Assembly (NCBI GenBank): GCA_003224055.1 | Contig: QHYE01000119.1 | Span: 1-50,440, forward strand | Length of the DNA: 50,440 nt | Origin: Acidobacteriota bacterium | Lineage (GTDB): Bacteria > Acidobacteriota > Terriglobia > Acidiferrales > UBA7541 | Reading direction: 5' to 3' | In this document: piece after piece, positions 1-50,440 of the stretch | Layout: each line of letters opens with the position of its first letter | Position numbering within the stretch: the stretch's first letter is position 1 | Notes under the pieces: generated by a model | Seen by the model: the letters and a program-made list of their open reading frames with translations, nothing else | The model's database searches: none | What the model was told of the DNA's origin: nothing | Translations under genes and position numbers: made by a program

Positions 1-64
1 TGCCGCGGTCGTGCGGACTCTGCGGCAAGCTGGGGTCACGCTTGGCGGTTTCGCTGCCGCATAA
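1..64 (+). CDS. C-terminal end of an unidentified protein (partial)
   Basis: Frame 2 reads open from the window edge to a TAA at 62-64 and ends in a protein-like tail, LRQAGVTLGGFAAA. Only about 20 codons are visible, so no family can be assigned. The tail is faintly like the end of FdhD-type proteins, but that is a guess. The stretch could also be chance. Confidence 0.3.
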   Translation, partial: AAVVRTLRQAGVTLGGFAAA

Positions 65-108
65 TTGAAACTGGTTGAACTGAGATTGCGTGCAGATAGG
101 AGAGAGCC

Positions 109-140
109 AAAAAAAGAGGGGCGCAGCAGTGCTGTGCCCC
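109..140 (-). terminator. intrinsic terminator of carD
   Basis: On the minus strand a GC-rich hairpin (GGGGC...GCCCC with an inner CAG/CTG stem, 118-140) is followed directly by a run of seven T (complement of 109-115). It lies about 20 nt past the carD stop codon, the classic layout of a Rho-independent terminator. Confidence 0.75.
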
Positions 141-158
141 TACAAGGAGAATAAGAAC

Positions 159-680
159 CTATTCGAATTTTTCGGTTAGGACGGGGAATTGGAGCTTGGC
201 CTTGGCGAGCGACTTGATGACGGTGGCTTCTGCGCTTTCCGTAGTGGTGTTGCGGGAAGTGGCCATTTCGCTGACGAGCAAGTACTTCGCGCGTTCGAGC
301 ATCTTCTTTTCGCGGAAGGAGAGGGGCTTGCTGCGGCTGAGGGAAACGAGGCTCTTGAGGACGACGGCGACTTCGAGGAGGGACCCGGTGCGCATGCGCT
401 CGGAGTTCTCTTTGAAGCGATGCTTCCAGTCGTGATGAGAGTTGAGTTTGCCCTTTTCGAGGAAACCAAGAACTTTGGTGGATTCCACGGAACGAATGAC
501 GGAACGAAGGCCAACGGTTTCTGCGTTCGACTGCGGGACCATAACGCGCAAGCCGCTGGAAACAATGCGAATCATGAAGTAACGTTCGGTTCTACCGTTT
601 AGTATTCCGTAGCTGATCTGCTCAACATTGCCCACACCATGGTTCGGGTAAACGACTTTGTCGCCGATCTTGTAGTCCAT
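159..680 (-). CDS. carD: CarD family transcriptional regulator
   Basis: CarD proteins bind RNA polymerase beta through an N-terminal Tudor-like domain and stabilise open promoter complexes through a C-terminal helical DNA-binding domain. The 173-residue product opens with MDYKIGDKVVYPNHGVG, the signature start of the RNA-polymerase-interacting domain (about residues 1-65). A helical, basic C-terminal domain follows (about 70-160). The ATG at 680 is preferred over an upstream in-frame start at 743: it begins the conserved domain, has a G-rich ribosome site about 11 nt upstream, and sits just behind a good sigma70 promoter. The gene is monocistronic, with its own promoter and terminator, and is divergent from tsaB. 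Length and motifs are normal for the family. Confidence 0.93.
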   Translation of the reverse strand: MDYKIGDKVVYPNHGVGNVEQISYGILNGRTERYFMIRIVSSGLRVMVPQSNAETVGLRSVIRSVESTKVLGFLEKGKLNSHHDWKHRFKENSERMRTGSLLEVAVVLKSLVSLSRSKPLSFREKKMLERAKYLLVSEMATSRNTTTESAEATVIKSLAKAKLQFPVLTEKFE

Positions 681-1058
681 AGATTCGGTTGCCCCCCAGA
701 GAGATGCAGAACGAGTATAAGGGGATTGTGCTTCAAGAGTCAAGATATATGCAGTGGAATGAAGAGGTTAGGGAAAATAGGGTGCGAATTTGGCACTGGA
801 ATTGCTCGGGCGGCGGGGGCAAGTTTGGTTTGCGGATGGACGAATTTCGAGGGGGGGTGGCAGAGCATAGGGGATAGGAGTCTCAGCAGGGTAAACAATG
901 GGGGATTCGAATGGGTGGGGACGATTCGAATGGGGACACGATTGGAATCCGCGTGTGGAGACGAGTCAAAAGGGGCCTGTGGTTGGGATGGGCGGGGTGG
1001 TGTTCGAATGGGAGAGTGGAAGTCGAGCGATGCGGCGGGGATGCGATAGAATACGGAT
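681..1058. other. intergenic region between carD and tsaB
   Basis: This 378-nt divergent region holds the carD promoter at its left end. The remainder is G-rich on the plus strand. I see no clear promoter for tsaB and no gene in it. Several short open frames run through it but none has a ribosome site or protein-like sequence. Confidence 0.6.
714..743 (-). promoter_or_regulatory. sigma70-type promoter of carD
   Basis: On the minus strand TTGACT (738-743) and TATACT (714-719) are separated by 18 nt, each one or two bases from the -35 and -10 consensus. Transcription would start near 707, giving a leader of roughly 27 nt before the carD ATG at 680. Confidence 0.7.
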
Positions 1059-1772
1059 GTGATTGTTCTGGTTATAGATACGTGCGATTCGCGGGGGAGC
1101 GTGGCGGTGCTGCGGGACGATTGCGTGCTGCAGCTTGTGGTGCATGGCTCCAGTGAAGATTACTCGTCGTGGCTGCTTCCGGCCGTGGGGCGGGTGCTGG
1201 AGACTTCCGGTGTGGTGATGGACGGAGTGGATGGATATGCGGTTGCCGCAGGGCCGGGCTCGTTTACGGGAGTGCGAGTGGGATTGACGACAGTAAAGGC
1301 CTGGGGCGAGGTCTACGGGAAGAGGATTGCGGCGGTGTCGCGGTTGGAGGCGATCGCGATGCAGGGGGCGCTGGGAAGGTCACATGTGGCGGCATTCGTG
1401 GATGCACGGCGTGGACAGGTGTTTGGAGCCGTATTTCAGCGTAAGGGAGAGGGATTGGAGCGGCTCGGAGAAGAGATGGTGATTCCGTCGGGAAAGTTCA
1501 TCGAGACTGCGACAGAGCTGGTGAAGGGTGGCAGTATTTCCTGGGTCTCGATCGATGCAGCCGTCCTGGCTTCGGAAGAAAACTGGAAGGCCCGTGAAGC
1601 GCGAGGCGAGCAGATCGAGAGTATTTCGAGCGTGCTCGCGCCGGCGGTGGGGAGAATCGGGATGAGACAGCTGGCGGCGGGGCGGTTTACGGACGCGCTC
1701 TCGCTGGATGCGAATTACGTGCGACGGTCGGATGCGGAGATTTTCTGGAAGGGCGCAGCGCATGGAGGCTGA
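1059..1772 (+). CDS. tsaB: tRNA threonylcarbamoyladenosine biosynthesis protein TsaB
   Basis: TsaB (YeaZ) is the ASKHA-fold partner of TsaD in the complex that makes the universal t6A37 modification of ANN-decoding tRNAs in the cytoplasm. The 237-residue product begins with the ASKHA phosphate-1 type strand MIVLVIDTCDSRGSVAV and carries the family hallmark AGPGSFTGVRVGL around residues 64-77, followed by the helical region used for dimer contacts. The start is GTG at 1059; an ATG two bases earlier runs at once into a stop. The stop overlaps the start of rimI by 11 nt, so the two are probably translationally coupled. The tsaB-rimI pairing is common in bacteria. Confidence 0.92.
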   Translation: MIVLVIDTCDSRGSVAVLRDDCVLQLVVHGSSEDYSSWLLPAVGRVLETSGVVMDGVDGYAVAAGPGSFTGVRVGLTTVKAWGEVYGKRIAAVSRLEAIAMQGALGRSHVAAFVDARRGQVFGAVFQRKGEGLERLGEEMVIPSGKFIETATELVKGGSISWVSIDAAVLASEENWKAREARGEQIESISSVLAPAVGRIGMRQLAAGRFTDALSLDANYVRRSDAEIFWKGAAHGG

Positions 1773-2238
1773 GATCAAGCGCGACGGGACGGGGGCGGCC
1801 ATCCGCGTGTTCCGTGCGGCAGACGCGGCGGCGGCGACGGCGGTCTTGAGGGAGTCGGCGGAAGCGGCGAATTGGCTGGAGAAGAGTTACGTGGAGTCGT
1901 TGGGCTGGCGCGGCGCGGTGGCGCTGGCCAGCGAAGTGGAAGGAAGGGTGACGGGATTTGTTATCGGGCGGCAGATCGCCGATGAGGGAGAAATTCTGAA
2001 TCTGGCCGTGGTGCCAGCGCGAAGACGACGGGGCGAGGGCGGGGCGCTGCTGAAAGCGGCTTTGGAGGAGTTTCGAACGCGGCGGACGAGCCGGGTGTTC
2101 CTGGAAGTTCGGGAATCCAACCACGCGGCGATCGCATTTTACGGCAAGCACGGATTTGCCGAGGCGGGGCGGCGGGCGGGGTATTATCGTGACCCGGCGG
2201 AGGCAGCGGTCCTGATGGAAAAGAAACTCGCGGGCTAG
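1762..2238 (+). CDS. rimI: ribosomal protein alanine N-acetyltransferase (RimI-like GNAT)
   Basis: This 158-residue GNAT-fold enzyme should transfer acetyl from acetyl-CoA to a protein N-terminus; RimI acts on ribosomal protein S18. The acetyl-CoA binding motif A is visible as NLAVVPARRRRGEGGALL around residues 80-97, with the R-x-x-G-x-G/A phosphate loop. The C-terminal motif B follows (SNHAAIAFYGKHGF, about 120-133), then the usual YY...DA-like stretch. The ATG at 1762 is chosen because it starts the domain and overlaps the end of tsaB by 11 nt. The name rests on domain and neighbour; another GNAT substrate cannot be excluded. Confidence 0.85.
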   Translation: MEAEIKRDGTGAAIRVFRAADAAAATAVLRESAEAANWLEKSYVESLGWRGAVALASEVEGRVTGFVIGRQIADEGEILNLAVVPARRRRGEGGALLKAALEEFRTRRTSRVFLEVRESNHAAIAFYGKHGFAEAGRRAGYYRDPAEAAVLMEKKLAG

Positions 2239-2332
2239 GACGGAAACGCCACCGGTTTGCCTGTAGTGGGACAGTTGGGGAGAAGCGACATTTCGTCTAC
2301 GCCGGTGTTCGCAAGAGCTGAAGGGGCTGTGG

Positions 2333-2362
2333 CTTCCGGCCTGCCGACCACCCGCCCAGAAT
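2333..2362 (+). repeat. imperfect 30-nt direct repeat, copy 1 (upstream of globin)
   Basis: This segment matches 2938-2967 at 26 of 30 positions without gaps. The two copies flank the globin gene in the same orientation. Both read as ...SGLPTTR... in one frame, so they may be remnants of a duplicated coding segment. Confidence 0.5.
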
Positions 2363-2485
2363 CGCTGCCCGCTGTGCCCCGATGAGTGGCAAACACGTGT
2401 CCGATTTGTCCGTAACAAGTTTATCTGATTCGAGTTTGAATCTGTCTAGTTCTTCGAATACGGTTCTGGTATGCGGAGGCATATT

Positions 2486-2899
2486 ATGCAGTCAGTAGAA
2501 AAGGCCTCTCTCTACGATAGACTTGGCGGCGTCTACAGCATCGCTACGGTGGTGAACGACTTCATCGACCGCATTATGGTAGACCCGAGATTGAATGCGA
2601 ATCCCTCGGTAGACGAAGCCCATCATCGCGTACCGCCCGCAGGATTCAAGTACTTGGTGACCGAGATGGTTTGCTGGGCTACAGGCGGCCCACAAAAATA
2701 CACGGGAAGATCAATGGCGGACTCTCATGCCCATCTGAAAATTACCGCCAAGGAGTGGGAGGCGTTCCTAGACGACTTTCAGCAGACACTGAATAAGTTT
2801 GCAGTTCCCGCTAAGGAGCAAGCCGAGCTGAAAGCGATCGTCAACAGCGCGCGACCCGACATTGTCGTTGATTCTGCATTTGGGGCGGGAGTCGCCTAA
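2486..2899 (+). CDS. group 1 truncated hemoglobin
   Basis: The product is a small cytoplasmic heme protein of the 2-on-2 globin fold, likely to bind O2 or NO. The 137-residue sequence has the family start LYDRLGG near residue 9, the E-helix segment with VTEMVCWATGGPQKYTGR (about 58-75) and the proximal F8 histidine in DSHAHLKI, His81 by alignment to known family members. The B10 position usually held by Tyr (FYxR) reads FIDR here (Ile27), so the distal hydrogen bond network is probably different. ATG 2486 is preferred over 2471 because GGAGG lies at 2475-2479, six bases upstream. It stands alone between two short direct repeats. Confidence 0.88.
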   Translation: MQSVEKASLYDRLGGVYSIATVVNDFIDRIMVDPRLNANPSVDEAHHRVPPAGFKYLVTEMVCWATGGPQKYTGRSMADSHAHLKITAKEWEAFLDDFQQTLNKFAVPAKEQAELKAIVNSARPDIVVDSAFGAGVA

Positions 2900-2937
2900 G
2901 CTTTACGCCGAAGCGGCTTGGAAGTTCGGCGCCATTA

Positions 2938-2967
2938 CTTCCGGCTTGCCAACCACTCGCGCAGAAT
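2938..2967 (+). repeat. imperfect 30-nt direct repeat, copy 2 (downstream of globin)
   Basis: This is the second copy of the repeat at 2333-2362 (26 of 30 identical), placed about 40 nt past the globin stop. Confidence 0.5.
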
Positions 2968-3089
2968 ACCGCCAATGCACGGGCCAACGCTTCCACGACA
3001 GATTGATTTTTCGGTCACATGGATTGGTGTGGGCGGGTCCATTGCCCCTTGCCACCCCGATCTTCGGCTTGGCGTAAGACCAGATGGGA

Positions 3090-5762
3090 TTATGCGCGCG
3101 ACCGCGCAATCACCATGGTAATGTCATCCTGTTGTTCTTCGGCGCTGAATTGCTGGACTGCGCCAACGACTGCTTGGAGCATTGGACCTACCGGAAGATG
3201 ACAATAGGAGCGAAGAGTGTCGATTAAGCGGGACTCGCCGAACTCTTCGCCCTCGGCGCTCCGGGCTTCCGTTATTCCGTCGGTATACAGTACCAGCGTG
3301 TCTCCCGGGGCTAGCCTCACTTCCGCAACCTCACATTGCCAGTCATCAAATAGCCCCACGACCGTGCTGGTAGCATCTAGCCGCTGCACCTGGCCAATTC
3401 CAGAAGCCTGATCTTCCGCGCCCCCGCCGCCACACAGCAGTAGTGGCGGCAGATGTCCACAATTCGCGTAGCGGAGTCTGCGGCTGCAGTCGTCGTAATC
3501 CGCAAAGAAGAGAGTCGCGTAACTTGCGTCGCCTGTGTTTTCACAGAACGAGTGGTTGACAGAAGTGAGTGCGCGCCGCAGGTCGTCGACCGCCATCACG
3601 CACTGACTACGCAAGTTGGCTTGCAGATTGGCCATGAGTAGGGCGCCGGACACACCTTTGCCCGCGATATCAGCCAACACCAGCGCCAGGTGGCCTTCAC
3701 GGAGCTTCAGAAAATCGTAATAGTCCCCGCCCACTGCCCGAGCTGGGATGCAGCCGCCTATATACTCAAGCGTCTTCATCGCCGGCAACTTTTGCGGAAA
3801 AAGCCGCACTTGCACTTCCCGGGCAATCTCCATTTCGCGGCCTACGCGGCGATCCGCCTCCATCCGCTCGGCCATCTTTTCGGCAAGACGTATGTTCTCC
3901 AGAGTGATTCCCGCCTGGCCCGCCACTGAATCGAGCAAATGCTTGTCTTCGCCGGAGTAAGGCTCTTCCGAAAGCCGCTGGCCAAGCACCAGCAAGCCGA
4001 TCAATCCGTTATTGCGCCCAAGGATAGGCACCAGGCATTCCGGAGCAAGGGGCCCCAGATCGCCGGCCGCCTCGTGACTTTGTGGGACGTCCCAGGCCTT
4101 TCCGCGCTGAGCGATCTCCCTGAGCAATGGCAGCGTGGCTGGAATTGTGTACGACTCTCTGGGAAGGAAGGCTGCGCCAAAGCGGAAAGGGAACTTCGGC
4201 CGAGGCAATGCGGCTGGAGTTGTGTCGAACTCTCGGGGCACTGGTCCGAATTCCGCGACGAGATTTCCATCTCCGGATTCCAGATAACAAGCAAGGGATT
4301 TCGGATTCAGAGCACCCCTGATGTGTTTTTCCAGCAGCATCGCGAGTTCGCGGCGGTCGGTGACGGTACGCGTTTTCTCCGCCAGGTCTTGCAGGATGAC
4401 CCGCGCGTCATACGCGCTACGGAAAAAGGCGCGGTCGATGCGCGCTGTTCCGCGCTTAACCAGTGGCGCGGAAATCCACACCAATCCGACGCCAAATACA
4501 AGGCCGAGGCCCAGCACCGTATTCGAGAATGTCCCGACCAAGCCCGAAACAGCGTAGGTGAAGAGCCTAATAGCGGCGAGCCATAGGGCCAGGAGCAGAA
4601 TCGTGAAGCCGCGCTGCACCAGCACGTACCGCGCGCTGCGCCGCAACAATGCCGGAATCTCCATCACCCGGTGTTTCACCACGGCATAAGCGAACGACAG
4701 AGGATACAAGGACAACACCAGAACCAGTGCTGTGTCGAACCAAAAAGAGGGGCGATATCCTGCGAAGTCCACCGCAACGCGCTCGAGAACGATCGGCAGG
4801 ACCCCGGCAATAGTTCCCCAGAGAATCACTCGCGATTTGCGCCGCTCTTCCGAAGGGGCGGCCATAAACGAATTTTGTGCCAGGGAAAGAATGCCCAGGA
4901 CAAATAAGGCATACAGAACGAATGAGAGAATCAAGTCAGCGTTGCGAGTGCCTGCCACTTCAGCCACCACTCGCGGGAAGCTTGGATGCCCGGCCCGCAG
5001 CCCTGGAAAGACAATACATATCCCAAAGGCCAGGGCCAGCCACTTCAACCATGGGAATCGCCGATCCAGCACAGACTGGGCCGGGAACAGGGCAAAAAAG
5101 AGATAGAAGAGCGGACCGAGCATCCCACAAAAGATCGCCCGGAACGCCAGCGCGAATGCGGCCAGCGCAGGAGAAACTCCCGAGGGAATGACAGGATCGG
5201 GAGCGCCGATGAACGCGCAGAACAGCAATGCCAAGAGCCATGCCGTTGGCCCTTCCAACCTCAAGAACAAGACAGCGAATCCGACCAGAAGAAACGGAAT
5301 GGGAAATAGTCCAATGACTTGCAGAGCGGAGGATCTGGCAAGGCTTTCGCCGGCTCTGTTTAGTGATCTTTTTGTCCGAAAGACTGCATGCAGAACTAAA
5401 GGTTTGGACTCACCCGGCCGCTCTATAGTTAAGGCCACAGCGTCTCCGGGATGGCCGCGGACGTAGGATTCGTCGGAACCAATCTCGGTGCCCAGCGTAC
5501 GCCCATTGACGGCAGTTATGCGGTCGCCAGCGCGCAGTCCAGCTTGCGCCGCGGGGCTTCCTGCCACCACGTCATCAACCGAGAGCGAGTGCGTTCGCGC
5601 GTCATAGTGAGGGTTGTGGACCTGATTGAAACCGAGCTCGACATCCGGGCCTGGATAACGCACACCGTACATCCAGAGGGACCCGTAAAGGACCGCGACT
5701 GAGGCAAACACGCCAGCAAGCGCGGCGAGGAAAGGTCGGGGTAAGGCAGACCAAGGACGCAT
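3090..5762 (-). CDS. membrane PDZ-GAF-PP2C (SpoIIE/RsbU-type) serine phosphatase
   Basis: The 890-residue protein is built as an N-terminal membrane anchor (about 11-33), a PDZ domain (about 55-130, AGSPAAQAGLRAGDRITAVNG), a block of about seven hydrophobic segments (about 147-435), a GAF-like sensor region (about 455-625) and a C-terminal PP2C phosphatase (about 665-890). The PP2C metal-binding motifs are intact: GGDYYDF (678-684), ADIAGKG (697-703), TDGITEA (827-833) and DDIT (879-882). Such enzymes dephosphorylate STAS-domain anti-anti-sigma factors in partner-switching stress signalling. No STAS gene is adjacent; the nearest is at 27995. The PDZ domain on a membrane stem suggests sensing of a periplasmic peptide or misfolded protein, which is inference. 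Confidence 0.88.
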   Translation of the reverse strand: MRPWSALPRPFLAALAGVFASVAVLYGSLWMYGVRYPGPDVELGFNQVHNPHYDARTHSLSVDDVVAGSPAAQAGLRAGDRITAVNGRTLGTEIGSDESYVRGHPGDAVALTIERPGESKPLVLHAVFRTKRSLNRAGESLARSSALQVIGLFPIPFLLVGFAVLFLRLEGPTAWLLALLFCAFIGAPDPVIPSGVSPALAAFALAFRAIFCGMLGPLFYLFFALFPAQSVLDRRFPWLKWLALAFGICIVFPGLRAGHPSFPRVVAEVAGTRNADLILSFVLYALFVLGILSLAQNSFMAAPSEERRKSRVILWGTIAGVLPIVLERVAVDFAGYRPSFWFDTALVLVLSLYPLSFAYAVVKHRVMEIPALLRRSARYVLVQRGFTILLLALWLAAIRLFTYAVSGLVGTFSNTVLGLGLVFGVGLVWISAPLVKRGTARIDRAFFRSAYDARVILQDLAEKTRTVTDRRELAMLLEKHIRGALNPKSLACYLESGDGNLVAEFGPVPREFDTTPAALPRPKFPFRFGAAFLPRESYTIPATLPLLREIAQRGKAWDVPQSHEAAGDLGPLAPECLVPILGRNNGLIGLLVLGQRLSEEPYSGEDKHLLDSVAGQAGITLENIRLAEKMAERMEADRRVGREMEIAREVQVRLFPQKLPAMKTLEYIGGCIPARAVGGDYYDFLKLREGHLALVLADIAGKGVSGALLMANLQANLRSQCVMAVDDLRRALTSVNHSFCENTGDASYATLFFADYDDCSRRLRYANCGHLPPLLLCGGGGAEDQASGIGQVQRLDATSTVVGLFDDWQCEVAEVRLAPGDTLVLYTDGITEARSAEGEEFGESRLIDTLRSYCHLPVGPMLQAVVGAVQQFSAEEQQDDITMVIARSRA

Positions 5763-6183
5763 AAGCCAATGGGCTCCGCCAAGGAGGATTTGCTACACGG
5801 CAGGCTACGACGGCGACCAGCGCGAGTCAATCAAGTCGCCTATTATTCGCGAGTCGTTCGGACTGAGCGATTATGCCCGAGTGACGGACTCGGAAATAAT
5901 CTACTAGTCTGGTTGGTGGGCAAATCGGAAGCCATAAACGTCCCGGGACAGCAGGGCATATGGATTCCTGACCGATTCTGCGGTCATGCCAAATTCTGCA
6001 TCGTCGCCCTGCTTCAAGTTCGCTCTGGTGTGCAGGTACTCTTAGAATCTCCCCGTGTAACAATTTTCCTTCTGAAATACGTCTAACAGTGAAGCACCAT
6101 TCGTCTGTTCAAACGGATTGGGCCGGTATGATGGAGTCATTTCCAGGCCGAGCGTGAACACGAGGGGATTGAGGGATAAAACG
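5763..6183. other. divergent intergenic region, phosphatase / DUF5666-like gene
   Basis: These 421 nt should hold the promoters of both flanking genes. A short inverted repeat (CCGAGT-5 nt-ACTCGG, 5877-5893) lies inside. An in-frame TTG at 6118 could extend the downstream gene, but there is no protein-like sequence before 6184. No gene seen. Confidence 0.5.
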
Positions 6184-7446
6184 ATGGCATCACGCCAATT
6201 TAGGTGCAGGGCAACATGCTTGGAAGCCTCGATTTGCTTGAGCTTATGGGCGGGGATCGGAACCGTTGCTCAAGTCGCTCAGGCTCAAAGCGCCCAGGAG
6301 CCCTCTGCTCAAAGTGCATCCAGCGCCAGACCCGTCGGAACTATTAAGGCCATTTCCGGGAATACCATTACGTTGACCACTGACGCCGGAACCGACGTGA
6401 CCATTCTCGTTCAAGACGCGACCAAACTCGTTCGAATCGCGCCCGGGCAAAAAGACCTCAAAGACGCCGCCCCTATCCAGCTCCAGGATGTTCAAGTCGG
6501 AGACCGCATCCTCGTGCGGGGCAAAGTCGCCGATGACGGAAGATCCGTCCTCGCGGCTTCCGTCATCGCCATGAAAAAAGAGGACATTTCCCAAAAGCAG
6601 GCAAGTGACCGCGAAGAGTGGCAAAAGCACGGCGCCGGAGGTCTGGTCAGCAGCGTGGATCCGGCCACGAATACCATCATCGTTTCCTTGCCAGCGATCG
6701 GCGAAAAGAAAAACCTCACGGTCCATGTTTCGAAAGACACCATAATGCGCCGCTACGCGCCGGATTCCGTGAAATTCGACGACGCCAAGCCTTCCACGCT
6801 CGATCAAATCAAGCCCGGCGATCAGCTTCGCGCTCGTGGCTCGCGCAACACTGACGGCACCGAGCTGACCGCCGTGGAAGTCGTCTCGGGCACGTTTCGA
6901 AATATTGCTGGCACCATCTCCGCGATCGATGCATCCGCAAGCACGGTCACCCTGCAGGATCTGGCCACGAAAAAGCCCGTAACCGTGAAGATCACATCGG
7001 AATCTCAGCTGCGCAAATTGCCGCCCCAGATGGCACAGCGCATCGCCATGCGCCTCAAAGGAACTCCCGCGGAGGCGGCGACTCCTGCCGCAGATGGAGC
7101 CGCTGGCCCGGCGAATGCGCCACAAAATCCGAATCCGCGCGGCTCTCGAACAGGAGGCCCGGGAGCAGGTGGGCCTGATGGAATGGGCAGGCCTGCAGGG
7201 AACGGCTCTCCCGATTTGCAGCAGGCGATCAATCGCATGCCCCCCGCGACTCTTTCCGATTTACAGAAAGGCGATGCCGTCATGCTCGTTGCAACGGAAG
7301 GCCGGCGCGGCGGAATGCCGACGGCCATCACCCTGCTTGGCGGTGTGGAACCGATTCTTCAAGCCTCACCCAACAGCAACGCATCCACAATTCTTTCGCC
7401 CTGGAGTCTCGGTAGTTCGGCAGGCGGGGAAGCAGCCGCGCCTTGA
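6184..7446 (+). CDS. secreted DUF5666-like repeat protein with Gly/Pro-rich segment
   Basis: The 420-residue product has a long N-terminal signal peptide ending near VAQAQSAQ. Three or so tandem beta-rich units follow, of the type VGTIKAISGNTITLTT...GDRILVRGKV, which resemble the DUF5666 (OB-like) domain. The units cover roughly 45-280. Then comes a low-complexity Ala/Gly/Pro/Asn region (about 295-350) and a last domain copy. It is probably periplasmic or surface exposed; no activity can be inferred. ATG 6184 is chosen because GAGGG lies about 8 nt upstream and a signal peptide starts there. It directly precedes the TonB receptor with overlapping or near-overlapping frames, so the two are likely cotranscribed. 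Confidence 0.7.
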   Translation: MASRQFRCRATCLEASICLSLWAGIGTVAQVAQAQSAQEPSAQSASSARPVGTIKAISGNTITLTTDAGTDVTILVQDATKLVRIAPGQKDLKDAAPIQLQDVQVGDRILVRGKVADDGRSVLAASVIAMKKEDISQKQASDREEWQKHGAGGLVSSVDPATNTIIVSLPAIGEKKNLTVHVSKDTIMRRYAPDSVKFDDAKPSTLDQIKPGDQLRARGSRNTDGTELTAVEVVSGTFRNIAGTISAIDASASTVTLQDLATKKPVTVKITSESQLRKLPPQMAQRIAMRLKGTPAEAATPAADGAAGPANAPQNPNPRGSRTGGPGAGGPDGMGRPAGNGSPDLQQAINRMPPATLSDLQKGDAVMLVATEGRRGGMPTAITLLGGVEPILQASPNSNASTILSPWSLGSSAGGEAAAP

Positions 7447-7490
7447 GAACCCGCGCGTTCGAATCAGTGAACTTTGGCGCAGGAGTCTTA

Positions 7491-10400
7491 ATGAATTTTA
7501 GGTCCGTTCGAAGTGTTCTGCTGATTCTGCTGGCGAGCGTGTCTTTGTTGCTTCCGGTCGGAAATCTATATGCTCAGGCACGGCCCGGAAGCCTGACCGG
7601 AGTGGTCACCGATCCATCCGGCGCCAGCGTCGCCAAGGCCGCCATCCGATTGATCAATTCAGGTGGCGCATCGATCGATACGACAACCAACCGGGACGGT
7701 GTCTACGAATTCAAAAACGTCGCACCCGGAACGTACACGTTGAAAGCTGTCGCAAAAGGTTTCGCTCTCCTCACAAAGGAAGATGTGCAGATCATCGCGG
7801 GCCAGCTTCAACAGCTAAACATTCCGCTTACTATCCAGATCGAAGAGCAGAAAGTGGAAGTTTCGGATTCAAGCACCACAGTCGGCGTGGATCCTACCAA
7901 CAACGCTGGCGCCGTAGTTCTCAAGGGTGCCGATCTCGAAGCCCTCTCCGACGATCACGATGAATTGCTCTCGGATCTTCAGGCGCTAGCGGGCCCGTCC
8001 GCCGGCCCCAATGGCGGGCAAATCTACATCGATGGATTCACGGGTGGCACGCTGCCTCCCAAAGCGTCCATTCGTGAGATTCGCATCAATCAGAATCCCT
8101 TCTCCGCCGAATACGACCGGCTGGGATACGGCCGGATCGAAGTCTTCACCAAGCCCGGCACGGATCAATTTCACGGGCAAGTCTCCTTGCTGGGCAACAC
8201 GGCGGGATTCAATTCACGAAACCCCTTCGAAAGCATCCCGGCCGGAACGCAGTCGCCCGGCTATCATTCCACGCAATTCAGCGCCAACGTCGGCGGGCCG
8301 TTGCTCAGCAAGAAGGCCTCGTTCTTCTTTAATATCGAGCAGCGCAATATCAATGAATTGTCCGTCGTCAGCGCCCAGATCGTGGATCCCGCTACCTTTA
8401 CGATTGTCCCGTTCAGCGAAGGTGTTCCCAATCCGCGCACGCGCACAAATCTCAGCCCGCGTCTGGACTATCAGGTCAGCGGTAACAATACACTCACAGC
8501 GCGCTACCAATACGAGCGGGAGAATGAAACGAACAACGGCATCGGCCAATTCAGCCTCCCTTCCATGGGCTTCAATCAACAGAACCGGGAACACCAGCTC
8601 CAGATCAGCGACACGCAAATCATAAATGCCAAAATCATCAACGAGACCCGCTTCCAATTCGTGCGCGAAACCAGCGACCGGACGCCGCAGAACACGGCGC
8701 CAACGGTTTCCGCGCAAGGCGCCTTCGCGGATGGCGGGAATGGCGGGGGAGTCAGCAGCGATACCCTCGACCGCTACGAATTGCAAAACTACACTTCGAT
8801 GTCGCATGGCAAGCACTTCCTGAAATTTGGCGCGCGCCTGCGCGCCACGCGTGATTCGAATGAGTCGCGCTCCGGCTACAACGGCAGCTTTAATTTCGGG
8901 CTGCGCCAAAACCCCAATTGCCCGCCGAACAGCACCCCGGATAACTGCCCGAAAATTACCGGCATTCAGGCCTATCAAATGACCGTGCAAGGCCTTGCTC
9001 AGGGCATGCCGATGGCGCAAATTATCGCCGCGGGCGGCGGTGCCAGCCAGTACTCGATCACCACCGGAACGGCTCTCGCGGACGTAACGTATTTTGACGC
9101 CGGCTTGTATTTCCAGGACGACTGGCGCGTCAAACCCAACATTACGGTCAGCTACGGTCTGCGCTATGAAAGTCAGAACAACATCGGCGACCACGCCGAT
9201 TTTGCGCCGCGCATCGGTGTTGCCTGGGGCCTCGATGAAAGCGGCAAGAAATCGCCAAAGACCGTGCTGCGCGCGGGCTTTGGCATTTTCTACGACCGCT
9301 TCGGCTACGACCTCGTCCTGCAGCAGCAACGTCTGAACAACATCACGCAAAAACAGTTCGTGGTTGCCAACCCGCAGTTTTTCCTGGCCGATACTCCGTC
9401 CACGGATCAGTTGGCGGCGATGAGCACAACGGCGCCCACCCTTTATCAGCCCAATTCGAATCTCCGCACGCCTTACACCATGCAAACGGGATTGACGCTC
9501 GAACGCCAGCTCACGAAATCCGCGAACCTTTCACTCACGTACTTGAATGCGCGCGGCGTGCATCAATTCTTCACGGAAAATATCAATGCACCAATTTGCA
9601 GCACGCTTCCCTGCGATCCGTCAACCGCTCTCCATCCACTCGGAAATTCCGCCAACGTGTACCAATATCAATCCGAAGGCATCTTCAGGCAGCAGCAGCT
9701 CATCATCAACAGCAGCATTCGAATGGGCACAAAGCTTTCGCTCTTCGGCTACTACACGCTGAACTACGCGAACAGCGACGCCGCCGGCGCCGGAACTTTT
9801 CCTTCTTTTGACAACAACATCAGTCTCGATTATGGTCGCGCCGCTTTCGACGTGCGGCACCGCGTTTTTTTTGGCGGTTCCGTGGGGCTGCCCCGCAATT
9901 TTCGTTTGAGTCCATTTCTCATTGCGCAATCCGGCGTGCCCTTTAACATCACGACGGGACAGGACGTGAATGGCGATTCCATCTTCAACGATCGGCCTGC
10001 GTTCGCATCGCCGCAATCCCTGCCGCAAAATGTGATCACCAACAAATATGGTTCCTTCGATGTTGTGCCCCAGCCCGGTGAAATTCTCGTTCCCGTCAAT
10101 TCATTGACCAGTGCGGGCCGTTTTTCGCTGAACCTGCGTCTCAGCAAAACATTCGGCTTCGGACAGAAAAAAGAGCCGGTGAACACCGGAGCGGGCGGCC
10201 CCGGAGCCGGCGGCACGTTTGGCCGTGGCCCCGGAGGCCCGGGCGGACCCGGTGGCGGGCGGGGCGGTTTCGGCGGGCGGGGCGGTGGCGGAATGGACGG
10301 CGGAGCGAACAACAACCGCTACAATTTGACGTTTAGCGTTTCGGCGCGGAACGTTTTCAACAACGTCAATCTCGACACGCCCATCGGCAATTTGAGTTCG

Positions 10401-10493
10401 CCGCTCTTCGGCCAAGCCAATGGCCTGGCGCGCGGTTTCTCCTCACCCACCGCGAATCGGCGCATCGACTTGCAGGTGTCGTTCAGCTTCTAA
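7491..10493 (+). CDS. TonB-dependent Oar-like outer membrane receptor
   Basis: This 1000-residue outer membrane protein has a signal peptide (cut near NLYAQA, about residue 24) and a carboxypeptidase-regulatory-like beta-sandwich (about 30-110, GSLTGVVTDPSGASVAKAAI). A plug region (about 125-235) and a long 22-strand type barrel follow, ending in the terminal Phe typical of outer membrane barrels (VSFSF). These Oar-type receptors are strongly expanded in Acidobacteriota and are thought to import large ligands with TonB-ExbBD; the ligand here is unknown. A striking Gly-rich insertion lies near the C-terminus (DNA 10189-10305). The ATG at 7491 has AGGAG at 7481-7485 and starts the signal peptide; an upstream TTG at 7443 is less likely. 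The DUF5666-like gene sits just upstream. Confidence 0.9.
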   Translation: MNFRSVRSVLLILLASVSLLLPVGNLYAQARPGSLTGVVTDPSGASVAKAAIRLINSGGASIDTTTNRDGVYEFKNVAPGTYTLKAVAKGFALLTKEDVQIIAGQLQQLNIPLTIQIEEQKVEVSDSSTTVGVDPTNNAGAVVLKGADLEALSDDHDELLSDLQALAGPSAGPNGGQIYIDGFTGGTLPPKASIREIRINQNPFSAEYDRLGYGRIEVFTKPGTDQFHGQVSLLGNTAGFNSRNPFESIPAGTQSPGYHSTQFSANVGGPLLSKKASFFFNIEQRNINELSVVSAQIVDPATFTIVPFSEGVPNPRTRTNLSPRLDYQVSGNNTLTARYQYERENETNNGIGQFSLPSMGFNQQNREHQLQISDTQIINAKIINETRFQFVRETSDRTPQNTAPTVSAQGAFADGGNGGGVSSDTLDRYELQNYTSMSHGKHFLKFGARLRATRDSNESRSGYNGSFNFGLRQNPNCPPNSTPDNCPKITGIQAYQMTVQGLAQGMPMAQIIAAGGGASQYSITTGTALADVTYFDAGLYFQDDWRVKPNITVSYGLRYESQNNIGDHADFAPRIGVAWGLDESGKKSPKTVLRAGFGIFYDRFGYDLVLQQQRLNNITQKQFVVANPQFFLADTPSTDQLAAMSTTAPTLYQPNSNLRTPYTMQTGLTLERQLTKSANLSLTYLNARGVHQFFTENINAPICSTLPCDPSTALHPLGNSANVYQYQSEGIFRQQQLIINSSIRMGTKLSLFGYYTLNYANSDAAGAGTFPSFDNNISLDYGRAAFDVRHRVFFGGSVGLPRNFRLSPFLIAQSGVPFNITTGQDVNGDSIFNDRPAFASPQSLPQNVITNKYGSFDVVPQPGEILVPVNSLTSAGRFSLNLRLSKTFGFGQKKEPVNTGAGGPGAGGTFGRGPGGPGGPGGGRGGFGGRGGGGMDGGANNNRYNLTFSVSARNVFNNVNLDTPIGNLSSPLFGQANGLARGFSSPTANRRIDLQVSFSF

Positions 10494-10684
10494 TCTCCCG
10501 CAATAAACATAAGCCGGCATTTTATCAAATCTACTTTTGGCCATTGTTATCGCATCTGAGGCAAGGGGAGCGCGGGTATGTTTCCTGCGTACTCTTCTTA
10601 AGCTAAGCTCTAACAAGAAATGATCCAGTGCCCGCCGGCAGGCCACTTCCTTTCGAGCCGCGGCAAAACATCCGGGAGCGGCCT

Positions 10685-12607
10685 TTGAGCAAGAATAAGC
10701 GCGACCTCGAGCTGGGGATGAAGCGCCCCATCGCGCGGCGTGATTTTCTAAATGGTTTCGGTTTGGCCGTTGGCGCTTCGCTCGCGCTGCCTCACGCGAT
10801 ATGGGCCGACGCCTTCGGGTTGCCGGGTCCGCCTTCAGATCCGCAAAAAAAGGAAACCTACTATCCACCCGCCAAGACCGGTCTGAGGGGCAGCCACGAT
10901 GGCTCATGGGAGGTGGCGCACGCCCTGCGCGACGGCAAGAAGTGGGGAATCGCGGCGCCTGATGCCGAGTCCTACGACCTGATCATTGTAGGCGCCGGCA
11001 TCAGCGGCCTTTCTGCAGCCTATTTCTATCGCCAAGAGGCCGGGCCGAAAGCCCGCATCTTAATTCTCGATAATCACGATGATTTCGGCGGCCACGCCAA
11101 ACGCAACGAATTTCGGTCTGGCGGCCGCTTGCTCCTCGGCTACGGGGGGACTCAGTCGATTGCCGGTCCAGATTTATATAGTACGGAATCGAAGAATCTA
11201 TTCCGCCAGATGGGAATTGAACCCAGGAAGTTTGACACTTTCTATGACCAGAAATTCTTTGCTTCCCGGGGACTCACGAGCGGCGTTTTCTTTGACAAAG
11301 AGACGTTTGGCAGAGATCTTCTTGTGCCCGGTGTCGGCAAACCTTCCTGGCCCGAATTCGCTGGCCGAACGCCGCTTTCGGAGACCGCGCAGAAAGATCT
11401 CGGACGCCTCTATACGGAAAAAGTCGATTACCTCCTGGCGAAAAACGCGGCAGAGAAGAAAAACTATCTTGGGCGCACCAGCTACAAGGATTTTCTGCTG
11501 AACGACGCGAAGGTTCATCCAGAGGTCGTTCGCTATTTTCAGTCTTCCACCTACGGTTTATATGGCGTAGGGATCGATGCGGTTCCCGCCGGCGATCTTG
11601 CTGGTCTCCGTTTTCATCCAGGATTTCAGGGCATGGATCTCTCCGGGCCGCCCGGACCTGGCATTGGGCTGGAGGTTACGCGCCAGGATAATGAGCCGTA
11701 CATCTATCATTTTCCCGACGGCAACGCCTCCATCGCCCGGTTGCTGGTCCGCGCATTAATTCCCGGTTCAGCTTCCGGCCATTCCATGGAGGACATCGTC
11801 CTCGCGAAGATGGACTATTCGAAACTGAATTCCCCCGATTCTGCTGTTCGACTTCGTCTGAATTCGACGGCAGTCAGTGTACGAAACTCTGGCGACTCTT
11901 CCGCGGACGGCGTTGAAGTCATCTATGTGCGCGACGGGGAAGCGCGCTCCGTGCGCGGCGCTGCGTGCATTCTCGCCTGCTGGAACACGGTCATTCCCTA
12001 TCTCTGTCCAGAAATGAGCGACAAGCAGAAAGAAGCCCTTGCATACGGCGTGAAGGTTCCTCTGGTTTACACCAATGTGCAGCTTCGAAACCGCGCTGCA
12101 TTCGAAAAACTGAAAATTCGCGGCGCGTCGTGCCCCGGCAGCTATTTCAGCGATGTCGAACTCGACTTTCCGGTCAGCATGGGAGGTTACCGCTACTCGG
12201 AAAAAGCCGAACAACCCTGCCTCGTTCACCTGCAGCATGTTCCGTGCTCACCCGGGTTGCCTGCTCGTGATCAACAGCGTGCCGGCCGTTTGAAGCTCTA
12301 CACCACGAAATTCGAAACATTCGAATACAACGTGCGCGATCAGCTTGCGCGGATGCTCTCCTCCGGCGAATTCGATCCGGCGCGTGACATTCAGGCCATC
12401 ACCGTCAATCGCTGGCCCCATGGTTACGCTTACGAATACAATTCGCTGTACGATCCGGAGTGGCCCGCGGGACAATCACCCTGCGAAATCGGCCGCCAGC
12501 CGTTCGGCCGCGTCCATATTGCGAATTCGGATGCCGGCGCGTTTGCTTATACGAATGAAGCAATCGATCAAGCCTGGCGTGCCGTTCGGGAATTGGCCGC
12601 GAAATAG
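10685..12607 (+). CDS. Tat-exported FAD-dependent oxidoreductase, spermidine dehydrogenase-like
   Basis: The product (640 residues from the TTG at 10685) has a twin-arginine signal, ARRDFLNGFGLAVGASLALP, so it should be folded with cofactor and exported to the periplasm. The Rossmann dinucleotide motif VGAGISGLSAAYFY follows near residues 101-114, with FGGHAKRNEF shortly after. A long C-terminal part carries the substrate domain. The layout and sequence resemble the bacterial SpdH spermidine dehydrogenase family, which oxidises polyamines, but the substrate is not proven. TTG 10685 is favoured because GGGAG lies six bases upstream; ATG 10718 or GTG 10628 are alternatives. It follows the TonB receptor at 190 nt and may have its own promoter. 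Confidence 0.75.
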   Translation: MSKNKRDLELGMKRPIARRDFLNGFGLAVGASLALPHAIWADAFGLPGPPSDPQKKETYYPPAKTGLRGSHDGSWEVAHALRDGKKWGIAAPDAESYDLIIVGAGISGLSAAYFYRQEAGPKARILILDNHDDFGGHAKRNEFRSGGRLLLGYGGTQSIAGPDLYSTESKNLFRQMGIEPRKFDTFYDQKFFASRGLTSGVFFDKETFGRDLLVPGVGKPSWPEFAGRTPLSETAQKDLGRLYTEKVDYLLAKNAAEKKNYLGRTSYKDFLLNDAKVHPEVVRYFQSSTYGLYGVGIDAVPAGDLAGLRFHPGFQGMDLSGPPGPGIGLEVTRQDNEPYIYHFPDGNASIARLLVRALIPGSASGHSMEDIVLAKMDYSKLNSPDSAVRLRLNSTAVSVRNSGDSSADGVEVIYVRDGEARSVRGAACILACWNTVIPYLCPEMSDKQKEALAYGVKVPLVYTNVQLRNRAAFEKLKIRGASCPGSYFSDVELDFPVSMGGYRYSEKAEQPCLVHLQHVPCSPGLPARDQQRAGRLKLYTTKFETFEYNVRDQLARMLSSGEFDPARDIQAITVNRWPHGYAYEYNSLYDPEWPAGQSPCEIGRQPFGRVHIANSDAGAFAYTNEAIDQAWRAVRELAAK

Positions 12608-12614
12608 GCTTCCC

Positions 12615-12770
12615 ATGAAGCAGAAACGAAAGAACATCGACAAGGGCGTGGAAGCGCGGCGCGCCGCCCGGAAATCCGGGCTGGCGCCGGCCGTCACGCG
12701 CGTGATTCCCGACAAACGGAAACGGCCCGCGAAACACAAGAAGCAATTGCTGGAAACCGAACTCGAATAA
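12615..12770 (+). CDS. small Lys/Arg-rich hypothetical protein
   Basis: This 51-residue open frame (MKQKRKNIDKGVEARRAARK...) begins 7 nt after the oxidoreductase stop, with a weak AGG upstream. It is very basic through its middle and ends acidic (LLETELE). It resembles no named family that I know. The short spacing suggests cotranscription with the oxidoreductase. A non-coding explanation is possible because of its size. Confidence 0.45.
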   Translation: MKQKRKNIDKGVEARRAARKSGLAPAVTRVIPDKRKRPAKHKKQLLETELE

Positions 12771-12814
12771 TCCGGGATCAAATTTTTTGCCGCGGCTCCT
12801 TTCTCTTCAAAAGT

Positions 12815-12829
12815 GGGAGCCAGGCTCCC
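12815..12829 (-). terminator. hairpin downstream of the redoxin gene
   Basis: GGGAGC-CAG-GCTCCC forms a six-pair stem (more if the flanking G/C pairs are counted). On the minus strand it is followed by ACTTTTGA, a short T-run, about 45 nt after the end of the redoxin gene. It may act as a weak terminator for either flank. Confidence 0.45.
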
Positions 12830-12874
12830 GCACCCCAGAATTGTCAGGTCCGACCGGACCTAATTTTTGGAGCC

Positions 12875-13420
12875 TCATCCGGGTTTGTTGATGGGAACGA
12901 CTTCGTCCGGACGGAAGAGCGGCGCGAGCATGATACTGCGGCGCTGGGCAAGCTCCGCGGCGATGGTTTCCAAATCTTTTTTGTCGAAACCCATCGAGCT
13001 GACTTTCACAGTCCCCCCGGTATCGATTAGAAAAATTGTGGGGACATTGGTGAGGCCGTAGGCGTTGGAGACGATGTAGCGGTCTTCGTCGTCGATCAGC
13101 ATCGGGAAGCTGACGCCGAATTCCGTAGCGAAATCCCTGGTGTCGCGCGCGTCGTCCTGCGAGATGCCCAGGAACGTGACGCCGTCGCCACCATACCGTT
13201 TGTGCAGGCGTTCGAGGAAGGGAAACGTGAACTGGCAGACGGGGCAGGAGATTTTGAAGAAGGCGGCGACGACGGGGCCGCGTTGCAAGAGATCGTTGAG
13301 CGAGTATTCCTTGCCGTCGAGGGATTTGAGCGAAAATGCTGGAGCCACACTCCCAGCAACAATATGCGTCATTGGTTCGTCTGTTCCCATCCAGCGTTTA
13401 AGCCGCCGCAGAATTCCCAT
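12875..13420 (-). CDS. peroxiredoxin/TlpA-like redoxin
   Basis: The 181-residue thioredoxin-fold protein carries the redox motif KISCPVCQFTFPF with Cys59 and Cys62, and a cis-Pro loop TNVPTIFLID further on. The N-terminal extension is short and basic with no clear signal peptide, so it is probably cytoplasmic. The family reduces peroxides or protein disulfides (AhpC/TSA and TlpA-like group). The CxxC pair points to thiol-disulfide exchange rather than the single-Cys PxxxTxxC peroxidatic site. The start at 13420 is the first ATG; ATG 13390 or 13372 are possible. It is a single gene, convergent with the oxidoreductase unit. Confidence 0.8.
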   Translation of the reverse strand: MGILRRLKRWMGTDEPMTHIVAGSVAPAFSLKSLDGKEYSLNDLLQRGPVVAAFFKISCPVCQFTFPFLERLHKRYGGDGVTFLGISQDDARDTRDFATEFGVSFPMLIDDEDRYIVSNAYGLTNVPTIFLIDTGGTVKVSSMGFDKKDLETIAAELAQRRSIMLAPLFRPDEVVPINKPG

Positions 13421-13809
13421 CGGTTGAGTGTAGCGTAAGAACAGTGAGTGGTGAATGGTGACTGGTGATTCGTGACCGGTGACTGGTGGCCGGCGACCTG
13501 CGAGTAGAGATAGAGCACAGCCATCCGATAAATGAGTTCATCGGGAATTTGCAGGAACTCTGAGTGGCGCTGCGCAACCTCGCGGTTTCATCGCCCGGTG
13601 ACTCCTGACCCGGAAGTACAGTCGCTCGGCCAACAAGGAACAGAAAGGACATCTGAACCGAATCTGTCCCCCTGAACACTAGCGCTGCCCTGCGGGCGCC
13701 TCTATCTTGTTAACAGATGGTCCGACGAGTAGGCAGCCCCCCTTCCAGCTCCCTGGCCTGCACGTGAGACGTGCTAAAGAGCGCATCCGACGCAATCCTG
13801 GAGGGATAA
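13421..13809. other. intergenic region with degenerate GGTGACT micro-repeats
   Basis: The 389 nt contain a stretch (13443-13492) in which GTGAGTGGTGAATGGTGACT-like units of 8-10 nt recur imperfectly. The units are contiguous, with no spacers. The region probably carries the promoters of both flanking genes; nothing else is recognisable. Confidence 0.5.
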
Positions 13810-14628
13810 GTGAAAAAGTATTTTTTTCTAGCGCTGGTATTCGCGCTTGCCGCAGCGGAAGCTTCAGCCCAAACGACAGTCGCCGACTTCGACAGCCCCG
13901 CGTGCACCGGGACGGCAATCGGCGCCTATCAAGGAATCGACTTCAGCCTATCTCCGTGGGATTGCGAAAATCCCGGGCTGACGGGGCAAACGGGGACAAG
14001 CATAGCCTGGTACCGCCACAGCAATAGCGGACAGTTTAAGTTGCAGACGCCGGGAACACTGCTTTCGCTAAGCGCGGCGACGTCCACCAGCTCAGGAACG
14101 CTTACGATTTCGACCGATGCCGGAGAGAGCTTTTCGCACTCGATCGACACCACGTTTCAAACGCTGCTGACAGGTTTCACGAAAGCTGCGTCGATAATCA
14201 CGGTGAAGTTTCCGGGGGGCCGGACTATCGAGCTGGACAATATCACGTACCAAACGGGAGGCGTGTCACGGACCCCGGGGACGCTGAACCTATCGGCTAC
14301 TCTGACCTGGGACGACGGCACGCCGGTTGCAGGCAGCCTGAATCTTTCCCAACTTACCGGGCTGGGCTCACCGATCCAGCTCGGCACGTTTGCGATAAAT
14401 TCCGCAGGAGGCGCCAGCGGAACCGTGAACATTGACCTCGCGCAGCCCGATCCGTTGACGTTTCAAGTTGTCCTGCTTGGCACGAACAACACGGCAGTGG
14501 GAGCGCCGGCGATCTTCCAAGTCAGCAGGGTGATGTTTCCTTCGACCTTAACCGGAATAAATGCCAAAATCGTTTTGTCAAAATCCACGGCAACGATCAA
14601 GTCTTTCAATATGGGATTAGTGCCGTAG
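13810..14628 (+). CDS. secreted protein of unknown function
   Basis: The 272-residue product begins with a signal peptide (MKKYFFLALVFALAAAEASA, cut before Gln21). The mature part is Ser/Thr/Gly-rich and beta-rich, of the kind found in extracellular adhesin-like or carbohydrate-associated domains; I do not recognise a family. The start is GTG at 13810 with GGAGGG at 13800-13805. The C-terminus ends plainly (MGLVP) with no PEP-CTERM or LPXTG sorting tail. It is monocistronic by spacing. Confidence 0.65.
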   Translation: MKKYFFLALVFALAAAEASAQTTVADFDSPACTGTAIGAYQGIDFSLSPWDCENPGLTGQTGTSIAWYRHSNSGQFKLQTPGTLLSLSAATSTSSGTLTISTDAGESFSHSIDTTFQTLLTGFTKAASIITVKFPGGRTIELDNITYQTGGVSRTPGTLNLSATLTWDDGTPVAGSLNLSQLTGLGSPIQLGTFAINSAGGASGTVNIDLAQPDPLTFQVVLLGTNNTAVGAPAIFQVSRVMFPSTLTGINAKIVLSKSTATIKSFNMGLVP

Positions 14629-14693
14629 GCGGTTTATTGCGACTCATTGAACCCCGTCGAGTACGCTGCTCTCAGAGTGTTCAGGGCTTCGAG

Positions 14694-14946
14694 CTAAATC
14701 CGCGCAATTCCGAGACACAGCTTCCGCCGGCCAGCTGAGCGCAGCACCAGCGCATCGTGCTGACAGATTGAAAATCGCCCTGAGACGATTTCCCGTCTGT
14801 GGCTACGACCTTGATCGTTTGGCCCAGAGCCACCTGCTTCAAGTTGCCCCAATCCGATTTCTCAGCGGCACGCAGCGACGCGCTAGTCGCTAGTGAGAGC
14901 AGCGGAAGAGCAATGCCACGGGCACGATTCGTTTCGCCGTATTCAC
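14694..14946 (-). pseudogene. small secreted protein gene broken by two frameshifts
   Basis: A GTG at 14946 with AGGAG at 14954-14958 opens VNTAKRIVPVA..., which hits a stop after 18 codons. The next frame continues as IALPLLSLATSASLRAAEKS, completing a signal peptide, then DWGNLKQVALGQTIKVVATD and SSQGDFQSVS. A second shift near 14755 recovers DALVLRSAG in the third frame, ending at TAG 14694-14696. This NLKxLxxGQxIxVV...GxxxSVSxDxLxL pattern is a small exported protein type common in Acidobacteriota. Both shifts are one missing base, so the intact gene would have had about 84 residues. It could also reflect sequencing errors. Confidence 0.55.
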
Positions 14947-15033
14947 CACAGATCTCCTGACACCCGAGCCCTAAAGACTGCGAACCCCAGCCGGATCGTG
15001 CTGGCTGGGGCCCGGCAGTCGAAAACTGCTTGT

Positions 15034-15609
15034 TTATCCCTTCACGGGAATGGTGACGGACTTGGCGAGCTTAAACGACAGTTGACTCTGGGCAGGGAGG
15101 GTGGTTACGTCCTTTGTGTCCGTCTTGCCCTTGGCCTGAGTACTGTCTTTGGGATTGTTTTTGGCCTGGTTTTTTGCGGATTGCGCCACCGAGTTGGTCT
15201 CCAACTCGTAGGATTTTCCGTGTAGTTCAACCGAAGCGAGAGTTACCTTCATTTCCTTGTTCTTGACCTTCACGACGCGGCCCACCACTTTCGCGCCCTT
15301 GGGAATCACGGTCTTTCCCTCGACCTGGACGGGCGTGGAGAGCTTCGCAGCAAAGGTATCACCGACGTGGTTCTTGTTGCTGGCGAGAGTTTGGCCTACC
15401 GTCGCGCTGATTGCTGTGCCCTTTGGCACGGTAACCATCGTGGTCGGCTGCGGTGCTTTGCTTGAGACGCTGACAGCCTTCGGTGTCTCGGCTTTCTTCG
15501 TAGTGGCGGCAGCCTTGTTGGTGGCCTGGTTCGAGCAGCCTGCTACAGTCAAGAAGCCTGCCGCTGCCGCAGCAAGCCAAAGTTTGTGACGGACCTGAGA
15601 GTCGAACAT
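15034..15609 (-). CDS. lipoprotein with a beta-rich pore/assembly-like domain
   Basis: The 191-residue product has a lipoprotein signal: a hydrophobic stretch ending in LTVAGC with Cys25 as the lipidated residue. An Ala/Lys/Thr-rich linker follows to about residue 55. The folded part (about 57-145) reads VPKGTAISATVGQTLASNKN, then HVGDTFAAKLSTPVQVEGKT and VIPKGAKVVGRVVKVKNK. The same pattern occurs in the SH3-domain protein at 23282, so the two share a domain. The tail is Lys/Gln/Asn-rich and closes with a beta strand (AQSQLSFKLAKSVTIPVKG). GGAGG lies six bases before the ATG at 15609. Function unknown; membrane-anchored by prediction. Confidence 0.75.
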   Translation of the reverse strand: MFDSQVRHKLWLAAAAAGFLTVAGCSNQATNKAAATTKKAETPKAVSVSSKAPQPTTMVTVPKGTAISATVGQTLASNKNHVGDTFAAKLSTPVQVEGKTVIPKGAKVVGRVVKVKNKEMKVTLASVELHGKSYELETNSVAQSAKNQAKNNPKDSTQAKGKTDTKDVTTLPAQSQLSFKLAKSVTIPVKG

Positions 15610-15856
15610 TACGATCCTCCAAAGGGAGTACCCTTAGCGTGAATCGAAGGAGGTGGCTGGTTGGTCCCCTTCGTCAGGTAAACTACAAACCTGCGAACGA
15701 TAGGTATTCCCTGCTTGTATAAATCGTATAAGATTCCGCAGCCGCAGCTGCGCTGCGTGTCCTTCCCGGCACCGGCCTATCGGCCAGTAGAGGGGCAGCT
15801 CACTTTTCGGTTGGACGCCGAGGAGCGGTAGGGGCGGATTCTCGAAGGCGGCCCGA

Positions 15857-16264
15857 TCAGCGCTGTTTCTTGCGTTCGTTCTGCGCGACGCGCGCCTTCA
15901 CCAGCTTCTTAACCAGTGCAGCCGGCAGTGGCTTGTCCGTAGGGAATTGGATTGTCCCTTTGGATGTAGCGAAGCCCTTAAGTTCCTTCTTAAACGCTTC
16001 GATAACCGCGGCAGTGGGGAACAAACTGCAGTGGTTCGAGAACGCGGCGAACCACATCAGCACTCCTTTGTTCTTGAACGCGGGCATCCCATAGCTGATG
16101 CACTCGGTGGCTTCCCGTGGCACAGCGGACCGAATCGCCGCGCGAATCTTCTTCAAAGTGCCGCGGGCGGGTTCCGGGACGCTTGCGAGATATTCGTCTA
16201 CGTTCTTCGGAGCGACGCTGCTTTTCGCCGCAGAACCGCGATTCCCCGATTTAACTTTTTTCAT
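15857..16264 (-). CDS. DUF1801 (YdhG-like) domain protein
   Basis: The 135-residue protein has a short basic N-terminus and the DUF1801 fold: VDEYLASVPEPARGTLKKIR near 22-41, CISYGMPAFK near 55-64, and the closing IQFPTDKPLPAALVKKLVKAR. Family members are small cytoplasmic proteins of unknown biochemical role; an iron-chaperone link has been suggested for relatives. Length is normal. It is flanked by large non-coding stretches and appears monocistronic. Confidence 0.82.
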   Translation of the reverse strand: MKKVKSGNRGSAAKSSVAPKNVDEYLASVPEPARGTLKKIRAAIRSAVPREATECISYGMPAFKNKGVLMWFAAFSNHCSLFPTAAVIEAFKKELKGFATSKGTIQFPTDKPLPAALVKKLVKARVAQNERKKQR

Positions 16265-16753
16265 GCGGGCAATACTACAAGGGCATTCCTCACGAGTCTA
16301 GCATCAGACTGCCACGCAGCCGTTCGAAGTGAAAAAACCCGCAGCGCTTCCCGATACCTCCACTTGGCCGCGTAGTCGCCTCACCGGGCATCTGCCTTCC
16401 GGTTTTCGCCGCCCATTCCACTTCTGCGGTAAATACGTTAATCGGGCGTGTGGATTGCCGCGAGAGGTCCGCGGGGTCTTCCATTTTTTCCAGTTTTCTT
16501 TTCTCGGAGGGACGACCGGCACTGTGTTTACTAAAACAGTTATATGAATTCAATACCGCTGAATGCGTGGCGCCATTCCTTGCGAAACGGTCTGACAGGA
16601 TGGGCTATTGACCAAAACTATGTACATAAGTCTGCGTATAATAACTTTGGATTTGTTTGGTTATCCTAAGCCGGTTAGAGGAATCGTTCCCGCGTGTCCC
16701 GAATACGGTTGCCGGCCGATGTGCACTCTGCACACCATCTGGAGGTGGGCACC
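16265..16753. other. intergenic region upstream of the MHYT/kinase locus
   Basis: In 489 nt I see no convincing gene. A perfect TATAAT lies at 16637-16642 but the nearest TTGACC (16608-16613) is 23 nt away, too far for a standard promoter. The last 40 nt form the left copy of a direct repeat that recurs before the histidine kinase gene. Confidence 0.5.
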
Positions 16754-16766
16754 ATGGGCCAGATAG
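16712..16766 (+). repeat. duplicated leader/start segment, copy 1
   Basis: This 55-nt segment contains the ribosome site GGAGG and the ATG of the MHYT gene. It aligns without gaps to 17096-17150, which holds the ribosome site and ATG of the kinase gene, with about 10 mismatches. The second copy is listed separately. Confidence 0.7.
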
Positions 16767-17157
16767 GGGTACCTTTTGTAGGTTTTCATGATTATTACCT
16801 CGTCGTGCTCTCCATTCTAATCGCCATTTTGGCTTCCTACGTTGGGCTCGATCTAGCAGTGCACGTGACGGCTGCGAGAGGAAGAGTTCGCCACGCTTGG
16901 TTGGCGGGCGGGGTATCTCAATGGGGCTAGGGATCTGGTCGATGCACTTTGTCGGGATGCTGGCCTTTAACTTGCCTGTCCCCGTGGGCTACCGCTGGCC
17001 GACTATATTCCTGCTGCTTCTCATAGTGATTGTAACCTCCGCCGTCCCACTGTTTGTAGCCGCTCGGAAAAAGATGGGCCTCGTTCAAGCGCTGACCGGC
17101 CGGTCTGCACCTCGCGCACCGTCTGGAGGAGGGCACCATGAGCCAGACAGTGTCTAA
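16754..17157 (+). pseudogene. truncated and frameshifted MHYT-domain sensor
   Basis: MHYT domains are membrane sensor modules of transmembrane helices with repeated M-H-Y/F-T/V motifs, usually six or seven helices, often fused to signalling outputs. Here the frame from ATG 16754 gives two helices and stops (WLAGGVSQWG). Adding one base in the G-run at 16910-16913 restores ISMGLGIWSMHFVGMLAF, with one MHFV motif, and two more helices up to KKMGLVQALTG. After that the sequence leaves the family and ends at 17157, overlapping the kinase start. So only the first third of a normal MHYT region remains, in two frames. It is probably a dead N-terminus of an MHYT-PAS kinase; slippage in the G-run or a sequencing error could explain the shift alone. 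Confidence 0.7.
17096..17150 (+). repeat. duplicated leader/start segment, copy 2
   Basis: This is the second copy of the 16712-16766 segment, carrying GGAGG (17125-17129) and the kinase ATG (17138). Both genes begin with Met-x-Gln because the repeat extends past the start codon. Confidence 0.7.
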
Positions 17158-18949
17158 AACGCGCAACATCGGCGCTGACAAAGCATCGAAAGCTATCGAA
17201 GAGCGCCTGCGGTTCATCATTGACGCAATTCCCGCAATAATCTGGCGCAAGTTCCCTGACGGCTCAGCTGATTTCCTCAACCAACATTTTCGGGAATATA
17301 CGGGCCTTTCCTTAGAGGACGGACTGGGCTGGGGGTGGATGAATGCATTTCATCCTGACGACCGTTTGATGGAGGAATGGCGCGCGGCTTTGGCGGCCGG
17401 GAAACCCTTTGCGAAGGAGGCGCGTCTCCGCCGGGCCGACGGGCAGTATCGGTGGTTCCTAATTCGCGCAGTGCCGTTGCGAGACGAGCCGGGAAACATC
17501 GTCAATTGGTATGGAACGTCCATCGACATCGAAGATCTGAAAAGGGCCGAAGATCGCGTTCGGCTTGTTATCAACACAATTCCGACGATGGTCTGGACCC
17601 TTCAACCTGATGGCGCCGTTGATTTCGTCAATCAGCGTTGGCTGGACTATACGGGTCTCACTTTGGAGGAGGAAATCGAAGACCCGACAGGCCCAGTTCA
17701 TCCAGAAGATCTTCCAAGAGTCATGGAAAAGTGGCTCGTGGACGTGGCCGCTGGGGAACCCTCCGAGGATGAAATGCGTTTGCGGCGGGCTGACGGAGAA
17801 TATCGCTGGTTCCTGGTTCGCACCGCGCCGCTGCGCGACGGGCAGAGAAACTTGGTTAAGTGGTACGGGGTATCCATCGATATTGACGACCGCAAGCGAG
17901 CGGAAAGCCAATCGTGGACGCTGCTCGATGCGATCCCGCAGCAGATCTGGAGCGGCCCGGCTCACGGCACGCTTGACTATTGCAACGAACGTTGGCGCTC
18001 TTACATGGGGCTCGGGCTGCAAGAATTGCAAGGCGACGGCTGGCAGAGCATGCTTCATCCCGATGACCGGGAGCGGGTGCTAAAAGCCTGGCACGAGTCA
18101 GTGACAATGGGGACGCCTTACGAGCAAGAAGAACGCCACCGCAGAGTCGATGGAACGTACCGCTGGTTTTTGGCACGTGGCCTGCCGATGCGTGACGCGG
18201 AAGGACGCATTGTTAGGTGGTACGGGACGAACACCGATATCGAAGATCGAAAGCAGGCCGAAGAGGAGTTGCGATGCCTCTCAGGACAACTTTTGCGGTC
18301 GCAAGACGAAGAGCGACGGAGGATCGCCCGGGATTTGCACGACTCTACGGGCCAGGATCTTGTCGCTCTGGCAACGATGCTCGGTCAGCTCCGGAGTTCA
18401 ATTCCTTCGGTCGATCGAAAATCAGCTAGGCTTCTTTCCGAGTGTAAGACGTTGGCGGACAAGTGCATCCGCGATGTCCGCACACTTTCCTACGTGTTGC
18501 ACCCTCCACTGTTGGATGAGGCTGGTTTAGTTGAGGCGCTTCGTGACTATGCGGGCGGCTTCACCAAGCGAAGTGGCATCCAGGTGGAATTAGAGGTGTC
18601 ACCGCGTGTGGGACGGATGGAACGAGACGTCGAGATGGCTTTATTCCGGGTGGTACAAGAGAGCCTTACCAATATCCAGCGCCATTCCGGAAGTCAGCTA
18701 GCCAAGATACGAATTCATCGCAACTCGAATCTCACGCTGGAAATCAGCGACCTTGGCCGCGGACTCTCTGCCGGTGTACGAAGAGGCAAAGAGAGGCTCC
18801 GGTTCGAAGTTGGTGTCGGCATCCCCAGCATGCACGAGCGAGTGAAGCTGATCGGCGGGCGGCTCGAGATTGATTCCAGCAGTCACGGCACCACAGTACG
18901 CGTGACGATACCTCTAGGGGGAGACGAAAGTACGAGGAGACGAAAGTGA
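17138..18949 (+). CDS. triple-PAS sensor histidine kinase (NarX/DegS-type core)
   Basis: The 603-residue kinase has three consecutive PAS/PAC units (about 22-138, 140-257, 258-376), each with the HPDD or HPED and YRWFL signatures. A HisKA_3 dimerisation domain follows with His401 in RDLHDSTGQD, and an HATPase domain with N-box VVQESLTNIQRH (505-516) and G-box DLGRGLSAG and GVGIPSM. No transmembrane segment is present, so it is cytoplasmic unless it pairs with an MHYT partner. The PAS sensors may bind small ligands or redox cofactors. Its stop overlaps the response regulator start by 4 nt, which marks the regulator as its cognate partner. The duplicated leader suggests that it once formed part of a longer MHYT-PAS kinase. 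Confidence 0.9.
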   Translation: MSQTVSKTRNIGADKASKAIEERLRFIIDAIPAIIWRKFPDGSADFLNQHFREYTGLSLEDGLGWGWMNAFHPDDRLMEEWRAALAAGKPFAKEARLRRADGQYRWFLIRAVPLRDEPGNIVNWYGTSIDIEDLKRAEDRVRLVINTIPTMVWTLQPDGAVDFVNQRWLDYTGLTLEEEIEDPTGPVHPEDLPRVMEKWLVDVAAGEPSEDEMRLRRADGEYRWFLVRTAPLRDGQRNLVKWYGVSIDIDDRKRAESQSWTLLDAIPQQIWSGPAHGTLDYCNERWRSYMGLGLQELQGDGWQSMLHPDDRERVLKAWHESVTMGTPYEQEERHRRVDGTYRWFLARGLPMRDAEGRIVRWYGTNTDIEDRKQAEEELRCLSGQLLRSQDEERRRIARDLHDSTGQDLVALATMLGQLRSSIPSVDRKSARLLSECKTLADKCIRDVRTLSYVLHPPLLDEAGLVEALRDYAGGFTKRSGIQVELEVSPRVGRMERDVEMALFRVVQESLTNIQRHSGSQLAKIRIHRNSNLTLEISDLGRGLSAGVRRGKERLRFEVGVGIPSMHERVKLIGGRLEIDSSSHGTTVRVTIPLGGDESTRRRK

Positions 18950-19614
18950 AAAAACTTCGCATTCTAATAGCTGACGACCATGGGCTGGTGCGGCGTGGTG
19001 CGCGGGAGGTCCTCCACTCCCGACGCGGCTGGAGAGTCGTCGGCGAGGCGGCGAATGGCCGTGAGGCGGTGCGAAAGGCTAAAGAGCTGAAACCGGATGT
19101 GGCCGTAGTTGATATCGGCATGCCCGAACTGGATGGCGTCGAGGTAGCACGTCAAATCCGAGAGACTGTCCCGGAAACCAAAGTTCTTGTGCTTTCGATG
19201 CACGAGTCAGACCAGATGGTACGCCGCGCCCTGGAAGCGGGGGCTCGCGGGTACCTTTTGAAATCTGATCTCACGGAGTGCCTTGCAAAAGCCGTGCAAG
19301 CCGTTGCAGAGGGCAAGCGTTTCCTCACCCCTAAAGTATCCGAAATCGTGTTGGAGGGATTTCTCAAGACTAGTAGCTGGCATCAGCATGGGAAGCGAGC
19401 AGGCCGAACAACTCCCCGCGAGCTTGAAATCATTCGCCTCCTGGCAGAAGGGAAAACGAACAAGGAGATCGCCGCGCAGCTGGGAATCGCCGTCAGGACG
19501 GTTGAGACGCACCGAGCTAAGATCATGGTCAAGCTTGGCCTCCATTCTCTGGCCGAGATAATCCACTACGCGATGCGCCACGGGATCATCTCCGCGCCTA
19601 GCGCCGCAGAGTAA
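18946..19614 (+). CDS. NarL/FixJ-family response regulator
   Basis: The 222-residue regulator has a receiver domain (about 4-120) with acidic residues Asp10-Asp11, phospho-acceptor Asp56 in VVDIGMP, and Lys106. A LuxR-type helix-turn-helix follows (about 152-212, TPRELEIIRLLAEGKTNKEI). Phosphorylation by the overlapping kinase should switch DNA binding. The start is GTG at 18946, overlapping the kinase stop by 4 nt. No target can be read from the sequence. Confidence 0.92.
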   Translation: MKKLRILIADDHGLVRRGAREVLHSRRGWRVVGEAANGREAVRKAKELKPDVAVVDIGMPELDGVEVARQIRETVPETKVLVLSMHESDQMVRRALEAGARGYLLKSDLTECLAKAVQAVAEGKRFLTPKVSEIVLEGFLKTSSWHQHGKRAGRTTPRELEIIRLLAEGKTNKEIAAQLGIAVRTVETHRAKIMVKLGLHSLAEIIHYAMRHGIISAPSAAE

Positions 19615-19716
19615 TTCGCTAACCAGAAGTGAGCAGAAGGACACAAGCTGAAACCGTACGCGTTCCAATTCCGCGCACGGAAGGCCACGATCACGTTTCC
19701 GGCAAGAGACTAGGTT

Positions 19717-20058
19717 TTGGCCGCGATCGGACTGTACGGTGTCACCGCCTACTCTGTTGCCCAGCGAACCAACGAAATCGGCATTCGCATGGCCCTCGGT
19801 GCCGACCGCGCGAAAGTGATTCGCCTCGTGCTGCGCGGCGCCTTCAAGCGCGTCTTACTTGGTCTGATTCTGGGCTTGCCCCTGGCAGTCGGCGCCGGGC
19901 GTTTGATCTCCGCCCAACTCTATGGCGTTTCCTCGTGGGATCCGTTCGCCCTGACCGTGGCCGCTGTCGCGCTTGCGATCTGCTCCTTTTTCGCGGCCAT
20001 AATTCCCGCAAACCGCGCAGCATCTATTTCGCCCATGAACGCCCTAAGAATCGAGTAG
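19717..20058 (+). pseudogene. C-terminal remnant of an ADOP/MacB-type ABC permease
   Basis: The reading frame gives LAAIGLYGVTAYSVAQRTNE, then a GIRMALGA motif and three more membrane segments, ending NRAASISPMNALRIE. This is the last part of FtsX/MacB-type permeases, of the duplicated-permease (ADOP) group frequent in Acidobacteriota, normally about 800 residues long. Everything upstream is missing: the sequence before about 19710 is unrelated and no in-frame ribosome site exists. It is a deletion remnant, not a functional transporter. Confidence 0.8.
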
Positions 20059-20179
20059 CCCGGCGTCAGCGGCTTCGCGACTCTTATATTTCATGGCAGG
20101 CATGGAGCACGAGCCTAAGGTTCCAAGGCCGAGCTAACTCCAAGATACGGCGTCACTTACGGCCGAAACTGATGGGAGG

Positions 20180-20728
20180 TTACCTTCGATCTCCAGGGTC
20201 CATTTTTCCAGTAAGGTCAGGAGTCTGCCAAAGTTGTGCAAATGTCTTTCGTGGACGGAGGCAAGCAACTAATCCCGCCGGGAGAAAGCTCTTGTCAGGA
20301 GCGGCCTTGTCGTGGAGCGCCAGGCACGCCATCAGGGCGAAGGCGCCGCGCTTGACGAAGGGCCGGGGTGAACCAGACCACTGGCGGACCTTCTCCCACG
20401 CGAACGGCGTCCGCTCAAAGAGATGGAAGCAGACCGTGTCGCAGTCGCCCCAGTTTTCGAAGCTGGCCGCCCATGCGTTCATCTGCCGGCGCGTTACGCG
20501 TTGTGGGTCGCCTATCAGCGCGGCCAGCAGGCGCGCTTCGTACCACCCGCTCTCCCACAAGGCCAGCGACAGGGCGTGGTCCTTTCCCAGCCGCTTCCTC
20601 AGCGACAGCAGCGCTCCCATCGTGACGCCGAATGCGTGCTTGGCTTCAATGCCGTAACGTGGCAGCCCTTCGACGGTACGCCGGGTCCCGCGCCGTTTGA
20701 GCCACTTCATTACTTCGTTCTTGTCCAT
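20180..20728 (-). CDS. AlkD-like DNA alkylation repair protein, C-terminally truncated
   Basis: AlkD enzymes are HEAT-repeat DNA glycosylases that excise alkylated bases. The N-terminal 150 residues fit the family well, including WESGWYEARLLAALIGDP (about 58-75) and NWGDCDTVCFHLFERTPFAW (92-111). After LALHDKAAPDKSFLP the sequence becomes Arg/Pro-rich and unlike the family, and stops at residue 182, against about 230 for full AlkD-like proteins. The last helical repeats are therefore lost, so activity is doubtful. It lies 18 nt behind the VOC gene, in an ArsR-AHSA1-VOC-AlkD order. Its lost 3' end faces the permease remnant, so one deletion could have damaged this junction. Confidence 0.72.
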   Translation of the reverse strand: MDKNEVMKWLKRRGTRRTVEGLPRYGIEAKHAFGVTMGALLSLRKRLGKDHALSLALWESGWYEARLLAALIGDPQRVTRRQMNAWAASFENWGDCDTVCFHLFERTPFAWEKVRQWSGSPRPFVKRGAFALMACLALHDKAAPDKSFLPAGLVACLRPRKTFAQLWQTPDLTGKMDPGDRR

Positions 20729-20746
20729 CGTTATGATTTTGCTGAG

Positions 20747-21220
20747 TTATTCTCCGTCGTATGCCTGCTTCAATCGGTGTATGTCAATTTTATCCATTTG
20801 AAGCATCGCCTTCATGACCCTTTTTGCTTTCTCCGCATCTTTGTCTTGCAACAGTTTGCCTAAAGCAGAGGGAATGATTTGCCACGACAGACCGTATTTG
20901 TCCTTGAGCCAGCCGCATCTTTGCTTTTCTCCGCCTTCAGAAAGTTTCTCCCACAGCTCGTCTACTTCCTGCTGGGTCTCGCAATTCACGAAGAACGAGA
21001 TAGCCGGCGAAAAGGTGAAGTGCGGGCCGCCGTTTAGCGCAAGGAATCTCTGTCCTTCGAGCTCGAATGTCGCCGACATGACCGTCCCCTTCGGTCCCGG
21101 CCCTCCTTCTCCATGTCGACTGACGCTCACGACCTTTGAATTCTTGAAGACGGAAACATAGAAATTCATCGCTTCTTCGGCTTTGCCGTCAAACCACAGG
21201 AACGGGCTGATTTTTTGCAT
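20747..21220 (-). CDS. VOC/PhnB-like (glyoxalase-fold) protein
   Basis: The 157-residue product starts MQKISPFLWFDGKAEEAMNF and shows the PhnB/3-demethylubiquinone-methyltransferase-like pattern of the vicinal oxygen chelate fold: FYVSVFKNSKV, FLALNGGPHFTFSPAISFFV and GWLKDKYGLSWQIIP. The metal-ligand residues of true glyoxalases are not obvious, so no reaction is claimed. ATG 21220 has GGAG about six bases upstream and starts the domain; an upstream ATG at 21289 is rejected. Same-strand neighbours suggest one operon with the ArsR and AHSA1 genes. Confidence 0.82.
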   Translation of the reverse strand: MQKISPFLWFDGKAEEAMNFYVSVFKNSKVVSVSRHGEGGPGPKGTVMSATFELEGQRFLALNGGPHFTFSPAISFFVNCETQQEVDELWEKLSEGGEKQRCGWLKDKYGLSWQIIPSALGKLLQDKDAEKAKRVMKAMLQMDKIDIHRLKQAYDGE

Positions 21221-21393
21221 CGGGCTCTCCGCTTTGCTTTTCAATTGGACACCGTCGGTACCGCATGAGTGTGAATATATTACTTGCACAATGCAAGTGA
21301 TAATCCGGGCCCGCGTGGCATCAAAGACGCGTGTCAGCGGGCCCAGGCTTCGTGGGCATGGTTACTTTCAACGTTCCGAGTGTTATTTTCGGT

Positions 21394-21936
21394 CTAGAAA
21401 GAATTGCTCCGCCGCATCAGCAATCGCTCCATGCGTCGCGCGAGCGGCGCCAACAGTTCCGCAAGCCGGTCGTAGCTCGCAGCGACCCCGCTCTCCATGC
21501 CGGACTTGAGGACACCGTCGCGGACCTCTTGCGATACGTAGCGCATGGTGCTCGTCATCGTGGTCCTGCCGCCCTGCTCGACGAGCGTGGTCGTGATCAG
21601 CGACTCACCTGCGTACCAGGCCTCGTCGAACAACTCGGTGCAGACGAGCCGCTCTTGCAGCACGATCTCCCGGTAGACGCCGCCCATTCCCATTTCTTTT
21701 CCGTTACTCTCACGCCGCCACACGTAGCGATACTGGCCTCCCACTCGCAGGTCGATCTCGCAGACCGGCATTGTCCAGCCCGGCGGCCCGAGTAACCACT
21801 GCTTGACCAGTTCGGGTTTCGTGAAAGCGTCGAAGACCAGTCTGCGCGGCGCATCGAACACGCGTGTCATCGCGATCTCGCGGTCGCTGGGCGTAGTTAT
21901 TTGCAATTTCACTTTCGATGTTCCTGGGTTCGTCAT
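21394..21936 (-). CDS. AHSA1/SRPBCC-family protein
   Basis: The 180-residue protein shows the START-like pattern DREIAMTRVFDAPRRLVFDA (about 18-37) and VKQWLLGPPGWTMPVCEIDLRVGG, then DEAWYAGESLITTTLVEQGG. AHSA1 proteins bind small hydrophobic ligands or act as co-factors; roles are mostly unknown. GGAG lies upstream of the ATG at 21936. It begins 12 nt after the ArsR stop, a pairing often seen for ArsR-regulated AHSA1 genes. Confidence 0.87.
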   Translation of the reverse strand: MTNPGTSKVKLQITTPSDREIAMTRVFDAPRRLVFDAFTKPELVKQWLLGPPGWTMPVCEIDLRVGGQYRYVWRRESNGKEMGMGGVYREIVLQERLVCTELFDEAWYAGESLITTTLVEQGGRTTMTSTMRYVSQEVRDGVLKSGMESGVAASYDRLAELLAPLARRMERLLMRRSNSF

Positions 21937-21948
21937 CGGCGCTCTCCT

Positions 21949-22287
21949 TTATCGTTTCGTGCGTCCATGTTTTTTCTCGTCGGTCTTCATCTCGTCCAGC
22001 AGGGCATCCAGGCGCTGGAAGTTGCCCTCCCAGAGACGCCGGTACTTCTCCAGCCAGACCTCTAGCTCCTGGAATCGCATGGGCCGCAACGCATAAATCC
22101 GGCGCTGCGCGTCCACGCGAACGTCCACCAGTCCGGCATCACTGAGCACCCGCAGGTGTTTGGATACTTGCGGTTGGCGGAGGCCCAACTGAGTGACCAT
22201 GTCCCCGACGGGCCGTGGTCCTTCCAGCAACAGATCGACGATCTGAAAACGGTGGGGCTCGGCCAGCGCTCGGAGTGTTTCCATCAT
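21949..22287 (-). CDS. ArsR-family transcriptional regulator
   Basis: The 112-residue winged-helix protein has the ArsR core: METLRALAEPHRFQIVDLLL, then LGLRQPQVSKHLRVLSDAGL as the recognition helix and wing, and RRIYALRP. No metal-binding ELCVC motif is present, so it is not a classical arsenic or cadmium sensor. It probably represses its own operon (AHSA1, VOC, AlkD-like). ATG 22287 (or 22284) is preferred to an upstream TTG at 22308. Confidence 0.85.
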   Translation of the reverse strand: MMETLRALAEPHRFQIVDLLLEGPRPVGDMVTQLGLRQPQVSKHLRVLSDAGLVDVRVDAQRRIYALRPMRFQELEVWLEKYRRLWEGNFQRLDALLDEMKTDEKKHGRTKR

Positions 22288-22467
22288 GGCTCGCAAATAT
22301 GCTCCCAAACGTATATGCGTGTCAAGGAATATTTAAAGCCGCAATCTAGTTTGCATTGCAAACCAAAATTGATGCGCTTTGATCGCTCCTCGGCGCGTGG
22401 ATCACCCTAAGTGCTTGCCAGTCAAAGGGATACCAGGCCGCCCGAAACTGACCCGTGGCGTTTGGGC

Positions 22468-23001
22468 CTATCCGCCTGCGTCTTTGATGTCGTCGTGAGC
22501 TCTCCGGAGTGCGTTTCGTGCTTCCTCTCTGGCGTCGGAATCCGGCTTCAGGAGATCGATGGCCCTGTGAAGGGCCATGGCTTTGCCGCCCGCGGGACCG
22601 GCGCAGGAATCGGAGACCGGCTTAGGCTTTACGCCGGTCACATCCCATTTCAGGCAACTGAAATCGATCAGTAGAGTGCGGCTGACGCGGAGGGAAGCGA
22701 CACATTCGTCCAGATACTTAAACGACGAGCAGACATCCTGCAAATTTTTGTCCCGCGGCAAGATTCCCTGAACTTGCAACTGATGGGTTAGTTTTGCTTC
22801 CAGGTCGCCATTCGAGGCGAGCTGGTCGTTTGCGGATTTGGGTCCACGATTTATCAGTTTCAGCGGGTTATATCTTTTGGGATTGTACCAGCGAGGAGAC
22901 TGCGCGTCTGGGGTATCCTTCGCGTCTTGCGCTGTGGCGGAAAAGGAACCAAGGAGAAAACACAGCACGGCCGATGAAAGAACGATCGAGTAACCTCTCA
23001 T
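22468..23001 (-). CDS. secreted protein of unknown function (acidobacterial type)
   Basis: The 177-residue product has a signal peptide (MRGYSIVLSSAVLCFLLGSF, cut after SATA). The mature part opens with a Tyr/Asn/Pro-rich stretch (WYNPKRYNPLKLINRGPKSA) and has three or four cysteines (SSFKYLDECVASL, LIDFSCLKWDVTGV, VSDSCAGP) that could form disulfides. I recall similar sequences only from acidobacterial genomes; there is no known function. ATG 23001 has GGAGAG upstream; the longer open frame upstream is not protein-like. It is divergent from the SH3-domain gene, so the 280-nt gap should hold both promoters. Confidence 0.7.
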   Translation of the reverse strand: MRGYSIVLSSAVLCFLLGSFSATAQDAKDTPDAQSPRWYNPKRYNPLKLINRGPKSANDQLASNGDLEAKLTHQLQVQGILPRDKNLQDVCSSFKYLDECVASLRVSRTLLIDFSCLKWDVTGVKPKPVSDSCAGPAGGKAMALHRAIDLLKPDSDAREEARNALRRAHDDIKDAGG

Positions 23002-23281
23002 TTTTGCTCTCCGAGGGCTGGAAAGGCTACACAATTCATACCTCAAATTCGGCGGATGTGTCGAGAGGGCGATGCGAAAAGGGAGAGCGAGAGGGGGCGG
23101 CGTGCAAGCGCAGGGCGTACCTTTTTGGGTAAGAGGCACAGTGTCCGCGCTTGTCAGGCGCGCTGCCGTACGTTTGGATAGAAGGTACGGGATAAGAAGC
23201 CGACCCGAAGCGTGAATGGCGCACGACCTGTGCACATCACGCGCCTGCGATTTGCGGGCTTCAGAGCTGCCGGGTGAAAAC

Positions 23282-24115
23282 ATGAAACTGGGAGCCAAAT
23301 ATTTGTGGTTGGTCTTCGCAGTTGCTTTGCCAGCGACGGCTCGAGGGCAGAGCGTGGGGCAAGTGGAATGTCCGCGCTCGGGTGGTTATGTCTATCTCTA
23401 CAGCTCGATGATTACGATGGACGTGCGCGGGACGCTGCAGTGTGGCGAGCAAGTGCAGATCACTGGGCGGTACGACACGTATTTTGGCGTTCGAACCGCC
23501 AGGGGCGAAGTTGGTTATGTGCCGTTGGACAGCGTTTTATTGATTAAAGACAAGCCGGGAGCGAACCAGCCGAAGGCGCTGCGGCAAAAGCCCGCTCGAG
23601 AGCTGACTCCTTACGACGAACATGCTGCTCCGCCGCCTCCCGTGAAAACCGTGCCGGCTGGTTTCGACCTCACGCTCGCCAACGGCACACCGATTCACTT
23701 GAAACTTGGCAAGACGATTTCCACGGCGAGCGCGCACGTGGGAGACGTGGTGGAATTGCATGCGGCGGAGGAAGTGCTTGTGGATGGACTTACGGTGGTT
23801 CCGATCGGGGCAACTGCCACCGGAACTGTGACGGAGGTCGAACCCAAAAAGCGGCTGGGCCGCGGCGGGAAGCTGGCATTGAGCATTAATTTTTTGCGGC
23901 TCGGCAACAATGAAAAGGCGGCAGTGCGCTCCTTCCAGGAGACATCAGAATCGATTTCGCAAGGGCACGGCAAAGACATCGTATTCGCGGAAGGAAGCAA
24001 CTTTACGGCGTACGTGGATGGCGACGTGCACCTGAGGAAAGAAACATTTCTGGCGGCGAAGGATGGGGCCAACGGCGCACCCGCCGCTCAGAATCCTTCG
24101 CATCCCAGAAAGTGA
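23282..24115 (+). CDS. secreted SH3-domain protein with a domain shared with the 15034 lipoprotein
   Basis: The 277-residue product has a signal peptide (cut near TARG, about residue 22). A bacterial SH3-like domain follows (about 25-90, VYLYSSMITMDVRGTLQCGE and YDTYFGVRTARGEVGYV), then a Pro-rich linker. The second domain (about 130-235, GTPIHLKLGKTISTASAHVG and VDGLTVVPIGATATGTVTEV) matches the lipoprotein at 15034-15609. SH3 domains in exported proteins often bind peptidoglycan or peptides. The ATG at 23282 begins the signal peptide; an in-frame start at 23216 lies upstream. Function otherwise unknown. Confidence 0.72.
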   Translation: MKLGAKYLWLVFAVALPATARGQSVGQVECPRSGGYVYLYSSMITMDVRGTLQCGEQVQITGRYDTYFGVRTARGEVGYVPLDSVLLIKDKPGANQPKALRQKPARELTPYDEHAAPPPPVKTVPAGFDLTLANGTPIHLKLGKTISTASAHVGDVVELHAAEEVLVDGLTVVPIGATATGTVTEVEPKKRLGRGGKLALSINFLRLGNNEKAAVRSFQETSESISQGHGKDIVFAEGSNFTAYVDGDVHLRKETFLAAKDGANGAPAAQNPSHPRK

Positions 24116-24221
24116 CTGCAAGAAAGTTGCCGCATTTCGCGCACGTGCAAAAACTTCCGGCCCACCTGCTTCGAAAAACCTGGAACGCAGAGATCACAGA
24201 GGAAGGCGAAGAAAAAGAACA

Positions 24222-24237
24222 CGGGTCTAAAGACCCG
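24222..24237 (-). terminator. hairpin and T-run past the VWA gene
   Basis: CGGGTCT-AA-AGACCCG gives a seven-pair stem (the tip may open to a 4-nt loop). On the minus strand it is followed by GTGTTCTTTTTCTT. It lies 24 nt after the VWA stop at 24261 and probably ends the transcript. The same hairpin resembles short intergenic palindromes of this bacterial group. Confidence 0.55.
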
Positions 24238-24260
24238 CCACTACAAAATCGAAGAGGCCT

Positions 24261-25538
24261 TCAGTGGATTTGTTTGGTTTTGCGGGACATGTAGTCCATG
24301 AGGAGATATTGGCCGAGGGTGTAGGGCGTGGTGAAGTAGGCTTTGCCGCGGCACATCTCGGTGATTTTCTGGACAAAGTGCACGAGGGAATAATCACTGG
24401 CTAGCATGAAGGTGTTGATCATGATGCCGGCGCGCTTGCACTTGTTGACTTCTTCGAGAGTCTGGCCGACGACAAAGGGATCGAGACCGAAAGCGTTTTT
24501 GTAGATGCGGCCGTCTTCGAGCGTTAGGGCGGAAGGCTTTCCGTCGGTGATCATGACGATCTGGCGCATATCTTTTTTTTGGCGGAGGAGAATGCGCTGC
24601 GCCATGCGCAGGCCTTCGCGCGTGTTGGTGTAATACGGGCCGACCTGGACGCGGGCGAGTTCGCTCAACGGAACTTCTTCGGCGGAGTCGTGGAAGAGAA
24701 CGAGGTTGAGCGTGTCGCCAGGATATTGCGTTCGAATGAGATGGGAGAGGGCCATGGCCACACGCTTGGCGGGCGTGAAGCGGTCTTCGCCGTAGAGAAT
24801 CATGCTGTGGCTGCAATCGAGAAGGACGACGGTGGCGCAAGAGCTGTGGTATTCGCACTGGTGGACCATGAGGTCGGAGTAGGTCATCTCGATGGGAACT
24901 TTGGGGCCTTCGCGACAGACGGCATTGAAGAGCGTGGCGGAGATGTCCATGTTGAGAGTGTCGCCGAATTCGTAAGGGCGTGAGACGCCGCCGGATTCGA
25001 TGCCGGTGGAGAGGTCGCGAGTGTCGTGGCGGCCGAAGCTGCTGCGGCCAAGCGAACCGAGCAAATCCTGCAGCGTTTTGAAACCAAGAAAATCGATGGT
25101 TTTGTCCGTGATCTCGAAGCGCGCTTCGGGCTGGCGTTCGTGCGGCTGGCCGAGTTGGGCGCGGGCGGAAGTCTGCGGCGGCGGCGTGACTTGCGGCGGC
25201 TGCTGCGGATTGATGAAGCCTTCGTTGGCCATGCGCTCCATGATTTTATCGAGGAGATCTTTCACGGCCTGGCTGTTCATGGCGCTGGGTTCGTCGAGCA
25301 TTTCGCGGAGTTCGTGGGACATGGCGTTTTCGGGGAGCAGGTCGCCTTCCTGGAGGGCGCGGAGGATGGCTTCGCGAAGGGCTTCCATGGAGCGCTCGGG
25401 ATCCATTTGGGAGACGCCGTAAAACTGGGATTCGAATCCGCTTTGCAGGAAAAAATCGCCGAGACGTTTGACGAGTTCTTCGAGGTCGATGGCGTCGGCG
25501 GGTTCGCCGGTGTATTTGGCGTAGCGGATGAATTTCAT
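24261..25538 (-). CDS. VWA-domain protein, partner of the AAA ATPase
   Basis: The 425-residue protein has an N-terminal helical region (about 1-105), a Pro/Gln-rich linker (about 110-137) and a von Willebrand factor A domain (about 233-400). The metal-ion-dependent adhesion site is intact: DCSHS (Asp241, Ser243, Ser245), the Thr in YYTNTREG and Asp332 in ITDGKPS. Such VWA proteins work with MoxR/BchI-type AAA ATPases as insertion or remodelling machines. The AAA partner is the next gene upstream on the same strand. The target complex is unknown. Confidence 0.85.
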
Positions 25539-25585
25539 GAACGATTTACCGCGCTTCCCACGAGTAAGAGAGATTCCTCACATCC

Positions 25586-25635
25586 GCAGGCCGACCCTTT
25601 CGCGGGAGCGAAAGGCGAAGAAAAAATCGGCCTGC
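25586..25635. repeat. nested inverted repeat (REP-like) between the AAA and VWA genes
   Basis: An outer nine-pair arm (GCAGGCCGA 25586-25594 / TCGGCCTGC 25627-25635) encloses an inner arm (CCTTTCGC 25596-25603 / GCGAAAGG 25608-25615). The flanks read ATTCCTC...CGTTCGGAATGACGG, which looks like a dispersed palindromic element. In an mRNA it would form a stable structure in the gap between the two genes and could affect relative expression. Confidence 0.6.
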
Positions 25636-25673
25636 TCCGTTCGGAATGACGGTGTGTTGGTTGTGGAGGCATG

Positions 25674-27191
25674 TTAGTTGAATTGGCGGCGGGGGCCGCG
25701 GTTGGGGGATTCGCGCGGGTCGCGCGGTTCGGGCTGCTTGGGTTTATCGGCGTAGAAGCCGCGCTCTTCGCTGCGGCCGATGCGGCGATGGGCCCACAGG
25801 CCTTCGAGAATCAATTCGGCGGCGGCAGCGGCGGCGCCGGCATCTTTGCGATCCTGAACGCCGAGCTTGCCGATGTGATCCATGACGCCCTGGATTTTCG
25901 AAAGCTGTTGATAGCGGTCGCTGGTGTTAGCGAGTTCGGGCAACTTGAGTTCGCCGCCCAATTCGAACCATTGAATGACGGGCTGGAAATTGACGTCGGT
26001 GAAATGCTTGCTGAAGACGCGGCCGACGGCGGTGCGAATGAGCTCGCGGGCGATGGTGTCTGCGCCTTTGAGCTCGCCTTCGTATTCGAGCTCCATTTTT
26101 CCGGTGATGGCGGGGAGCGCGGCATAGACATCGGCGACGCGGGCGACGACGGATTTTTCGCCGGTGCGGGCGGCGCGATGCTCGGCGCTGCTGACGAGGC
26201 CTTCCATCGTGGTGATGGGGAGACGCTGGCTGACGCCGGAGCGGCGGTCCACGCGCTTGTCCTCGCGCGCCTGGAAGGCGATCTCTTCGACGACCTGGCG
26301 CAAGTAATGAGGGACTTCGATTTTTTTGCCGGAGTCGCGGGCGACCCAGGCTTCCTGCGCGGTGATGGTCATGCCTTCCTCGATGGTGGAAGGGTAATGC
26401 GTACGAATTTCGGAGCCGATGCGGTCTTTGAGCGGCGTGATGATTTTGCCGCGGGCGGTATAGTCCTCTGGATTGGCGGTGAAGACGAGGAGGATGTCGA
26501 GCGGAAGGCGGAGGGGATAGCCCTTAATCTGGATGTCACCCTCCTGCATGATGTTGAAGAGGCCGACCTGAATTTTTCCGGCGAGGTCGGGTAGCTCGTT
26601 GATGGCGAAGATGCCGCGGTTGGCGCGGGGCAGAAGGCCGTAGTGGATGGTGAGTTCGTCGGAGAGATCGCGGCCGCCGCGCGCGGCGCGGATAGGATCG
26701 ACGTCGCCGATGATGTCGGCCATGGTGACATCGGGCGTGGCGAGTTTTTCGACGAAACGATTTTCGCGGGGCATCCAGGCGATGGGCGTATTATCGCCTT
26801 CGGCGGAAATTCTTTCGCGGCAGGCGCGGCAGATGGGCTTGAAGGGATCATCATTGATTTCGCAGCCGGCGATGACGGGCATTTCGGCATCGAGGAGATT
26901 GATGAGTCCACGCAGGATACGGCTTTTGGCCTGGCCGCGGAGGCCGAGAAGAATGAAATTGTGGCGGGAGAGCAAAGCGTTAATGATTTGCGGGATGACG
27001 GTGTCTTCGTAGCCGTGGACGCCGGGAAACAACGTTTCGCCCTTTTCGATGGCGCGAAGGAGATTGCGGCGGATTTCGTTTTTCACGGAGATGGAGGCGC
27101 TGCGCGGGTCGAAGTCAGGGATGCGCTTGAGCTCGCCGAGCGTGCGCGGTTTCGATTGTCCGGAAGATTGCATAAAAGTGCTGGCCGTCAT
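25674..27191 (-). CDS. MoxR/magnesium-chelatase-like AAA+ ATPase
   Basis: The 505-residue protein is a hexameric AAA+ ATPase of the BchI/MoxR clade. The P-loop reads LLGLRGQAKSR (about 81-91): Lys-Ser is present but the usual GKT/GKS is AKS. The Walker B region reads GIFAINELPDLAG, with Asn in place of the usual first Asp. The family landmarks TANPEDYT, GKIITPLKDRIGS and RTHYP follow. A three-Cys cluster (GCEINDDPFKPICRACRERI, about 124-143) could bind a metal. ATG 27191 is chosen; a GTG start at 27233 is possible. It is followed by the VWA partner, 135 nt away. Substrate unknown. Confidence 0.85.
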   Translation of the reverse strand: MTASTFMQSSGQSKPRTLGELKRIPDFDPRSASISVKNEIRRNLLRAIEKGETLFPGVHGYEDTVIPQIINALLSRHNFILLGLRGQAKSRILRGLINLLDAEMPVIAGCEINDDPFKPICRACRERISAEGDNTPIAWMPRENRFVEKLATPDVTMADIIGDVDPIRAARGGRDLSDELTIHYGLLPRANRGIFAINELPDLAGKIQVGLFNIMQEGDIQIKGYPLRLPLDILLVFTANPEDYTARGKIITPLKDRIGSEIRTHYPSTIEEGMTITAQEAWVARDSGKKIEVPHYLRQVVEEIAFQAREDKRVDRRSGVSQRLPITTMEGLVSSAEHRAARTGEKSVVARVADVYAALPAITGKMELEYEGELKGADTIARELIRTAVGRVFSKHFTDVNFQPVIQWFELGGELKLPELANTSDRYQQLSKIQGVMDHIGKLGVQDRKDAGAAAAAAELILEGLWAHRRIGRSEERGFYADKPKQPEPRDPRESPNRGPRRQFN

Positions 27192-27236
27192 GGGGTCCCG
27201 TTCCGCGAGCCCCGGAGCGGCCGGGGCCCGCACAAA

Positions 27237-27857
27237 CTAGTTCAGTCCGTGTCCATTGCCACCGGCGCGCTGGCGCACGGCTTCCCGTTTCTGTAGATGC
27301 GGCGCCCATTCGCGAAGGTACGTTACCAGGCGCTCCTGGCGGTCGGCTTCGCAGCGCAGCTCGAGAATCTGCTGCTTCCACAATAGTTCCATGGGCAAGG
27401 TAGCGGCAACGAGATAGGAAAGTTCTTCGGGCGGGGCACCCTTTAGATTTCTTGGATAGTCGTCGAAGATGAGCGTGTGACAAGCCTCGAAGAGTTCGAT
27501 GAGTTCGCGCTGGACGCGGGGATTAGCGGCGGTTTCGCGATCCTCGAGGTAATCCACCTGGCCTTCTAGAAGCGGGTGGTCCTGGAAAAGATCGAGGACG
27601 CGGAATGGGGCGCGGCCGACGGCGAGGATGTCCATGCGGCCGTCGCCGTAGCGCTTGACGACGTTGAGGATTTCCGCGGTGCAGCCGACGCGCGCCAAAC
27701 CTTTGGGCATGGAAAGCAGCATGCCGAATTCGGATTTCTCCGCGAGGCAATCTTTGATCATGGTGCGGTAACGCGGCTCAAAAATGTGCAGGGGAAGCTC
27801 CGCGCCGGGAAGAAGGACGACGTTCAACGGAAAAAGCGGAATGCGTTCTGGCCGCAT
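27237..27857 (-). CDS. LON substrate-binding (N-terminal) domain protein
   Basis: The 206-residue protein consists of the LON N-domain alone: IPLFPLNVVLLPGAELPLHI, FEPRYRTMIKDCL, and a helical C-terminal part. No AAA or protease module is present. In other proteases this domain recognises substrates. Standalone versions are common and of unclear role; here it heads the AAA/VWA set (45 nt before the AAA start), which suggests an adaptor. ATG 27857 is preferred to an upstream TTG at 27872. It is divergent from the STAS gene with a 137-nt gap. Confidence 0.88.
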   Translation of the reverse strand: MRPERIPLFPLNVVLLPGAELPLHIFEPRYRTMIKDCLAEKSEFGMLLSMPKGLARVGCTAEILNVVKRYGDGRMDILAVGRAPFRVLDLFQDHPLLEGQVDYLEDRETAANPRVQRELIELFEACHTLIFDDYPRNLKGAPPEELSYLVAATLPMELLWKQQILELRCEADRQERLVTYLREWAPHLQKREAVRQRAGGNGHGLN

Positions 27858-27994
27858 GGGGTCCCAGACCAAATGATACCAGAGGAGCCGGGAGATGTAT
27901 GGCAGGGCCTGGCAGATATTCCGGCGGGATTCCAGGGCCTGTCACAAACACACCTGTTGCGTCTTTGTTGAAATGTGATAGGTTCTACCGGCAA

Positions 27995-28690
27995 ATGCAG
28001 TTCGTCGTGCAATCGCATAGAGTGGGTGGCGTCGCGGTGATCCACTGCGAGGGGCGCCTCGTGGTCAGCGACGCTGTTCGCGCACTGCAGGAAGAAGTCG
28101 AAAAACACAGCCTCGAAACGAAAAACTACGTCCTGGATCTAGGCGCAGTGAGCTACCTGGACAGCGGAGCGTTGGGCGCACTGGTTCGACTCGTGGGCAC
28201 GCTCCGCGCATACCGTGGCGATCTCAAGCTCTGCCAGGTTTCGCCCTTCGTGCAAAACATCTTGCGCGCCACGAACCTCCACGGCGTGTTCTGCATCCAT
28301 GACACGGAAAAAGACGCTCTCGCAGACTTCGCGCGGCGGCCGGTACCCGTCGAACCGCAGGCGTGGTCCTCGAACACCAGGGTCTTGTGCATAGACCCGT
28401 CCAGCGATCTTCTCGCTTACATGGCGGTCGTGCTCAACCGCGCCGGCTTCGAAGTAAAAACCACGCGCTATCTGGCCGATGCTTCCACGCTTCTCTGTGC
28501 CATGAAACCGCGCGTGATCGTGTGCGGCCCTGGAGTAGAGTCGAGTAGTCCTGCCTTCGAGAAGTTTCACCATCTCGATCCCCACGTGCAATTCCTGCTT
28601 CTTCCTGCCGATTTTTATACCCTCGATGCGAGCGATGCCGGCCTCGACCTCGTCTCTCGCGTTAATGAACTGCTGCAGGCGCAAGCCTGA
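27995..28690 (+). CDS. STAS-domain (anti-anti-sigma type) protein with pseudo-receiver domain
   Basis: The 231-residue protein has an N-terminal STAS domain (about 1-105) with the phospho-acceptor Ser57 in SYLDSGALGALV. STAS proteins bind anti-sigma kinases when dephosphorylated. The C-terminal part (about 118-230) begins NTRVLCIDPSSDLLAYMAVV and has receiver-like strand order but no obvious phosphorylatable Asp pocket (CGPG where DxxMP is expected), so it is probably a pseudo-receiver. ATG 27995 starts the STAS domain. A PP2C phosphatase that could act on such proteins lies at 3090-5762. Confidence 0.8.
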   Translation: MQFVVQSHRVGGVAVIHCEGRLVVSDAVRALQEEVEKHSLETKNYVLDLGAVSYLDSGALGALVRLVGTLRAYRGDLKLCQVSPFVQNILRATNLHGVFCIHDTEKDALADFARRPVPVEPQAWSSNTRVLCIDPSSDLLAYMAVVLNRAGFEVKTTRYLADASTLLCAMKPRVIVCGPGVESSSPAFEKFHHLDPHVQFLLLPADFYTLDASDAGLDLVSRVNELLQAQA

Positions 28691-28800
28691 CCTTCTGCCC
28701 ATCCCACGGCCACTTTGATTCGTCGAGAATGAATCAAGCCCTAAGCCCCGATAAATCGCGTTGCTGGACAGGTGCCGGTCGATGCCGCCAGGCCAGGAGA

Positions 28801-29124
28801 TCAGCCGAGCTCGGTGAGAAGGGCTTCGAGTTCGGAACGGGCGTGCTGGTCGCCTTTTTTTGCGGCGGCGGCGATGCCATTGGAAAGAATTTGCCTGGCT
28901 TCGGCGGTACGGGATTCGCGGGTGAGCAGCTGGGCGTACATCAGATAAGCGGGGACGTAGTCTGCATTACGTTCGAGGAGAGCGCGAAAATGCGTGTCGG
29001 CGGCCGCGGGGTCGCCGCTGTTCATGCATTCCATGGCGAGTCCGTAGCGGGAGAAGGCGTCTTCGGGTTTCGTGGCCACGGACTCTTCAAGCATCTGGCG
29101 GCGGGTTTTCTTTTGTTCGGTCAT
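28801..29124 (-). CDS. small tetratricopeptide (TPR) protein
   Basis: The 107-residue protein is composed of about two to three TPR-like helix pairs (AFSRYGLAMECMNSGDPAAA, then YVPAYLMYAQLLTRESRTAE) and a C-terminal helix. TPRs bind proteins; there is no enzymatic motif and no signal peptide. The ATG at 29124 starts it; longer upstream reading frames are not protein-like and would run into the divergent thioesterase gene 60 nt away. Confidence 0.75.
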   Translation of the reverse strand: MTEQKKTRRQMLEESVATKPEDAFSRYGLAMECMNSGDPAAADTHFRALLERNADYVPAYLMYAQLLTRESRTAEARQILSNGIAAAAKKGDQHARSELEALLTELG

Positions 29125-29184
29125 TGGGTCGTCCCGTATTATACGGATGCGAGAGTGAGCCTCCAAACTCAGGCTGAAGCGGGG

Positions 29185-29733
29185 ATGCGAATGAAGCGAA
29201 ACAAGAAAAATGGCGAGCAGCAGGAAAGTAATTTGGCGGGGAAGCCGGTGAGCGCGTCGCGTTCGGAGATGACGGAAATCGTACTGCCGGCGCAGACCAA
29301 TCCGCTGGGGAAGCTTCTTGGCGGACAGGTGATGCATCTCGTTGACATGGCGGCGGCGTTGGCGGCGCACCGGCATTCGAACTGTTACGTGGTCACCGCG
29401 TCGGTGGACTACATCGATTTCAGGAATCCGGTGAGTCTCGGAGAGATCGTCACGCTAAGCTCTCAGGTCAATCGTGTGTTTCATACTTCGATGGAAGTGG
29501 GCGTGGAGGTCCACTCGGAGAACGTGCTTACGGGAGAGCGGAAGCATACGACGACAGCGTACGTGACGTTTGTGGCGATTGACGAGCACACGCGCAAGCC
29601 GAAGACGGTGGCGCCGCTGATCGTAAAGACTGCGGAGGAAAAGCGGCGATTTGAGGAAGCGGCGGAGCGGCGCAGGACGAGGTTAGAGCTTCGGTACGGC
29701 ACAGATTCGACCAAATCGAAATCCAGCGGATGA
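29185..29733 (+). CDS. acyl-CoA thioesterase (hotdog fold)
   Basis: The 182-residue enzyme should hydrolyse acyl-CoA to free acid and CoA. It has the hotdog pattern of the BACH/YciA group: QTNPLGKLLGGQVMHLVDMA with the catalytic Asp in the LVDMA helix, then the strands SVDYIDFRNPVSLGEIVTLS and MEVGVEVHSENVLTGER. The C-terminus is a charged helix. ATG 29185 and 29191 are both possible; GGGG at 29181-29184 suits the second. It is convergent with hemY (11 nt apart). Confidence 0.86.
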   Translation: MRMKRNKKNGEQQESNLAGKPVSASRSEMTEIVLPAQTNPLGKLLGGQVMHLVDMAAALAAHRHSNCYVVTASVDYIDFRNPVSLGEIVTLSSQVNRVFHTSMEVGVEVHSENVLTGERKHTTTAYVTFVAIDEHTRKPKTVAPLIVKTAEEKRRFEEAAERRRTRLELRYGTDSTKSKSSG

Positions 29734-29744
29734 GATTGCCCGCT

Positions 29745-31112
29745 TCACTTTTCGAGCGCCTCTCGCACTTCATCCGCGACTGCCAAGGCTTGTTCGACGC
29801 AAGAGCCGATGGCGGGCCCACGCAAGTAATTGCCCGCGAGCCAAATTCCAGGGTGCTTCCGCAGAAGTTTGGCGACGGCGGCCAGACGGTCGCTGTGGCC
29901 GAGGTTGTACTGCGGGAGGGCGCGAGGCCAAACGGTGACGTTGGAAAAGACGGGCTCGGCGGAAATGGAAAGGATGAGTGAGACTTCACCGTGGACGAGA
30001 CTTGTGAGCGCTTCGGCGGGGAGACTTGCGACGGAGGGATCGGTGGCGCCGCCAACAAAACTTGTTAGAAGGGCGTGGCCCTGGGAAGCGCGGCCAGGGA
30101 AGAGAGAAGAATTCCAGACCGCGCCGAGAACGCGGAGGCCGGAAGAGCGAGGCACGAGAAAACCGAATCCTTCGAGAGAATGACCGATGGCGCTGATGCG
30201 ATATCCGAGAGAGACGACGGCGACGGGAGCGTAGTCCATGAGAGCGAGGAGCGATTCGAATGACGGGTCGAGAGGAGAGAGTAACTTTGCCGAGACGCTT
30301 GTGGGCGCGGCAAGAATCAAAGACTTCGTGGAAATAGACTCCGAGGCACCATGGGCTTCGAATTGCACGCTAAACGAACCGTCATTCTGCGCGGAGATTC
30401 TTGTGATGCTTGCCCCCGTGTGCAGAGAGGGGCCGAGGATGTTCGAAAGTGCGCGTATGAGAATTTCATTGCCATTGCGGAAAGCCAGGAGTGTAGGGCG
30501 CTCGCGGGGATTTGTTTTTGTTTTTGGGGCACGCAACGTGCCCCGGATGATGCTGCCCGCAGATTTTTCGGCTTCGTGGAGGGACGGGAAAGCACTGCGC
30601 AGACTGAGACGCTCCGGATCGCCCGCGTACACGCCGGAAACGAAGGGACCCACCAGGTGATCGAGAAGCTGCGGAGAAAATTTTCTGCGGACAAAGGCGG
30701 CGACCGATTCGTCAGCATCAGGAGGAACACTTTTTCCGACGAGATCGCGAAGCAAAGCCCACTTGGTGGAAGCATCGATCAGCGAGCTAGTGAAAAAAGC
30801 AGGCGGACTCAGAGGAACGGGCCGAAGCACGCCGTCCACGAGGACGTAGCGAGGCGCGCGGGCGGGAGCCAGGACGACTTGATCGGAAATACCGAGATCC
30901 TGGAAGAGCGCCCGGAGCGGGGCGGTGCCGTTAAAGCTCTGCGGACCGAGTTCGAGGAGGAAGCCGTCGCGCGTGATGGATTGAATGACTCCGCCGGGAC
31001 GGGGCGAGGCTTCGAAGAGATGCGCATCCAGGCCGGCTTTGCGGAGTGCGTAGGCGCAGACGAGGCCGGAAATTCCTCCGCCGACCACCAGTGCTTGGAC
31101 GCGGGGCGTCAC
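29745..31112 (-). CDS. hemY: protoporphyrinogen/coproporphyrinogen oxidase, HemY type
   Basis: The 455-residue flavoenzyme removes six electrons from protoporphyrinogen IX (or coproporphyrinogen III in the other route) using O2. The N-terminal FAD motif is ALVVGGGISGLVCAYALRKA (7-26), followed by FEASPRPGGVIQS, and a long substrate domain with GPFVSGVYAGDPERLSL (about 158-174). The C-terminal FAD loop (LAGNYLRGPAIGSCVEQALA) is intact. It is the last gene of the operon hemE-hemN-hemY, 24 nt after hemN. Its O2 need contrasts with the O2-independent HemN beside it. Some databases name this family hemG. Confidence 0.9.
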   Translation of the reverse strand: MTPRVQALVVGGGISGLVCAYALRKAGLDAHLFEASPRPGGVIQSITRDGFLLELGPQSFNGTAPLRALFQDLGISDQVVLAPARAPRYVLVDGVLRPVPLSPPAFFTSSLIDASTKWALLRDLVGKSVPPDADESVAAFVRRKFSPQLLDHLVGPFVSGVYAGDPERLSLRSAFPSLHEAEKSAGSIIRGTLRAPKTKTNPRERPTLLAFRNGNEILIRALSNILGPSLHTGASITRISAQNDGSFSVQFEAHGASESISTKSLILAAPTSVSAKLLSPLDPSFESLLALMDYAPVAVVSLGYRISAIGHSLEGFGFLVPRSSGLRVLGAVWNSSLFPGRASQGHALLTSFVGGATDPSVASLPAEALTSLVHGEVSLILSISAEPVFSNVTVWPRALPQYNLGHSDRLAAVAKLLRKHPGIWLAGNYLRGPAIGSCVEQALAVADEVREALEK

Positions 31113-31136
31113 GGCGTTCTTCCGGTCATCGATAGC

Positions 31137-32549
31137 TCAGAGAGTTTTTGAAAAAAGCGGTTTGGCAATGAGCTGCTGCTTTTCAAGATAGGGATCGAAA
31201 ATCATCGCCAGATTGCGGATGAAGATCCGGCCAAGCCAGGTGGCGCGAATCTGACCTTGATCCAGGAGGACGAGGCCATCCTGGCGGAAAGGTTCAAGAC
31301 GGCGCAGCTCTTCTTCAAAATATTTGTCGAAGTCGATGCCGAACTCGCGAGAAATCTCGTCCTTCACTACGACGGTATGGCAGAGGAGGCGGTTGATGAC
31401 GGCACGGCGTAGGCGGTCTTCGTTGGAAAGGTGATAGCCGCGCATGGTGGCGATGCCGCGGGCGTTGACGGCTTTTTCCCAGGAGGGGATGTCGCGATGG
31501 TTTTGCGCGTAAGCGTTTTGAAAGCCGCTGATGGCGGTGATGCCCATGCCATAGAGGTCCGCGCCGGCTTTGGTGGTGTAGCCCTGAAAATTGCGATGCA
31601 GCGTGCGGTTCTGCTGGGAGAGGGCGAGCTCGTCGCCGGGTTTGGCGAAATGATCCATGCCGATGTAAAGGTATCCCGCTTCCAGGAACTTGAGGAGTCC
31701 GATGCGGAAGATTGCGAATTTTTCCATGCCTTCGGGGAGATGCGCGGCGAAGGAGCCTTGCTGTTTTTTCAGCCAGGGAACGTGAGCATAGCTGAAGAGG
31801 GCGACACGATCGGGAGTGAGTTCGAGGATTTGATCCACGGTGTGCGCGAAGCGGTCTGGCGTTTGATAGGGCAGGCCATAGATGAGGTCGACGTTGATGC
31901 TATCAAAACCAAGATCGCGCGCGGCGAAGAGCAGGTCGCGCGTCATTTCGAACGGCTGAATACGGTGGATGGCTTTCTGCACGTCGGCGTGAAAATCCTG
32001 GATGCCCATGCTGAGGCGATTGAAGCCGAGTTTGCGGAGAGTTTCCAAGTGCTCGCGCGAGGTGACGCGAGGGTCAATCTCGATGCCGATTTCCGCGTCT
32101 GGTGCGAAATGGAAATGCTCGCGCGTGAAACCGAAGAGATCCTCGATTTGCGGGGGCGTCAGGTAGGTGGGCGTGCCGCCGCCCCAATGGAATTGCACGA
32201 CGGGACGGTCCTTCGAAACGCTGCGGCTGACGCGCTCCGCCTCGCGCTTTAAGATTCCGAGGTACGGCGGCGAGACTGCTTTGTTCTTCTCGATGACGAC
32301 GTTGCACGCGCAAAAAAGGCAGAGGCTTTCGCAGAACGGGATGTGCATGTAGAGAGAAACCGGCGTTTTCGCGCGTTCCGCTTCTTCATGCACTTTTACG
32401 AGATCATCAGGGCCGAAAGCGTCATTCCAAACGGGCGCGGTGGGGTAGCTGGTGTAGCGGGGGCCGGGGCGATTGTATTTGGCGAGGAATTCCTCTCCGA
32501 CGCGCAGCTCTTCGCGCATTTTCTGCAGGCTTGGATGAGCGGGAGTCAT
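31137..32549 (-). CDS. hemN: oxygen-independent coproporphyrinogen III oxidase (HemN)
   Basis: HemN is a radical-SAM enzyme that decarboxylates two propionates of coproporphyrinogen III to give protoporphyrinogen IX without O2. The 4Fe-4S motif is HIPFCESLCLFCACN (Cys73, Cys77, Cys80), and HWGGGTPTYL is the SAM-binding GGTP segment. Length (470) fits full HemN rather than the shorter HemW. It starts 12 nt after the hemE stop. Confidence 0.93.
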   Translation of the reverse strand: MTPAHPSLQKMREELRVGEEFLAKYNRPGPRYTSYPTAPVWNDAFGPDDLVKVHEEAERAKTPVSLYMHIPFCESLCLFCACNVVIEKNKAVSPPYLGILKREAERVSRSVSKDRPVVQFHWGGGTPTYLTPPQIEDLFGFTREHFHFAPDAEIGIEIDPRVTSREHLETLRKLGFNRLSMGIQDFHADVQKAIHRIQPFEMTRDLLFAARDLGFDSINVDLIYGLPYQTPDRFAHTVDQILELTPDRVALFSYAHVPWLKKQQGSFAAHLPEGMEKFAIFRIGLLKFLEAGYLYIGMDHFAKPGDELALSQQNRTLHRNFQGYTTKAGADLYGMGITAISGFQNAYAQNHRDIPSWEKAVNARGIATMRGYHLSNEDRLRRAVINRLLCHTVVVKDEISREFGIDFDKYFEEELRRLEPFRQDGLVLLDQGQIRATWLGRIFIRNLAMIFDPYLEKQQLIAKPLFSKTL

Positions 32550-32561
32550 CGGGGAGATTCC

Positions 32562-33635
32562 TTAGCGTGCCTGCGCGGCGGGCCGCGCATCTTGAAAGAG
32601 CATCTGCTGGCCGGTTTCAATGAAGAGCTTGGCATTCTCAACGGGTGTGTTCTGTAAAATGCCGTGGCCGAGATTGAGAATGTGGCCTTGCCCTCCAAGA
32701 GAACTGATGGTGTCCTGCGCGACGGCGCGAATTTTTTCCGCCGGGCCAAGCAATACCGCCGGGTCCACGTTGCCTTGCAAAGCGATTTTCGAGCCTAAAG
32801 ACTTGCGAATCTCCGACAGATCCACGCGCCAATCCACGCTCAAAACGCTTGCGCCGGATTGAGCGACCGCAGGGAGCAAATGGTGGGATGCCTTCGTGTA
32901 ATAAATGACAGGCACGGAGTTGCCAAGGCCGGAAATGAGTTCCTGGACGGCCGGAAGCGCGAAGCGGTTGTAGTCGTCAAGATCAAGCTCGCCGCACCAG
33001 GTATCGAACAATTGAACGGCGGCGGCGCCGGCAGAGATCTGGGCTTTGAGATAGGGAATCGTTGCTTGTCCAATGCGATGAAGCAAATCGCGGAAGGTCT
33101 TCGGCTCGTGGTAGAAGAAGCTTTTCGCCGTCGCGAAGCCTTCTTTAGATTTGCCTTCCACCATGTAACAGGCGAGAGTCCACGGTGCGGCTGCGAAACC
33201 TAGGACCGGGACTTCCGGCCCCACCGTTTTGACAATGCGGCGAATAGCCTCAGGAAGGAAGCCGGTTTCGGCCTCGGGATCGAAGTGCCTGAGCTTCTCG
33301 ACATCGGCGCGGGAACGCACGGGATTTGGCAAGTTTGGACCGGCGTCGCCGAGTTCGAGGGTCAAGCCCATGGCCTCGGCGGGAATGAGAATGTCTGAAA
33401 ACACGATCACGGCATCGACGCCCAGCCTGCGAAAAGGCTGAAGGGAGACTTCCACGGCGAGATCCGGTGTCTTGCAAACTTCCAGAAATGTGTGCTTTGC
33501 ACGGATTTCGCGGTATTCGGGGAGATAGCGTCCAGCCTGGCGCATCATCCAGACGGGCAGGCGCGGAGTTGCCTGGCCGCCGCAAGCGCGAAGAAACAAG
33601 TCCTTCTGGTTGATAGATGCGGATGTTTCAGTCAT
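32562..33635 (-). CDS. hemE: uroporphyrinogen decarboxylase
   Basis: HemE decarboxylates the four acetate side chains of uroporphyrinogen III to give coproporphyrinogen III; it uses no cofactor. The 357-residue product has the family N-terminus RLPVWMMRQAGRYLPEYREI (about 25-44), and the later GQGHILNLGHGILQNTP. ATG 33635 is chosen; an in-frame extension to 33824 would overlap the divergent hemX-like gene. It heads the minus-strand hem operon, facing the plus-strand operon across 169 nt that should hold both promoters. Confidence 0.93.
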   Translation of the reverse strand: MTETSASINQKDLFLRACGGQATPRLPVWMMRQAGRYLPEYREIRAKHTFLEVCKTPDLAVEVSLQPFRRLGVDAVIVFSDILIPAEAMGLTLELGDAGPNLPNPVRSRADVEKLRHFDPEAETGFLPEAIRRIVKTVGPEVPVLGFAAAPWTLACYMVEGKSKEGFATAKSFFYHEPKTFRDLLHRIGQATIPYLKAQISAGAAAVQLFDTWCGELDLDDYNRFALPAVQELISGLGNSVPVIYYTKASHHLLPAVAQSGASVLSVDWRVDLSEIRKSLGSKIALQGNVDPAVLLGPAEKIRAVAQDTISSLGGQGHILNLGHGILQNTPVENAKLFIETGQQMLFQDARPAAQAR

Positions 33636-33804
33636 GTTCCGCCGGAGGGAGTAAGGATAACAAATCCCGGCTGTTCCTGCTGAAACGGGCTCGTCGGGGG
33701 CCCTCTGACGATGCTTGTACCTTCCCGTGTGGGCTATACTCGAAGAGGGATCATCACTATTTTTCGCGCTACGGAAAGGTTGAGACCCTTTCGCGGAAAC
33801 GAGC

Positions 33805-34617
33805 ATGAACCGAATCGCACTCATTTTGACGGCGGCCGCCTATTTGCTGAGTTTCGGCTGCTACATGCGTTTTTTGAACACGGGCCGCGAGCTCATTGGG
33901 CGGTTGGGAACTCTGTTCCTCGCGTTGGGGTTGGTGGCGCACTATTTCGCGCTTCTAGAGAGGTCGCGTGGACTGCATACTGTGCCGTATCACGATTTGT
34001 ATGGATCGATGTCGCTGTTCGGATGGTTGCTGGCGCTGACGTACCTGGGACTGGAGCTGTATCACAGACAGCGCTCCGTGGGAGCTTTCGTCCTGCCGTT
34101 CATCTTGGTGTTCTTTCTCGCGGCGCACCTTGCGCCGGCGGACCGGCTGCCGCAACCGGATTTGCGGGGAGCCGTTTTCGCGTTTCATGTGACCTTGAGC
34201 ATTCTGGCGTACGCGGCGTTCGCTCTCTCGTTTGTACTCAGCCTGATTTTCCTGGGAGAGGAGAGGCTCCTGCGCAAGCACGAACTCGGGAACATGGTCT
34301 GGCGACTGCCGCCGCTGGAGCTACTGGAGCGCATGAGCCAGTCCAGCGTGCTGGTGGGACTTGTTTCGATCGCGATCGGGACGGCACTGGGATTCGTCTC
34401 GGTGGACCGGCTCATGGGCCAATATTGGTTTTACGATCCGAAGTATGTGGTCACGCTGTTCGTGCTCTTGCTGTACGCGCTCTATTTCCGGCTTGCGCGA
34501 ACCGCGACATGGCGGGGGGCGCGCGCTTCGAAGCTGTGCATTTTCAATTTCGTTGTGGTGGTGCTGAGTTTTACGGTGGTGAATTTGTATTTGTCGCACA
34601 GCCACCGTTATTTTTAG
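33805..34617 (+). CDS. HemX/CcsA-like integral membrane protein
   Basis: The 270-residue protein has about eight membrane helices and belongs to the CcsA/ResC/HemX group. In true cytochrome c assembly proteins the heme-binding WWD motif reads WSWDPKETWSL. Here the matching segment is GQYWFYDPKYVVTL (205-218), with key Trp residues replaced. It therefore fits HemX, the membrane protein linked to control of HemA level in Bacillus, better than a working CcsA. It precedes hemA by 18 nt; in Bacillus hemX follows hemA. Conserved His residues remain at about 46 and 128. Confidence 0.82.
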   Translation: MNRIALILTAAAYLLSFGCYMRFLNTGRELIGRLGTLFLALGLVAHYFALLERSRGLHTVPYHDLYGSMSLFGWLLALTYLGLELYHRQRSVGAFVLPFILVFFLAAHLAPADRLPQPDLRGAVFAFHVTLSILAYAAFALSFVLSLIFLGEERLLRKHELGNMVWRLPPLELLERMSQSSVLVGLVSIAIGTALGFVSVDRLMGQYWFYDPKYVVTLFVLLLYALYFRLARTATWRGARASKLCIFNFVVVVLSFTVVNLYLSHSHRYF

Positions 34618-34635
34618 GAGTGATCAAACCGCGGC

Positions 34636-35913
34636 ATGGAAATCGTTCTCGTCGGATTGAATCACCGGACGGCGCCCGTAGAGGTGCGCGAGAAAGTGTC
34701 CTTCAGCGCCGAGCAGGCGCGCCGCGCGGCGGATGAGCTGCGCTCCCGCGGAATCCTGGAAGAGACGCTGGTGCTCTCGACCTGCAATCGCAGTGAAGTG
34801 TACGGCGTGCCACCGGAGTCTTCACACGAATGCGCCCCGGGGCTGTCTTCCTTTTTGAGCGAGTTCCACGCGGTGCGGCCGGAAGCGCTCAGCGGATCGC
34901 TCTATCATCACTATGACCGGGAAGCTGTGCGGCATCTCTTCCGAGTTTCGGCGGGACTCGACTCGATGCTGCTTGGCGAGGCGGAAATCCTGGGCCAGGT
35001 GCGGGAGGCATACCGCTTTGCGCACGAACAGGGAGCTACCGGCCCGGTGCTGAACCGGATGTTTCAAGGTGCGCTGGAAGTAGGGAAGCGCGTGCGGACG
35101 GAAACGGATTTGGGGACGAGGCCCATGTCCGTGGCGTCCGCGGGAGTGAAGCTGGCGGAGCGGATTTTCGGCAAACTGGAGGAGCGCAGTGCGCTGGTGC
35201 TGGGAGCGGGCGCGATCAGCGAGCAGGTCATAGCGCAACTCCGAGGCCGGGGCATCGCGAATCTTTTCCTGATGAACCGTTCGCGCGACCGCGCGGAAGA
35301 ACTTGCGCGGCAGTACGGAGGGAAGGTGGCCGGGTGGGGAGAGTGGGAGACGGCATTGCGAGCGCCGGACGTGGTGGTGTCATCGGTGGCCACGGAAGAG
35401 CCCATTCTTGGTCTGGAAGTCGTAGAACGAGCGATGGAAGCGCGGAAAAATCGCGCGCTGTTCCTGATGGATCTGGGGATGCCGAGAAACATCGATGCGG
35501 GCGTAGCAAAACTGTACAACGTGTATGTCTACAACATGGATGATCTCAGCGACATCGTGCAGCAAAACCGCCAGGCCCGCGAAAACGAGATTCCCCGCGC
35601 TGAGAATATTGTCGAGGCGCACGTTGGAAAATTTCTCTCGTGGCAGGCGAGTGTCGAGCTAGTGAGCCTTGTGGATGAGCTGCGCGCCAGAGTGCAGGAG
35701 GAGCGCAACGCGTTCGTCAAGGCGCGAATGGATTCGATGGCGCACCTGAGCGAGCCGGACCGGTTGCGAATGGAAGGCTTGATGGATGAGTTGCTGGAGA
35801 AGCTGCTGCTCGAGCCGGCGCGGAAATTGCGGGGGGAGAAGGAGCTTCGCCGGAAAATTCAGAACGTGGAAGCACTGCGCGACTTGTTTCTTTCCAAGCG
35901 GGACAAACCGTGA
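34636..35913 (+). CDS. hemA: glutamyl-tRNA reductase
   Basis: This enzyme reduces glutamyl-tRNA(Glu) to glutamate-1-semialdehyde with NADPH, the first committed step of the C5 heme route. The 425-residue product starts MEIVLVGLNHRTAPVEVREK, and has the catalytic Cys50 in LSTCNRSEVYG. A Rossmann NADPH domain follows (about 170-300, ALVLGAGAISEQVI), then the long spinal helix and dimerisation domain. Its stop overlaps the hemC start by 4 nt. The main control point of the pathway is often this enzyme. Confidence 0.95.
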   Translation: MEIVLVGLNHRTAPVEVREKVSFSAEQARRAADELRSRGILEETLVLSTCNRSEVYGVPPESSHECAPGLSSFLSEFHAVRPEALSGSLYHHYDREAVRHLFRVSAGLDSMLLGEAEILGQVREAYRFAHEQGATGPVLNRMFQGALEVGKRVRTETDLGTRPMSVASAGVKLAERIFGKLEERSALVLGAGAISEQVIAQLRGRGIANLFLMNRSRDRAEELARQYGGKVAGWGEWETALRAPDVVVSSVATEEPILGLEVVERAMEARKNRALFLMDLGMPRNIDAGVAKLYNVYVYNMDDLSDIVQQNRQARENEIPRAENIVEAHVGKFLSWQASVELVSLVDELRARVQEERNAFVKARMDSMAHLSEPDRLRMEGLMDELLEKLLLEPARKLRGEKELRRKIQNVEALRDLFLSKRDKP

Positions 35914-36827
35914 GGATACTGCGAATCGGCACACGCGGCAGCCTGCTGGCCAAATGGCAGGCGGAATCCATTCGCAAGCGGGTGTTTGCGGCGGCGGGGG
36001 TGGAAGCGGAAATTGTTATTATCAAGACCGCGGGCGACAGAATGCAGCAAGCACCGCTTACGCAGATCGGCGGCAAAGGAATTTTCATCAAGGAGTTGGA
36101 AGAGGCGCTGCTGGAGGAATCCATCGACCTGGCGGTGCACAGCGTGAAAGATATTCCCACGGATACGCCTTCGAGGCTGATGTTTCCGGCGGTGTGCCGG
36201 CGGGACGACGTGCGGGATTGCCTGGTTGGCTCGACGCTTGCAAGTCTCCGGCAAGGGGCGCGTGTGGGGACGAGCAGTCTGCGGCGCCAGGCACAAGTTT
36301 TGCATATTCGGCCGGATCTCGATTTTCGTGACCTTCGAGGAAACGTAGATACGCGGTTGCGGAAGGTGGAAAGCGGAGAATATGACGCGATCCTGCTGGC
36401 CAAAGCAGGGTTGGATCGTCTCGGCGTGAGCCAGCGGATTTCGGAAATCCTTTCGCCCGACGTTTGCATGCCGGCAGTGGGTCAAGGTGCCATTGCAGTG
36501 GAATGCCGGCTAAAGGATACGGAGACGGCCGACATTTTGGCACCGCTGGACGACGCGGAAACGCGAACCGCGATCATTGCCGAGCGCGCGCTGTTGGCAG
36601 CGCTGCAAGGCGGATGCCAGGTGCCGCTGGGGGCGTGGGCGCGTATCGAACGCGGCGAGCTGGTGCTCGAAGCATGTGTCAGTTCCGTGGATGGAGTGCA
36701 GTATGTGAAACAGCGTGCCACGGCACCGCCGGACCAGGCGGCAGCGCTCGGGGAACACATGGCGCGACTGCTGATTGAAGCAGGTGCGCAATCCATCCTG
36801 GAAGAAGTGAGCCGGCAGCGTGGCTGA
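35910..36827 (+). CDS. hemC: porphobilinogen deaminase (hydroxymethylbilane synthase)
   Basis: HemC joins four porphobilinogens to the linear tetrapyrrole hydroxymethylbilane. The 305-residue product begins MRILRIGTRGSLLAKWQAES. The catalytic Asp is in HSVKDIPT (Asp81), the substrate-binding arginines are in GTSSLRRQAQ, and the dipyrromethane cofactor is carried by Cys236 in LQGGCQVPLGAW. The start is GTG, overlapping hemA by 4 nt; the end overlaps hemD by 8 nt. Translational coupling is likely. Confidence 0.95.
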   Translation: MRILRIGTRGSLLAKWQAESIRKRVFAAAGVEAEIVIIKTAGDRMQQAPLTQIGGKGIFIKELEEALLEESIDLAVHSVKDIPTDTPSRLMFPAVCRRDDVRDCLVGSTLASLRQGARVGTSSLRRQAQVLHIRPDLDFRDLRGNVDTRLRKVESGEYDAILLAKAGLDRLGVSQRISEILSPDVCMPAVGQGAIAVECRLKDTETADILAPLDDAETRTAIIAERALLAALQGGCQVPLGAWARIERGELVLEACVSSVDGVQYVKQRATAPPDQAAALGEHMARLLIEAGAQSILEEVSRQRG

Positions 36828-37614
36828 AATCGCACGATCTTCTCTGGCCGGGAAGCGGATTGTCATCACACGGGCCGCGCCGCAAAGCGAAGCGCTTGCC
36901 AAGGTACTCGCGGAACTAGGCGCGATTCCGGTAGTCCTTCCGCTGGTGGAATTCGGCGAACCCGAGGATTTTGGTTCGCTTGATGCCGCGATCGCAAATT
37001 TGGAACGATTTGACTGGATCATTTTTACGAGCGGTCAGGCAGTGCGGGCGTTTGTGGCGCGCAGCATGGATCTTGGGGCTTCGCTGCATCCTGCGGGGAG
37101 CAAGTTACGAATTGCAGCAGTGGGCCCAGTGAGCGCGGAAGCAGTCCGGCAAACGGGGCTACTCGTGGAATACGTCGCCAGGACGCACAGCGGCGTTGGG
37201 TTGGCGAACGAATTGGGAGAACGGTTGCGAGGCTGCAGAGTGCTCCTGCCACGGAGTGATCGGGCCAATCCGGATTTGCCCGCAGCGCTGAAGACGCACG
37301 GCGCGCAGGTCACGGAAGCGGTTGCGTATCGAACGCTGCAGCCGGGCGAAGTGGACCGGCAGAAATTAGGCAGAATCTCCACAGGCGAAGCGGATGCGGT
37401 CCTATTTTTCAGTCCTTCGGCGGTTCAGAGTTTTGCGGAGTTAGTGGGCGCAGAACATTTTTTTGGATTGCAGAACGGCTTGGCGATCACGGCTGTTGGA
37501 CCTGTAACGGCCGAAGCTTTGCGTAAATCCAAGGTTGAACGCATAGTTGTGGCGGCAGACACGACGAGCGAGGCTGTAGTGCAAGCATTGGAGAACCATT
37601 TTGCGATGCGGTAA
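36820..37614 (+). CDS. hemD: uroporphyrinogen III synthase
   Basis: HemD closes hydroxymethylbilane with inversion of ring D. The sequence is the least conserved of the pathway, but the two-domain alternating alpha/beta layout is visible: [20 protein letters not shown] (7-26) and the later [16 protein letters not shown] and [15 protein letters not shown]. The 264-residue length is typical. The GTG start overlaps hemC, and hemB follows after 28 nt. The position in the operon strengthens the call. Confidence 0.9.
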
Positions 37615-37642
37615 GGTCGCACCCTGCAGGAGCGAACCGAGG

Positions 37643-38617
37643 ATGAGCTATCCCACACACCGGCCGCGACGTCTGCGCCGCAACGTAGCGCTGCGGAGTC
37701 TGGTCCGCGAAACGCGCTTGACTACGGCCAGTCTCATTTACCCAATGTTTGTTTGTCCAGGAACGAAGGTGCGGCAAGAAGTCAGCTCGATGCCGGGGGT
37801 TTATCAGCAGTCGGTCGATCAGATTATGGAAGAGGCCCGCGAGGTGGAATCTCTGGGGATTTCCGGAATTATTCTATTCGGATTGCCGGAAAACAAAGAT
37901 CCACGAGGATTGAGTTCGCTCCACGCGCAAGGAGTGGTCCAGCGGGCCATCGAGGCAATTCGCAAGGCCAAGTTGAAACTGCTGGTCATTACGGATGTCT
38001 GCTTATGCGAATACACGGACCATGGGCACTGCGGCATCGTGGAAGATGGAGAAGTCGCGAACGATGCGACGCTGGAGATTCTTGCGCAGCAAGCGTTTTC
38101 ACACGCGCGAGCAGGGGCGGATATCGTTGCGCCCTCAGACATGATGGATGGCCGCGTGGCGGCGATCCGCAAGATGCTCGATGCAAACAAATTTGAAAAC
38201 ATCGCGATTCTCTCGTACGCGGCGAAGTATTGCTCCGGTTTCTACGGACCCTTCCGGGAGGCGGCGCAATCTGCTCCGCAGTTTGGCGATCGGCGCAGCT
38301 ACCAGATGGATCCGGCCAACGCACGCGAAGCTTTGAAGGAAGTGAAACTGGATCTGGAAGAAGGCGCGGACATGGTGATGGTGAAACCGGCGCTAGCCTA
38401 TCTGGATGTGATTCGCAGGGTGCGCGATCAATTCGATGTTCCGGTGGCTGCATACAATGTGAGCGGAGAATACTCCATGGTGAAAGCCGCTGCGCAAAAC
38501 GGCTGGCTGGATGAGAAGCGCGTGGTGCTGGAAATACTTACCGGAATTCAGCGCGCGGGAGCGGATATCCTGCTGACGTACCACGCCAAGGACGTCGCTC
38601 GCTGGCTGAAGCCGTGA
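37643..38617 (+). CDS. hemB: delta-aminolevulinic acid dehydratase (porphobilinogen synthase)
   Basis: HemB condenses two aminolevulinates to porphobilinogen. The 324-residue product has the Zn cysteines in [14 protein letters not shown] (Cys120, Cys122, Cys130), so it is a zinc enzyme rather than the Mg-only type. The two active-site lysines are Lys195 in [14 protein letters not shown] and Lys248 in MVMVKPA. ATG 37643 is preferred over the longer in-frame start at 37601, which would overlap hemD; AGGAG lies 10 nt upstream. Confidence 0.95.
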
Positions 38618-38636
38618 TCGTTGGATCGGGAAAAGC

Positions 38637-39965
38637 ATGAGTGCAACGCAAGCCAAGTTGAAGCGCGAGCGCAAGCGTTCGCGGGAGATTTTTGAGCGCG
38701 CCGAAAAAGTGCTGGTCGGTGGGGTGAACAGTCCTGTGCGGGCGTTCCGCGCGGTTGGCGGGGAGCCGCTGATCATTGAGCGGGGAAACGGGGCGAATCT
38801 CTACGACGCGGACGGGAACGAGCTGCTGGATTACGTGTGCTCCTGGGGAGCGATGATCCTGGGGCACGCAAACCCGGCCATCAGCGAAGCGATCGCGGAG
38901 CAGGCGCGGCGAGGCACGAGTTTCGGCGTGACGACGGAATTGGAATTGGAACTTGCCGAGCTGATTATTAAGGCAATTCCGTTCATCGAGAAAATACGAT
39001 TCGTCTCGAGCGGGACGGAAGCGACCATGAGCGCGGTGCGGCTCGCGCGCGGCGTCACCAAGCGCGACTTCATTTTGAAATTCGAAGGCTGCTACCACGG
39101 CCATGCGGACAGTTTCCTATCGCAGGCCGGTTCGGGATTAGCCACTCTTGGAATCGCCGAGTGCCCGGGCGTGCCGCAGGCACTCGCGGCTTTGACATTG
39201 AATGTGCCCTACAACGATCTAGGCGGCGTCGAGAATGCCTTCGCTCAGCACAAGGGCAAAGTTGCCGCCGTCATCGTCGAGCCTATCGCTGCAAATATGG
39301 GCGTCGTTCCTCCGGCGACGGATTTTCTGAAGGGATTGCGCGAGATTACGCGCCGCAACGGCTCGCTCCTGATCGTCGATGAAGTGATTACGGGCTTCCG
39401 GCTGCACAATGGCTCCGTCCAGGATCTGCTGGGGATTGAAGCGGACCTCACGACGCTGGGTAAAATTATCGGCGGAGGAGTGCCGGTGGCCGCCTATGGC
39501 GGACGCGCCGAGCTGATGGACAACGTCGCTCCCCTTGGACCCGTGTATCAGGCTGGAACTCTCGCAGGGAATCCGTTGGCGATGCGAGCAGGCATTGCGG
39601 CGCTCGAACAACTGAGCAAACCTGATCTATATGACGAAATGACTCAGTTGGCGCGGCGGCTGGTGTTTGGACTTCGCTCGGAACTGGCGGACGCCGGGAT
39701 TGCTGCTCAAGTCAATGCGATCGGATCGCTCGCCACGATCTTCTTTACTGCGGGGCCCGTCAGGAACTACACGGATGCCAAGCGCTCGGATACGAAGCGC
39801 TGCGCCCGATTTTTCCGCGAAATGCTGGATCGAGGCATCTTCCTGGCGCCGTCGCAATTCGAGGCTACTTTTATCTCCGCGGCTCACACTTCCGCGGATA
39901 TCGACCGCACGCTGGCCGCAGCACACGAATCGCTGCAAGCCATTTCAGCTGATTCTGCGGTTTGA
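38637..39965 (+). CDS. hemL: glutamate-1-semialdehyde 2,1-aminomutase
   Basis: HemL moves the amino group of glutamate-1-semialdehyde to make 5-aminolevulinate. It is a PLP enzyme of the class III aminotransferase fold. The 442-residue product has GGVNSPVRAF near the N-terminus, SSGTEATMSAVRLAR, VDEVITGFR and the PLP-binding Lys276 in LTTLGKIIGGGVPVAAYGG. It ends the plus-strand hem operon, 19 nt after hemB. With HemA it completes the C5 route. Confidence 0.95.
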   Translation: MSATQAKLKRERKRSREIFERAEKVLVGGVNSPVRAFRAVGGEPLIIERGNGANLYDADGNELLDYVCSWGAMILGHANPAISEAIAEQARRGTSFGVTTELELELAELIIKAIPFIEKIRFVSSGTEATMSAVRLARGVTKRDFILKFEGCYHGHADSFLSQAGSGLATLGIAECPGVPQALAALTLNVPYNDLGGVENAFAQHKGKVAAVIVEPIAANMGVVPPATDFLKGLREITRRNGSLLIVDEVITGFRLHNGSVQDLLGIEADLTTLGKIIGGGVPVAAYGGRAELMDNVAPLGPVYQAGTLAGNPLAMRAGIAALEQLSKPDLYDEMTQLARRLVFGLRSELADAGIAAQVNAIGSLATIFFTAGPVRNYTDAKRSDTKRCARFFREMLDRGIFLAPSQFEATFISAAHTSADIDRTLAAAHESLQAISADSAV

Positions 39966-39988
39966 TCTGACGGAAGGAGAGTAGAGGA

Positions 39989-40528
39989 ATGAGCGAGGGT
40001 ATCGAACTTCCGGAGGTTCATCACGGTGGGGAGGAAGGGCCGCTGATCCTACCCGTGTCAATCACGATTTCTATCATGGCGGTCCTTGTGGCGTCAGTTG
40101 CCTTGTTAGGCCATCGCACGCATACGGAAGAGTTACTCCGTCAGAGTCAGGCCTCCGACCGGTGGGCGCAATATCAAGCCAAGAGCGTGCGGCTGCACGA
40201 GACGCAGGGATTCTTCGATGTAGTGAATATCGTCGCGTCGCTGGATAAGGAAAGAGGCGCTGCGCTGCGCGAAAAGTATGCTAAGGAAGTCGACCACTAC
40301 CAGAGCGACAAGGAAGATATCAGCAAAGAAGCGAAAGACCTGGAAGCCGAGCGCGATCTGGCTGGGCGCAAGGCGGACCGTTTTGACGGGGGCGAAGCCT
40401 TCCTGGAGATCGGCTTGGTGATCTGCTCCATCACGCTTCTGACGAAACGCAGGCTATTCTGGTTTGGCGGCATGCTCGTCGGCGCTCTCGGTGTTGCCCT
40501 TGCGCTGACGGGTTTCTTCCTGCATTGA
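39989..40528 (+). CDS. DUF4337 membrane protein
   Basis: The 179-residue protein has an N-terminal membrane helix (about 19-42), a charged coiled-coil-like central part (HTEELLRQSQASDRWAQYQA to about 125) and two C-terminal hydrophobic helices (about 135-178). This is the DUF4337 layout; function unknown. AGGAG lies before the ATG at 39989. It follows hemL by 23 nt and could be read through from the hem operon. It is convergent with the DUF421 gene (1 nt between stops). Confidence 0.82.
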   Translation: MSEGIELPEVHHGGEEGPLILPVSITISIMAVLVASVALLGHRTHTEELLRQSQASDRWAQYQAKSVRLHETQGFFDVVNIVASLDKERGAALREKYAKEVDHYQSDKEDISKEAKDLEAERDLAGRKADRFDGGEAFLEIGLVICSITLLTKRRLFWFGGMLVGALGVALALTGFFLH

Positions 40529-40529
40529 G

Positions 40530-41117
40530 CTAAGCACGAGCAGGAGGTTGAGATTCCCGGAGCGTCGCAATTTCCTTCGTCAGAAGATCCAACCGATCGA
40601 GAAGTTCCTTGTGGCGCACGTCTTCCGTGCCCGGCTTTTTCCCGACAAACGTGAGCGTGCCGCCGGGCTCGAGAATGCACTGGTTGACTTCTGAGAGCGA
40701 TTCGAATCCCTGCTTCCTCGCCGCGGCTTCGAGCTGTGGGAGGGTAATGAACTCGCTCTTCAGATGCTGAGTGCGCACCTTACCATTCTCGATCAAAGAC
40801 TCAGCCTTGCCTTCAACAAGCTGGTCAAGTTTCTTATGGCCATACAGGAAACGAACAACCAGGTAGTTCGTGACGAGCAGGGAAATTGCTCCGACGATTC
40901 CTCCAAGCACACTGTTGTCTTCTCCGATGATGGCGTTCTGTACGGTATTCGATAGTGTCAGCAGGACAACCAGGTCAAAGGGGTTGAGCTGAACCAGCTC
41001 GCGCTTCCCGAAAAGCCTCAAGCTCACCACCAAAAACGCATAGACGAAGATCGGCCGAAGGATTTTCTCCAAGAAGGGAAGTCCCATGACAAACATGTCT
41101 CTCCAGATGTCGTGCAT
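40530..41117 (-). CDS. DUF421 (YetF-like) membrane protein
   Basis: The 195-residue protein has three N-terminal membrane helices and the DUF421 signature RLFGKRELVQLNPFDLVVLL, then a small cytoplasmic alpha/beta domain (about 85-150, KAESLIENGKVRTQHLKSEF). A short C-terminal helical tail follows. YetF-type proteins are linked to envelope and spore physiology in Bacillus, but the molecular role is unknown. ATG 41117 is chosen because a near-perfect AGGAGGTGA lies just upstream; the longer frame to 41183 is rejected. Confidence 0.85.
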   Translation of the reverse strand: MHDIWRDMFVMGLPFLEKILRPIFVYAFLVVSLRLFGKRELVQLNPFDLVVLLTLSNTVQNAIIGEDNSVLGGIVGAISLLVTNYLVVRFLYGHKKLDQLVEGKAESLIENGKVRTQHLKSEFITLPQLEAAARKQGFESLSEVNQCILEPGGTLTFVGKKPGTEDVRHKELLDRLDLLTKEIATLRESQPPARA

Positions 41118-41426
41118 TGCAGAATCACCTCCTGATTTTTCCGCGTGTGCTGCCGTTATCCTAGGACCGGAGCAGCGCAGCACGGGGCAATTGAACTAAA
41201 TGGTACCCGATACGAAGGACATTCCTGTCCCTTCGTACAGTCATCGTTTCGCGGCACAACTGAAGGCAGCCGCTCCCAATCCAGCAAGCCTTTCGTATCA
41301 TTGAAACATTAGCTTTCCCTCAGTTCCAAGGGCTCGACGTAGAACGATCCTGTTCGGCGGAGGACGCAGGTCTCACCTTGCCCGCGGTGCTCGAAGCCGC
41401 AGGCCGGTTTTGCGAGCGACGACTAT
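41118..41426. other. divergent intergenic region, DUF421 / hybrid kinase
   Basis: These 309 nt contain the strong ribosome site of the DUF421 gene at the left end and the inverted repeat at 41211-41237. No gene is visible. It should hold promoters for both flanks. Confidence 0.5.
41211..41237. repeat. inverted repeat, candidate operator
   Basis: TACGAAGGACA (41211-41221) and TGTCCCTTCGTA (41226-41237) are complementary apart from one bulged base, with a 4-nt spacer. The site lies between divergent genes and has no adjacent T-run, so an operator or regulatory hairpin is as likely as a terminator. Confidence 0.4.
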
Positions 41427-43829
41427 ATGGCACATCGAGTATCTTTCCTGTCAGGCGCGCCCGTCGGTCCGGAGCAACTTCCCGCGCTGCTAGATTCTAT
41501 TCATGAGCTCATCACAATTTTAAGCTCGGACGGGCTGATCCAATTCGCAAGCCCGGGATTTACCCGCATTCTGGGACACCGAACCGAAGACCTTGTTGGA
41601 AGACCGTTCACTTCCTTGACTCACGCGAACGATACCGCTGGTGCCGGCCAGTGTGTCCGGGAAATTGCCGTTAGCGGAGGTGGGGCGTTCAGTTTTCGTT
41701 GCCGGCTGCAGAGCAAGGATGGCAGCTGGCGCTGGTTCGACACTTCAGCGACAGATCACACAAGCAATCCCGTCATTGAGGGGATCATTCTCAGCTGCCG
41801 GGACGTGACCGATCTGCAACGCATGGAAGCCGAGCGCCAAGTCATCTCCGAAGTTGTGCATGCCCTCAACGAAACGGCAAACCTGGACGAGTTGCTCGCC
41901 GGCATCCACAAAGCGCTGAAAAAGGTTTTGTACGCGGAGAATTGTTTTGTCGCGCTTCACAATCCCGAGACGGATACGTTTTCGTTTCCGTTTTTTGCGG
42001 ATCAAGTGGACGTTGCGCCTCCCCCGCAGAAAGTAGGCCGCAGTTGCACAGCTTTCGTTTTCCGTACGGGTTCGGCGATGTTGATTCCGCAAAGCGAGTT
42101 TGACCGGCTTGCGGCGCAAGGAAAAGTCGAGCTCGTCGGCTCACCGTCCCCCGCATGGCTTGGCGTCCCGCTCAAGACGCCGAAGGCCACGATCGGCGTG
42201 CTCGTGGTTCAGCACTACGAAAACGAAAACGCATACGACACCCGGGATATGGAATTCCTGAGTTCGGTTGGCGGGCATATCGCTCTTGCAATCGAACGCC
42301 GCCGTGCCGAGGACGCTCTCCGCAAAAATGAAGAAATGTTTCGCCTGCTGTTCAGCAATAATCCGCTTCCTACGTGGGTGCTCGACCGAGAGACGCTGCG
42401 CTTTTTGGAAGTGAACGACGCTGCCGTACAGCAGTACGGGTATTCACGCGATGAATTCAGGAACATGAGTCTCCTCGACGTGGACCAGGGGGAAGAAAAG
42501 GAAAAGCGGATCGAACATTTCCGGCAGTGGGGCGGAGGCGGGCGCTATCACGGTAATTGGAAGCACCGGAAGAAGGACGGTAAAATCCTCGAGGTCGAGA
42601 GCGTTTCCCACGAATTGAACTACGCGGGGCAGCGCGTACGCCTGGTCGTGGCGCAGGACATAAGTGCGCGGCATCTGCTCGAACAGCAATTTCGCCAGGC
42701 ACAAAAAATGGAAGCGGTCGGCCGTTTGGCCGGTGGAGTGGCGCACGATTTCAATAATCTCCTCATGGTGATTAAGGGGCACACCGAGCTGCTGCGCAAT
42801 GCGATATCGCCCACGGATCAGTTTTCGAAGAAAATCGAGCAAATCGAGCGCGCTGCCGATCGTGCCACCTCTCTGACCCGCCAGCTTCTCGCGTTCAGCC
42901 GCATGCAAGTCCTGCAGCCGCGCGTAATGAATCTCAACGAAGTTGTGGAGGACATGGGCCGTCTGCTTCCTCGCTTGATCGGTGAAGACATCGACCTTGA
43001 GATCCGTACAGCCAAAAACCTCGGTGCCATCAAAGCCGACGCCAGCCAGATGGAACAAGTCATCATGAATTTGGTCGTGAATGCCCGCGATGCGATGCCA
43101 AACGGCGGCCGGCTTCTGATCGAGACTTCGAACGAAGACCTGGACAGTGCCTACAACGCCGTGCATCCGGTTGTCCGGCAAGGAAGTTACATTCTTCTCG
43201 CGGTTTCCGACAACGGCACGGGAATGGATGCAGAGACACAAGCGCACATTTTTGAGCCTTTCTTCACCACGAAACCGCAGGGGAAAGGCACCGGCCTCGG
43301 CTTGGCCACGGTTTATGGCGTCGTTAAGCAGAGCGGCGGATTTGTCTGGGTCTACAGCGAATTGGGCAAGGGGACCTCGTTCAAGATTTATCTGCCACGC
43401 GTGGACCAGCCAGTGGTCAAAAGCGGATTAACCCAGTTTGTTTCGGATGTTCCGCGAGGGACGGAAACCATCTTGCTTGCCGAGGATGAACAGGACGTCC
43501 GTGAAGTTGCGAAGGAATTTCTGGAATCGGGCGGCTACACCGTCATTGAGGCGCGCGACGGCGCGGAAGCGCTCCAGCTCGAAGAAACGCATGAAGGCGC
43601 GATCGGGCTACTCATCACGGACATGGTCATGCCCGGCATGAACGGCCAGGAATTGGCGGGACGCCTGCAGCAGAAACGCGCGGGACTGCAGACGCTATAC
43701 ATGTCCGGCTATAGCGAACGCGCCGCCGCAGAATCGGCTCAGGGGGATTCTTCCATCCGCTTGCTGACAAAGCCCTTCAGCCGTTCCGCGCTGCTCCGCA
43801 CTGTGTACGAAATTCTGAATCCGGCCTGA
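41427..43829 (+). CDS. PAS-GAF-PAS hybrid sensor histidine kinase with receiver
   Basis: The 800-residue cytoplasmic protein is ordered PAS (about 18-130), GAF (about 145-295), PAS (about 300-415), HisKA (about 425-495, His440 in GGVAHDFNNLL), HATPase_c (about 535-660, N-box MNLVVNARDAMPNG, G1 VSDNGTGM, G2 KGTGLGLATVYG) and a C-terminal receiver (about 680-800, Asp732 in LITDMVMPG, Lys782 in TKPF). No transmembrane helix. The attached receiver implies phosphate transfer within the protein or a relay to an unlinked partner. No separate response regulator is adjacent. ATG 41427 lacks a strong ribosome site but starts the domain order well. Confidence 0.9.
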   Translation: MAHRVSFLSGAPVGPEQLPALLDSIHELITILSSDGLIQFASPGFTRILGHRTEDLVGRPFTSLTHANDTAGAGQCVREIAVSGGGAFSFRCRLQSKDGSWRWFDTSATDHTSNPVIEGIILSCRDVTDLQRMEAERQVISEVVHALNETANLDELLAGIHKALKKVLYAENCFVALHNPETDTFSFPFFADQVDVAPPPQKVGRSCTAFVFRTGSAMLIPQSEFDRLAAQGKVELVGSPSPAWLGVPLKTPKATIGVLVVQHYENENAYDTRDMEFLSSVGGHIALAIERRRAEDALRKNEEMFRLLFSNNPLPTWVLDRETLRFLEVNDAAVQQYGYSRDEFRNMSLLDVDQGEEKEKRIEHFRQWGGGGRYHGNWKHRKKDGKILEVESVSHELNYAGQRVRLVVAQDISARHLLEQQFRQAQKMEAVGRLAGGVAHDFNNLLMVIKGHTELLRNAISPTDQFSKKIEQIERAADRATSLTRQLLAFSRMQVLQPRVMNLNEVVEDMGRLLPRLIGEDIDLEIRTAKNLGAIKADASQMEQVIMNLVVNARDAMPNGGRLLIETSNEDLDSAYNAVHPVVRQGSYILLAVSDNGTGMDAETQAHIFEPFFTTKPQGKGTGLGLATVYGVVKQSGGFVWVYSELGKGTSFKIYLPRVDQPVVKSGLTQFVSDVPRGTETILLAEDEQDVREVAKEFLESGGYTVIEARDGAEALQLEETHEGAIGLLITDMVMPGMNGQELAGRLQQKRAGLQTLYMSGYSERAAAESAQGDSSIRLLTKPFSRSALLRTVYEILNPA

Positions 43830-43868
43830 ACGATTCCCCTGGACTTGGCGTGCAATTCTTTCGATTTC

Positions 43869-45278
43869 CTAGCGAATCTTCGGATGTCTCTTGTGCCAGT
43901 CGGTATGCTGCTGGAAAGCGCGCCCAGCCTGAATGACCGCGAAATCGTCTCCCGCTCTTGCGACAAATTGCAAGCCGGCGGGGAGATTTTTATCAGTGAA
44001 TCCACATGGTACAGACAACGCAGGAAGGCCGCAGAGGTTGCCGATCCCGCCCAGGGGGTCTGGAAAGACGAGATCGGTTTCCAGATTCAAATTCAGCGGT
44101 GTCGCTGCGACGGGCTGCGATGCAGTTGCCAGCACGTCGAAGGAATCAAACAGAGTCTCCATCTTCGTTTGCAGGATTTCTCTCACCTTTAAGGCTTGCA
44201 AGTAGTCCGCAGCGGAATACTGTTCGTTGACGTAGCCGGCAATCTGCCCTAGAGGGTCTGTCAATTCGCTGACCCGGCCCGAACGAATTAACGAACGGAA
44301 AGATGCCGCGCCTTCCGCGGCAATGACGATATTTCCAGCCTCTTCCCAGGGACCGGCAGGCAGAGACGCATCTTTCACGCTCGAAAATGTCTTGCGGAGG
44401 ACCCTGACCGCAGCTTCCACGGGCTTCGCAATACCGGGATCGAGCGACTTCCACGCATTCTTGAGCCAGCCGATTCGTAATGGACGAGAACGCAACTCTA
44501 AGGATGCCGAATACGTAAATGCGGCTCGATCGATTGGCAGCGTGCCGCGGTCTCGCGCGTCATGCCCTGCGATCGCGGCGAAGATGCGGGCGCAATCATC
44601 CGCTGAACGTGCCAGAGGTCCGATCTTGTCCATCGAAGGAGAGAGTGCCATGGCTCCGTAACGGCTGACGCGCCCATACGTCGGCCGCAATCCGCTGACG
44701 CCGCAGAACGCCGACGGGCAAATGATGGAGCCCCACGTTTCCGTGCCGATGGCGAATGCCGCGAGCCCCGCAGCGACGATCGCGCCCGAACCGGACGATG
44801 ATCCGCACGTCCAGCAGGTGGGGTCCCATGGATTCTTGGCTTCGCCTTGCAAGGATGCCGACGCAAAGCGGTATCCCATTCCGCCAGCCAGCTCGATCAT
44901 CGCCGCCTTGCCGATCATCACAGCACCCACGCGGTTGAGATGGTCAATGAGGGTAGAGTTGTAGTTGAAAGCCTGGTTGGCGTAGGGCTTCGCGCCCCAG
45001 GTGGTCGGAAGGCCTTTTACCGAAAGCAGGTCTTTCACGGCATAAGGGATGCCATGAAGCGGGCCGCGATAGTGGCCGCGTTGAATCTCTTTTTCCGCCG
45101 CCTTTGCCTGCGTGAGCGCGATCTCCGGAGTCAGCCGCGCATAGGCATTGAAGCGCGGGCCCAACTTCTGGCTGCGGTCCAGATAGGCCTGAGTCAATTC
45201 CACGGGGGAAAGTTTCTTGGATTCGATGCGTCTAGCAAGTTCGCTAACAGTGAGATAGAAGAGTTCTTCCCCGGGCAT
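43869..45278 (-). CDS. amidase-signature family hydrolase
   Basis: The 469-residue enzyme belongs to the amidase signature family. The Ser-cisSer-Lys triad is represented by Lys82 (YAVKDLLSVKG), a cis-Ser in CGSSSGSG (158-165) and nucleophile Ser184 in GTETWGSIICPSAFCG. The usual TDTGGS is altered to TETWGS, so the oxyanion region differs from GatA. It is not GatA by context (no gatB or gatC). No signal peptide is visible, although the next gene upstream has a Tat signal. The substrate is unknown. Confidence 0.83.
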   Translation of the reverse strand: MPGEELFYLTVSELARRIESKKLSPVELTQAYLDRSQKLGPRFNAYARLTPEIALTQAKAAEKEIQRGHYRGPLHGIPYAVKDLLSVKGLPTTWGAKPYANQAFNYNSTLIDHLNRVGAVMIGKAAMIELAGGMGYRFASASLQGEAKNPWDPTCWTCGSSSGSGAIVAAGLAAFAIGTETWGSIICPSAFCGVSGLRPTYGRVSRYGAMALSPSMDKIGPLARSADDCARIFAAIAGHDARDRGTLPIDRAAFTYSASLELRSRPLRIGWLKNAWKSLDPGIAKPVEAAVRVLRKTFSSVKDASLPAGPWEEAGNIVIAAEGAASFRSLIRSGRVSELTDPLGQIAGYVNEQYSAADYLQALKVREILQTKMETLFDSFDVLATASQPVAATPLNLNLETDLVFPDPLGGIGNLCGLPALSVPCGFTDKNLPAGLQFVARAGDDFAVIQAGRAFQQHTDWHKRHPKIR

Positions 45279-45290
45279 TCGTCTCGCTCC

Positions 45291-45707
45291 TCAGGAATTC
45301 TTTGGTGCAGCCGTTGGTTTACGCGGAGCAGTCATCGGCGAAGGTTTCTTTTCGCGTTCCATCAGTGGCCTCAGATAGAGCGCCGGTCCGTCCCCGTTTT
45401 CCACCGGGTAGGCGCGCAGGCGATCGAGCACAGGCTGCGCTTCCTTGCACAATCTGCGCAGATCCGTTTTCTGGGCCTCGGAAAATCGGCCGCCGTATTC
45501 GCCGAGGATGGCCTGGACACGTGATTCCACTTCGGCCTGGCTTTCCGGCGAAAGGTTCGTAGGATTCGGTGGCTGCTGCGTTTGGGGCGCAGCAGGCAGG
45601 ACGTCCGCGCCCAGTAAATTTGCGGGCGCCAGCGAGGCGGCGGAAACCATGGCCGCTCGTCGCGCAAATTCGCGGCGGGATATTGCATGGTCCTTCTCGG
45701 TGCCCAT
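45291..45707 (-). CDS. small Tat-signal protein beside the amidase
   Basis: The 138-residue product has a clear twin-arginine signal, SRREFARRAAMVSAASLAP, and a short mature part with a helical stretch (LSPESQAEVESRVQAILGEY to about 100) and a Pro/Lys-rich tail. I recognise no enzyme fold. GGAGGG lies before the ATG at 45707. Its stop is 12 nt before the amidase start on the same strand, so the two are almost certainly cotranscribed. It may be a periplasmic partner for the amidase or for an oxidoreductase; this is inference. Confidence 0.75.
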   Translation of the reverse strand: MGTEKDHAISRREFARRAAMVSAASLAPANLLGADVLPAAPQTQQPPNPTNLSPESQAEVESRVQAILGEYGGRFSEAQKTDLRRLCKEAQPVLDRLRAYPVENGDGPALYLRPLMEREKKPSPMTAPRKPTAAPKNS

Positions 45708-45846
45708 CAAAGCCCTCCTTTGCGATCAAGAATAGGCTGCAAGGCGCAAAACGAGGCTACTGAATCCGCATGGCAGCGTCAACTGGCCCGTGGGATAGGG
45801 GATAGGCTAGAGCGAAACTGCCCTGTTGCGCGGATCCATTATTATT

Positions 45847-45874
45847 CTGACGTTTATTATTTCCTGACTATACT
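45847..45874 (+). promoter_or_regulatory. candidate promoter of the YaaC/TIR pair
   Basis: CTGACG (45847-45852) and TATACT (45869-45874) are 16 nt apart. The start codon at 45883 lies only 8 nt past the -10 box, so transcription from here would give a leaderless or nearly leaderless mRNA. The region is clearly AT-richer than the genes before it. Confidence 0.4.
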
Positions 45875-45882
45875 TAGGTAGT

Positions 45883-47031
45883 ATGGGAACCACCGATTGG
45901 CATAAGTGCAAGTTTCTAGAGAGTGTGGGCAATCTGAAGCCGCTGGTGAAGGAGCGCTTTGGTCGAGAACCTTCAACGACTCTGGCGCGAGAGATCATCG
46001 CGTGCCTGTTGCAGGGACGCCTCTTTTACGAAGCTGCGGTTTCCTCTCCTTTGGAAATCAGACCTTTGCAACAGTTCTACGGTATGATCGGTTTTTCGAA
46101 AGCTCTCATTGTATCCTCTCAGTTGAAGTCACTTACGACATTAAGACAGTCTCACGGACTCAGAGACATATCTGCCGGAGGCTCTCGAATAGCCGACCTG
46201 CGCGTGAAAATCGAGAATGCCGGGACATTTCAGGCCTTTAACGACGTTGTAGCTGCTTTGACGAGATTGAGTTACATAGACAGTCAAACGAGGTCGCGCC
46301 GTATCGCGATTCCCTCCGCAAGCTCCGCGCAGCTTACAGGTTGTGAATTAACGCTTAAAGATATTCTTGCTCGCGTACCCACATTGGAATCGCTTTATCG
46401 GATGACCTTTGGAGGAGATGCTCAAACTGCTTCGATTGATCTTCAGACCGGCTTCCAAGGAGAGGATCAAGAGTTCCGAATCCGCATAGACGATCCCGAG
46501 ATCGTCGAAGATAGAGCAACTCTTAAGCAAATAGTGGATCGATGGCGTTCAAGATTTCCTCTGCTGCAGTCTTGGCGATTGGCTTCCGCACAGCAGGCTT
46601 GGGGAAATACTGTAATTTATTTGAGGAACACACCCAGTCTAGGATTAGACGAGTTCTCGGACGAATACCTTGCGCTCGAAAATGGCGCTTTTCAGGAACG
46701 TCCAATTCCTGGCGACCAAAATCAGCGCTTCACGTTGGAACAAGGTATTCGTCCTGTAGCGGGCGGTTTGGGTCGCAGAATTTACGCAATGGCCCCGATT
46801 AACGACACATATCTGTCGGAATTCTCCGTTCACTATCTTGGACTTTTTTTGCTAAGTTCTCTGGTGAGGTATCGTCCACAAGCATGGGCTCACGCTGTCT
46901 CTCGTTCCAGTTTCCCGGGCGAACCCGCCGACGACAAAAGCCTTAGTCTCATCGAGCGCTTTCTGGACATAAATCAGAATGAAATTCCCGAAATGGTAGT
47001 CAAGGTTCTAAATTCCAATGAAGATCCGTGA
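45883..47031 (+). CDS. YaaC-like family protein
   Basis: The 382-residue protein has, near its N-terminus, the pattern LLQGRLFYEAAVSSPLEIRP and LQQFYGMIGFSKALIVSS (about 43-80), then LRQSHGLRDI (about 88-97). This is the landmark order (YG-x-x-KAxI, then HGL) of YaaC-type proteins, whose biochemical role is unknown. The rest is alpha/beta with no motif that I can name. No signal peptide or membrane helix. It lies 34 nt before the TIR gene on the same strand, so the pair is probably one operon. Base composition is lower in GC than the heme cluster and its neighbours. YaaC-like proteins are known in and out of defence islands; a defence role here is inferred from the partner. Confidence 0.65.
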   Translation: MGTTDWHKCKFLESVGNLKPLVKERFGREPSTTLAREIIACLLQGRLFYEAAVSSPLEIRPLQQFYGMIGFSKALIVSSQLKSLTTLRQSHGLRDISAGGSRIADLRVKIENAGTFQAFNDVVAALTRLSYIDSQTRSRRIAIPSASSAQLTGCELTLKDILARVPTLESLYRMTFGGDAQTASIDLQTGFQGEDQEFRIRIDDPEIVEDRATLKQIVDRWRSRFPLLQSWRLASAQQAWGNTVIYLRNTPSLGLDEFSDEYLALENGAFQERPIPGDQNQRFTLEQGIRPVAGGLGRRIYAMAPINDTYLSEFSVHYLGLFLLSSLVRYRPQAWAHAVSRSSFPGEPADDKSLSLIERFLDINQNEIPEMVVKVLNSNEDP

Positions 47032-47065
47032 TACGGATGAAAGCAATTATCAGGAGTAAGCACAC

Positions 47066-48151
47066 GTGAACGCACTTCTGTTTTCGCGTATTAGTATCTT
47101 CGATGTTCTGGCCCATAGACAGGAAAGTCTGAAATCCGAAGTGAATGACCTTCCGTCTACTACTTTCGAGCGCTACTCATTACAGGAACTGGCTCGTGAT
47201 TTGACGTTGAAATTCAAGATCGAGATTCCAGTGCTTGAAGAGGATAAGGCGTACATTTCTCATCGCGAGGTGGACATGGATGTCAGCCGCGATCCTATGA
47301 GGATGATTTGGGATCGAAGCGGACCGTTCTATGTGAAAGCCACGGAAATCAAATTCAGCATTCCGTTCAAAGGTGATCCCGCCTGGTTTGACGTCCGTCC
47401 GTCGTCCTTCAACTTGAATCCCCCAAGAGGGGAAATACGCGGTCAAGAGCTCCACCTTGTTTACACGCGGACAGACGACGATGCAGCTGCCGTAAAGTCT
47501 GAATACGAGCGCACCCTTCAAAGCATAAAACAGTACTTGAGTTGGCAAGAGGGATCGATCACTGATTTTAACAGTAAGGTTGGTCAGCAAGTGGAGACTC
47601 TCATCTCTCAGCGAAAGCAAAAGCTCGACAGTGCAGCTAACATGGTTGCGGCCATTGGATTACCCATCAAACAAAACAATAAAACGCCCAAGGTCGATGA
47701 AGTCAAAGCAAGTAATCTAAACAGGAACATTAAGAGCCCCAAAAAATGGGATGTCTTCATCTCGCACGCAAGCGAAGATAAAACGCAACTCGCCCGTCCT
47801 TTGGCCAGTGCACTAAATGATCGAGGAATTTCCGTATGGTATGACGAGTTGTCACTAAAGATGGGCGACAGCCTTCGAAGCTCTATTGATTTTGGACTCG
47901 CAAATTCACGATATGGCGTTGTGATACTAAGTAAGGACTTCTTTTCGAAGCACTGGCCAATTCAGGAACTAAATGGCCTCGCTGGGAAGGAAGCAGCGGG
48001 GAAGAAAGTTATATTGCCTGTGTGGCACAACGTTACCGCCGAGGAAGTTCGCGGTTTTTCACCAATCTTGGCGGATCGACTAGCAGTGAGTTCCAAGGAG
48101 GGATTGGAAAAGATTGTCGAGCAAATCATTCAAGTGCTTGACCAAGGTTAG
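47066..48151 (+). CDS. TIR-domain protein with a new-looking N-terminal domain
   Basis: The C-terminal part (about 227-355) is a TIR domain: WDVFISHASEDK (228-239), ISVWYDELSLKMGDSL (255-270) and the motif FFSKHWPIQEL, with Glu301 in the position of the catalytic Glu of NAD-cleaving TIR domains. The N-terminal 205 residues are not a known sensor that I can name: a beta-rich half with RPSSFNLNPPRGEIRG (111-126) and a coiled-coil-like helix (about 140-195). The start is GTG 47066 with AGGAG at 47052-47056. Bacterial TIR proteins of this kind often act as abortive-infection effectors that deplete NAD when a partner senses phage; the upstream YaaC-like protein would be the partner. No Thoeris ThsA is present. 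Confidence 0.85.
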   Translation: MNALLFSRISIFDVLAHRQESLKSEVNDLPSTTFERYSLQELARDLTLKFKIEIPVLEEDKAYISHREVDMDVSRDPMRMIWDRSGPFYVKATEIKFSIPFKGDPAWFDVRPSSFNLNPPRGEIRGQELHLVYTRTDDDAAAVKSEYERTLQSIKQYLSWQEGSITDFNSKVGQQVETLISQRKQKLDSAANMVAAIGLPIKQNNKTPKVDEVKASNLNRNIKSPKKWDVFISHASEDKTQLARPLASALNDRGISVWYDELSLKMGDSLRSSIDFGLANSRYGVVILSKDFFSKHWPIQELNGLAGKEAAGKKVILPVWHNVTAEEVRGFSPILADRLAVSSKEGLEKIVEQIIQVLDQG

Positions 48152-48417
48152 TGTAGTGCTCCAACCCCTCGGGTCACCGATCATAACCCGAAATATGATT
48201 AGGTAATCGTGGCACACGACCATCCATACTATTGTCGACGATGCATGGCAAACAAGCCATTCCACCATAAACACGACTCGCTGTTTGCTGTTTTTTTCCG
48301 CTGGATAGCAAAACTATTGTCACGACCTTCGCGGCGACGACATCGGCGGTAGACGGTAGTAGCCAGAGTGTCATAGATTATGCGGAGTCCTCCGGGGCGG
48401 GAACAAACAGAAAAAAC

Positions 48418-50301
48418 ATGCGCCTTTATTCCGGCACCACCAAATCTCTAATAGAAGACTCCACGTTCAATCGTATTGCCCCGAAATTAAAGGATGCTTT
48501 CTTCACCGAGTTTCGCTACCAACCATCAGTCGCTGAAGTGAACTCCTGGAACAATTCCCTCCGCGCCGTCTCACAAGTGTTTCAGGCAGCATCACTGCTC
48601 GATCATGGAGTCTTGCTGGAACTTCAACTTCCTCTTACCTCCAAACGGCTCGACTGCCTTGTGACCGGGTACGACGGCAAAAAGACACCTAACGCAGTCA
48701 TCATCGAGCTAAAGCAGTGGAGCGGGTGCAAAGGCGCATCTGGTAAGAACGAGGTGGCCACCTTCGTCGGTGGTAATATCCGCGACGTGCTCCATCCTTC
48801 AGTCCAAGTCGGTCAGTACAAGACATATCTGACTGACTGCCATACGGCTTTTCAGGGCGAGGGCGGAATTAGCGCACATGCCTGTTCGTATCTGCACAAC
48901 TACAGCCCGATCAAGGACGATCCTCTTTTCTTGCCTCAATTTGCAGAACAAATTAGCCGGTCTCCGGTCTTCACCGCCGATCACGTGCCTGAGCTGACCA
49001 CGTTTCTAAACGAACGAATCCACGGTGCTGACAGTGGTGAGGTATCGGCAAAAGTAGAACAGAGCAAATACCGCCCCAGCAAAAAACTGCTAGACCATGT
49101 CGCCAAACTGATTAAGGGCAAGCCGGAATACGTCCTGCTCGATGAGCAGTTAGTCGTTTACGACAAGGTTGTGGAGGCTGCAACAGAGGGTGTCAAAGGC
49201 AAGAAAAAGGTTGCCATTATCGTTCGAGGCGGCCCGGGCACAGGGAAATCGGTCATTGCTATGAACTTGCTTGGCGATCTTTCTGGAATGGGCCTCAACG
49301 CGCATTACGTGACGGGCTCCCGTGCATTTACTTCAACTATCCGCGAGATCGTTGGCACCCGTGGGGCGGCTCAAGTCCGTTACTTCAATAGCTACATGGG
49401 CGCGGATATGAACGTAATTGACGTCATGATCGCCGATGAAGCCCATCGAATTCGGGAGACCAGCAACAACCGGTTCACGCCGAAGGTAAAACAGAGCAAA
49501 CTCCCCCAAATCCAAGAGTTGTTGAAGGCCAGCCGGACCGCAGTGTTTTTCATCGATGACAACCAGATCGTGAGGCCGGGGGAGATCGGCTCGACCGATT
49601 ACATCAAGACAGAAGCTGAAAAACTCCATTGCGACGTTTGTGAATTTGAATTGGAAGCCCAGTTCCGTTGTGCCGGCTCGGATGCGTTCGTTAGTTGGGT
49701 GAACAATACGCTGGGGATTCAGCGCACGCCACACGTGATGTGGAATCAAGCGGATGCGTTCGACTTCAGAATCATGTCCTCTCCCCAGGCTCTGGAAGAG
49801 GCAATCAAGAAAAGACTAGAAAAAAAATCGACAGCGCGGCTGGCAGCAGGCTTTTGTTGGCCGTGGTCTAATCCCCGGTCCAACGGGACACTCGTGGATG
49901 ACGTAGTCATCGGCGATTACGTCCGACCGTGGAACGCCAAATCCGACTCGGGCAGCCTCGCGCCTGGCATCCCAAAAGAGAGTCTCTGGGCCTACGACTC
50001 GGGCGGCGTGAATCAAATTGGTTGTGTTTACACGGCCCAGGGATTCGAATTCGACTATGTGGGTGTCATCTTCGGGCCTGATCTCGTCTACCTGCCTGAG
50101 GCGGCAGATTGGAAGGGAGACAAGACCAAGTCTTTTGACACAGTCGTGAAGAGGTCCGGCGACCGATTCACACAAATGGTGAAGAACACTTATCGCGTTC
50201 TTCTGACTCGGGGCATGAAAGGCTGCTACGTCCACTTCATGGAAAAGAACACCGAGAATTTCTTTCGAAGTCGCATGGAACACGCTAGGGAGGCGACGTG
50301 A
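48418..50301 (+). CDS. DUF2075 protein: PD-(D/E)XK nuclease fused to an SF1-type helicase
   Basis: The 627-residue protein has a nuclease-like N-terminal domain (about 60-105) in which Glu68, Asp79 (SKRLDCL) and Glu97-Leu-Lys99 (IIELKQW) suggest a PD-(D/E)XK site. The C-terminal DUF2075 ATPase follows: Walker A GGPGTGKS (271-278), Walker B MIADEAHR (337-344), FIDDNQ (378-383), ELEAQFRC (411-418), VYTAQGFEFDYVGV (537-550) and TYRVLLTRG (591-599). These match superfamily 1 helicase motifs. Such proteins are common in defence islands and mobile DNA. It lies 266 nt after the TIR gene, too far to assume one operon. ATG 48418 is the first start and fits the domain. No mobile-element gene is in view. 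Confidence 0.85.
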   Translation: MRLYSGTTKSLIEDSTFNRIAPKLKDAFFTEFRYQPSVAEVNSWNNSLRAVSQVFQAASLLDHGVLLELQLPLTSKRLDCLVTGYDGKKTPNAVIIELKQWSGCKGASGKNEVATFVGGNIRDVLHPSVQVGQYKTYLTDCHTAFQGEGGISAHACSYLHNYSPIKDDPLFLPQFAEQISRSPVFTADHVPELTTFLNERIHGADSGEVSAKVEQSKYRPSKKLLDHVAKLIKGKPEYVLLDEQLVVYDKVVEAATEGVKGKKKVAIIVRGGPGTGKSVIAMNLLGDLSGMGLNAHYVTGSRAFTSTIREIVGTRGAAQVRYFNSYMGADMNVIDVMIADEAHRIRETSNNRFTPKVKQSKLPQIQELLKASRTAVFFIDDNQIVRPGEIGSTDYIKTEAEKLHCDVCEFELEAQFRCAGSDAFVSWVNNTLGIQRTPHVMWNQADAFDFRIMSSPQALEEAIKKRLEKKSTARLAAGFCWPWSNPRSNGTLVDDVVIGDYVRPWNAKSDSGSLAPGIPKESLWAYDSGGVNQIGCVYTAQGFEFDYVGVIFGPDLVYLPEAADWKGDKTKSFDTVVKRSGDRFTQMVKNTYRVLLTRGMKGCYVHFMEKNTENFFRSRMEHAREAT

Positions 50302-50440
50302 GTTAGAGGACACATGCAGTCGTCACAAAATGGGTCTTCACTGCATTTCACTGCGCCGGTATATCAGTCTGCTCGACCCCAAATTGAATTCGGACAACCC
50401 GGTTTTTGCGATAGACCGACACTATCTTCTGCAATGCTGG
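50302..50440. other. window end, no gene seen
   Basis: The last 139 nt hold no open frame with a ribosome site. Nothing recognisable; a gene could begin beyond the edge. Confidence 0.4.

Follow-up and report, generated by a model that had tools for sequence, protein, structure and literature searches.

The window, a 50,440-nt stretch of an Acidobacteriota contig, carries two joined pieces of sensor-kinase genes, probably the scar left when paralogues with a common leader and start codons but different sensors underwent an imprecise exchange or a tandem collapse. The 5′ piece is the head of a gene for an MHYT-PAS-kinase fusion (type A), with its promoter block, its leader and the MHYT membrane sensor up to about the middle. 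The 3′ piece is a complete gene for an MHYT-free PAS kinase (type B), made up of leader, three PAS domains and HisKA_3 kinase, together with its response regulator. The two are joined at an 8-nt sequence, TGACCGGC, which is possible in both MHYT coding DNA and the leader, and we propose that the MHYT stub was left as a decaying remnant that has since been frameshifted. The features are collected in Table 1.

Table 1 Features of the locus, in positions of the window
Feature	Position	Strand	Description
Scrap of divergent sigma-54-type AAA+ activator gene, 5′ end	16459..16517	-	~20 codons; similarity stops sharply at 16459
Promoter-like block CTATGTACATAAGTCTGCGTATAATA	16618..16643	+	From the leader alignment; palindrome and -10-like TATAAT; absent before copy 2
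Copy 1 of leader/start segment	16712..16766	+	That of the type A (MHYT fusion) gene; following codons match L076 and L078
MHYT gene stub	16754..17103	+	~First 116 residues; frameshift within ~16904-16925; first-frame stop 16928-16930
Junction TGACCGGCC	17093..17101	+	Left, MHYT coding sequence; right, type B leader
Copy 2 of leader/start segment	17096..17150	+	That of the type B kinase gene; without promoter block
Intact soluble sensor kinase	17138..18949	+	603 aa; three PAS, HisKA_3, HATPase_c
NarL/LuxR-type response regulator	18946..19614	+	222 aa; 4-nt overlap with the kinase stop

A preliminary description of this DNA had reported that a segment with ribosome site and start codon occurs twice, and this was borne out. 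The two 55-nt copies form a direct repeat with a start-to-start distance of 384 nt, are identical at 45/55 positions (82%) and both contain GGAGG(A/T)GGGCACC-ATG. When copy 1 was compared with all 55-mers of the window (mean 14.3 matches, s.d. 3.3), copy 2 scored 45 and the next best place in the 50 kb scored 30, so the repeat is not due to chance. The start pattern was matched in 11 of 399 genomes of the class (own genome included) and not at all in the reversed control. Two matches were found only in G000, and the search showed both copies in the window's own genome. The matches in five of the 11 genomes (G139, G309, G273, G177 and G146), all with 3 mismatches, may be chance. A 171-nt leader query matched 6 of 89 genomes of the family (own included; E <= 0.001). 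Each of these places precedes a kinase of the window kinase's family, and on these grounds a widespread mobile leader or repeat element was rejected. Applied to the own genome, this query had no strong match beyond the first (next E 0.03). Copy 2 was likewise absent among the matches listed, so this search can miss 55-nt copies.

Searching with the kinase recovered 15 loci in the genome collection and 15 of 399 genomes of the class (own included) at E <= 1e-80. Contigs judged identical by their length and position were counted once (L003 = G017, L004 = G022, L005 = G047, L001 = G107), and L002 was omitted as a near-duplicate of L001. The comparison with complete MHYT-PAS kinase genes that had been suggested earlier was made, and in L076 (G008, G008:C147) and L078 (G116, G116:C41) MHYT, PAS and kinase are indeed fused in one frame, behind the same leader and start (type A). 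Behind this leader and start, L001, L003, L004 and L005 have an MHYT-free PAS kinase (type B). L006 and L099 add two further MHYT-free kinases of type B, in which the leader is reduced to its last ~25 nt. Leaderless relatives (L007-L012, L014, L015, L100, L102 and L103) were counted as neither type, and L009, L100, L102 and L103 were included in the trees as rows. In none of the loci examined did a separate kinase follow an intact MHYT gene, the arrangement named earlier as speaking against a broken gene. The MHYT genes of G042 and G043 were rejected as two-gene arrangements of this kind: L035 (1.9 kb) is without a kinase frame, and L039 (3.1 kb) has receiver-domain frames and no kinase (domains judged by eye).

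Two observations were made in passing among these loci. In G043, at L039:1038-1847 (- strand), the MHYT sequence is split between frames and followed by the receiver-domain frames, perhaps another decaying MHYT gene. L002 (AV19, binned as Verrucomicrobia) is nearly identical to L001 (AA84, Acidobacteria gp2) over 2000-3120 (1.1 kb compared by eye), which probably reflects a misbinned contig.

The DNA around the two copies of the leader differs. The codons downstream of copy 1 read MGQIGVPFVGFHD against MSQTGAPLVGSYD in type A, with a GxPxVGxxD pattern that matches both L076 and L078, and the sequence continues into MHYT with 241/351 nt identical to L076. Similarity to the MHYT of relatives ends at ~17103, at '..ALTG'. 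The leader similarity of copy 2 starts at 17093, and the DNA to the left of this position is MHYT coding. The stretch common to the full leaders extends from ~TGACCGGCC as far as the start codon. At the junction, the MHYT gene of L010 reads CTGACCGGCAGC and the leader of L003 reads GTGACCGGCCG; the 8-nt sequence is common to the leaders and to the L010 MHYT coding sequence at this place, and the MHYT codons of L076 and L078 have less in common with the leader than those of L010. Because copy 1 has the promoter block and type A codons, and copy 2 is flanked by MHYT and lacks the block, the window is a type A head (promoter block, leader and MHYT to ...ALTG) followed by a whole type B gene, entered from inside its leader. 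It had been suggested that two related leaders recombined. Recombination at one of them agrees with our alignments, and the other half of the suggestion does not, as the junction is MHYT-to-leader and not leader-to-leader. Among the relatives, neither two whole genes in tandem nor the same junction turned up, so a tandem deletion or a cassette exchange may have been the route.

The MHYT frame opens at ATG 16754 and reaches its in-frame stop at 16928-16930. The second part lies in a different frame, open until a stop at 17155-17157, 20 nt inside the kinase gene. Both parts match the Pfam MHYT profile (PF03707) of the sensor domain above its cut-off of 21 bits, with 24.2 bits (16754-16927) and 66.4 bits (16855-17157). 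Together they correspond to residues 1-116 of the 611-aa fusion of G008 (L076). According to PMC11347149, a full MHYT domain is ~200 residues long, with seven helices and three motifs in a single open frame; in the regulator CoxC, it senses CO with copper, and TM4 is at 103-125. With ~116 residues and a frameshift, the window's MHYT falls short of that definition. Placed by the CoxC layout (PMC11347149), the stub would retain about three of the seven helices and one of the three motifs. The earlier claim of a frameshifted MHYT gene without its last helices was thus confirmed, with the domain ending about halfway.

Since so few helices and a single motif are left in a broken frame, the stub is unlike a working sensor, and we interpret it as a presumably non-functional remnant. 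Window-private changes in the stub were distributed over the codon positions as 10/12/22, compared with 8/6/12 for L076 and 13/5/24 for L078 (Fisher p 0.23 for second positions). A clear relaxation of constraint was not seen in this comparison with L076 and L078; therefore, decay set in recently or the test lacks power.

Slipped-strand phase variation is expected to have a homopolymer tract of ~7 or more at the shift. The G-run at 16910-16913 consists of 4 G, and the window contains 209 G or C runs of four, 32 of five, 8 of six and 1 of seven. MHYT is also truncated in either frame. The earlier idea that this run could act as a phase switch is therefore unsupported.

Downstream of the junction the kinase gene is whole. 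The kinase, with HisKA_3 and HATPase_c domains and an adjacent Response_reg-GerE protein, is a HisKA_3-type sensor kinase with a NarL/LuxR-type regulator. It is 80% identical to L001 over 593 aa. In best segments, its identity is 80% to L001, 81% to L003, 80% to L004, 71% to L005 and 83% to L006; L099 is 62% identical overall and 81% over the PAS part. The kinase is soluble and has its own start site, which supports the earlier view of a cytoplasmic kinase with a fresh start. In the kinase-domain tree its sister is L013 (99/98, 13 rows), a partial row on a long branch that spans a broken frame; measured by path and identity, L003 (81%) has a nearer kinase domain than L013. The regulator tree places the window in a seven-row set with L013, L076, L078, L001, L100 and L102 against L005, L099 and L103 (100/99, 10 rows). 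These trees tie the 3′ half of the window to no particular type A locus. We infer the order of events, and the trees do not settle it: in the PAS tree L078 and L103 sit on long branches, and many of the remaining forks are open.

A divergent gene for a sigma-54-type activator stands before the leader and is longer than the window's scrap in L001, L002, L004, L076 (where it ends at the contig end) and L078. No such gene was found in the sequence examined of the L003, L005, L006 and L099 loci. In DNA, 48 nt of the window's scrap are 87.5% identical to L076 (blastn), and tblastn gave 65% over 20 aa (E 0.008). For all five relatives searched (L001, L004, L013, L076 and L078), the best DNA match begins at 16459. 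At L013, ~55 codons of the activator gene remain. There, promoter DNA is joined directly to the HisKA_3 region (L013:2200-3775), the kinase frame is broken and the sensor half is gone, and the adjacent regulator is whole. With the sigma-54 scrap and the L013 kinase without its sensor half, the neighbourhood of the stub is a decaying one. Separately, a second MHYT-coding stretch of L078 (6592-7338; 57% to L076) lies past the sigma-54 gene and on the opposite strand, which places the activator of G116 between two MHYT sequences.

The preliminary description took the kinase to be the former output half of this very MHYT gene, its sensor cut off by recombination between two leaders. We consider this quite unlikely. 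The leader does stand before both pieces, and intact MHYT-PAS-kinase fusions exist behind it, but the MHYT-free kinases with the leader or its last ~25 nt form a family of their own, present in six distinct relatives, and the fusions stand separately behind the same leader. In the tree of its first two PAS domains, the window kinase falls with L001, L006 and L099 (98/98, 9 rows), to which it is 81-82% identical, and L078 and L103 are long branches there. The PAS part of type A is distant from it (L078 39% over 272 aligned positions, L076 26% over 182). The place of the junction also argues against a cut between leaders. As the window has a type A head in front of a type B gene that is whole, this MHYT probably never had the kinase as its output half.

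An imprecise exchange or collapse also accounts for the stub better than two other possibilities do. The stub could encode a small functional membrane protein whose translation is coupled to that of the kinase, with the frameshift a sequencing error or a low-rate switch. The 20-nt overlap of the second MHYT frame with the kinase gene resembles coupling, the codon-position changes are without clear relaxation, and single-domain MHYT proteins are mentioned in PMC11347149. Set against this are the helices and motifs that, by comparison with that source, are missing, and a G-run of a length that is common in the window. Furthermore, the stub had no tblastn match at E <= 1 in the 11 related loci that lack MHYT fusions; a short MHYT gene is therefore absent from the sequence examined of those loci. 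On balance a working stub seems improbable. Finally, the contig may join two strains or two paralogous loci in error; 13 of the 15 named relatives are metagenome assemblies and the own genome is in 136 contigs. Such an artefact is very unlikely, as the longest exact word common to copies 1 and 2 is 10 nt, which would be too short to mislead usual de Bruijn assembly, and the homology at the junction is ~8 nt. The sigma-54 scrap and L013 are other breaks at this locus, though they come from assemblies too.

By eye, the promoter-like block CTAYGTACRTRARTCTGnGTATAATA can be recognised clearly in the window, L001, L005, L013, L076 and L078, and L003 and L004 deviate from it. It had one match in the own genome at <=3 mismatches and none in the reversed control. 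Scanning 16450-17200 for the sigma-70 consensus gave no promoter, either in the conserved block or within the stub, so we infer the label 'promoter' from conservation. The palindrome and TATAAT could be a binding site of the family's own NarL-type regulator. The transcript would most likely start at the block of copy 1 and read through the stub into the kinase, which would be translated from its own ribosome site. A structured RNA leader was rejected on folding stability: the 8 leaders folded no more stably than shuffled sequences (mononucleotide-shuffle z -1.6 to +1.0).

The window resembles the MHYT-PAS-histidine kinase fusions (PF03707 N-terminal; L076 and L078) in promoter block, leader, start codons and ~first 116 MHYT residues. 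The fusions have a full-length MHYT in frame with PAS and kinase, whereas the MHYT of the window stops at ..ALTG and is frameshifted. It also resembles the MHYT-free multi-PAS kinases (L001, L003, L004, L005, L006 and L099), which are 62-83% identical to its kinase and have the leader or its last ~25 nt; unlike the window, they show no MHYT piece in the locus sequence examined. Domain shuffling of two-component sensor kinases is known, and here too different sensor modules stand before one kinase/regulator output. In the window, a sensor that was only half replaced can still be seen, with the shared leader marking the joint. The window is a further example of this shuffling, ordinary in kind, and an unusually legible intermediate. 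It offers a snapshot of a sensor kinase changing its input, with half an MHYT membrane sensor before a soluble-PAS kinase and the same leader on both. Caution is needed in annotation: the stub should not be entered as a sensor, nor the G-run as a switch.

Where the divergent sigma-54 gene marks the locus, L076 and L078 carry an MHYT-PAS sensor, and L001 and L004 one with PAS alone. A wider reading, tentative and in our judgement rather doubtful, is that sensor modules are exchanged as wholes while the shared promoter-leader-start block on one side and the kinase domain on the other stay constant, the window being one exchange half done. If true, the leader would be a recombination joint besides a regulatory region.

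Some minor observations concern the kinase and regulator genes. Viral contigs scanned with the regulator gave one distant match. Directly after the regulator, at 19717-20058 of the window, lies the C-terminal piece of an FtsX-like ABC permease (family judged by eye), apparently without its front part. Elsewhere in the own genome (L104:3457-7390), two adjacent kinase genes share a nearly identical kinase-domain protein stretch (by eye), the second being partly N.
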